DNA from: an uncultured Opitutia bacterium
GTDB taxonomy: Bacteria; Verrucomicrobiota; Verrucomicrobiia; Opitutales; Opitutaceae
Direction of reading: 5' to 3'
DNA: 38,638 nt
Assembly (NCBI GenBank): GCA_903902745.1
Contig: CAIUWA010000029.1
Span: 1 to 38,638, forward strand
Below, one piece after another: positions 1 through 38,638 of the stretch (the stretch's first letter is position 1; every line of letters starts with the position of its first letter). The translations under genes and the position numbers were made by a program. A model generated the notes under the pieces. It worked only from the letters and a program-made list of their open reading frames with translations. It was not told where the DNA came from and did not search any database.

Positions 1-216
1 CGGACCACTTATCTCGGCAAGCTGCGCAATCCGAATCCCCGGATGCCGGATTATGCCGCGCTGCCGGCCAGCCGCACGGAATACAACTTGAAGAATCACC
101 CGGGCGGCCATGGAGCAGAAGGCCACGGGGCAGGGGAGCCGCACGGCCAAGAGGAAAAGAAGGAACCGGGCCATGGTGCGCTCGACGTCGCAAAACGCAT
201 GGGAGGACTTAGCTAA
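1..216 (+). CDS. actB: ActB C-terminus (partial), alternative complex III iron-sulfur subunit
   Basis: The window opens inside a frame-1 reading frame that ends in TAA at 214-216; 71 residues are visible. It begins with [18 protein letters not shown], the conserved extreme C-terminal stretch of the molybdopterin-oxidoreductase-like/ferredoxin ActB subunit. A His/Gly/Glu-rich tail follows ([14 protein letters not shown]). ActB is the large periplasm-facing subunit of alternative complex III and normally carries [Fe-S] clusters that take electrons from menaquinol oxidation; none of those cluster-binding regions lie in this window. The stop codon overlaps the actC start by one base (TAATG), so the two are translationally coupled. 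Identity rests on the short C-terminal motif plus the actC-actF genes that follow. Confidence 0.8.
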
Positions 217-1646
217 TGGCCCACGCTGAACCATCTGCTGCCGCCAGTGCGGCGATTCTTACCGAAGTGAAGCCCGCGGTCTTGCCGCGCGCCGTGCTGG
301 TGGAGCATGGCCGCAGCTTCTCGTGGATCACGGACAAGATCTGCGGCATCATCGAGGAGAAGACCCCCACGTGGTGGTGGTACTGCTTCGGGGTCGCGTG
401 CTTTGTCGCCTGTTTCACCGTCGGCGGGATCACCTACCTCATCTCGACCGGCGTCGGTGTTTGGGGTCACATGAACCCGGTCAACTGGGCGTGGGACATC
501 GTCAACTTCGTCTTCTGGATCGGCATCGGCCACGCCGGCACGCTCATCTCGGCGATCCTGTGCCTGCTGCGCCAGAAATGGCGGACCTCGATCAATCGCG
601 CGGCCGAGGCCATGACGATCTTCGCCGTCGTCTGCGCGGCGATCTTCCCGGTCTTCCACGTCGGCCGCGTCTGGTATGCGTGGTATCTCTTCCCGATTCC
701 GAATTCCAACTACATCTGGCAGAATTTCCGTTCGCCGCTGGAGTGGGACGTGTTTGCGGTCTCGACCTACGGCACGGTGTCGGTGCTCTTCTGGTACGTC
801 GGCCTACTGCCCGACCTCGCCACGCTGCGCGACCGCTTTGAGGCGGCCGGCAACAAGCTCCGTTCGTTCCTCTACGGCCTGTTCGCCATGGGTTGGCGCG
901 GTTCGAACCGCCACTGGAGCAACTACGAGATGGCCTACCTCGTCCTGGCCGGCATCTCGACGCCGCTGGTGCTTTCGGTGCACACGATCGTGTCGTTCGA
1001 CTTCGCCGTGTCGCTGCTGCCGGGCTGGCATACGACCATCTTCCCGCCGTACTTCGTCGCGGGCGCCATCTTCTCGGGCTTCGGCATGGTGCTGACGCTC
1101 ATGCTGCCGCTACGCGCGATCTACAAGCTCGAGGATCTCATCACGCAGTACCACATCGACTGCATGTGCAAGATCACCCTGGCGACGGGCACGATCGTGG
1201 GCTACGCGTACGCGATGGAGTTCTTCATCGCGTGGTACAGCGCGAACCCGTACGAGGGCTTCACCTTCATCAACCGCGCCTTTGGTCCCTACGCGTGGGC
1301 TTACTGGATCATGATCTCGTGCAACGTGATCACGCCGCAGCTCTTCTGGTTCAAGAAGGTCCGCGCCAACACCACGCTGGTCTGGGTGCTCTCGATCTTC
1401 GTGAACGTCGGCATGTGGTTTGAGCGCTTCGTAATCATCGTCACCTCGCTGGCCCGCGACTTCCTGCCGTCGAGCTGGGGCTACTACAGCCCGTCGATCG
1501 TCGAGATCTTCACCTTTTTCGGCACTTTCGGTGTGTTCTCGGTGCTGTTCCTCCTCTTCATCCGCTTCCTGCCCATCATGCCGATGGCGGAGCTCAAGGC
1601 GGTCACCCCGCAGGCCGACCCGCACGGGGACGGCGGCCACCACTAA
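216..1646 (+). CDS. actC: ActC, NrfD-like membrane subunit of alternative complex III
   Basis: This 476-residue polytopic membrane protein has about ten hydrophobic segments, starting around residue 55. It matches the NrfD/PsrC-like ActC subunit, one of the two large membrane subunits that hold the quinol site of alternative complex III. Visible family-type stretches include [35 protein letters not shown] (amphiphilic helix with His) and [16 protein letters not shown]. Length fits the family (about 450-480 residues). The C-terminus is polar and His-rich (PHGDGGHH). The ATG overlaps the actB stop by one base. actD follows after 12 bases. Family assignment is firm from sequence and gene order; quinol-site residues were not mapped individually. 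Confidence 0.95.
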
Positions 1647-1658
1647 TTCGATTCCTCC

Positions 1659-2192
1659 ATGGCTGCACCCTCATACGGCCTGATCGCCACCTTCGACACC
1701 GTCCCCGGCATTTACCATGCCGCAGAGCAGGTGCGCGATGCCGGTTACAAGCATTGGGACTGCATCACGCCCCTGCCGATTCACGGCCTGGACAAGGCGA
1801 TGGGCGTGAAGCGTTCGATCGTGCCCCGCATCTCGCTGGCCGGCGGCATCACCGGTTTCTGCACCGGGATGTCGATGATCTGGTTCACGGACAAATTTGA
1901 TTATCCCTTGCTGGTGGGTGGCAAACCGTACTTCAGCCCGATGTTTGCGTTCCCGGTGTCTTACGAACTCACCATCCTGTTCACCGCCTTCGCGACCATC
2001 GGCGGCATGTTCTTCCTCAATGGACTGCCGATGCACTACCATCCCGTGCTGAAGTACGGCCAGATCCGACGCGGCATGGACGACCAACTTTTCATCGTCA
2101 TCGAGGCGCGCGATCCGCGTTTCAATCTCGCCAACACCAAGGCCCTGCTTGAGCAGGCCGGCGGCAAGGACATCAAGGAGCTGGAAGCCTGA
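1659..2192 (+). CDS. actD: ActD, DUF3341 membrane subunit of alternative complex III
   Basis: This 177-residue protein matches DUF3341/ActD. The N-terminal soluble part opens with YGLIATFDTVPGIYHAAEQV. Two hydrophobic segments lie near residues 55-75 and 100-125, joined by the characteristic stretch DYPLLVGGKPYFSP, and the C-terminal soluble tail contains DDQLFIVIEARDPRF. In known complexes ActD is a two-helix subunit that helps assemble or stabilise the quinol:electron-acceptor oxidoreductase. The start is preceded by TTCCTCC directly before ATG rather than by a purine-rich Shine-Dalgarno. It sits between actC (12-base gap) and actE (3-base gap), so it is an internal cistron of the operon. 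Confidence 0.95.
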   Translation: MAAPSYGLIATFDTVPGIYHAAEQVRDAGYKHWDCITPLPIHGLDKAMGVKRSIVPRISLAGGITGFCTGMSMIWFTDKFDYPLLVGGKPYFSPMFAFPVSYELTILFTAFATIGGMFFLNGLPMHYHPVLKYGQIRRGMDDQLFIVIEARDPRFNLANTKALLEQAGGKDIKELEA

Positions 2193-2195
2193 GCC

Positions 2196-2837
2196 ATGCG
2201 CTACGTCTATCTCGTCACCGCCTTTGTCGTCGTGGTCGTGGTTTCCATCCTGGGATTCCGTGACGCCAAGTTCACCTCGCCCCCGATGGATGTGTTCCCC
2301 GAGTGGGCCTTCCCCGGCATGAAGCGCCAGCCGAAATACAAGGCGCAGGCCGCGAGCCCGTTCTTTGCGGATGGCCGCGCGGACCGTCCGTTGCCCGAGC
2401 ACGTCGTGTCGCGGGACGATCTGCGCGCGGATGACCACCTTTACCGCGGCAAGGACGCCGCCGGGGCGTGGGCCAGGGGCTTTCCCGCGGGTCTGACCGT
2501 CGACATGAAGTTCATGGAGCACGGCCGGGAGCGTTACACCATTTATTGTTCGCCCTGCCACAGCGCGGTAGGTGACGGCAACGGCGTGACGAAGCGTTAC
2601 GGCCTTCTGCCGGCCACCTTCCTCGATGACCGCCTGCGCCAGATGGCCGAGGGTGAAATTTACAACACGATCACCAACGGCACTCAGAACAAGAACATGC
2701 TGCCGTATGCGGACAAACTTACACCGGAGGACCGCTGGGCCGTGATTGCCTATGTGCGCGCCCTTCAGCGAGCGCAGGCCGGCAAGGCCTCCGACGTCAC
2801 CGACGCCGCGGCCAAACAAACCCTTGGTCTCAAATGA
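2196..2837 (+). CDS. actE: ActE, membrane-anchored monoheme cytochrome c of alternative complex III
   Basis: This 213-residue protein has an N-terminal hydrophobic anchor (about residues 3-20) and the ActE-type segment PPMDVFPEWAFPGMKRQPKY. A single heme c site CSPCH lies near residue 119, with a downstream Met in NMLPYADKL as likely axial ligand. This is the standard ActE layout. The subunit carries electrons from the Fe-S/heme subunits toward the terminal acceptor on the periplasmic side. Its stop overlaps the actF start by four bases (ATGA), so the two are translationally coupled. No missing residues were noticed. Confidence 0.95.
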   Translation: MRYVYLVTAFVVVVVVSILGFRDAKFTSPPMDVFPEWAFPGMKRQPKYKAQAASPFFADGRADRPLPEHVVSRDDLRADDHLYRGKDAAGAWARGFPAGLTVDMKFMEHGRERYTIYCSPCHSAVGDGNGVTKRYGLLPATFLDDRLRQMAEGEIYNTITNGTQNKNMLPYADKLTPEDRWAVIAYVRALQRAQAGKASDVTDAAAKQTLGLK

Positions 2838-4114
2838 GCACCCCCGCTGCATCCGCCTCGACGCCCCTTCCGGTCGCATCAGCGCCGGCCTCCCCGGCCA
2901 ATAAGGCGCTGGTGATCGGTATCGCCGGCTTGGCGTTGACCGCCCTTGGCCTGGTGGTCTCGCCCGACAAACACGGCGTGGCGCTCTCCTATCTCGTCGG
3001 GATCACCTACTGGACCGCCATCACGATTGGGATGCTGCTGCTGGTGCTCATCCATCACATCGTCGATGCCTCGTGGTCCGTGGTCATCCGCCGCCAGTGG
3101 GAACACTGGCTGTCGGCCTTCAAGTGGCTGTTTGTGCTTTTCCTCCCGCTGCTGGCCTATGCCTGGATCAACCCCGGCTTTGTCTGGCCATGGATGGATC
3201 TGGGCCATGAGTTGCACGGGCACGGCACAGTGGGCGCCGATGTGCTTTACCAGAAGAAGGCCGGCTTCCTGAATAAGAACATGTTCACGGGTATGACCCT
3301 CGCGTTCTTCGCCAGCTGGGTCTGGCTCTCCGCTCGGCTGCGCAAGGCCTCGTTCACCCAGGATGCCGACGGCGATGTGAAGTGGACCCTCATGAACCGC
3401 AAGTCCGCCGCCATGGGTCTGCCAATTGCCGCGCTCACCCTGACCTTTGCGGCCATCTTCTGGGTGAAGAGCCTCGAGTACCACTGGTTTTCGACGATGT
3501 ATGGCGTGTGGTTTTTTGCCAACTGCGTCCGTGGCGCGCTTTCCATCAGCGTGCTCATCATGCTCTGGCTCTGGGCCCGCGGTGACTTCAAGGGCGGGGT
3601 GCTCACGACCTATCACCTTTACAGCATCGGCCAGCTCGTCTTCGCCTTCACCGTGTTCTGGGCCTACGTGACCTTCTCCCAATACTTCCTGATCTGGAAC
3701 GCCAACGTGCCGGAGGAAACCTTCTGGTACAATCTCCGCGAGGTGAACCACGATGGTTCGCCCAACCAGTGGAAATACGTCGGCATGCTGATTCTCTTCG
3801 GTCACTTCTTTGTGCCCTTCCTGTACCTGCTTTCCTACAAGCACAAGGTTGTGCATTCGAAGATCCGGCCCATCGTCTGCTGGATTCTTGCCATCATCCT
3901 CGTCGACATGTGCTACAACATCCTGCCGGCGCTGAAGGATGAGCACGGTGACTCGCTGCCGTTTCTCTCGATCAACCTCCTGTGGGTGATTGCTTCCGTC
4001 ATCGGGGTGGGCGGTATCTGTGTGTGGGCCTATCTCGGTAGTTTCCCGACCTCCAAGCTGATCCCGATTCGCGACCCGCGCATTGCCGAGTCCCTGGACT
4101 CCCATGGCCTATGA
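2834..4114 (+). CDS. actF: ActF, NrfD-like membrane subunit of alternative complex III
   Basis: This 426-residue polytopic membrane protein is the second NrfD-like subunit of alternative complex III. About ten hydrophobic segments are visible, beginning near residue 25 after an Ala/Pro/Ser-rich N-terminus. The stretch from YWTAITIGMLLLVLIHHIVD through the SWSVVIRRQWEHW region is typical of ActF. ActF pairs with ActC in the membrane and has been proposed to contribute to quinol binding or proton transfer. It overlaps actE by four bases upstream and the next small gene by four bases downstream. Length and order (actB-C-D-E-F) match canonical clusters. Confidence 0.95.
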   Translation: MSTPAASASTPLPVASAPASPANKALVIGIAGLALTALGLVVSPDKHGVALSYLVGITYWTAITIGMLLLVLIHHIVDASWSVVIRRQWEHWLSAFKWLFVLFLPLLAYAWINPGFVWPWMDLGHELHGHGTVGADVLYQKKAGFLNKNMFTGMTLAFFASWVWLSARLRKASFTQDADGDVKWTLMNRKSAAMGLPIAALTLTFAAIFWVKSLEYHWFSTMYGVWFFANCVRGALSISVLIMLWLWARGDFKGGVLTTYHLYSIGQLVFAFTVFWAYVTFSQYFLIWNANVPEETFWYNLREVNHDGSPNQWKYVGMLILFGHFFVPFLYLLSYKHKVVHSKIRPIVCWILAIILVDMCYNILPALKDEHGDSLPFLSINLLWVIASVIGVGGICVWAYLGSFPTSKLIPIRDPRIAESLDSHGL

Positions 4115-4482
4115 GTGAATCCTCCTCCAAGTCCGTTTCCTGTTTTTCCGTGGCCGTGGTGTTTCTCGGCTTTGCGCTCTTCCTGCTGGTCGTGAAGTAC
4201 GCCTACCTGCCGCACCGTGCGCCGGCGCCGCACACTGTCGCGCCGGAGCAATTGCCGGCCGACCAGGCGTGGAAGGCCACGGCCCAGGACCGCAAGAATT
4301 ACTTGGCGGAGCTCCACAAAAAGGAGGAGGCGCAGGTTGCTGCCTACGCCTGGGTCGATCAGGCGAAGGGGGTCGTGCAACTCCCCATCAACCGGGCGAT
4401 GGAGCTTACGCTTCAGGATATCCAGGCCGCGCAGTCGGTCCGGCAAATCCGCGACCTGCCAACTTCCAACACGCGATTTTGA
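4111..4482 (+). CDS. Small single-pass membrane protein in the complex III operon
   Basis: This 123-residue protein has one predicted transmembrane segment (about residues 13-30). A Pro/Ala-rich periplasmic linker follows, then a charged helix (QDRKNYLAELHKKEEAQ) and the short motif YAWVDQAKGVVQLPINRAME. From memory, similar small proteins with a 'YGWVD...G...IPI.RAM' motif occur beside complex III and cytochrome oxidase genes, but I know of no assigned biochemical function. It overlaps actF by four bases and the next gene by one base (TGATG), so it is an integral operon member. It has no Cys and no heme motif. An assembly or docking factor is a reasonable guess, nothing more. Confidence 0.8.
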   Translation: MSESSSKSVSCFSVAVVFLGFALFLLVVKYAYLPHRAPAPHTVAPEQLPADQAWKATAQDRKNYLAELHKKEEAQVAAYAWVDQAKGVVQLPINRAMELTLQDIQAAQSVRQIRDLPTSNTRF

Positions 4483-5888
4483 TGACTCAGGTCACTTCCA
4501 ACGCCCTTAGTGAATCTGATACCAGCTCGCGCTGGCCGCTCTCGCTGTTGCTCTGTGCGGCGCTCAAGTGGCTGGTTCTCGCGGGCGTGCTGTCGGTCAT
4601 CAGTACCATCCAGCTGCACACGCCGTCCTTTTTGGCGGACTGTTCCTGGCTCACCCATGGGCGCACGCAGGCGCTGCAGGAAACGATCTTCATTTATGGC
4701 TGGGCCGCCAACGTCGGCTTTGCCGTGGCGCTCTGGCTCCTGGGCCGGTTGGGTGGCGCGCCCTTGCGCGGGCTGGGCCTGCTGACGGCCGGCACGGTTT
4801 TCTGGAACCTCGGGGTGGCCTTTGGTCTGGTTTGCATCGCGATGGGCGAGGCCACGGGGGTGCCGTTCCTGCAGATGCCAGCTTACGTGCATCCGTTACT
4901 GCTGGTGGCCTATGCGGCCATCGCCACTCCCGGCATTCTCGCTTGGACCGGCCGGCGGCAGCGGGCGACTTTTGCGACGCAGTGGTACGCCGTGGCGGCG
5001 CTCTTTCTCTTCCCTTGGCTCTATTCCGCTGCGCAGGTGATGCTGCTGGGTGCCCCGGTTCGCGGGATTGGACAGGCCGTGGTGGCCGTGTGGTTTGGCC
5101 AGAATTTGCTCAGCCTCTGGCTCATTCCGATCGCCTTGGCCGCCGCGTACTACCTCGTGCCAAAACTGACCGGCCGGACCATCGCCAATTACGACTTCGC
5201 CCCGCATGGCTTTTGGGCCCTCCTTTTCTTCGGTGCCTGGACTGGAACCCGGCAGCTGGTCGGCGGTCCCGTGCCGGCCTGGATTCCCACGATGGGGATC
5301 GTGGCCACGCTGATCGTGCTGTTCCACTACGTCATTGTGGCGCTGAATCTCCGCGGCGTGCTGTGCGGTGACAAGCGGGACATTGCCCTGCGCTTTGTTT
5401 CCTTCGGTCTCGTGGCCTATTTGATTGGCGGCATCTTCGATGCGATATTTGCCTTCCAGACATTTGCCGAAGTGGTGCAATTTACTTATTTCCCCATGGC
5501 TCAGCTCAAGCTGGCCCTGGTAGGCGCCTATTCCTTCCTCATCCTCGGCGCGGTCTATTATCTCGCGCCGCGCATCACCGGTCTGGCCTGGCCTTCCAGC
5601 GGTCTCATTCGGATGCATTTCCGTCTGATGGTTCTCGGGACCTTGGTCACGGTTGTCAGTCTTGGCATGGCGGGCTGGACCCAGGGTCATGCTTTGCTCG
5701 ATGCAAAACTTTCCTTTGCGGCCATCGCCGCCAGCACACGTCCCTGGCTGCTTGCCGCCACCGCCGGTGAGGCAATCCTGTTGCTCGGGAGCCTGGTGTT
5801 GACCGTACATTTCTTCCTTCTGCAAGCGGCGGCGGGCTGCTCCACCTTTGGCAGCACGGCACCCGCCATGGAGGCATCCGCGTCATGA
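4482..5888 (+). CDS. CcoN-like heme-copper oxidase subunit I lacking all metal ligands
   Basis: This protein has 468 residues when started at ATG 4482, which overlaps the preceding stop as TGATG; an in-frame upstream extension exists only inside the previous gene. About twelve hydrophobic helices align with cbb3 oxidase subunit I (CcoN) without large gaps. Examples are LTHGR at 57-61 versus LTFGR, VWFGQN at 203-208 versus WYGHN, HGFWALLFF at 242-250 versus HFWALIF, and AVYYLAP at 357-363. Every catalytic position is changed: the low-spin heme b ligand is Q66; CuB ligands are Q207, R257 and Q258; the cross-linked Tyr position is G251; the heme b3 and heme b ligands on the H-x-H helix are Q341 and K343. 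Oxygen reduction by this subunit is therefore very unlikely. It is co-transcribed with complex III and two cytochromes. The alignment is by eye. Confidence 0.85.
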   Translation: MTQVTSNALSESDTSSRWPLSLLLCAALKWLVLAGVLSVISTIQLHTPSFLADCSWLTHGRTQALQETIFIYGWAANVGFAVALWLLGRLGGAPLRGLGLLTAGTVFWNLGVAFGLVCIAMGEATGVPFLQMPAYVHPLLLVAYAAIATPGILAWTGRRQRATFATQWYAVAALFLFPWLYSAAQVMLLGAPVRGIGQAVVAVWFGQNLLSLWLIPIALAAAYYLVPKLTGRTIANYDFAPHGFWALLFFGAWTGTRQLVGGPVPAWIPTMGIVATLIVLFHYVIVALNLRGVLCGDKRDIALRFVSFGLVAYLIGGIFDAIFAFQTFAEVVQFTYFPMAQLKLALVGAYSFLILGAVYYLAPRITGLAWPSSGLIRMHFRLMVLGTLVTVVSLGMAGWTQGHALLDAKLSFAAIAASTRPWLLAATAGEAILLLGSLVLTVHFFLLQAAAGCSTFGSTAPAMEASAS

Positions 5889-6508
5889 AAAACGGCCTGC
5901 TCCTTTTTGTCGGTATTTTCGCCTCCCTGGCACTTTCCTGGGGCGGTCTGGCACTGGGCAGCAATGCCCAGCTTGGCGGTTTGGCACCGTACTATGACCA
6001 GCTTGAGAACCGTGCCTTTCCCGAGCGCGCGCCGGGCATCGCTTCCCGCGGCAAGCTGGTTTACCAGGATCTCGGCTGCGCCGCCTGCCACACCCAAGAG
6101 GTGCGCCGGCCCGGTTATGGCAGCGATACCGAGCGGAAGTGGGGAGACCGTCAAAGCTACGCCCGCGATTACATCCATCAGGAGCGGGTCCTACTTGGCC
6201 TCAGCCGGGTGGGGCCGGACCTGACCAATGTGGGTGCCCGTCTCAAGAGTGCTGATGACGTCTACAAGCTTCTCTATCATGGCACCGCCACGATGCCCTC
6301 CTTCACCTTCCTATTCGAGGAACGTCCGGCCCATGCCCAACCATCGCCCAAGGCCGTCGCCATGAATGGCGACCGGGAGATTGTACCCACGCCCCGGGCT
6401 GAGGTGCTGGCGGCCTATTTGCTGAGTCTCAGTGCACCGGCGGATTATCCGGCGGAAAAGGCGGTCAACGCGATCGCCCCGGCCAAGAAGGAGGGGGAAC
6501 ACAAATGA
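5885..6508 (+). CDS. CcoO-like membrane-anchored monoheme cytochrome c
   Basis: This 207-residue protein has an N-terminal hydrophobic anchor (about residues 4-24) and one heme c site CAACH at 65-69. After the heme site the sequence follows the CcoO pattern: CHTQEVRRPGYG (compare CHSQMIRP), then SRVGPDLTNVGAR at 107-119 (compare the K/RxGPDLxxVGxR of CcoO). M137 in TMPSF is the likely axial ligand. In cbb3 oxidases CcoO sits on CcoN and passes electrons to heme b. Here its CcoN partner has no heme ligands, so the natural electron path is blocked and another acceptor is implied. It overlaps the CcoN-like stop by four bases and the next gene by four bases. Confidence 0.85.
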   Translation: MKNGLLLFVGIFASLALSWGGLALGSNAQLGGLAPYYDQLENRAFPERAPGIASRGKLVYQDLGCAACHTQEVRRPGYGSDTERKWGDRQSYARDYIHQERVLLGLSRVGPDLTNVGARLKSADDVYKLLYHGTATMPSFTFLFEERPAHAQPSPKAVAMNGDREIVPTPRAEVLAAYLLSLSAPADYPAEKAVNAIAPAKKEGEHK

Positions 6509-7155
6509 GCGACCACCCCTCTCCGAAACCCGGTTCCTCTTCCTCGCTCTCCGACGGGGAGCTGCTGCATGCGCATGAGCAGGCGGTGGCGGACAAGACC
6601 GATGATCGCGGCAGTTACAAGCTGCTGCCGCTGGTGCTACTCTTCACCTTCAGCGGACTGATCTTCTTTGGCGGCACCTACCTCAATCTGTTCTCCGGAC
6701 ATTTTGATCCGAGGATCTTTGATGAGCGCGCCCTGCCGCACACCGTGGACACTTCGGTGAAGATGGATCCGGTTGTCTACGGCAAGAAGCTGTATGAGTC
6801 CCTCTGCATCAACTGCCATCAGCCCACTGGCCTTGGCGTGCCGGGTACTTTCCCTCCGCTGGCGGGTTCGGAGTGGATTAATGGTTCCGAGGAAAGAATC
6901 GTTCGTATTTTGGAAAACGGCCTCAAGGGCCCCATCACCGTCAAGGGCATGAATTTTGGCACCGTGCCCATGCCGGCGGTCGGGGCGGGCGGCGCCAACT
7001 GGAGCGATGACAAGATTGCCGCCGTGCTGACCTATGTCCGCCAGGCCTTTGGCAACACATCCGGCCCGGTGACGGAGGAAAAGGTCGTCGAAATTCACGC
7101 AAAGATCGGCGCTCATGCCGAATGGTCGCCCGAGGAACTGTTGAAACTGCCGTAA
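6505..7155 (+). CDS. CcoP-like membrane-anchored monoheme cytochrome c
   Basis: This 216-residue protein has a polar Ser/Pro-rich cytoplasmic N-terminus and one transmembrane helix (about residues 40-62). A periplasmic cytochrome c domain follows, with CINCH at 101-105 and a likely axial Met156 in VPMPAVG. The layout resembles CcoP of cbb3 oxidases but has one heme c instead of the usual two. It is the last gene of the operon and is followed 25 bases later by a strong terminator. A general class I cytochrome c anchored to the membrane is the safe description; the CcoP relation is inferred from topology and gene order. Confidence 0.8.
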   Translation: MSDHPSPKPGSSSSLSDGELLHAHEQAVADKTDDRGSYKLLPLVLLFTFSGLIFFGGTYLNLFSGHFDPRIFDERALPHTVDTSVKMDPVVYGKKLYESLCINCHQPTGLGVPGTFPPLAGSEWINGSEERIVRILENGLKGPITVKGMNFGTVPMPAVGAGGANWSDDKIAAVLTYVRQAFGNTSGPVTEEKVVEIHAKIGAHAEWSPEELLKLP

Positions 7156-7180
7156 ACGGCGGGAAGGCACTTAAGCTTTT

Positions 7181-7208
7181 GGGCCCGGCATTGTCCGGGC
7201 CCTTTTTG
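7181..7208 (+). terminator. Rho-independent terminator of the act/pseudo-cbb3 operon
   Basis: A perfect 8-bp stem (GGGCCCGG at 7181-7188 with CCGGGCCC at 7195-7202) with a 6-base loop is followed by TTTTT at 7203-7207. It lies 25 bases after the last cytochrome stop. The opposite strand has no T-run after the stem, so it acts on the + strand. Confidence 0.85.
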
Positions 7209-7282
7209 CTGTCCCATTCCAGCCTCAGCATGGAAATCCGTAACCGGCTGAAGCCGGGATTACCAACGATCGCCGGGGTGGT

Positions 7283-8281
7283 TCACTCGCCGAGCTTCCT
7301 CCCCGGCACCAGGTAATTTTTCACGTAGTCGCGCACGGCGTCCGGGAGCGGCGTCATGGCGCGGTCGTAGCCGGTGGAGCGGAGCTTGGTGATGTCGGCC
7401 TGGGTGAAGTACTGGTACTTGCCCTGCAATTCCCCGGGCATGTCGATGAACTTGATGGCCGGCTTGCGCTCCAGCGCGGAAAAAATGGCGTTGGCCAGCT
7501 CGAGCCAGGTTTTGGCCTGGCCCGAGCCCAGGTTGTAGAGGCCACCGGTGGTCGTCGCCTTCTCGGCGAAATGGAGCGTCATCTCGACGGCATCTTTGAC
7601 GTAGAGGAAGTCGCGCTGTTGCTCACCGTCCTTGTACTCCGGCTTGTAGCTCTTGAAGAGCCCGACCTCGCCGGTTGCCTGGATCTGCTGGTAGGCCTTG
7701 TTAACGAGCGACCGCATGTCGCCCTTGTGGTCCTCGTTCGGGCCGAAGACATTGAAATATTTCAGGCCAACAATGCGTGGCAACCAGCCGGCCTGCTGGG
7801 CATGCAGGTCAAAAAGATGCTTTGATTCGCCATAAAGATTGAGCGGCTTGAGGCGGGCGAGATTTTCATCCCGGTCGTCCATGCCTTTGGCGCCGTCGCC
7901 GTACGTGGCGGCGGACGAGGCATAGATGAAGCGCGTGCCACGGGCCAGCGACCACGCGGCGAGCTCCTTGGTAACGGCAAAATTATTGTCCAGCAGGTAG
8001 GGGAAATTTTTCTCGGTGGTGGATGAGCAGGCTCCCAAGTGGAAAACCGTGGAGAACTCGCCGAAGGCGCCGGGATTTTGAGCGATGCGGGCCCGGAGAT
8101 CCCCCGCCTCGACATAGTCGGTGAATTTCAGCGCCGTGAAGTTCCGGCGCTTTTCCCCGGTGAGGGCGACATCCGTGACCACAATATCGGTGAGGCCCCG
8201 CTGGTTGAGCGCCCAGACTAGGGCGCTGCCGATGAAGCCCGCCCCGCCTGTGACGAGGATGCGGCCGTGGAGGGTGCTCAT
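7283..8281 (-). CDS. hldD: ADP-L-glycero-D-manno-heptose-6-epimerase
   Basis: This 332-residue extended short-chain dehydrogenase has an N-terminal NAD(P)-binding motif GGAGFIG at 12-18. The HldD hallmark CSSTTEKNFPYLLDNN lies near 85-100, SSAATYG at 122-128, and catalytic Y150xxxK154 (YGESK). RDFLYVKDAV lies later in the protein. HldD epimerises ADP-D-glycero- to ADP-L-glycero-manno-heptose, the last step of heptose precursor synthesis for lipopolysaccharide inner core, in the cytoplasm. It implies a Gram-negative envelope with heptosylated LPS. No other heptose gene is nearby. It lies 82 bases downstream of proC on the same strand and converges on the complex III operon. Confidence 0.95.
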   Translation of the reverse strand: MSTLHGRILVTGGAGFIGSALVWALNQRGLTDIVVTDVALTGEKRRNFTALKFTDYVEAGDLRARIAQNPGAFGEFSTVFHLGACSSTTEKNFPYLLDNNFAVTKELAAWSLARGTRFIYASSAATYGDGAKGMDDRDENLARLKPLNLYGESKHLFDLHAQQAGWLPRIVGLKYFNVFGPNEDHKGDMRSLVNKAYQQIQATGEVGLFKSYKPEYKDGEQQRDFLYVKDAVEMTLHFAEKATTTGGLYNLGSGQAKTWLELANAIFSALERKPAIKFIDMPGELQGKYQYFTQADITKLRSTGYDRAMTPLPDAVRDYVKNYLVPGRKLGE

Positions 8282-8363
8282 GCAGGGGAGTTAATCGCGG
8301 AAGCCCGGAAGGGCGGAAGCACGAAATGTATTTTTGGGCCACCGGTCCTCGGTGCCGCCGCGG

Positions 8364-9170
8364 TCATGGCTCTTTCGACAGTTCCTCAGAGCGTAATTTC
8401 GCGGCCAGGACGGTCTCGCGAATAAGACCCCGGAAATCGCGCGCCTCCATGCGCTTCAACCCGGCAAAGGTCGTGCCATTGGGCGAAGTGACCTGGTTGC
8501 GCAGCTCCTCGGCCTCCACGGCGGACTGGGCCATCAGCTTGGCGGAACCGAGGATGGTTTCGACGGCGAGCTGGTAGGCCGCAGCCCGGGGGAGACCGGC
8601 GGCCTCACCGGCGTCACGCAACGCGGCGGCAAACTCGAAGACGTAGGCGGGGCCGCTGCCACTCAGGGCGGTGACGGCGTCAAGCTGGGCTTCGCCGACT
8701 TCCACCATCTTGCCGAGCGCGCCCAGCACGGTGTTGACGATGGCCCGGTCGGTCGCGGCGAGGTCCTTGAGTGCGCACCAGCCGGTAATGCCAGCTCCGA
8801 TCTGGCCGGGCGTATTGGGCATGGCCCGAACGAGATTGCGCGCCCGGGGGAAAATCTGGGCCAGGCGGTCGAGGCGCTTGCCGGCGAGGATGGAAACGAC
8901 GAGCTTGCCGGCGGTCAGCTCCGCGAGGCGGGCATCAAGGCCGGCGAGCTGCTGCGGTTTGCAGGCGAGGACAACGGTGTCGGCCTGCTTTAAAAGCGAA
9001 TTGAGATCGGCCGGGGCGGCTATGCCGGTGCGGGCTGAGAGCAGCCTGGCGGTATCGTCGTCGCCGCCCGTGCAGGCCAGATCGGGCGGTGCCGCGGCCT
9101 TTTTTGCGAGCAGCCCGTCGACCATGGCGGAGGCCATGCGTCCGGCGCCGAGAAAGGCGATTTTACTCAT
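8364..9170 (-). CDS. proC: Pyrroline-5-carboxylate reductase
   Basis: The protein has 268 residues from ATG 9170; the frame is open further upstream, but MSKIAFLGAGRMASAM is the typical ProC start with its GxGxMA dinucleotide-binding loop. Family motifs include ACKPQQL, RAMPNTPGQIG and the C-terminal signature ALSGSGPAYVFEF followed by VTSPNGTT. It reduces 1-pyrroline-5-carboxylate to L-proline with NAD(P)H. The start overlaps the last eight bases of the upstream regulator gene, so it is translationally coupled to a signalling protein, an unusual pairing. Length is normal for the family. Confidence 0.95.
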   Translation of the reverse strand: MSKIAFLGAGRMASAMVDGLLAKKAAAPPDLACTGGDDDTARLLSARTGIAAPADLNSLLKQADTVVLACKPQQLAGLDARLAELTAGKLVVSILAGKRLDRLAQIFPRARNLVRAMPNTPGQIGAGITGWCALKDLAATDRAIVNTVLGALGKMVEVGEAQLDAVTALSGSGPAYVFEFAAALRDAGEAAGLPRAAAYQLAVETILGSAKLMAQSAVEAEELRNQVTSPNGTTFAGLKRMEARDFRGLIRETVLAAKLRSEELSKEP

Positions 9171-10293
9171 GGATGGTCTTGCGCACCTTCCGGTCGTACG
9201 GATGCATGAGCGTGGCAATGGTGCCGCCGCCCGGCCGATCGGCGAGGGAGACCTCTCCGCCCAGGTTGCGCAAGGCGTGGCGTGCAACCGTTAGGCCCAT
9301 GCCCACTCCCACCGTTTGCTTCGAGCTGATGAAGGGCTCGAAGATATGATCGCGAATCTGGGGATTAACGCCGCACCCCTGGTCCTCCATATCGATCTGC
9401 ACAAATTTGCCCTCGTCGGGCTTCTCGACGATCTGGGTGCGAATCAGGATTGGGCGCGGTGAGGATGGTCTATCATCATAGGCTTCCCAGGCGTTGATCA
9501 GCGTCTTGGAAAGCACCTCCTCAAAAACCTCGAAGTTGGTGTCGATCATGAGCTCGCCGAGCGGATTATCGATGGTGACGGGGGCGGTGATTTTATTGTC
9601 GGCCTGAAAACGCTGGACCCCGCTCTCGAGGAGGCGCTGGAGATTGCCCTTGATGAGCGGCAGCCGGGTTTTGATGACCAGGGAACTGAGCTGCTTGATG
9701 ATGCTGACGATGCGTTGCACGGCCTCTTCCACATGGCCGGCGTTCTTTTTCACCATCTCCGGCTTGTCGTGGTAGGCTTTGACGAGATCGAGGTATCCTA
9801 TGACGACGCCGAGGAGATTGTTCAGGTTATGGGCAATACCCTGGGTTACGGCGCCGATGGTGGCGGCGCGGCGGGCTTCGGACAGGCGCCGCTGCAGCAT
9901 GACCAGTTCGCGGTTGATCGAGACAAAACGCAGCTGGGTCTGCACCCGGGCGAGGGTCTCATCCAGGTCGATGGGCTTGGTGATGTAGTCGACGGCGCCG
10001 ACCCCCAGGCCCTCGATCTTGCCCTCCTTGGAGGTACGGGCGGTGATGAAAATGATCGGGATCGAGCGGGTTTCCTCGCTGGCCTGCAGCCGCTGGCAGA
10101 CCTCGATGCCATCCATGTCCGGCATCATCACATCAAGGAGGATGAGGTCGGGCCGGTCTTTCTCCACGGCGCTCAGCGCTTCCAAGCCGCTGTAGGCGGC
10201 GACAACCTGATGACCTTCACGCTCCAGCTTGCGCTTGAGCAGCTGGACATTGATCGGCTGGTCATCGACGACCAGAATTTTTGGGGCGGCCAT
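9163..10293 (-). CDS. Response regulator receiver fused to a histidine kinase domain (no sensor domain)
   Basis: The protein has 376 residues from ATG 10293; a TTG 36 bases upstream is in frame but less convincing. The N-terminal receiver domain (about 5-120) has D10, D11, phospho-acceptor D54 (LLDVMMPDM), T84 and K106 (TKPID). A coiled linker (about 120-145) leads to an H-box-like AHNLNNLLGVV with H155, then a HATPase_c domain with N-box (INAWEAYDD), DQGCGV and GMGLTVARHAL. This is a receiver-histidine kinase hybrid, probably phosphorylated by another kinase and using its own kinase part for output. It has no membrane segments and no DNA-binding domain. It sits between folD (37-base gap) and proC (8-base overlap). 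Its partner is unknown. Confidence 0.9.
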   Translation of the reverse strand: MAAPKILVVDDQPINVQLLKRKLEREGHQVVAAYSGLEALSAVEKDRPDLILLDVMMPDMDGIEVCQRLQASEETRSIPIIFITARTSKEGKIEGLGVGAVDYITKPIDLDETLARVQTQLRFVSINRELVMLQRRLSEARRAATIGAVTQGIAHNLNNLLGVVIGYLDLVKAYHDKPEMVKKNAGHVEEAVQRIVSIIKQLSSLVIKTRLPLIKGNLQRLLESGVQRFQADNKITAPVTIDNPLGELMIDTNFEVFEEVLSKTLINAWEAYDDRPSSPRPILIRTQIVEKPDEGKFVQIDMEDQGCGVNPQIRDHIFEPFISSKQTVGVGMGLTVARHALRNLGGEVSLADRPGGGTIATLMHPYDRKVRKTIHE

Positions 10294-10330
10294 TGGAAGA
10301 AGAGAAGCGGGTAGGCCTCCCGGGTGCAAG

Positions 10331-11206
10331 CTAGCGTGCCTGACCGAGCCGGAACGCCTTGACCGTGTTTTTCATCAACATGGCGACCGTCATGGGCCCG
10401 ACCCCGCCGGGAACGGGGGTGATCTTGCTGGCAAGCGGGGCGACAGTGGGAAAGTGGACATCGCCGGTGAGGCGGTAACCGGTTTTCTTGGATGAATCGG
10501 GGACGCGATTGATGCCGACATCAATGACCACGACCCCGGGTTTGACCATGTCGGCGGTGACGAATTCCGGGCGACCGATAGCCGCGATCAGCACGTCGGC
10601 CTGGCGGGTGAGGGCAGGGAGGTTGGTGGTGCTGGAATGGCAGATGGTTACGGTGCCGTTCGCACCGGCCTTTTTCTGGAGGGCGAGCAGGGCGACGGGC
10701 TTGCCCACGATCAGGCTGCGTCCCACCACGACGACATGCCTGCCCTTCAGGTCGACGCCGCTGCGCGCCAGCAACTCCATGATGCCGGCCGGAGTGCAGG
10801 CGACAAAGCCGGTTTCATCTTCCTGCGCAACCTTGCCCAGGTTCAGGGTGTTGAAACCGTCCACATCCTTTTCCGGGCTGACCCGGCGGAAAATCGCCAC
10901 CTCATCGATGTGCTTGGGCAGCGGCGATTGCACCAGGATGCCGTCCACGGTGGGATCGGCATTGAGGGCGTCGAGAAGGGCACAGAGTTCCGCCTGACTG
11001 ATGCTGACCGGCGGGAGGATGATGCGGCTGGTGACCCCGATCTCGGCTGCGGTCTTCTCCTTTTTCCTGACATAGGAAACGGAAGCCGGATCCTCGCCCA
11101 CGCGCACCAGCGCGATGCAGGGCTTTCGGCCATTGATTTGGGCGACCTCGGCCTTCAGCTCCGTGACGATGTCGGCGGCGATCTTGTTGCCATCAATGAG
11201 TTCCAT
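10331..11206 (-). CDS. folD: Bifunctional methylenetetrahydrofolate dehydrogenase/cyclohydrolase
   Basis: This 291-residue FolD has catalytic Y45xxxK49 in the SYVRKKEK stretch, [25 protein letters not shown], the Rossmann stretch [17 protein letters not shown], and the C-terminal signature [10 protein letters not shown]. It interconverts 5,10-methylene-, methenyl- and 10-formyl-tetrahydrofolate, feeding purine and formyl-Met synthesis in the cytoplasm. Length and motifs are canonical. It is the first gene of a - strand run folD, receiver-kinase, proC. No purine-rich ribosome binding site precedes the ATG. Confidence 0.97.
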
Positions 11207-11287
11207 GAAGGGACGCGAATACCGAGGATGAATGAGGGTGGTCCGGCTTCCAATCCAAGCTCGTTGGGCCTGGGCCGAGAGAAGGAA

Positions 11288-12085
11288 TTATTTCAACTCC
11301 AGCGATTCGACCTGAATCACGATGCCCTTGGCCGCGGGCTCGTTCCTGGCCGTGCCATTCACGACGACCGTGAGACCGGCGTAGTTGGCGATCTGATCGG
11401 TCTGGAGGAGCTTGCTGAGGTCGAGATAAGCGAAGCGCACGCCCGCATCGTCGTTGAGCTGGTAGTCGTACGGCCGCCGGGGGGCAAACGGCCGCCGGGT
11501 GGAGACGAGCTTGCCTTGAAAAAGCCGGGGAAGCGCACTGGAGCCTCCGTCGCCGAGATCGACCATCGGGGCGGCCTTGCCCGCCGTGGCAGCCCGGTCG
11601 GGCCCCATGCCGCCGGGCGACAGGACGGCGTCCGCGGCTCCGGCGGGAGCAATGGCCACGGGTGGGAGCGGGGCCGGAGCGATGCGAATGAAGCCGGTGA
11701 TTTTTTTATCGAGATGAATCTGGGTCCATTTGCCGCGAAGCCCGGTGATCTCGGTCTTGTCGCCCTTTTCCGCCGTGGTGAGCACCGCGGCATCGGCGGC
11801 CGGCTCGATGTAGATTTGCCCGCCAACGCGCACGTCGAGGCTCTTGGTGATGTCGTCATTGCGGACATAGCCTTCAAACGGGCCCGGCAACTCGACCGCC
11901 ATCCAGCCGGCCGGGGCCGAGGACAATGAGTCCGGGGTCGCGACAGGGTCAGTGCCGGCCTTCAGGTAAGTAATAGCCGGCGTGGCCAGGTCGGGTTTCG
12001 CGTGCACCGCGGTGGTCTCGGTCAGGGGTGCGGCCACGAGGCCGGCGGCAGGGCAGAGGAGGAGGGCGAGAAGTTTAGTTTTCAT
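11288..12085 (-). CDS. Exported SH3-like domain protein of unknown function
   Basis: The protein has 265 residues from ATG 12085, which lies inside the end of the upstream pseudouridine synthase gene (11-base overlap). An N-terminal signal peptide (MKTKLLALLLCPAAGLVAAP) precedes two segments that look like bacterial SH3-type beta barrels, about residues 25-80 (ending GPFEGYVRND) and 85-140 (GDKTEITGLRGKWTQIHLDKKITGFIR). A Pro/Ala-rich linker follows, then a C-terminal beta-rich domain ending IVIQVESLELK. SH3-like repeats of this kind often bind cell-wall peptides, but no ligand can be assigned here. It is probably periplasmic. Confidence 0.8.
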   Translation of the reverse strand: MKTKLLALLLCPAAGLVAAPLTETTAVHAKPDLATPAITYLKAGTDPVATPDSLSSAPAGWMAVELPGPFEGYVRNDDITKSLDVRVGGQIYIEPAADAAVLTTAEKGDKTEITGLRGKWTQIHLDKKITGFIRIAPAPLPPVAIAPAGAADAVLSPGGMGPDRAATAGKAAPMVDLGDGGSSALPRLFQGKLVSTRRPFAPRRPYDYQLNDDAGVRFAYLDLSKLLQTDQIANYAGLTVVVNGTARNEPAAKGIVIQVESLELK

Positions 12086-12869
12086 CGTGGTCAATAAAAG
12101 CGGGTGGGGAGGCTTCCTTGCCCTGGGGCCGTGGCACCCGGAACAGGAGTTCGATCTCCTTCGTAGAAAGTTGTTTCATGGCGCGCAATGGGATTCCCCG
12201 CAGCGGAAACGCCCCGATCTGATACCGGCGCAGGCGCTTCACGTCATAGCCCAGGGCCATGAAGAGCTGCCGGATCTCGCGCTTTTTGCCGTGGTGCATG
12301 TGCACGTCGAGCTGGGTGGAGGCGCGGGTCGGGCCGGGATTGACGACGGCGGCATGCTCGACCTTGAGCCGCTCCCCGTCGAACACGATGCCCTTGAGCA
12401 GCAGGGGCACCCGGGCGAAGGGGAAAGGCTGCTTCAACTCGACGTAATACCGCTTCACCACGACATTGGACGGATGCATGAGGCGGTGGGCGAGGTCGCC
12501 ATCCGTGGTGAGAATGACGAGACCCTCGCTGTCCTTGTCGAGGCGGCCGGCGCAAAAAAAACGGAGCTTGGCGAATTCCCGCGGCAGCACGGTGAAGATG
12601 GTTTCCGTGTGATGTGGGTCGTCGTTGGAGCAGATGAGGCCGCGCGGCTTGTGCATGGCCAGCGTGATCCGCGGCTGGGCGGCCGGCCGCACGGACTTGC
12701 CGCTCACGGTGACCTTGTCGACCCCCGGCGTGATTTTCTGCCCGAGGGTGGCCCGGGTGCTGTTGACCCAGACCTCACCCTGCGCGATCAGCGCCTCGGC
12801 GGCACGCCGGGAACATACGCCGGAGTCGGCAAGATGCTTCTGCAGGCGGATGGGTTCGGCGTCGTTCAT
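12075..12869 (-). CDS. RsuA/RluB-family pseudouridine synthase
   Basis: The protein has 264 residues from ATG 12869; an upstream in-frame extension is non-conserved. An N-terminal S4 RNA-binding domain (about 5-60, IRLQKHLADSGVCSRRAAE) precedes the catalytic domain, with HKPRGLICSNDD and the active-site loop GRLDKDSEGL containing catalytic D111. KKREIRQLFMALG and the region following are typical of RsuA/RluB/RluE/RluF enzymes. It isomerises uridine to pseudouridine, most probably in 23S rRNA (RluB-like), but the exact target cannot be read from the sequence. The stop overlaps the start of the SH3-like gene. Its start faces the cysJ-like gene divergently. Confidence 0.92.
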   Translation of the reverse strand: MNDAEPIRLQKHLADSGVCSRRAAEALIAQGEVWVNSTRATLGQKITPGVDKVTVSGKSVRPAAQPRITLAMHKPRGLICSNDDPHHTETIFTVLPREFAKLRFFCAGRLDKDSEGLVILTTDGDLAHRLMHPSNVVVKRYYVELKQPFPFARVPLLLKGIVFDGERLKVEHAAVVNPGPTRASTQLDVHMHHGKKREIRQLFMALGYDVKRLRRYQIGAFPLRGIPLRAMKQLSTKEIELLFRVPRPQGKEASPPAFIDHDEN

Positions 12870-12932
12870 CGGGCAAACGGTGAGTGGGCCGGAAATCCCC
12901 CCGGGCTGCAAGCTTGCGCGAGCGAAACGGGC

Positions 12933-12961
12933 TTGCCACCTTTGCCCCGCGCCGCTTCATC
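12933..12961 (+). promoter_or_regulatory. Candidate sigma-70-type promoter for the CysJ-like gene
   Basis: TTGCCA at 12933-12938 and TTCATC at 12956-12961 are separated by 17 bases. The predicted transcription start is about 12968, only about four bases before the ATG at 12972, suggesting a near-leaderless message. The -10 match is weak; this is pattern reading only. Confidence 0.3.
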
Positions 12962-12971
12962 CGGCGCAATC

Positions 12972-14135
12972 ATGTCTGTTCCCGCCGCCGACTCCGCTTT
13001 CTCGAAAGACCGCCCGTTTCCGTCGCTCATCACCGAAAACCGTCTGCTCAGCCGGCCGGGCTCGGCCAAGGAAACCAGGCACATCATCGCGAATCTGGCC
13101 GGCAGCGGACTCCACTACAAGGCGGGTGACTCCCTGGGGGTGTTCCCGACGAACCGCCCGCAGGAAGTCTCTGAGCTCCTGCAGCGGCTGGGTGCGACCG
13201 GGGACGAGCCAGTAATGCTGCCGAAGGCGACCGCCCCGATTGCGGTCCGCGAGGCCCTGACCTCCCGGCTCGCGCTGTCCGGTCCGACCCGAAAGATCGT
13301 TGAGACGCTTTCGACCAAGGCTGCCGATGCCGGCGAAAAGGCGAAACTCGCGGGACTGCTGGCGCCGGAATCAAAGGAAGTGCTTACGGCTTTTCTCGAT
13401 GAGCGCGAGTTTGTCGATTTGCTGGCGGAATTTCCCAGCGCCCGGCTCACGCCGCAGGAGTTGGTCGATCATCTGCGCCGCCTCATGCCCCGGCTCTACT
13501 CCATTGCCTCCTCTCCCAAGGTCTATCCGGCGGAAATCCATCTGACGGTGGCGGTGGTGCGCTATGCGACGAACGGGCGCGACCGGGTGGGCGTGTGTTC
13601 AACTTTTCTGGCCGACCGCGTTCAGGTCGGCACCACGCCGACGCCAGTCTTTGTGTCGCACTCGCATTTCGGCCCCCCGGAGGACGGTGCCAAAGACTGC
13701 ATCATGGTTGGCCCGGGCACGGGGATCGCGCCCTTCCGGGCCTTTGTGCAGGACCGCGTGGCGGGCGGAGCCAAGGGCCGGAACTGGGTGTTCTTTGGCG
13801 ACCAGCACCGGGCGACGGATTTTCTCTACGGGGAGGAATGGGAGCAATATGTCGCCCAAGGCCAGGTGGCGCGCCTCGACACCGCCTTCTCGCGCGACCA
13901 GCACCTGAAGATTTACGTGCAGGACCGCATGCGAGAAAATGCGGCGGAACTGTGGGCCTGGCTGAAGGCGGGGGCGTATTTTTATGTTTGTGGTGATGCG
14001 AAGCGGATGGCCAAGGACGTCGACACCGCGCTGCATGACATCGTCATGCAGCAGGGCGGGATGACACCGGAACAGGCCGCCGACTATGTAAAGCAGTTGA
14101 AGAAGGAGAAACGCTACCAGCGGGACGTGTACTGA
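12972..14135 (+). CDS. CysJ-like NADPH flavoprotein reductase lacking the flavodoxin domain
   Basis: The protein has 387 residues from ATG 12972; the long upstream open frame is antisense to the pseudouridine synthase and is not real coding. The sequence covers the FAD-binding and NADPH-binding halves of the sulfite reductase flavoprotein/cytochrome P450 reductase family: RLYSIASS at 174-181, GVCSTFL at 207-213, GPGTGIAPFRAF at 247-258 (NADPH), and C-terminal YVCGDAKRMAKDV and RYQRDVY, the latter a CysJ ending. The N-terminal FMN/flavodoxin domain of full CysJ (about 600 residues) is absent. Such short forms probably pass electrons from NADPH to a separate flavodoxin, ferredoxin or a sulfite reductase. 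No hemoprotein subunit is in this window. Confidence 0.85.
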   Translation: MSVPAADSAFSKDRPFPSLITENRLLSRPGSAKETRHIIANLAGSGLHYKAGDSLGVFPTNRPQEVSELLQRLGATGDEPVMLPKATAPIAVREALTSRLALSGPTRKIVETLSTKAADAGEKAKLAGLLAPESKEVLTAFLDEREFVDLLAEFPSARLTPQELVDHLRRLMPRLYSIASSPKVYPAEIHLTVAVVRYATNGRDRVGVCSTFLADRVQVGTTPTPVFVSHSHFGPPEDGAKDCIMVGPGTGIAPFRAFVQDRVAGGAKGRNWVFFGDQHRATDFLYGEEWEQYVAQGQVARLDTAFSRDQHLKIYVQDRMRENAAELWAWLKAGAYFYVCGDAKRMAKDVDTALHDIVMQQGGMTPEQAADYVKQLKKEKRYQRDVY

Positions 14136-14202
14136 ATCGGTAGACAGGTGACGGTGGACAGGGATAGGGCCAGCAGCTTCCGACCCGATTATTCCGCTTG
14201 TC

Positions 14203-14264
14203 CTCCTGAATTCTGACTCCTGAATTCTGGCCCCGGTCTCCTGACTCCCGTCCCCTGATAACCG
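14203..14264. repeat. Degenerate 14-bp tandem repeat upstream of fabG
   Basis: Two adjacent near-identical 14-mers, CTCCTGAATTCTGA (14203-14216) and CTCCTGAATTCTGG (14217-14230), are followed after CCCCGGT by CTCCTGACTCCCGT (14238-14251) and a weaker CCCCTGATAACCG (14252-14264). The array fills the gap before fabG and ends ten bases before its ATG. Function unknown. Confidence 0.65.
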
Positions 14265-14273
14265 AAACCCCTC

Positions 14274-15020
14274 ATGACCTTTAATAATCGTACTGCCCTC
14301 GTTACCGGCGCCGGCCGTGGCATTGGGAAGGCCATTGCAGAGACTCTCGCCAAGCAGGGCGTCACGGTCATTTGCGTTTCAAAATCCGCCGAATCCTGCG
14401 GGGCGGTCGCCACGGCCATCACTGCGGCCGGAGGCAAGGCCAAGGCGCTGGCAGTCGATGTCGCGGATGGCGCCGCCATCGCCAAGGCGGCGGAGCAGCT
14501 GCTCGCCGAGTTTCCGATCATTGATATCCTCGTCAATAACGCGGGCATCACCCGCGATGGACTGCTCTTCCGCATGAGTGAGGATGACTGGGAGTCCGTG
14601 CTGCGGACGAATCTGACCAGCTGTTTTCACTGGACCAAACACATTGCGCGGCCGATGACCCGCGCCCGCTGGGGCCGCATCGTCAACATCGCCTCCGTCA
14701 GCGGCATCATGGGCAATGCCGGGCAGGCCAACTATTCCGCGGCCAAGGCGGGTATGATCGGCCTGACCAAGACTCTCGCCCGCGAGTTTGCCTCGCGCAG
14801 CGTCACGGCCAATGCCGTGGCTCCCGGCTTCATCAAGACCGACATGACGACCGAGTTTGTGAATGACGCCGAAGTTTCGGCCAAGATCCTTGATACCGTG
14901 CCCCTCAAGCGCTTTGGCGAGGCGGCCGATATCGCCAACATGACGGCGTATCTCTGCTCCGAGGAGGCCGGGTATATCACCGGTCAAGTTTTTACCGTTG
15001 ACGGCGGCATGACGATGTGA
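14274..15020 (+). CDS. fabG: 3-oxoacyl-[acyl-carrier-protein] reductase
   Basis: This 248-residue classical short-chain dehydrogenase has the NADPH loop TGAGRGIG at 11-18, NNAG at 88-91, catalytic S141, Y154 and K158 ([10 protein letters not shown]), and a C-terminal [11 protein letters not shown]. It reduces beta-ketoacyl-ACP in type II fatty acid synthesis. Immediate downstream neighbours are acpP and fabF, which supports FabG rather than a generic dehydrogenase. No Shine-Dalgarno is seen before the ATG; the leader is made of a repetitive CTCCTGA element. Confidence 0.95.
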
Positions 15021-15049
15021 ACCCTCCAAATCACCCGAATTTACCATCC

Positions 15050-15313
15050 ATGGCCGATACAAAAACCATCGAACAGCGCGTCAAAGAGATCATCGTTAAC
15101 CAATTAAATGTTAACGAGGAGCAAATCACACCGACTGCTTCTTTCCTCGACGATCTTGGCGCCGATTCCCTCGACACCGTCGAGTTGATCATGGCTTTTG
15201 AGGAGGAGTTCAAGGACGAGATCAAAGGCGAGATTCCTGAATCCGACGCCGAAAAACTTCAGACCGTCGGCCAAGTCATCGACTACATCAAGGCCAAGGC
15301 CGGCGCCAAGTAA
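15050..15313 (+). CDS. acpP: Acyl carrier protein
   Basis: The protein has 87 residues from ATG 15050; a GTG at 15017 is in frame but overlaps the fabG stop and adds a non-ACP leader. It has the phosphopantetheine site DSL with Ser40 in [15 protein letters not shown], plus a highly acidic helix typical of ACP. It carries growing acyl chains between the fatty acid synthase enzymes in the cytoplasm. It lies 29 bases after fabG and is followed by its own terminator, which could give it higher expression than fabF. Confidence 0.97.
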
Positions 15314-15336
15314 GCCAGTCTGGCTCGCATAATTTT

Positions 15337-15390
15337 AGGCGCCCTACCGGGGTCCCTCAGCGGGGTGCGGTCAGGGCGCCTTTTCATTTT
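15337..15390 (+). terminator. Rho-independent terminator after acpP
   Basis: Stem AGGCGCCCT (15337-15345) pairs with AGGGCGCCT (15373-15381), followed by TTTCATTTT. The 27-base internal part can form a smaller CCGGGGT/GCGGGG-rich structure. It separates acpP from fabF, so fabF is either expressed by read-through or has its own promoter. Confidence 0.75.
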
Positions 15391-15425
15391 CCTGAAACGA
15401 CCCTGCCGCCCGCGCTCCGCCGCCC

Positions 15426-16679
15426 ATGGAAACCGTGCCTAACTCCTCCCGTCGCGTGGTGGTCACCGGACTCGGCGTGGTTCACGGTCTTGGCCACAAC
15501 GTCGATGCGTTCTGGGCCAGTCTCCTGGCGGGAAAGCCGGGGGTGAATCGCATCACCCATTTCGATCCCAGCGATCTCGCCTGCCAGATCGGGGCGGAGG
15601 TGCGCGACTGGGATGTGACGCAACACATGGATGCGAAGGAGGCGCGCCGCAATGACCGCTACACGCATTTTGGCTTCGTCGCCGCCAAACAGGCCGTGAG
15701 CGACTCCGGTTTGCAGATGACCGCGGAAGATGGTGACCGCGTGGGCGTCATCATCGGCTCGGGCATCGGCGGCATGCTGACCTATGAGACGCAGCTCCGG
15801 GTGCTCGCTGAGCGCGGCCCGCGCAAGGTTTCCCCTTTCACGATCCCTTCGCTCATCGGCAACATGTGCTCGGGTCTGGTGGCCATCGAGTACGGCGCGC
15901 GTGGACCCAACTTCGGCGTGGTATCAGCCTGCGCCACTGGTACCCACGCTCTCGGCGAGGCCGCGCACACGATCCGGCGCGGTGACGCCGACGTGATGAT
16001 CGCCGGCGGCAGCGAGGCGGCGATTACCCCCTTTTCCTACGCCAGCTTCTGCTCCATGAAGGCGATGAGCACGCGCAACGACGACCCCGCGCATGCGAGC
16101 CGTCCGTTCGATGCGCAACGCGACGGCTTTGTCATGGGCGAAGGTTCCGGGGTGCTGGTGCTCGAATCCCTGGAGCACGCGCAGGCCCGCGGGGCCCGCA
16201 TTTATTGTGAGCTGGCCGGCTATGCCGCCACCTGTGACGCCTTTCACATCACCCAGCCCGATCCGGAAGGTAAGGGTCTCTCGATGGCGATGAAGCGGGC
16301 ACTGGCCAGCGCAGGCGCCGTGCCCGCCCAAATCGACTACATCAACGCCCATGGCACGAGCACGCCCTACAACGACAAGTTTGAAACGCTCGCGATCAAG
16401 AAGGTTTTTGGCGACCACGCATCCAAGCTCGCGATCAGTTCCACGAAATCGATGACCGGCCACCTGCTCGGGGCGGCCGGCGGCATCGAGTCGGTGATCT
16501 GCGTGAAAACGATCCAGACCGGCCGCATCGCACCTACGATCAATCTCGTGGAGCCTGATCCCGACTGTGATCTCGACTATGTGCCCAATACTGCGCGCAC
16601 GGCTTCGGTACGCACGGTGCTCAGCAACAACCTCGGCTTTGGCGGTCAGAATGCCGCGGTGGTCTTCCGGGCGCTGTAA
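15426..16679 (+). CDS. fabF: 3-oxoacyl-[acyl-carrier-protein] synthase II
   Basis: This 417-residue KAS II condensing enzyme has the nucleophile C169 in VSACATGTH, the His pair H309 (NAHGTSTPYND) and H346 (KSMTGHLLGAAGG), and a C-terminal SNNLGFGGQNAAVVF. It condenses malonyl-ACP with acyl-ACP during elongation. The N-terminal stretch VVTGLGVVHGLG carries His where most FabF have VVSPLG or VVTPLG, a minor difference. It lies downstream of fabG and acpP but after a terminator. A lytic transglycosylase gene follows after only eight bases and may be co-transcribed. Confidence 0.95.
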   Translation: METVPNSSRRVVVTGLGVVHGLGHNVDAFWASLLAGKPGVNRITHFDPSDLACQIGAEVRDWDVTQHMDAKEARRNDRYTHFGFVAAKQAVSDSGLQMTAEDGDRVGVIIGSGIGGMLTYETQLRVLAERGPRKVSPFTIPSLIGNMCSGLVAIEYGARGPNFGVVSACATGTHALGEAAHTIRRGDADVMIAGGSEAAITPFSYASFCSMKAMSTRNDDPAHASRPFDAQRDGFVMGEGSGVLVLESLEHAQARGARIYCELAGYAATCDAFHITQPDPEGKGLSMAMKRALASAGAVPAQIDYINAHGTSTPYNDKFETLAIKKVFGDHASKLAISSTKSMTGHLLGAAGGIESVICVKTIQTGRIAPTINLVEPDPDCDLDYVPNTARTASVRTVLSNNLGFGGQNAAVVFRAL

Positions 16680-16687
16680 GGGCTGCG

Positions 16688-17200
16688 ATGAGAACGATCC
16701 GCCTCCTGTTGATGGTGGGCGCCCTGGCTGGATGCAGCCGGCATTCCAGTCCGACCGGCCCCGGGGGCCCGGCTCCGACGCGGGGTGAGATTTGGGCGGC
16801 GATCCAGCCGCAGGCCCAGCGCTACCGGATTGAGCCGGCGTTTATCTACGCCTTGGTGGCGGCGGAATCGAATTTTGACCCAGCGGCCCGGAACGACAGC
16901 GCACGTGGGTTGCTCCAGCTCAAGCCCGCCGCCTGGCGCACCGTCTCGCGTGTGCCTTATGAACCGACGGTCTGGGACTGGCGTATCAACCTTGAGGTCG
17001 GGATCGACTATCTCGCCTATGCGCGCAGCTACCTGCACAAAAAAAACGCGTTCTCCTATCCGTTGCTGCTGGCCTCGTTTCACTACGGTCTGGATTACGT
17101 GGAGGACCATCAGTTCGACCTCCGTCGCATCCCTGTGCCTGACAACCCCGTTTACCATCAGCTTTGGGACGGCAACCTAGCCCCGGTGCCGCCGCCATAG
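16688..17200 (+). CDS. Lytic transglycosylase (SLT domain) lipoprotein
   Basis: This 170-residue protein has a lipoprotein signal with lipobox LAGC (Cys16), a short Pro/Gly linker, then an SLT/GH23-like domain: catalytic Glu60 in AAESNFDP, followed by ARGLLQLKPAAW and a YLAYARSYL helix. Such enzymes cleave peptidoglycan to 1,6-anhydro-muropeptides. At 170 residues it is a minimal, MltE/Slt-like single-domain form. It is probably anchored to the inner face of the outer membrane. It starts eight bases after fabF. Confidence 0.88.
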   Translation: MRTIRLLLMVGALAGCSRHSSPTGPGGPAPTRGEIWAAIQPQAQRYRIEPAFIYALVAAESNFDPAARNDSARGLLQLKPAAWRTVSRVPYEPTVWDWRINLEVGIDYLAYARSYLHKKNAFSYPLLLASFHYGLDYVEDHQFDLRRIPVPDNPVYHQLWDGNLAPVPPP

Positions 17201-17258
17201 GAAAATTCAAGTTCTTGTGGCACCAAAGTCCCTGTCCCGAAGCGGGCTCGCCAGGGCA

Positions 17259-17289
17259 CAAAAAACCCACGGCTGTTGGGCCGTGGGTT
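17259..17289 (-). terminator. Rho-independent terminator of rpmB
   Basis: Read on the - strand, a perfect 9-bp stem (17265-17273 with 17280-17288; ACCCACGGC and its complement) with a 6-base loop is followed by a run of six T (complement of A at 17260-17265). It lies 24 bases beyond the rpmB stop. Confidence 0.85.
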
Positions 17290-17312
17290 GGAGAGGGGAG
17301 TGAGGACAGGAC

Positions 17313-17543
17313 TCAGGCCTTCTGGACGAGGCCGGCCTTGATGGCCTTGACCGCGACCCAGACGCGCTTGGTGCCGCCATTCGCGGTCCGGATGCGGATG
17401 CGCTGCAGGTTGGGGCGGAATTTACGCTTGGTGATGCTCGTCACGTGCGTGCCGATGCCGCCGCTCTTCTTGGACTGGCCCTTGCGATTGATGATGCTGC
17501 CCTTGACGGGGCGTTTACCGGTGATTGCGCAGATTCTAGCCAT
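17313..17543 (-). CDS. rpmB: 50S ribosomal protein L28
   Basis: This 76-residue basic protein starts MARICAITGKRPVKGS and has the L28 core KRKFRPNLQRIRI and a WVAVKAIKAG C-terminus. It binds 23S rRNA in the large subunit. It is a single-gene transcription unit: a candidate promoter lies upstream and a strong terminator downstream. The N-terminal Cys-x-(n) zinc form of L28 is not evident (a single Cys5). Confidence 0.95.
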   Translation of the reverse strand: MARICAITGKRPVKGSIINRKGQSKKSGGIGTHVTSITKRKFRPNLQRIRIRTANGGTKRVWVAVKAIKAGLVQKA

Positions 17544-17571
17544 GATGATTTCGAGTTGATTAAAGGTTCAT

Positions 17572-17600
17572 GAATAAAGGGCGCCCCAACGGCGAAGCAA
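17572..17600 (-). promoter_or_regulatory. Candidate promoter of rpmB
   Basis: On the - strand TTGCTT (complement of 17595-17600) and TTATTC (complement of 17572-17577) are spaced by 17 bases, upstream of the rpmB ATG at 17543. The -10 is imperfect. Confidence 0.35.
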
Positions 17601-17619
17601 GGGGAATTTTGGCCGATTC

Positions 17620-18615
17620 CTAGGGTCGGATGGCATGCAGGACTTGGAACTTTTGGCCAAGATGGGAGGGGTGTAGGAGCTGCAGCAGGGAAAGCTTTTT
17701 TCGGCTGAACTTGGCGGCCTCGGCGGCGGTCAGGCTGGTGATGTACTCGGCCGCGTGTTGCACGAAAAAGGCCTCCTGGGATTCGACAGAGGGGTGAGCG
17801 AAGCCGTGCCGGTGGAGCGCGTCGGTCAGCCAATCCCAGCAGACATGGCAGGTGAGATCCTGTTCACCCGGTCGGGCGAGGAGATCATTGGATTGGGTGT
17901 GGTGATGATAGGCGCGGGCGGTGCCGTTGGGGGAGTTTTCGGCGAGTTCGGGAAAAGTCCGGCCGTAGTCGCAGGCGATGAAGAGTCCCTGCCAGGGTTC
18001 CGCTGCGATTCGACTTGCGAGCGCGGTGGCCCCGAGGGGCGCGTCGAAAATCTGGCTTTCCCCCGCCGTCGCGGGCAGGGGCGAGGGTGTGGCGGTGGTC
18101 AGCTCGGTTTCGACCAGTGCGTCGTTGCGCAAGGCCACACCCAGCTCCCGCCAGGTTCCCTCGCGAAAGATGTAGCGGTGAAAGGGCTGGGCATCAAACA
18201 GCTCATTGGAAAACACCACGCAATGGCCCCTCAACTCGAGCGGCTCTCCCACGCGCACCGTGCGGACGGCGCCAAACGGATGCGCTACGCCCGTCAGCAC
18301 TCTGTGGCCGGGCTCGGCGCCGATTTCAACGAACGTGTAGTCCTGCGGATTGCGACCGCCCAGGAGATTGCAGCACGAGGCCGCAATGAGTTCGCCGAAA
18401 ACCGGACCGCTCGTGGTGGCCGTGAAAAAATCCGTCCCGGGGCCGAATCCCACTCGCGGACCAGCCCGCCGGTAATAGCCAGCCTCGGGGTGGTAAAGTG
18501 CCAGCTCCATGAACTGCGCAAAGGTCATGGTGCCGCCGGGACCAGCCTGGTCCTGGAAAATCCGGAGAAAATCCGGCGGGGCGGCGGACGGCGTTGGTGT
18601 AGCTGACGAACCCAT
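17620..18615 (-). CDS. MidA/NDUFAF7-type SAM-dependent methyltransferase (DUF185)
   Basis: This 331-residue protein has the DUF185 hallmark FMELALYHPEAGYY at about 35-48, preceded by DFLRIFQDQAGPGGTMTFA, which supports the longer start at 18615. FSNELFDAQPFHRY and ACDYG match later family motifs. The usual SAM-binding motif I (VELGPGxG) appears here as VEIGAEPGH near 96-104, so the glycine-rich loop is altered. The mitochondrial relative NDUFAF7 methylates an arginine of a complex I subunit; bacterial targets are mostly unknown. The start codon lies only 16 bases from the ctpA start on the opposite strand. Confidence 0.85.
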   Translation of the reverse strand: MGSSATPTPSAAPPDFLRIFQDQAGPGGTMTFAQFMELALYHPEAGYYRRAGPRVGFGPGTDFFTATTSGPVFGELIAASCCNLLGGRNPQDYTFVEIGAEPGHRVLTGVAHPFGAVRTVRVGEPLELRGHCVVFSNELFDAQPFHRYIFREGTWRELGVALRNDALVETELTTATPSPLPATAGESQIFDAPLGATALASRIAAEPWQGLFIACDYGRTFPELAENSPNGTARAYHHHTQSNDLLARPGEQDLTCHVCWDWLTDALHRHGFAHPSVESQEAFFVQHAAEYITSLTAAEAAKFSRKKLSLLQLLHPSHLGQKFQVLHAIRP

Positions 18616-18631
18616 TTACAAAGGGAAGCGG

Positions 18632-19936
18632 ATGCACACAGTCGGGAGCATGTTCAAACGCATTCTTGCGATCATGGCTGGGGTGGCCTTTGGGCTGGGC
18701 GTGGCCCTGGCCACCACGCACTGGGCGCTGGCCTGGAGCTGGTTCGGGCATCGTGACCTCGACCGCTCCTCGGACTATGTGCGCGAAGTCCTCCAGCTGG
18801 TGAATGAGAACTACGTGGACGCCAAGGAATCGGATTTTGACAAACTCACCAGGTCGGCACTGCATGGCATGATTGAATCGCTGGATCCGCACTCCGAATT
18901 CATGGAGTCGAGCGACTACCGCGAGATGGAGGAGGAAATGACCGGAAAGTTTGGGGGCATCGGCATCCAGGTGGAAATCCGGCAGGGGCGGGCGGTGGTC
19001 ATTGCGCCCATTGCGGGCACGCCAGGCGAACGCGCGGGCATCCTGCGGGGGGATGAAATCGTGCGGGTGGACGACAAGCCGGTCGAAAAGGGTGCCACCA
19101 TGAATGCCGTGGTGGATCGCCTCCGCGGTCCGCCGCGCACCAAGGTGAAGGTTGGGCTCTACCGGCCCGGCACCGACAAGACATTCGATCTCACCCTCAC
19201 GCGGGAAGTCATCAAGGTGGACAGCGTGCGCGACGTGCGGGTGCTCCCCGGCGGTGTGGGCTATCTGCAGCTGACCGAATTCTCCGAGCACACCGGGGCT
19301 GAGTTCGGCCAGGCGCTCGATCGGTTGGTCAAGGAGGGCGCCACCAGCCTGATCCTTGACCTGCGCAACAACCCGGGCGGCCTGCTCGATGCCGCGGTCG
19401 AGGTGGCCGAGCCATTTTTCAGGAAGGGCGAACTCATCGTCTACACCCAGGGCCGCAAGGCGGCGGACCGTGATGACTACCGCTCCGAGGCCAAGGGCGA
19501 ACCGCTGAAGCTCCCGATCGCTGTGCTGATCAACGCCGGCAGCGCCAGTGCCGCGGAAATCGTCGCCGGTGCGCTCAAGGACACCGGGCGGGCCGTGATC
19601 GTCGGCGAACGCTCCTTCGGGAAGGGCTCGGTCCAGTCGGTATTCAAACTTAAGAACGGTGAAGGCCTGCGCCTGACGACCGCGCGTTACTACACGCCCA
19701 GCGGGATCAGCATCCACGAAAAGGGCATCGAACCGCAGGTCGGCGTCGTGATGACCCCCGACGAGGACAGCAAGCTGCGCTTGCAGCGGTCGCGTTCCGA
19801 TGTGACCGCCCCGAAGGATTTCGAGGAGCGCTTCGCCTTTGCGCCGATTGAGGACCGGCAACTGCAGGCGGCGGTCGACGTGTTGAAAGGGGTGGGGGTT
19901 TTTGCGGCGCGCGCCGCTGGCGCGGCGACACACTGA
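18632..19936 (+). CDS. Carboxy-terminal processing protease (S41 family, CtpA-like)
   Basis: The protein has 434 residues from ATG 18632, with AAGGGAAG upstream at usable spacing; ATG 18650 is an alternative. One N-terminal membrane/signal segment (about 9-36) is followed by a PDZ domain (about 105-195, GGIGIQVE... GTPGERAGILRGDEI) and the S41 catalytic domain. LRNNPGGLLD lies at 245-254, nucleophile S306 in NAGSASAAEIV, and general-base K331 in FGKGSVQS; the 25-residue Ser-Lys spacing is as in Prc/CtpA. It trims periplasmic protein C-termini. tsaD follows after five bases, suggesting co-transcription. The long upstream frame is antisense to the methyltransferase. Confidence 0.93.
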   Translation: MHTVGSMFKRILAIMAGVAFGLGVALATTHWALAWSWFGHRDLDRSSDYVREVLQLVNENYVDAKESDFDKLTRSALHGMIESLDPHSEFMESSDYREMEEEMTGKFGGIGIQVEIRQGRAVVIAPIAGTPGERAGILRGDEIVRVDDKPVEKGATMNAVVDRLRGPPRTKVKVGLYRPGTDKTFDLTLTREVIKVDSVRDVRVLPGGVGYLQLTEFSEHTGAEFGQALDRLVKEGATSLILDLRNNPGGLLDAAVEVAEPFFRKGELIVYTQGRKAADRDDYRSEAKGEPLKLPIAVLINAGSASAAEIVAGALKDTGRAVIVGERSFGKGSVQSVFKLKNGEGLRLTTARYYTPSGISIHEKGIEPQVGVVMTPDEDSKLRLQRSRSDVTAPKDFEERFAFAPIEDRQLQAAVDVLKGVGVFAARAAGAATH

Positions 19937-19941
19937 ACCGG

Positions 19942-20979
19942 ATGATTTTGGCACTCGAAAGCTCATGCGATGAGACTGCCCTTGCGGTCTTTGACCCGGC
20001 CCGCGGCATGGTGGGCGAATGGATTCACAGCCAGGTTGCCCTCCATGAACGCCATGGGGGCGTGGTGCCCGACCTGGCGACCCGCGAACATTTGCGGCAC
20101 TTTGGGCCGTTGATCGAGCGGGCACGGGGTTCCGTGAATTTTTCTGCGATCGACGGTGTGGCGGTGACGCATGGGCCCGGGCTGGCCGCGTGCCTCGCGA
20201 TCGGCGTGGCCGCGGCAAAATCGCTCGCACTGGCCCTGCGCGTGCCCCTGGTCGGGGTCAACCACCTGGTCGGACATGTCTGGTCGCCATTTATCGCGCT
20301 GCATGCCGAGGACCCCGCGCGGTTTGACGAGCGTCTGGATGGATTATTTCCGCACCTGGGACTCATCGTATCCGGCGGCAACACGCTGCTTTTCACCCTC
20401 GATGCCGGCCGGCGGATCACCCCGATTGCCGCGACCCGGGACGATGCTGCGGGCGAGGCGCTGGACAAGGGGGCGAAGCTGCTCGGGCTCGGTTATCCCG
20501 GTGGGCCATTCATTGAACGGCTGGCGCAGCAGGGGCGCGCGGATGCCTATGACTTTCCCCGGGGCATCGGACGGCGGGACGAGCTGGATTTCAGTTTTTC
20601 CGGACTCAAGACGAGCCTGCGCTACATGCTGGAAAAAATGACGACCGAGCAAGTGGAGGCCCGGCTGGCCGACCTCTGCGCCAGCTATCAGCAGGCCGTG
20701 GTCGACGTGCTGGTCCGAAAGACCGGGCTGGCGCTGGAGCATGCTAAAATTCCGTACCGCAGCATCGGACTATCGGGAGGAGTTGCCAACAACCGCTTGT
20801 TGCGCTCCGGGCTGGAAAAGCTGGCGCAGCGCGAGGGCGTGGCGTTTTTCCCGGCTCAGCCGCAGCACACAGGGGACAATGCCGGCATGATTGCGTTCGC
20901 CGCCTGGGTGGACCGGGCAGGGGTGGGGCGGCCCGGCGGCATGGGCCTGCGGATCAATCCTGGCCTAAGCCTCACCTGA
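19942..20979 (+). CDS. tsaD: tRNA N6-threonylcarbamoyladenosine (t6A37) transferase subunit TsaD
   Basis: This 345-residue TsaD/Kae1 protein starts ILALESSCDETALAV and has HGGVVPDLATREH, metal-binding H108 and H112 in NHLVGH, SGGNTLL, DDAAGEALDKGAKLLGLGYPGG, LSGGVANN, and metal-binding Asp312 in HTGDNAGMIA. It transfers the threonylcarbamoyl group to A37 of ANN-decoding tRNAs together with TsaB and TsaE, which are not in this window. The start is five bases after ctpA. Its stop directly abuts the convergent rpoN stop with no intergenic base. Confidence 0.97.
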   Translation: MILALESSCDETALAVFDPARGMVGEWIHSQVALHERHGGVVPDLATREHLRHFGPLIERARGSVNFSAIDGVAVTHGPGLAACLAIGVAAAKSLALALRVPLVGVNHLVGHVWSPFIALHAEDPARFDERLDGLFPHLGLIVSGGNTLLFTLDAGRRITPIAATRDDAAGEALDKGAKLLGLGYPGGPFIERLAQQGRADAYDFPRGIGRRDELDFSFSGLKTSLRYMLEKMTTEQVEARLADLCASYQQAVVDVLVRKTGLALEHAKIPYRSIGLSGGVANNRLLRSGLEKLAQREGVAFFPAQPQHTGDNAGMIAFAAWVDRAGVGRPGGMGLRINPGLSLT

Positions 20980-22461
20980 TCACATGTAATCCCGCCGCAG
21001 GTTGCTCGGCAGCAGGCCGAGTTCCTCGCGATATTTGGCGACCGTCCGGCGCGCGATGTTAATGCCCTTTTCCTGCAGTTTTGTCACGATTTCCTGATCG
21101 CTCGACGGCTTGGAGCGATCCTCGGTGCCGATGATGTCATGGATCATCTCCTTCACGCTCTTGTTGGACACGGAGGCCCCGCTGTCGGCCTGATAGCCGG
21201 GAGTGAAAAAGAATTTCATGTCGAACACCCCATGCGGCGTCTTGATGAACTTGTTGGCGATGGCGCGGCTGACGGTCGTCTCGTGCACCCCGACCACATC
21301 GGCGATCTGCGTCATCGTGAGGGGCTTCAGCTGCGAGACGCCGCTCTCAAAAAACGGCTCCTGCACCTTGATGATCTCGCGGGTGATGCGTTCGATGGTC
21401 TGCTGGCGCTGCTCGATGGAGTTGATCAGGAATTTCCCCGACCGGATCCGCTCGCGAAGGTAGTCCCGCTCCTCCTTCGACAGCGTGCCCTTGGCGATGA
21501 GCTCCCGGTACGTGCTCGAGATCCGCAGGCGCGGAATATAGTCGTTGTTGAGCGAGATGGCCCATTTGTCGCCGTCCTTCTCGACCGTGACATCGGGCAC
21601 GACAATGCGGTTGTTGTCCTCGGCGAAGCGGCGGCCGGGAGCGGGATCCAGCGAGCCGATTTCCTCGATCGCCACCTGAACGTCGTCGGCATGGGCGCCC
21701 AGTTTGCGTGCGATCTCGGGGATGCGCCGGCGCTTCATCAGCTCAAAATAATCCCGCAGAATGCGCGCGGCCATGGTTTCCTTCCGACCCTTGGCGGCGA
21801 GCTGCATGAGCAGGCATTCCTCGAGTGACTCGGCCCCGATGCCGGGGGGGTCAAAGGTTTTGAGGAGTCGGATGGCTTCCTGGATGGCTTCGAGCGGCAG
21901 CGCGGTCTGGAGCGCGATGTCCGCCGGTGGCTGCGTGAGAAAACCGCGGTCATCCAGGCTGCCGACGAGGTGCCGCAGGGCGTCGACCACGGCCGGTGTG
22001 AGATCAGCCATTTCCGCCTGCTGCATGAGATGCTCCTGCAGCGAGGTTTCGCTCACGAGCGAATCGAAGAAATGCTGGCGCTTCTCGGCATCCTCGGTGG
22101 TGAAGGGCTGGGCGCCACCCGCGCTGGCCATGTGGTCACGCCAGTCCTCGTCGAGCTTGTTGAGGATCTGGAACTCCTTGGAGAAATCCAGCTCCTCGCG
22201 GCTTTCCGAGGTGTCGGAATCCGCCGGCGAGTTGGCGTCCGCGCCGGATTTTTCCGTGTCCTCGCGCTCCTTGTCGAGACTCACGCCCTCCATGGGCAGC
22301 TCCTCGAGCGTGGGGTTGGCCTGCAGCTCCTCCTGAATGACGGAGCGCAGGTCAAGCGCCGCGACCTGCAGAATCTTTAGCGACTGCCGCAATTGCGGCG
22401 CGAGGATAAGAGACTGGGTCTGGCGTTGGCGGAGGTCTTGGCTAAATCCGGGCCCGCTCAT
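20980..22461 (-). CDS. rpoN: RNA polymerase sigma-54 factor
   Basis: This 493-residue sigma-54 has an N-terminal Gln-rich activator-interaction region (QRQTQSLILAPQLRQSLKILQ), an acidic region II (about 60-95), and a core-binding domain. The HTH is MTQIADVVGVHETTVSRAI, and the RpoN box ARRTVAKYRE lies at 470-479. It directs RNA polymerase to -24/-12 promoters that need AAA+ activators. It lies 31 bases downstream of a Ser/Thr kinase gene on the same strand, so both are probably on one transcript. It ends flush against tsaD. Confidence 0.97.
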   Translation of the reverse strand: MSGPGFSQDLRQRQTQSLILAPQLRQSLKILQVAALDLRSVIQEELQANPTLEELPMEGVSLDKEREDTEKSGADANSPADSDTSESREELDFSKEFQILNKLDEDWRDHMASAGGAQPFTTEDAEKRQHFFDSLVSETSLQEHLMQQAEMADLTPAVVDALRHLVGSLDDRGFLTQPPADIALQTALPLEAIQEAIRLLKTFDPPGIGAESLEECLLMQLAAKGRKETMAARILRDYFELMKRRRIPEIARKLGAHADDVQVAIEEIGSLDPAPGRRFAEDNNRIVVPDVTVEKDGDKWAISLNNDYIPRLRISSTYRELIAKGTLSKEERDYLRERIRSGKFLINSIEQRQQTIERITREIIKVQEPFFESGVSQLKPLTMTQIADVVGVHETTVSRAIANKFIKTPHGVFDMKFFFTPGYQADSGASVSNKSVKEMIHDIIGTEDRSKPSSDQEIVTKLQEKGINIARRTVAKYREELGLLPSNLRRDYM

Positions 22462-22492
22462 GGACGATTTGGACGATGACGTTGGTCATGTG

Positions 22493-23485
22493 TCAGGAGA
22501 TCGTGGTGGGGGGGCGGGAAGAAAGCGTGGCGGCGATGGGCTCGTTGTGGCCCATGATTTCCTTGAGGTAGACGCCGAGTTTTTCGTTCGTGGGGCCGTA
22601 GCGGTCGCTATAAAGGTACATTTCGAGGTCATTGAGCACCTCGTAAGCACTTTGATAGCGCTGGTCGCGATCGCGTTGGAAGGCCTTCTGAATGATGGCC
22701 TCCAGCTTGGGGTCGATGTCGGGCCGCAGGGTGGAAAATTGTGGAATCGGCATCGAGAGGATGTTGCGGCGCGATTGCGCCCGATCCGTCGACCGGAAGA
22801 TATTCCGGCCGAGGAGCAGTTCCGTCAGGACGATGCCCAAGGGGAAGAGGTCGGCGCGCGCGTCGGTCACGGCGTAGCTGGCCTGTTCAGGCGAAAGGTA
22901 CTCATCCTTGCCCGCGATGACCTTGCCTTCCTCATTGTACATGAGGTCGAGGGCCTTCGCGATGCCGAAGTCGGTGAGCTTCACGTCCCCCTCATAGGCA
23001 ATGAGGACGTTTTTCGGGCCGATGTCGCGGTGGACGATGCCGAGCAGGCGGCCCTCACTGTCGCGCTTTTGGTGCGCGTAGGTCAGGCCGCGCGCGATGC
23101 GCGACACGATGAAAGCCGCGATGTCGATCGGCATGTTCCGGCGCAGGGCCCGGTGGCGCTCGAGGAGCTGCTCCAGGTTAACGCCGCGGACATATTCCAT
23201 AACCATGAAGTATTGCCCGCCGACTTGGCCGAGGTGGTAGGTCTGGACAATATTGGTGTGGATGAGGTCGGCCACGAGGCGGGCCTCGCCGATGAAATTC
23301 TTCTGAAATTCCTCGATCGCGGAGTACTCCTCGCGGATGAGTTTCACTGCGACGACCTTTTTGAAATTCCCGGCGCCACGCTGGAAGGCCTCGTAAACGA
23401 CACCCATGCCGCCCTCGGCAACCTTGTGTACCATCTCGTAATGGATCTCGTTGAAGATGTGTTTTATCGCGGCCACGGTTTCCAC
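22493..23485 (-). CDS. Soluble Ser/Thr protein kinase (Hanks type)
   Basis: The kinase has about 330 residues if started at GTG 23485; GTG 23476 and ATG 23434 are alternatives, the last beginning just before the Gly loop. The frame is open much further upstream but there runs antisense to the HesB gene. Kinase landmarks in order (GTG 23485 numbering): Gly loop [12 protein letters not shown] (23-34), Lys48 in VAVKLI, Glu67, catalytic HRD 152-154 in [12 protein letters not shown] 172-174, LSPEQAS and [13 protein letters not shown]. The HRDIGPKN loop has Gly where many kinases have Lys (HRDxKPxN), as in some bacterial kinases. There is no transmembrane or sensory domain; the C-terminus is short and Ser/Thr-rich. 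rpoN follows after 31 bases. Confidence 0.85.
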
Positions 23486-23553
23486 AAAAGGGCAGCGATG
23501 TCGGGCTGGCAAGTATGCAAATGCTCGTTGGCATGAAATTTGCAGCCGGTGGT

Positions 23554-23581
23554 TTGACAAGGGCCTGACGAGTTCTAGCTT
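23554..23581 (+). promoter_or_regulatory. Candidate promoter for the HesB/IscA gene, possibly leaderless
   Basis: A consensus -35 TTGACA lies at 23554-23559 and TAGCTT at 23576-23581, spaced 16 bases. The predicted transcription start falls at or next to the ATG at 23588. No Shine-Dalgarno precedes that ATG, which fits a leaderless message. Confidence 0.4.
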
Positions 23582-23587
23582 GCCCCT

Positions 23588-23905
23588 ATGATCACCCTTA
23601 CGCCGCGCGCCGCGCAACGCGTGCAAGCCATGCATGCTGAGCTCCAGGCTCCGGCGAAACGCCTCCGCATCTTTGTTGAGACCGGCGGTTGTTCGGGTTT
23701 CCAGTATGGAATGTCCTTTGACGAGCCGAAGAACGGCGACGCCGAACTTCAGAGCGAGGGAGTGCCGATGGTGGTGGACCCGGCGAGCCTGGCCTATTTG
23801 CAGGGATGCGCAGTCGACTTCGACGACGGTCTCCACGGCAAGGGTTTCGAGATCAAAAATCCGAACGCCCAGAGTACCTGTGGTTGCGGGAAGTCGTTCG
23901 CCTAA
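23588..23905 (+). CDS. HesB/IscA-type iron-sulfur carrier (ErpA-like)
   Basis: This 105-residue A-type Fe-S carrier has the three conserved cysteines C35 ([10 protein letters not shown]), C98 and C100 (STCGCGKSF). [23 protein letters not shown] is the expected core with an extra Cys74. Such proteins deliver Fe-S clusters to apo-proteins. Whether it is IscA, ErpA or SufA cannot be decided, as no isc/suf genes are nearby. It is transcribed divergently from the kinase-rpoN pair and converges on the methyltransferase. Confidence 0.93.
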
Positions 23906-23947
23906 ACCCGCGGAAGCGACGGGACCCATCGGGCCGCCGTCGGGGCC

Positions 23948-24652
23948 TCATTTTGTGGCTTCATGGAGGGCCACGACGCCGAAGGTCATTCCGTGGGCTG
24001 TGACGCTGGCGAAGCCGGCCGCGGCTAATTCCGCCGCCAAACCGGAACGATCCGGAAACTGCTGGATGGAACTGCAGAGGTAGTCGTAGGCGGATGGTTC
24101 ACCCGTGATGAGGCCGGCGAGTCTCGGGGAAAGATGCTCCAGATAAAAATAGTAGAGTGGTCGAAACCAGGCATTCGGTTGCGAGAATTCCAGCACGAAT
24201 AGTTTCCCTCCCGGGCGCAGCACCCGGCGCATCTCCGCCAAGGCCCGGGCGCGATCCGCCATGTTGCGCAGGCCAAAAGAAATCGTCACGGCGTCGAAGG
24301 TTTCGTCAGCCAAAGGAAGGGCCAGGCCGTCGCCGTGGCGGAAGCTCACGGCGGCGTAACGCGAGTGCTGGTTGCCGGCGTTTTTCTTGGCCACGGCCTC
24401 ATCGAGCATGGGCTGGCAGAAGTCCATTCCAGTGATTGCCACACCGGGGCCGAGTCCACGGGACAGGGCAAACGCCACATCGCCGCTACCGGTGGCGAGA
24501 TCGAGCACATCCCGAGGCGGATGGCGGCGAACCGCGGCCACCAAGCGGTGCCGCCACCAGACGTCCATCCCGCCGCTGAGCAGATGATTCGCCCGATCGT
24601 AACGCCGTGCGACGCGGGCAAACATGGCGTTGATGGCGGCGGGATCAGGCAT
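23948..24652 (-). CDS. Demethylmenaquinone/ubiquinone methyltransferase (MenG/UbiE)
   Basis: The protein has 234 residues from ATG 24652 (MPDPAAINAMFARVARRYDRANHLLS); the upstream in-frame extension is not conserved. SAM motif I is VLDLATGSGD at 49-58, with FDAVTISFGLRNMADR and RPGGKLFVLEFSQP following. It methylates demethylmenaquinol to menaquinol (or the ubiquinone precursor). This is relevant because complex III at the start of the window oxidises quinol; menaquinone is the likelier quinone in this group, but that is inference. The start has the C-rich context CTCTTCCCCC directly before ATG. Confidence 0.93.
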   Translation of the reverse strand: MPDPAAINAMFARVARRYDRANHLLSGGMDVWWRHRLVAAVRRHPPRDVLDLATGSGDVAFALSRGLGPGVAITGMDFCQPMLDEAVAKKNAGNQHSRYAAVSFRHGDGLALPLADETFDAVTISFGLRNMADRARALAEMRRVLRPGGKLFVLEFSQPNAWFRPLYYFYLEHLSPRLAGLITGEPSAYDYLCSSIQQFPDRSGLAAELAAAGFASVTAHGMTFGVVALHEATK

Positions 24653-24820
24653 GGGGGAAGAGCATGGGGCCTTTGCCGGTGTGACCCGCAAGGACGAAAA
24701 TATCCACGGGCCGACGGCCGAAAGTTTGGAACCCCAGGCGACTTGAAGAATCTGTCCGCTCAATCCTCAATTCACGGGCTAAGTTCCACGGACTTTTAAA
24801 AAGTGGCTGGGCTTAATGGG

Positions 24821-24850
24821 TTGACCTAGTCCTCCATACCCAAGTAACTT
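24821..24850 (+). promoter_or_regulatory. Candidate sigma-70 promoter of the HU-like gene
   Basis: TTGACC at 24821-24826 and TAACTT at 24845-24850 are spaced by 18 bases, with A-rich sequence just downstream. The 153-base gap before the gene is AT-richer than its surroundings, as expected of a strong promoter region. Confidence 0.45.
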
Positions 24851-24916
24851 AAAAGAAGCTCAAGGTTAGAATGACTTAGAAAAGTTCACCATTCACCAAC
24901 CAGGAGAAATTCCCCC

Positions 24917-25228
24917 ATGTCCACCAATCTCACGAAACGCGAGATCGTGCTCGAAATCTACAAGAAGACCAACTTCCCGCAAAAGCAGGTGGTTGAGACG
25001 GTCCAGCGCACGCTCGATATCATCCAAAACGCACTTGCGGCCGGCCGCAATGTCGAGCTCCGTAATTTCGGCGTGCTCGAAGTGCAGGTGCGCAAGCAGC
25101 GCATCGGACGCAATCCCAACAAGCCCGAGGCCGAGGTGGTAATCCCGCAGCGGGCCGTGGTGAAGTTCAAGTCGGGCAAGATCCTCAAGCAGCAGCTCGC
25201 CAAGCTGGATCTCACCAAGCTGCTTTAG
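24917..25228 (+). CDS. HU/IHF-family DNA-binding protein
   Basis: This 103-residue protein has the HU/IHF fold signature: N-terminal helices NLTKREIVLEIYKKT and VVETVQRTLDIIQNAL, GRNVELRNFGVLEV, then the DNA-binding arm KQRIGRNPNKPEAEVVIPQRAVVKFK. It bends DNA and helps compact the nucleoid. A purine-rich AGGAG at 24902-24906 precedes the start by ten bases, and the ATG is directly preceded by TTCCCCC. A strong terminator follows, so it is monocistronic. HU versus IHF cannot be decided. Confidence 0.93.
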   Translation: MSTNLTKREIVLEIYKKTNFPQKQVVETVQRTLDIIQNALAAGRNVELRNFGVLEVQVRKQRIGRNPNKPEAEVVIPQRAVVKFKSGKILKQQLAKLDLTKLL

Positions 25229-25256
25229 CCGTTCGCTAGGCGTGGTAGAGTGGCCG

Positions 25257-25279
25257 GGCCGGAGTTCCGGCCTTTTTTT
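25257..25279 (+). terminator. Rho-independent terminator after the HU-like gene
   Basis: Stem GGCCGG (25257-25262), loop AGTT, stem CCGGCC (25267-25272), then seven T (25273-25279). It lies 28 bases after the stop codon. Confidence 0.85.
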
Positions 25280-25335
25280 GCGCCGGCAAAAATGGTTCGC
25301 CCTGCGCGGGCGTGCTTCGCAACGTGGCGGCTTCC

Positions 25336-26655
25336 ATGGCAACGTTTCAGACCCTGCCCGGTTTCCGGGAATTTTATCCTGAGGACTTGGCGCGCCGGAA
25401 TCATGTTTTCCGGCTGTGGCGGCGGACGGCCGGGGCTTTTGGCTTCGCCGAGTACGACGCCCCCGTCCTTGAGCCCCTCGAGCTCTACAAGGCGAAGTCC
25501 GGGGACGAAATCGAAAACCAGCTTTTCAATTTTACGGACAAGGGCGGCCGGGAAGTCGCCTTGCGGCCGGAGATGACCCCGACCGTGTGCCGGCTGGTCG
25601 GAGCCCGGGCGAGCGCACTGAAGCGTCCCATCAAGTGGTTCAGCATCGCGGAATTTTACCGCTATGAACGCATGCAAAAGGGCCGGGGCCGGTGCTTCTC
25701 CCAATTTAACGCCGACATCTTTGGCGAGGCCGGTCCCGAGGCCGAGATCGAGCTCATCGCGCTGTTGGTGCAGTGCCTGTGCGGGTTCGGCCTCACCGAG
25801 CAGGATTTTTATGTACGGCTGAGCGACCGCAACCTGTGGTTCTATTATCTTGAGACGCTCGGCCTCGACGAGCCCCGCATCCGCGCGGTGCTGGGTGCCG
25901 TGGATCGTTATGAGAAACATGGCGATGACGCCTTCAAGGGATACTCGGAGCAATTCGGACCGCTGGCATCGGACCTGAAGGGCAAGATCCTTGCCTTCCT
26001 GCAGATCAAGTCGCTTGACGCGCTCGAGCAGGTACTCGCGGCCTCCGGCGGGGAAAAACTGGCTGCGCGCCTCACGGACTGGCGCAGGCTTCTGGACGGC
26101 CTTGCCGCCATGGGCCTCGCAAGCTTCATTCAGGTCGATCTTGGCGTGGTGCGCGGTTTAGCCTACTACACCGGCTTTGTGTTCGAGGCTTTCGACCGAA
26201 AAGGTGAGCTGCGCGCGCTGGCGGGAGGAGGGCGCTATGATGACTTGGTGGAAAAGCTGGGCGGGCCCGCGCTCCCGGCGACGGGGTTTGCGATCGGCGA
26301 CATGACCTTTGCCTTGTTGCTCGAGCAACGGGGGCTGGTGCCGAATCTGGTCCAGGCCGCGGACATTTATTGCGTGATCGGCGGGGCCGCGGAAAGGAAG
26401 GCAGCGTTTGCCGATATCCAAGCGCTGCGCGCCGCGGGCTACCGGGTCGATTATCCACTCAAGGAGGTGGCCTTCGGCAAACAGTTCAAGGCCGCGGCCG
26501 AGTCGGGGGCGAGGATCGCCCTGATCTACGGCACCGACGAACTCGCGAAGGGTGTGGTCAAGCTGCGCGACCTTACCGAGCGCAGCGAGCGCGACGTGCC
26601 GCGGGACCAAGTCCTGGCCATGGTGCGGGACTCCATCAGCGGCCAAACCGGGTAA
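25336..26655 (+). CDS. hisS: Histidyl-tRNA synthetase
   Basis: The protein has 439 residues from ATG 25336 (MATFQTLPGFREFYPED); a GTG at 25312 is in frame but less likely. Class II synthetase features: RPEMTPTV at 78-85, motif 2 FYRYERMQKGRGR and FSQFNADIFG, the histidine-specific stretch VRGLAYYTGFVFEAF, motif 3 GGGRYDDLV, and a C-terminal anticodon-binding domain ending in VKLRDL. It charges tRNA-His with histidine. The HisZ regulatory paralogue is less likely because the anticodon-binding domain is present. It converges on cdd with a REP-like palindrome between them. Confidence 0.95.
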   Translation: MATFQTLPGFREFYPEDLARRNHVFRLWRRTAGAFGFAEYDAPVLEPLELYKAKSGDEIENQLFNFTDKGGREVALRPEMTPTVCRLVGARASALKRPIKWFSIAEFYRYERMQKGRGRCFSQFNADIFGEAGPEAEIELIALLVQCLCGFGLTEQDFYVRLSDRNLWFYYLETLGLDEPRIRAVLGAVDRYEKHGDDAFKGYSEQFGPLASDLKGKILAFLQIKSLDALEQVLAASGGEKLAARLTDWRRLLDGLAAMGLASFIQVDLGVVRGLAYYTGFVFEAFDRKGELRALAGGGRYDDLVEKLGGPALPATGFAIGDMTFALLLEQRGLVPNLVQAADIYCVIGGAAERKAAFADIQALRAAGYRVDYPLKEVAFGKQFKAAAESGARIALIYGTDELAKGVVKLRDLTERSERDVPRDQVLAMVRDSISGQTG

Positions 26656-26674
26656 CCTTCCCGGATTAGTTGAA

Positions 26675-26746
26675 CTGTAGGAGCGGCTTTATGCCGCGAT
26701 GCTGGATCTGCCCAGCGCCCATCGCGGCATAAAGCCGCTCCTACAG
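26675..26746. repeat. REP/BIME-like perfect palindrome, copy 1
   Basis: Two perfect 26-bp inverted arms (26675-26700 and 26721-26746) begin with CTGTAGGAGCGGCTTTATGC and surround a 20-base loop. The TGTAGGAGCGGCTT core matches, from memory, REP elements common in Pseudomonas and Xanthomonas. It sits between the convergent hisS and cdd genes, where its hairpin could also act as a transcript end. A second copy is at 36924-36996. Confidence 0.9.
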
Positions 26747-26775
26747 TCGAGCACGGGCAAACTGACCCATTACTG

Positions 26776-27189
26776 CTATTTCAGATCCTTCGGCCCGAAA
26801 GCGGCGGGAAGGAGCTGAGCAAGCGGAAGCTCCGTGCGCTTTCCGCCTTTGCAGATGCTGATGACCACGGCCTTGGGGCCGAACTCGTGGATGACTTGCC
26901 GGCAGGCGCCGCAAGGCATCTTCGGGTCCGGGGTGGGAGTGTAGACGGCCACTGCCCTGATCTTACGTTCGCCCGCGGCGACCGCGGTGAAGAGGGCGGT
27001 GCGCTCGGCGCAGTTGCAAAGGCCGTAGGAGGCATTCTCGACATTGCAGCCGGCAAAGATTTTTCCTGAACCCGTGAGCACGGCCGCGCCGACGCGGAAT
27101 CGGGAGTAGGGCGCGTAGGCCGTCCCGGCGGCGCGACGGGCCGCTTGCTCGAGGCGACGGCGGGCAGAAGAGGTGAGGTTCAGGCTCAT
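26776..27189 (-). CDS. cdd: Cytidine deaminase
   Basis: The protein has 137 residues from ATG 27189. Zinc and catalytic motifs are complete: C60-A61-E62 (NCAERTALF), C93 and C96 (PCGACRQVI). YAPYSRFRVGAAV and GCNVENASYGLCNCAE are typical of the short tetrameric Cdd type. It deaminates cytidine and deoxycytidine to uridine forms in pyrimidine salvage. Its start lies 62 bases from the divergently transcribed dGTPase-like gene, pairing two nucleotide-metabolism genes around one short promoter region. Confidence 0.95.
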   Translation of the reverse strand: MSLNLTSSARRRLEQAARRAAGTAYAPYSRFRVGAAVLTGSGKIFAGCNVENASYGLCNCAERTALFTAVAAGERKIRAVAVYTPTPDPKMPCGACRQVIHEFGPKAVVISICKGGKRTELPLAQLLPAAFGPKDLK

Positions 27190-27251
27190 TTTGGCGGACT
27201 CTAAGTGTTTGCATCGTGCGACCGTTGGCTTTCGTGTCGAAGCCAAATCCG

Positions 27252-28520
27252 ATGGGTAACCGATTCTACAACGCCTTTGACAGCGAGACGCAGGGCGGGG
27301 GCCGCAAGCCTGACTATCGCAGTGCGTTCCAGATCGACCGCGACCGCATCATCCACGCCCACGCCTTCCGGAAGCTCCAGTCGAAGACCCAGGTGTTCCT
27401 CTCGGGCGAATACGATTTCTATCGCACACGGCTCACGCACTCGATGGAGGTCGCCCAGATCGGGCGCTCAATTTGTCATTTTCTACGCACCCAGGGCGGT
27501 CTCCTGTCGGACGATTTCTATATCGACAGTGATCTGGTCGAGGGCGTGTGCCTCGCGCACGACCTGGGCCATCCACCCTTTGGTCACTCGGGCGAGCGCA
27601 CGCTGCAGGAGCTCATGGTCAAATGGGGTGGCTTCGAGGGCAATGCACAGACGCTGCATCTGCTCACCGAAACGATCTACGAGAGCGAGGCCGGGGTGCG
27701 CGGCATGCAGGCGACGCGGGCACTGCTGGACGGAGTGCTGAAATACAAGAAGCTCTTTAGCGAGTATCCCACGGCGCCGCAGAATCACTTTCTCTATGAT
27801 CCCCAGGCGACGGTGCGCGCGTTCGTCTTCGGTGACGCCGCCATCCCCGCAGACCTTCACGTCGGCGAAAAACTGAATGCCTTCAAGAGCGTCGAGTGCC
27901 AGATCATGGACTGGGCCGACGATGCGGCGTATTCGCTGAACGACATCGTGGACGGCGTGAAGGCGGGCTTCCTCACGTTCGAGCGCATCGAGGCTTGGGC
28001 GGCGGGCGAGGCGATGGATGCGGAGCGCCAGCACCTGCTGGACCAATTGTTCACCGCGATGCGCGGTGACCGGTTGGAAAATGTTTTCTCGATGAAGATC
28101 GGCGGATTCATCACTGCTTGCCGGTTGCGTGAGCGTGACAACTTCATGGCCGGAAAAACCAACCGCTACCGCTTTGAACTGGTCGTCGCTCCCGAGGCCG
28201 AGCGCGAGGCGGCGTTCTTCAAGAAGCTTGCCAACGACATCATTTTTGAGAGCCCCCAGCTCCAGCAGATGGAACACAAGGCGCGCCGGGTCCTGTTCCA
28301 GCTCTGGGAATCATCCTGGCGCAATTACGTCGAGAAGGAGTCGCGGGTGATCAACATCCTGCCGCCGCGGGTCGGACGGTTGATCGATGCCGAAAAGACG
28401 CCGGCGGGGAAGGCGCGGCAGATCTGCGACTGGCTGGCCGGATTGACCGATGGAATGATCGTCCGCACGTACCGCCGGCTGTTCGATCCCGAGTTCGGCT
28501 CCATTCGCGATCTGAGCTGA
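27252..28520 (+). CDS. dGTPase-like HD-domain deoxynucleotide triphosphohydrolase
   Basis: The protein has 422 residues from ATG 27252 (MGNRFYNAFDSETQ); GTG 27216 is an in-frame alternative. The HD domain has H63 in YRTRLTHSMEVAQI, the HD pair H103-D104 in LAHDLGHPPFGHSGE, and MDWADDAAYSLNDIVDG further on, all typical of Dgt/dNTPase proteins. These enzymes cut dNTPs to deoxynucleoside and triphosphate, adjusting the dNTP pool or limiting phages. Substrate preference cannot be read. It is divergent from cdd. Confidence 0.9.
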   Translation: MGNRFYNAFDSETQGGGRKPDYRSAFQIDRDRIIHAHAFRKLQSKTQVFLSGEYDFYRTRLTHSMEVAQIGRSICHFLRTQGGLLSDDFYIDSDLVEGVCLAHDLGHPPFGHSGERTLQELMVKWGGFEGNAQTLHLLTETIYESEAGVRGMQATRALLDGVLKYKKLFSEYPTAPQNHFLYDPQATVRAFVFGDAAIPADLHVGEKLNAFKSVECQIMDWADDAAYSLNDIVDGVKAGFLTFERIEAWAAGEAMDAERQHLLDQLFTAMRGDRLENVFSMKIGGFITACRLRERDNFMAGKTNRYRFELVVAPEAEREAAFFKKLANDIIFESPQLQQMEHKARRVLFQLWESSWRNYVEKESRVINILPPRVGRLIDAEKTPAGKARQICDWLAGLTDGMIVRTYRRLFDPEFGSIRDLS

Positions 28521-28574
28521 GCGCCGGGGTGGAAGCATACTTCGGCAGTCCCGTTCTCAGCTGGAGCAAGACAG

Positions 28575-28738
28575 GCGGATTTTCCGCGGATTTCGCGGAT
28601 AAACACGGATAGGGAAGTAGGGATTCAAAACGTGATCACCCAAGGCTACTCAATCTGGCACGTGATTGAAGCTGCCGGATGAATCCGTGATTTTGATTCT
28701 GAACTATCCGCGTCCATCCGCATCATCCGCGGTTTCCT
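28575..28738. repeat. Imperfect inverted repeat with CCGCGGAT/CGCGGAT units
   Basis: The 233-base gap after the dGTPase-like gene holds a 38-base block at 28575-28612 (TTTTCCGCGGATTTCGCGGA and onward to CACGGATAG). An inverted, imperfect counterpart lies at 28703-28738 (ACTATCCGCGTCCATCCGC, CATCATCCGCGG). About 90 bases lie between them. CGCGGAT units repeat within each arm. No coding potential is seen. It may be a small non-autonomous dispersed element. Confidence 0.6.
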
Positions 28739-28753
28739 ACTGCACTAGTCCGC

Positions 28754-31243
28754 TCAGGGTTTCGGATCTTTTGGCGTAAGGGCCACGCGGAGGGCTTCTT
28801 GTTTCTCGCCGGTGGCGATGAAGAGGGTCTCCGAGAACTTCCGGTAGCCGGCAATCTCGTCATAAATGCTGCCGCCCTTGAGCGCGTTCAGGCCGAGGCC
28901 CGCCAGATACTGCAGCCGCAGGTTCCGATCCCGGTTGATCTGGGCGTCCTTCATATAGGGTCCAAGGTCGGAGGCTTGGCCACCGTAAGTGCTCAACAGT
29001 GCCACGGCCGAACCAAAACCCAGCTCGTTGAGCGAAGAGGCCACCCGTTCATAGGCGGGGAGCTCAAGGCGCTTTTGCAGGGCGTCGACGTCGATTTTCA
29101 GCGGTTCGACCTGGCCCATGAGAACGAGGTCGTAGCCCACGCCGCTGTTGTCGTTGCTCCAGATGACGCCGTGCGGAAACACCTCGAAGAAGGTCGCGAT
29201 CTCACTCTTCACCGCCTCGACGTTGCTTTCGTAGAGCGGCACCCACTGGGTGATCAAGCCGCCGGGATTCAGGTGCTGTTTGCACAACTCGAAGTACTCC
29301 TTGGAGTAAAGCGTGGCGGCACCCTTGACCCAGGGATGGATCGGGTCGGAGGTGATGATGTCGAACTTTTCCTGTGTCGTGAGAATGTAGTGGCGGGCAT
29401 CATCGTAATGCACGGTCACGTGCGGATCATGCACGACATTGTAGTTTTGCGGGCCGAAATACTGGGCCACGACCTGGGGGATCAACGGCTCGATCTCGCA
29501 GATGACCTCGCGCACGAGGGTGGGGTGCAGCACGAAGGAACCGGCGGTCACGCCCGCGCCACAGCCCACGACGAGCACGGAGCGCGGGTTGGGGTGCAGC
29601 AGGGCGGGGATGTGGCCCAGCATGCGCTGCAGCCGCATATCCTGCGGCTCGCTGGAGGCCTCGACCTTGCCGCTGACGTGGAAATTCCTGGAGCCGGAAC
29701 TCAGCTCGGTGACGGCGACCGATGAATTCATGCCCTCGCCAACATAAAGCATCTTGGACCGGCCCGAGCGGATCTCACCTTCCCAGCTGGGCAGGTACCG
29801 CCCATAGGCCACAACGCCCCAGGGAATCTTGGGCAGGTTCAGGGCCAGAAAGCCTGCGATTCCTGCGATGACCAGAAAAGCGATTGTGGAAATACTCCTG
29901 AATTGCGGCTGTCCGGCGGTGGAACCGGCAGCCCGTGCCCAGAAGGAAGGCACAAGCGCCACGAGCGCGGAAATAGCTGATAGCACGATCAGGATTTGCT
30001 GGGACTGCTGGGTGCCCTTCCATCCGATCATCAGGACACTAAACCCGATGGCGCCAATGATGGCCCCGACGGTATTGGCCGCATAGACCCGGCTGACGAG
30101 CCTTCCCGGATCCTGTCCCTGTGAAGCCACTGCGGCCAACGCCAGCGGAAAGCTGGCTCCCCACAAAATAGCCGAGGGGAGAATGACCCAGCAGCAACGC
30201 ACCAGATCGAATTGAAAATTCAGCCAGGGATTGGTGGAGAGGCCGGGATCGATCGGCCAATAGGGGAGCGACTGCGCGATCATGTAGGCCGCCCAGGAGA
30301 TCGCGAGGGTGAGCAGCAGCTGGCAGCAGCCCAGGGCGGCCCGTGGACTGGAGAGCTGGCGTCCCACGAGGGAACCAAGGCTGCTGCCAATTCCGAGGCC
30401 CAGGAGAAACACGGCCAGAATGATTGAAAAGGTGTAGACCGTCGCACCGAGCATCAGGGACAGCAGTCGGGTCCAGATCACTTCCGCGCCCAAGGCGCAC
30501 AATCCGGACAGCGCAATGGTGACATGCACCAGGCCGAGGCCCGCCGGACGCGCGGGTGGAGTGTCCGCGCTGGAGACCGGGTCTGCCGGTTCATGGGGAG
30601 TCAGGACGGCCAGTCCAAGGCCAACCAAGGCCACGAGTCCATTGAGGGCTGCAGCCACATAGGTGGCCACCGCCATGTCATGAATCCTCAGCAGGTAGAA
30701 GCCGGCCAGCAGGCAGCCGAACACGGCGCCGGCAATGTTGCCGCCATAAAAAAAACCGAGCCAGGCCACACCCCGAGGCGTGGTTTCAACCCAGCGGGCG
30801 ATGGCCGGCAGCGTTGCGCCCATGAGGAGCGTCGGGGGCAGGAGGCACAGGGCCGCGACGAAGGCGCGCCCGGGAATTCCCGCCAGGCTGGAAACGACAT
30901 TCGCCGTATAAAGCCGGTCCACGTAGGGCACGCCAAACAACACGGCGATGCCGATCAGGCCGATGCCGAGCTCCAGCAGCGCATAAACCCGCAAGGGATG
31001 CTTCGCAGTGGAAATGAAGCGTGGCAGAAGGAGGCTGCCCAGGCACATTCCGCCCATGAAGGTGCCCAGCAAAATCCCGAGTGAAACGGCGGAGGAACCG
31101 ATCACCAGCTGCAGCAGCTGGAACCAGACGATCTCGTAGATCAGCGCGGAACAACCGCTGCCAATGAACAGCACCACCAGCAAGGGAAGGAACCGCTGGG
31201 CGGCGGATGAATTGGCCGGCTGCGCCGGGGCTTGGTCAGTCAT
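28754..31243 (-). CDS. Membrane fusion protein: duplicated multi-helix domain plus spermidine-synthase-like domain
   Basis: This 829-residue protein has residues 18-475 as a polytopic membrane region of two homologous halves: the stretch at about 28-70 (CSALIYEIVWFQLLQLVIGS) resembles that at about 245-287 (LCALGAEVIWTRLLSLMLGA). From about 497 a soluble spermidine-synthase-like Rossmann domain follows, with nucleotide-binding GCGAGVTAG at 560-568, EIEPLIPQV, TSDPIHPW and YSKEYFELCKQHLNPGG. Annotation pipelines call such proteins fused MFS/spermidine synthases; the true substrate is not established for most members. The C-terminal 130 residues are extra. A 177-base gap separates it from the DUF1552 gene. 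Confidence 0.85.
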   Translation of the reverse strand: MTDQAPAQPANSSAAQRFLPLLVVLFIGSGCSALIYEIVWFQLLQLVIGSSAVSLGILLGTFMGGMCLGSLLLPRFISTAKHPLRVYALLELGIGLIGIAVLFGVPYVDRLYTANVVSSLAGIPGRAFVAALCLLPPTLLMGATLPAIARWVETTPRGVAWLGFFYGGNIAGAVFGCLLAGFYLLRIHDMAVATYVAAALNGLVALVGLGLAVLTPHEPADPVSSADTPPARPAGLGLVHVTIALSGLCALGAEVIWTRLLSLMLGATVYTFSIILAVFLLGLGIGSSLGSLVGRQLSSPRAALGCCQLLLTLAISWAAYMIAQSLPYWPIDPGLSTNPWLNFQFDLVRCCWVILPSAILWGASFPLALAAVASQGQDPGRLVSRVYAANTVGAIIGAIGFSVLMIGWKGTQQSQQILIVLSAISALVALVPSFWARAAGSTAGQPQFRSISTIAFLVIAGIAGFLALNLPKIPWGVVAYGRYLPSWEGEIRSGRSKMLYVGEGMNSSVAVTELSSGSRNFHVSGKVEASSEPQDMRLQRMLGHIPALLHPNPRSVLVVGCGAGVTAGSFVLHPTLVREVICEIEPLIPQVVAQYFGPQNYNVVHDPHVTVHYDDARHYILTTQEKFDIITSDPIHPWVKGAATLYSKEYFELCKQHLNPGGLITQWVPLYESNVEAVKSEIATFFEVFPHGVIWSNDNSGVGYDLVLMGQVEPLKIDVDALQKRLELPAYERVASSLNELGFGSAVALLSTYGGQASDLGPYMKDAQINRDRNLRLQYLAGLGLNALKGGSIYDEIAGYRKFSETLFIATGEKQEALRVALTPKDPKP

Positions 31244-31420
31244 GGTTGTTCAGCAGCTGCGTCTTTTTAGCGGAAGGGATGGGGTGGCTCCAAGCTTGTC
31301 GCGGACGAAACCGGCGGCGCACTCTTACTGGTGCGAATCCGGACTTCCGCTCCCCGGCGCCCTTGGTGCGGTCGGTAGATTCCCGGAGCGCAAGAGCAGT
31401 GCTGGGGCTTGGGGTGGAGC

Positions 31421-32785
31421 CTAGGCCGTATGGCGGAAAATATTGTCCAGCTTGCCGGTGCTGTCGCCGATCTTCTCGGTGGGCACGCCGGCGGTTTCGA
31501 TCATGGACCGGTAGAGATTGGTCAGCGGGGTCTTGTCGTCCACCCTGACGTGCCGGCCGGGCTTGACGGCGCCGCCGCCGGATCCCGCGACCAGGATCGG
31601 CAGGTTTTCGTGGAGGTGCTGGTTGCCGTCGCTGATGCCGCTGCCGTAGGTGATGAGGCAATTGTCGAGCAGCGTGCCATTGCCCTCCTTAACCGATTTC
31701 AAGCGGTTGAGGAAGTAGCCAAACTGGGTGATGTGAAAGCGATTGATCTGGGCGAGCTTGGCCTTCTTCTCCTCGTCGTTGCGGTGGTGGGAAAGGTCGT
31801 GGTGGCCGTCCTTGATGCCGATGAACGGATAGGGCCGGTTGCTGCCATCGTGCGCCATGATGAAGGTCGAGATGCGCGTGCTGTCGGTCTGGAACGCCAG
31901 GGTCATGATGTCGAACATCAGCCGGAGCTGCTCCTCGTAATTCTCGAACATCTCGGGGGCCACGACGCCGGCCGGCACCTTGGCGGGAAACTTCTCCGCG
32001 CGCTCGATGCGCTGCTCGATTTCGCGCACCGCGGTGAGGTACTCGTCGAGCTTGCGGCGGTCGGTGGCGCCGAGAGTACCGCCGAGGCGCTTGGCGTCGT
32101 CGAAGACGAAGTCGAGCACGCTCCGGTTGTAGAGGGCGCGCTTGGCGCTGGCTTCCTTGGAGCGGGCGGAATCACCGTTGCCGAACAGGCGTTCGAATGC
32201 GGCACGCGGGTCGACCTCCGGGTTGACCGGCATGGTTTCCGACTTCCAGGAAAGGTTGAACTGGTAGGCGCAGCTGTAGCCGGAATCACAGGAGCCCGCG
32301 CGCTGGCCGCCGTCGCAGCTCAGTTCCAGCGAAGGCAACCGGGTTTCGCGGCCGATCTTGTTGGCGGCGATCTGGTCAACGGAGATGCCCGCCTTGATGT
32401 CGGCGCCCGCGGTCTTCCGCGGATGGCAGCCGGTGAGATAGCTGGCCGAGGCCCGGGCGTGGTCGCCGCCGCCGTCGCCGAGGGAATTGCCCTGCGCGTT
32501 GGCGAGGCCGGTGATGACCGTGAAATCCTTCCGGTAATCCTTCAGCGGCTCCAGGATCATCGGCAGGTCGAAATTCTCGCCCACGACCTGCGGGGTCCAG
32601 TCGGCCATGTTTTTGCCCTGCGGCACGTAGAGCCAGGCCACGCGCTTGGGAAAAGCGTCGGTCGTTTCGCCACCTGCGGCGGCCAAGGCCCGCAGCGGGA
32701 GCATGGCATCAAGCACGGGGAGGGCGACAACCGTTCCTAGGCCGCGCAGGAAGGTGCGGCGGGGCATTGACCAATGGTTACTCAT
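31421..32785 (-). CDS. Tat-exported DUF1552 protein
   Basis: This 454-residue protein has a twin-arginine signal MPRRTFLRGLG (RR at 9-10) and hydrophobic stretch to about residue 36. The DUF1552 body shows RVAWLYVPQGKNMADWTP, a metal-like DHARASASYLTGCHP, LPSLELSCDGGQRAGSCDSGY, MAHDGSNR, GIKDGHHDLSHH and NCLITYGSGISDGNQH, resembling the sulfatase/phosphatase-like DUF1501 group. The many His and Asp residues suggest metal binding. DUF1552 genes regularly sit beside DUF1592-type cytochromes in Planctomycetes and Verrucomicrobia; function is not established. It starts 44 bases after the upstream DUF1592 gene. Confidence 0.9.
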   Translation of the reverse strand: MSNHWSMPRRTFLRGLGTVVALPVLDAMLPLRALAAAGGETTDAFPKRVAWLYVPQGKNMADWTPQVVGENFDLPMILEPLKDYRKDFTVITGLANAQGNSLGDGGGDHARASASYLTGCHPRKTAGADIKAGISVDQIAANKIGRETRLPSLELSCDGGQRAGSCDSGYSCAYQFNLSWKSETMPVNPEVDPRAAFERLFGNGDSARSKEASAKRALYNRSVLDFVFDDAKRLGGTLGATDRRKLDEYLTAVREIEQRIERAEKFPAKVPAGVVAPEMFENYEEQLRLMFDIMTLAFQTDSTRISTFIMAHDGSNRPYPFIGIKDGHHDLSHHRNDEEKKAKLAQINRFHITQFGYFLNRLKSVKEGNGTLLDNCLITYGSGISDGNQHLHENLPILVAGSGGGAVKPGRHVRVDDKTPLTNLYRSMIETAGVPTEKIGDSTGKLDNIFRHTA

Positions 32786-32829
32786 GGCGCGGCGGGGATT
32801 GAGGGGGTGGGAAGGGCAAAAAATTGCGA

Positions 32830-35766
32830 TTATCGGGATCCGATTGCAACCGGTGATTCGGCCGTGACCGCAGCGACGGGGGAGTTTTCGCCCCGGTGCA
32901 TTTCAAAGGGGAAGCACTTCGCAGTTTCCAGGATCAGGCTGGAGAATTTGAACTGGCCCTGCTCCAGGCCCTTGACGATCTGGTCGACCGCTGGCCGGTC
33001 ATAATACTCGACGCCGCGGCCCAGCGCATACGTCAGCATCTTCTCCGACAGGCAGTGCAAAAACTCGCCGCGCCGCTTGCTGGCGAGCAGGGCGGTCAGC
33101 TCCACGGCGCCGCCAAAGGTGTCGCCAGTCGTGAGTTTGCCGGCGGTGTCAATCGCCGCCTCGCCGTCCTTTTCGCGCCAGGCACCGATGGCATCAAAAT
33201 TCTCCAGGCCGAATCCAATCGGATCCATGCGGGCATGGCACGAGGCGCAATTGGGGTTTTCCCGGTGCTGCTCCATCTGCTGCCGCAGCGTGCCGGTCAG
33301 CTTGCGCCCCTTGTCGTCGAGGTCGGGCACGTTCGGGGGGGGCGGCGGGGGCGGGGTGCCGAGGAGGTTTTCCAGGACCCACTTGCCGCGCTTGACGGGC
33401 GAGGTGCGCGTCGGGTTCGACGTCAGCGTCAGCACGCTGGCCTGGGTCAGGACGCCGCGGCGCGGGGCACCCACAAGCGAGACTTTCTGGAACTCCTCGC
33501 CGGTGACATCAGGCAGGCCGTAGAACTTCGCGAGCCGTCCGTTGACGAAGGTGTAATCGCCCGTGAGGAATTCAAACACCGGGCGGTCCTGCCGCATGAT
33601 GTTCTCAAAGAAGAGTTCGGTCTCCCGCTGCATCGCGGTGCGCAGTCCCAGATCGTAGTCGGGGAACAGAGACTTGTCGGGTGAGGCGGTATCGAGGCTG
33701 CGGATCTGCAGCCACTGGCCGGCGAAATTATCCACGAGGGCGTGGGCCTTGGCGGAGGCCAGCATCCGGCGGACCTGGGCCTCCAGGTTCGGGCGCAGCT
33801 GGCCGCGTTCGGCCAGCCCGAGCAGTTCCTCGTCCGGCATGCTGCTCCAGAGGAAATAGGACAACCGGGAGGCAAGGGTGAATTCATCCAGCGGCTGGAC
33901 GGTAGTCGCCAGCGCGGCGGAGGGCGGCGGTTCGCCAACAAATAGAAAATGCGGTGAAACGAGCACGGCCTTCATCGCGAGCTTCACGCTGGCCTCGAAG
34001 CTGTCGCCGTGCTTTTCCGCGAGCCCGTAGAGATCCATCAGGCGGTCGATCTCCGCGGGCTGGGCGGGCCGCCGCCAGGCGCGGCGGGTGAAATCGGCCA
34101 TGATGGCGCGGGCCGTCTCGGCATTCAGCGCCGGCTTGGCCGATCGGCCGAAAACCCGGCCGAGGAGTCCCGGCCTTTTGGGCGCGGTGTACTTCGCGAA
34201 GATTTCCTGCAACGGCGCGGGCATGGCCGGCGTGACCACGGGCTCGGACAGATTCACCACCTCGAGGTTCTGGATCGTGAGGCTACGAGCGCGCAGGTTC
34301 GGGTTCTCATTTTTGGGATCCTCGAAATTATTGACGAAGGCGGCGGAGAAATTCCTCGATCCCGGGGTCAGGTGGGCGCGAAACTCGTAAACATAGGGCT
34401 GGGGCACCAGCAGCATGAGCGAAAAAACCCTCTGGGTCACCAGCGGCTCCATCTTGGGAAGTCCAATCACGTCGAAATCCTTGAGCGGCTGCCCGTCGAT
34501 GCGGAACTGCATCCGGGTGGTCTCGGTGCCGGCCTGCTGGGCGTAGGCCTGCGCGCGCAGGAGGTAGTCGCCTTCCTTGGTCACGTTGATGGTCGTGGAG
34601 ACATCCCCGTTTTTCTGCAGGATGCGTTCGCCAGCCTCCGTGAATTTTCCCTCGCCGGTGACGGCGAGCTGGTCGGGGCGGTAACGGCGGGTCGCGGCCG
34701 GCAGAGGGCCCTCGACCTCGATCCATTTCACAAAAACGATCCCCGGCTGCTGTTTACCGAGGCGACCGTTGACCATGATGAGATCGTTGTCGCCGCCGTG
34801 GATGCGCCCGGCCTCGGCCCGGACGCGTTGTTTGCCGGCCGGGAGGCCGACGCGGGCTTCGTAAACGCCGGGATGCGCCTCGTCGGTGGAGAGTTCAAAA
34901 TCCTGGATGAAGGCGTCGTTCACCATGATCGAAATCTTTGTCGGGTCGGGCTTGTTCTTGGTGTCTTCGGTTGAGTTGCTGCCACCGCCCACCAGATTGC
35001 CTCCCGTGGGTTTGGCAAAGGCATGGACCCGCACCAGATAGTCGCCGGCCGCGGCCACCGGCAGCTCCACGGCGACGTCGTCCTCCTCGAGGCTGATCAA
35101 TTGCACCCAGCCGTCGCCCCGGTCGCCGATCGCATTGAACCCGACCTGCGCGAGGCTGGCGGGGAAACGCTGCACCTTGCTTTCAATCGGATCAGTGACG
35201 ATGGCCTGATCGAGGATCTTGTCCGCGGCGGACAGGTATTTCTCCATGAGCACAGGCGGCAGCGAGAGCACGTCGCCGATGTTGTCGAAGCCATAGCCGG
35301 AGTCATCCGGCGGAAAATCGGCGGCCGGCTTGAAGTCCACGCCGATCAGGTCGCGGATGGTATTGTTATATTCCGCGCGATTGAGGCGGCGGATGGTGAC
35401 CCGGCCGGGATCGGGATTGTTCGGGTCGAACTTGAACAGCTCCTTCTCGATCCAGTCGCCGATGACATCGCGCTCGGCCTGGGTCGGCTGCAATTCGGTG
35501 TCGTCGGGCGGCATCTCGTGGGACCGGACGTGATGCAGCACGGTTTCCCAGGTGAGGCGGTCCTTCTCCACATCGGCGACACTCTTGTACACATCCAGCG
35601 CCACATCACCCTTGCTCTTGCCGTTGCCGTGACAGTCGTAGCAGTACTTCTGCAGGAGCGGTGACACGTCCTTTTCGAAGCTGGCATGGACTGCTGCACC
35701 CCGCGCCATACTGGCGAGGACGAGCAGGGCGGTGAAGGGCAGGGCGCTGCGTTGGGGAAACCGCAT
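32830..35766 (-). CDS. Large secreted diheme protein with DUF1587/1592/1588/1585/1595-type domains
   Basis: This 978-residue protein has a signal peptide (about 1-24). An N-terminal heme c site CYDCH at 42-46 lies in the PSC-type cytochrome segment, followed by RLNRAEYNNTIRDLIGVD and FPPDDSGYGFDNIG (DUF1587). Two beta-rich regions (about 215-330 and 375-500) look like carbohydrate-binding sandwiches. RRAWRRPAQPAEIDRLM starts the DUF1595/1592 part; FTLASRLSYFLWSSMPDEEL and GDYTFVNGRLAKFYGL are DUF1592; a second heme c site CASCH at 840-844 (in CASCHARMDPIGFGLENFD) is DUF1588; the end is DUF1585. Likely an outer-face redox protein acting on polymers, but the reaction is unknown. It lies 13 bases after the esterase gene. 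Confidence 0.93.
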   Translation of the reverse strand: MRFPQRSALPFTALLVLASMARGAAVHASFEKDVSPLLQKYCYDCHGNGKSKGDVALDVYKSVADVEKDRLTWETVLHHVRSHEMPPDDTELQPTQAERDVIGDWIEKELFKFDPNNPDPGRVTIRRLNRAEYNNTIRDLIGVDFKPAADFPPDDSGYGFDNIGDVLSLPPVLMEKYLSAADKILDQAIVTDPIESKVQRFPASLAQVGFNAIGDRGDGWVQLISLEEDDVAVELPVAAAGDYLVRVHAFAKPTGGNLVGGGSNSTEDTKNKPDPTKISIMVNDAFIQDFELSTDEAHPGVYEARVGLPAGKQRVRAEAGRIHGGDNDLIMVNGRLGKQQPGIVFVKWIEVEGPLPAATRRYRPDQLAVTGEGKFTEAGERILQKNGDVSTTINVTKEGDYLLRAQAYAQQAGTETTRMQFRIDGQPLKDFDVIGLPKMEPLVTQRVFSLMLLVPQPYVYEFRAHLTPGSRNFSAAFVNNFEDPKNENPNLRARSLTIQNLEVVNLSEPVVTPAMPAPLQEIFAKYTAPKRPGLLGRVFGRSAKPALNAETARAIMADFTRRAWRRPAQPAEIDRLMDLYGLAEKHGDSFEASVKLAMKAVLVSPHFLFVGEPPPSAALATTVQPLDEFTLASRLSYFLWSSMPDEELLGLAERGQLRPNLEAQVRRMLASAKAHALVDNFAGQWLQIRSLDTASPDKSLFPDYDLGLRTAMQRETELFFENIMRQDRPVFEFLTGDYTFVNGRLAKFYGLPDVTGEEFQKVSLVGAPRRGVLTQASVLTLTSNPTRTSPVKRGKWVLENLLGTPPPPPPPNVPDLDDKGRKLTGTLRQQMEQHRENPNCASCHARMDPIGFGLENFDAIGAWREKDGEAAIDTAGKLTTGDTFGGAVELTALLASKRRGEFLHCLSEKMLTYALGRGVEYYDRPAVDQIVKGLEQGQFKFSSLILETAKCFPFEMHRGENSPVAAVTAESPVAIGSR

Positions 35767-35779
35767 GGGGGAAGTCAGA

Positions 35780-36775
35780 TTATTTTTTCAACATGCCGGT
35801 CTCACCCAGCCAGTCAACGAGCCGGGACGGCCAGCTGGAGATGGAAAGCTGGGGCCGGTCGGTGCGGACGCCGAAGCCGTGGCCGCCACTGTTGTAGATG
35901 TGGACCTCGGTGGCCACGTTGGCCGCCTTGTACTTGAGGAAGAGATTGGCCAGCGGTGCGGCCTTTGGGGAGTCGTCAAAGGCGACCACGAAAAACGCCG
36001 GAGGCGTGTTCTTCGGCACCTCGATTTCGCCGCGAGGCACCTCGGCGTAGACCAAGGCCTGAAAATCCGGCCGCGAGCTCAGGCGCTCGACCGGGTCGGC
36101 CGCATCGGCCTTGCCCTCGTCGAAGTGCAGGGCGGAGCCCAGGGCGGGGGCGCCGCCGGCGGAAAAGCCGAGGATGCCGATGTGATTCGGGTTCACGCCC
36201 CATTCCGCGGCGCGGCTGCGCACGAGACGGATGGCGCGCAGGCCGTCCGCCACCGGCTCCACCGTGGTCTTATAGGCCGTGCCCTCCCCGGACTGGTCGC
36301 GCGCCAGCCGGTATTTCAGCACGAAGGCGGCGATGCCGCGGTCAGCCAGCCATTTGGCGAGATCGTAGCCCTCGCGGTCGATCGTCACGAACATGTGGCC
36401 GCCACCGGGGGCGATGACCACTGCGGCGCCGGTCGCCTTGCCCTTGGCGGGCAGGAAGGGCGTGATCGATGGATTGTGGATGTTGAAAATGATCGGGAAG
36501 ACGATGTCCGGCTCCTGCCGGTAGCTGATCTGCTCGGGCTCATCCTTTCGCGCTTCGGAACCGGGGGCGCCATTGGGCCAGAGGGCGACGGGGGCGGGAT
36601 GGGCTGACTCAACCGGAGGCGTGCTCGGGATCGCGGGGCCGTTCGGCGCGGTGTTGGCCGGCATCAGCGGCACAACCTTCGGAGCGGGCCAGTTCGCGGC
36701 GGCGCTAAGCTGGACTGCCGTCAGAAGGGAAAGCGGCAGGATGAGGAAGAGGCAGGACGTATTCCGGAGTTTCAT
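35780..36775 (-). CDS. Secreted alpha/beta hydrolase, probable carbohydrate esterase
   Basis: The protein has 331 residues from ATG 36775 (MKLRNTSCLFL...), with a signal peptide to about residue 26. Catalytic features: oxyanion-type APGGGHMF (about 122-129), nucleophile S206 in LGFSAGGAP, Asp267/268 in VVAFDD and His299 in SGGHGFG. This resembles the alpha/beta hydrolase group that includes secreted acetyl-xylan or pectin esterases. It heads a three-gene run with the DUF1592 and DUF1552 genes. Nearby PL22 suggests deacetylation of pectic material, but that is inference. A perfect dyad lies 46 bases upstream of the start. Confidence 0.85.
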   Translation of the reverse strand: MKLRNTSCLFLILPLSLLTAVQLSAAANWPAPKVVPLMPANTAPNGPAIPSTPPVESAHPAPVALWPNGAPGSEARKDEPEQISYRQEPDIVFPIIFNIHNPSITPFLPAKGKATGAAVVIAPGGGHMFVTIDREGYDLAKWLADRGIAAFVLKYRLARDQSGEGTAYKTTVEPVADGLRAIRLVRSRAAEWGVNPNHIGILGFSAGGAPALGSALHFDEGKADAADPVERLSSRPDFQALVYAEVPRGEIEVPKNTPPAFFVVAFDDSPKAAPLANLFLKYKAANVATEVHIYNSGGHGFGVRTDRPQLSISSWPSRLVDWLGETGMLKK

Positions 36776-36820
36776 GGGGAGGGGTAAACCAAGGGTGGAG
36801 GAGGGGGATTTGAGATCTAG

Positions 36821-36848
36821 CACCGCCAGTCCAAGCATGCTGGCGGTG
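36821..36848 (-). promoter_or_regulatory. Perfect 9-bp dyad upstream of the esterase operon (operator or leader hairpin)
   Basis: CACCGCCAG (36821-36829) and CTGGCGGTG (36840-36848) form a perfect inverted repeat around ten bases. It lies 46 bases upstream of the esterase ATG. Half-site centres are 19 bases apart, about two helical turns, fitting a dimeric regulator. A T-run does not follow, so it is not a simple terminator. It overlaps the predicted transcription start of the promoter at 36855-36884. Confidence 0.55.
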
Positions 36849-36854
36849 AAGGGA

Positions 36855-36884
36855 AACTAACCCAAAAATCCGGGCGGATGTCTA
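36855..36884 (-). promoter_or_regulatory. Weak promoter candidate for the esterase-DUF1592-DUF1552 operon
   Basis: On the - strand TAGACA (complement of 36879-36884) and TTAGTT (complement of 36855-36860) are spaced by 18 bases. The predicted start point falls at the edge of the dyad. The match to consensus is modest. Confidence 0.3.
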
Positions 36885-36923
36885 CGATTTAGACGGGAGG
36901 TGTATCAGTTTACCTAGGATCAA

Positions 36924-36996
36924 CTGTAGGAGCGGCTTCATGCCGCGATGGTTTGGCTAGCAGACCCCTCATCGCGGCATAAAGCCGCTCCTACAG
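36924..36996. repeat. REP/BIME-like palindrome, copy 2
   Basis: Inverted 26-bp arms at 36924-36949 and 36971-36996 have one mismatch that can still pair as G-U in RNA, around a 21-base loop. The arms are nearly identical to the copy at 26675-26746, while the loops differ. It lies downstream of the PL22 gene. Confidence 0.9.
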
Positions 36997-37076
36997 GTTC
37001 AAACGGATGCGTCACAGCCTCGCTGTCTTGGCGGCGACAATTCCGGGCAGATTCAACAGCGGGGTTTAAAGATGGG

Positions 37077-38555
37077 TCACTTGGAATTGGCGACTTCCAC
37101 GGCGTAGACATGACGCACGCCGTACATATTTCCGCTAAAGATCACCCACTTGCTGTCGGGGGTGATGGAGCCGTTGGGCTCGATGCCGCCCTGGCCAGTG
37201 ACGTAATTGTGCTTGGACATGTTCACGAGCTTCTCGCGTGTGACCGTGCCGTCGGGCTGAACCCGGAAGAAATTGATCCACATGCCGTCCTTTTGGAACG
37301 CGACCTGGGTGGGATCGCCGCCGTCGCTCATGAAGAACTTGTTGTCGCGCGAGACATTGAAGTGCACGCCCCACCATTCGGGCTTGAGGTGGTAGCGGAT
37401 TTCCTTGCCGGTATCGATGTTCACGCCGCCGATCCAGAAATCCACGCTGCGGGGGGTCTGCAGGTCGAACCAGATGGTCTTGCCGTCGAAGCTCCAGAAT
37501 TCGTGGCCGGCGATCTCCATGTCCATCGTCCGCTTGTGGCGGAGCTGCATGTCGCTGCCATCCGTCCTGATGGTCCAGACACGGTCGACCTCATGCCAGG
37601 TGCCCTCGTGGCAGAACAGGAGCATATTCGGATCGGTGGGCGAGAACTGCATGTGGTTGATCGAGCCGTATTGATAGCCGACCGTCTTGGCCTCGCCGGT
37701 CTTCAGGTTGGTGAAGATGATCGCCTCGCCGCGCGGGTTGATCGTGCGCCGGGCCAGGCCCTCTTCCTTGTTCACCGCGTACTGCTGGTCCATCGTGAGT
37801 TCCTCCATTTTCTTGCCGGGGAACATGCGTTGCAGCTGGGGCACGGGCTCGCGGTGGGGCGGGGCGGTGATTTTGCCCGTGGGATCCTCGGCGGCGATCG
37901 TAGCCATGGTGAACGTCTCGTCGGCGCTGATGAGCGTGCGTGTGGCGTTCGGCACCTTGCGGGTCACCCCGGTATCGTAGTTATAGGCAAAGACCTCGCC
38001 GCCGCCGAAGGCGCCGGTGCGGTTGGCGGATGCGCCACCCTCAGCCGGAGCGGGGGCGCCCGCGGCTGCAGCGGCCGGTGCCGCAGGAGCAGTCGCTGCC
38101 GGCTGGCCGTCGGCTCCGGGAGCCTGGCCACCCCGCCGCCCACGACCACCGCCACCGCCGGGGCCGGCGCCACCGCGGGTGAAATAGACCTCGCGCGTCC
38201 GCCGCGCCATGTAGCTGCCGCGGCCGCCGGCCACGGCGACATCCGCCTTGGGCGGGGTGCTGCCGAGCTTCGAGATGTCGACCATCATGATGCCGCTCGG
38301 GGAGTTGAAAATATACTTGTCGCCCTGGGGCGAGTAGGAGTTGTCGTGGAAATAGAGCGTCGAGCTGCCCGGTTCGGGGGAGAGCCGGATGATGCGGTGG
38401 CCGGTGTCGGGATCGATCCAGTCGGAGGGAGTGGTCGTATCCATCACCGCCATCACCGGTGGAGTCGGAGTCGCGGCGGGCTGCGCGAAGGCGGCCGGGG
38501 CGAATGACGCCGCAGCGAGGGCGAGAAGCAGGGGGAGGGAGCGGGGGAGGTTCAT
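37077..38555 (-). CDS. Oligogalacturonate lyase-like beta-propeller protein (PL22)
   Basis: This 492-residue protein has a signal peptide (about 1-24). The PL22 oligogalacturonate lyase region is clear: INHMQFSPTDPNMLLFCHEG, WHEVDRVWTIRTDGS, TMDMEIAGHEFWSFDGKTIW, FDLQTPRSVDFWIGG and GVHFNVSRDNKFF, with the His residues expected around the metal site. The family cleaves short unsaturated or saturated pectin oligomers; classical members are cytoplasmic, whereas this one has an export signal. Residues 128-186 are a Gly/Ala/Pro-rich low-complexity insertion inside the propeller. The start has TTCCCCC directly before ATG. Its promoter probably lies partly outside the window. Confidence 0.88.
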   Translation of the reverse strand: MNLPRSLPLLLALAAASFAPAAFAQPAATPTPPVMAVMDTTTPSDWIDPDTGHRIIRLSPEPGSSTLYFHDNSYSPQGDKYIFNSPSGIMMVDISKLGSTPPKADVAVAGGRGSYMARRTREVYFTRGGAGPGGGGGRGRRGGQAPGADGQPAATAPAAPAAAAAGAPAPAEGGASANRTGAFGGGEVFAYNYDTGVTRKVPNATRTLISADETFTMATIAAEDPTGKITAPPHREPVPQLQRMFPGKKMEELTMDQQYAVNKEEGLARRTINPRGEAIIFTNLKTGEAKTVGYQYGSINHMQFSPTDPNMLLFCHEGTWHEVDRVWTIRTDGSDMQLRHKRTMDMEIAGHEFWSFDGKTIWFDLQTPRSVDFWIGGVNIDTGKEIRYHLKPEWWGVHFNVSRDNKFFMSDGGDPTQVAFQKDGMWINFFRVQPDGTVTREKLVNMSKHNYVTGQGGIEPNGSITPDSKWVIFSGNMYGVRHVYAVEVANSK

Positions 38556-38638
38556 GGGGGAAGGGTTGATACCGAGCCTAACGGATGCCGGCAGTGGAAG
38601 TGACGCGATCCCCGCCGTTAATGCAAAATTTATCCCGC

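Follow-up and report, generated by a model that had tools for sequence, protein, structure and literature searches.

A CcoN-like protein lacking the metal-ligand residues of cbb3 oxidase is encoded in ACIII operons of Verrucomicrobiota

Few residues of respiratory proteins are as conserved as the metal ligands of heme-copper oxidases, and CcoP of the cbb3-type oxidase is a diheme protein with two CXXCH motifs. A physical association between ACIII and an oxidase is described for Rhodothermus marinus and Flavobacterium johnsoniae in the passages cited here (PMC5928083). That genes for ACIII and for a C-type oxidase lie side by side in methanotrophs and in Opitutaceae is already in print (PMC8498564, citing Refojo 2010). 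A literature search of titles and abstracts found no paper on a CcoN devoid of its ligands. Here we describe such a CcoN-like protein, encoded in an ACIII operon of an uncultured Opitutia bacterium, and its relatives in the same phylum.

The ACIII operon and the replaced metal ligands

The DNA analysed is a stretch of 38,638 nucleotides, hereafter the window. Its contig starts just before the ActC gene; ActC (NrfD), ActD and ActE of an ACIII operon are present (Table 1), and the ActA (five hemes) and ActB (Fe-S) genes would lie off the contig. In two relatives the region upstream of ActC encodes an ActB-like Fe-S protein (L032) or an ActB-like protein and a five-CXXCH protein (L045). From ActE onward adjacent genes overlap by 1–4 bases and thus look translationally coupled; these overlaps and an intact open reading frame for 468 aa agree with the sequence-only reading made earlier, which had placed an intact CcoN-like frame inside a coupled operon. 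Homologues of the small protein encoded after ActF are found in many relatives but not in all. When compared with TIGR00782 (ccoP), the second cytochrome scored 29.9 bits, below the cut-off of 179.95.

Table 1. Genes of the ACIII operon in the window and the basis of their assignment
Feature	Position	Strand	Basis
ActC-like (NrfD family) ACIII membrane subunit	216..1646	+	PF03916 NrfD 7.7e-25
ActD	1659..2192	+	PF11821 ActD 1.1e-61
ActE-like monoheme cytochrome c	2196..2837	+	PF13442 4.2e-11; one CXXCH
ActF-like membrane subunit	2834..4114	+	Inferred from position and from conservation after ActE in relatives; no Pfam family
Small protein, 123 aa, ActG-like by position only	4111..4482	+	No family above cut-off
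Ligandless CcoN-like protein	4482..5888	+	PF00115, phmmer, alignments
CcoO/FixO-like monoheme cytochrome c	5885..6508	+	PF02433 FixO 35.6 bits, cut-off 29.6; one CXXCH
Second monoheme cytochrome c, in CcoP's place	6505..7155	+	PF00034 2.1e-10; one CXXCH

The CcoN-like protein of 468 residues matches PF00115 at 7.6e-36 (124 bits, cut-off 34.8), and five distinct solved cbb3 subunit I sequences align with its residues 26–455 by phmmer (best E 2.8e-21), in agreement with the homology to cbb3 oxidase subunit I that had been proposed by eye. It scored 83 bits with TIGR00780 (ccoN), for which the cut-off is 583, and its ligand-bearing ACIII-linked relatives are likewise under this cut-off (216–258 bits). 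The hydropathy count gave 11 segments. The structure model was poor (pLDDT 39.2, pTM 0.31; usable sequences from the window, L032 and L033), and no claim is built on it. Counted along the alignment, the columns of 3mk7 pair Q66 with H60, Q207 with H207, G251 with Y251, R257 with H257, Q258 with H258, Q341 with H345 and K343 with H347. None of the six metal-ligand histidines is present in the window protein, and the column of the catalytic tyrosine holds a glycine. Two MAFFT alignments (83 and 86 sequences) gave identical site states, all rows that they share being unchanged. The replacement of all seven residues claimed in the sequence-only reading is thus confirmed in both 3mk7 and the MAFFT alignments; the last two aligned columns given there were also right, but their numbers, H347 and H349, were off by two and should read H345 and H347 in 3mk7. 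In 15 of 15 comparison CcoN sequences of the same phylum (L097, L099–L108, L110–L113) these columns read H-H-Y-H-H-H-H, and the loss of the sites in the window protein is therefore not due to chance.

The division of the ligand histidines outside the CuB site between heme b and heme b3 is our assumption. The CuB ligands of Pseudomonas stutzeri are His207, His257 and His258 (PMC3578206, in the part cited). As judged from the aligned columns, the window protein is without the heme b, heme b3 and CuB sites and without the catalytic tyrosine. With these gone, it would not reduce oxygen by the known mechanism; the alignments argue strongly that the ligandless CcoN-like protein is no oxidase of a known kind, and it is presumably free of heme and copper.

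Occurrence and history of the ligand loss

We searched 288 genomes of the phylum, taken out of a larger group, and obtained matches in 91. Around short-frame matches 72 stretches were taken, together with eight comparison stretches, the search having listed further matches; a scan of named genome contigs with the protein gave two relatives (L032 and L033). Act genes are found upstream in 64 of the 72 stretches, and these with the window, L032 and L033 form the ACIII-linked set of 67 copies. Outside this set are eight ligand-bearing copies without Act matches (L097, L099–L105), seven canonical or other copies (L106–L108, L110–L113), L109, and L114, which is identical to L032 and brings the ligandless count to 47 in the outgroup tree. 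Genes of the ActE and ActF types lie upstream in all 67 copies and ActC in 64; the Act genes of L098 are about 7 kb from the CcoN-like gene. Several variants of the gene order were observed. Eight loci (L074, L080–L085 and L088) have an extra gene, similar to that of the last cytochrome, between ActF and the CcoN-like gene. In L075–L077 ActE and ActF precede the CcoN-like gene, and ActC and ActD are without a match in 20 kb. In L093 (10692–12707) a 672-aa frame matches ActC and a match to ActD is absent, perhaps because of a fusion.

All seven residues are kept in 21 of the 67 ACIII-linked copies, from Verrucomicrobiota, and sites are lost in the other 46; the genomes are related, so these counts are not independent trials. 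The sequence-only reading had asked for a homologue search and would have been overturned by ligand-bearing relatives among which the window's copy alone is degenerate. Such relatives do exist, but the loss is not unique and is common to many lineages. Among the 46 ligandless copies, Tyr251 and H257 are never kept, H345 is kept in one, H347 in three, H207 in eight, H258 in 14 and H60 in 18; no site is kept in ten copies, one in 30, two in four and three in two. The replacement residues vary from clade to clade. Every f7 and f8 genome examined that has an ACIII-linked copy has a ligandless one (9/9 and 5/5, respectively). The two copies with three sites, L069 and L071, have both heme b ligands and have lost the heme b3 and CuB sites, a possible intermediate state. 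In L109 (11016–13179) the CcoN-like frame is shortened to 346 aa, has no Pfam match and is followed by both cytochromes; no Act match lies within 19 kb, and this locus perhaps represents a further stage of reduction.

The nearest outgroup in the sample consists of L115–L119, five examined loci on proteobacterial replicons out of 315 plasmid records with a match, whose join is starred at 99. All five have all seven residues. As a ligand-bearing outgroup roots the family, the loss of the ligands is derived, and the ligand-bearing state is most simply taken as ancestral. Act genes are not annotated beside L115 and L116, and L117–L119 are unannotated stretches. Behind the ligand-bearing trio of L116 (7731–14596), which is carried by a plasmid of Paraburkholderia, lie genes for a P-type ATPase, a molybdopterin oxidoreductase and a cytochrome c. 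The CcoN-like tree, for which the ligand columns were removed, has three changes of state; the concatenated ActC-D-E-F tree (64 rows) has eight, seven of them forced by starred branches, and the tree of ActC alone has eight, five of them forced. All trees were computed in quick mode and carry long-branch warnings. Monophyly of ligandless rows was rejected twice, on the CcoN-like tree for all 46 of them (p-AU 0.00024) and on the concatenated Act tree for the 22 from Opitutales (p-AU 1e-7). Constraining L078 to its own family was not rejected (p 0.284), which fits one more loss. The placement of L042 with its operon sister L047 was rejected (p 0.002), which fits gene exchange or long-branch effects. 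Three losses are a safe minimum and the number is possibly eight; the changes beyond three may stem from further losses, from gene exchange or from long-branch effects.

The other oxidases of these bacteria were surveyed by searching PF00115 in 66 genomes and reading the list of bit scores by hand. Matches of at least 418 bits were taken as an A-type band, in which the two proteins checked (L095, L072) are CtaD-like. A match in this band is present in 44 of 44 ligandless genomes versus 17 of 21 ligand-bearing ones, and in 20 ligandless genomes and one ligand-bearing genome (G257) the A-type-band gene starts 1.57–2.65 kb downstream. The genome of the window has an A-type-band match (C9) and a canonical CcoN (C11), both on other contigs. 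Two genomes (G146, G001), and no others, have a single PF00115 match, in a search that covers heme-copper oxidases only; in both it is the ligand-bearing ACIII-linked copy, which argues that the ligand-bearing form works.

The f8 copies bear on published annotations. PF02461 (pMMO/AMO) was found in six of six f8 genomes searched and in none of 14 control genomes. The ACIII-linked gene is present in five of these six, with the seven sites reading S-E-S-S-H-F-V (four genomes) or A-D-A-A-H-Q-T (one), and TIGR00780 detected no canonical CcoN in any of the five (best score 33.7 bits). In L098 (9391–15591) genes for NosZ (over the cut-off), NosD and NosL lie between ActF and the CcoN-like gene, and the same Nos arrangement is described for Methylacidiphilum caldifontis IT6 in the passage cited (PMC11102522). 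The link of f8 to Methylacidiphilum is drawn from these traits. In the passages cited here, a cbb3-type oxidase is counted in this group (PMC8498564, PMC6688271, PMC10205796), its genes are placed beside ACIII (PMC8498564, PMC6688271) and it is linked to high oxygen affinity (PMC6688271). To judge from the five genomes, the 'cbb3 oxidase' of these papers appears to be, in pMMO-bearing, Methylacidiphilum-like genomes, the ligandless protein. The annotation is affected in all five pMMO-bearing genomes that have the gene, as their ACIII-linked copy is ligandless and a canonical CcoN was not found.

Constraint on the core and on its partner cytochromes

The comparisons suggest that the ligandless protein now holds neighbouring electron-carrying proteins and is not an enzyme, and a scaffold role is our best inference from the sequences. 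No in-frame stop was found in the CcoN-like gene among the matches listed. In ten ligandless sister pairs, three of which were drawn from the same three genomes, dN/dS of this gene ranged from 0.050 to 0.242 (dS of the window pair, 1.37); in ligand-bearing copies it was 0.029 and 0.064 for the two pairs with usable dS, dS being saturated or infinite in the other two of four. A value of 0.71 for the second cytochrome of L082 and L085, which are 36% identical, was set aside as probably comparing two different genes. The view that the gene is not decaying is thus borne out, and selection among its relatives, a point that the sequence-only reading had wished to see examined, is purifying. That the gene is non-functional and being slowly lost under the shelter of its operon is contradicted both by these dN/dS values and by its retention in all the f7 and f8 genomes examined; the shortened frame of L109 and the rate acceleration described below would fit such a decay, which we nevertheless hold to be very improbable.

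Evolutionary rates were compared with those of the Act proteins as a log-identity ratio. In the window's family, ligandless pairs have a ratio of 2.79 and ligand-bearing pairs one of 0.91, and L049 and L078 gave 2.92 and 2.91 versus 1.14 among their ligand-bearing relatives; the values for ligandless f7 (1.56) and f8 (1.90) have no ligand-bearing counterpart in this sample. Ligand-bearing ACIII-linked copies change about as fast as the Act proteins. Relative to these proteins, the CcoN-like protein of the window's family evolves about three times faster after the loss, which points to relaxed constraint. When the seven former ligand columns were compared with random sets of seven columns in five ligandless clades, no excess of conservation was seen (0.15–0.71 of the random sets were as conserved). 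Selection of the Q/R/K replacements themselves is not supported, as these columns behave like random sets and their residues differ between clades. The ligandless protein is therefore constrained, but less tightly than before the loss.

In the partner cytochromes, the CXXCH motif of the CcoO-like protein is present in 46 of 46 ligandless and 21 of 21 ligand-bearing copies, and that of the second cytochrome in 46 of 46 and 19 of 19 (L061 and L066, in which this cytochrome is without a match, are left out of its tally). Met156 of the second cytochrome is kept in 45 of 46 ligandless copies and in 19 of 19 ligand-bearing ones. Met137 of the CcoO-like protein, which from the family we take to be an axial heme ligand, is changed in 16 of the 46 ligandless copies (to Cys in nine, to Lys, His, Arg or Ala in seven) and in none of the 21 ligand-bearing copies, so that the role of at least the CcoO-like heme has shifted. 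These changes, the faster evolution after the loss, and purifying selection on the whole protein combined with unconserved former ligand columns would also be expected of an assembly relic, needed only to insert or stabilize ACIII or the cytochromes, with no significant electron flow. The CXXCH motifs, kept in every ligandless copy, and the almost invariant Met156 point instead to working hemes c, and we regard a relic of this kind as rather unlikely.

A heme or another cofactor might alternatively be bound by other residues and serve a redox, sensing or quinone-related function. L069 and L071 retain both heme b ligands, H379 is present in 87% of ligandless and in all ligand-bearing copies, and H282 and H443 are found in 100% and 82%, respectively, of the window's clade. 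However, proteins that have the normal ligands conserve H379 just as well, so that it is no replacement ligand, and none of the newly conserved residues forms a pair common to all ligandless clades; a new cofactor role is, in our view, improbable.

Proposed role and comparison with known systems

We consider it reasonably probable that a dead oxidase core has been kept as the membrane scaffold of an ACIII-linked heme-c module. The ancestor would have been a working C-type (cbb3-like) oxidase subunit I that shared an operon with ACIII. Its catalytic tyrosine and the sites for heme b, heme b3 and CuB would then have been lost, and the membrane core retained, where it may hold the CcoO-like and monoheme cytochromes c next to ACIII. 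Electrons from quinol would pass through ACIII (ActB/ActA/ActE) to the two hemes c, from which another oxidase, in most cases one of the A type, would receive them. The loss of the sites, its recurrence, the ligand-bearing outgroup, intact frames, purifying selection, the kept CXXCH motifs, synteny, the A-type oxidases and the ligand-bearing form of the two single-oxidase genomes support this scaffold reading; the Met137 changes, the roughly threefold rate, the position of the window's oxidases on other contigs and L109 count against it. Physical assembly with ACIII, the absence of metals and the electron path are what we infer from this evidence. We give about an even chance to the broader proposition that in Verrucomicrobiota an additional heme-c module, with a repeatedly killed oxidase as its membrane core, belongs to ACIII, the wiring and scaffold having been kept and the oxygen chemistry dropped at least three, perhaps eight, times in genomes with another oxidase; the 'cbb3 oxidase' of the Methylacidiphilum type would then be no oxidase.

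A core that is kept while its ligands are lost several times sets the structural role of subunit I apart from its catalytic one. Both forms are found at the same place of the operon in a single bacterial family, so that natural variants can be used to test what the core contributes to the coupling of ACIII and oxidase.

With CcoN of the cbb3 oxidase the window protein shares PF00115, homology over the region aligned by phmmer and a FixO-like cytochrome encoded next to it; it differs in having none of the six ligand histidines and no catalytic tyrosine, and in scoring far under the ccoN cut-off. The second cytochrome differs from CcoP in its single CXXCH motif. The stand-alone trios of L115 and L116 share the order CcoN, CcoO, cytochrome c with the window, from which L115–L119 differ by their seven residues, present in all five, and L115 and L116 by having no annotated Act genes alongside. 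In the supercomplexes of R. marinus and F. johnsoniae the partner of ACIII is a working caa3 or aa3 oxidase, whereas the putative partner in the window, placed beside ACIII by synteny and coupled frames, is a ligandless C-type core; common to both is the order of ACIII genes followed by oxidase genes. The ligand-bearing ACIII-linked copies of Verrucomicrobiota share the operon slot and the neighbouring genes with the ligandless ones, and differ from them in keeping all seven residues.
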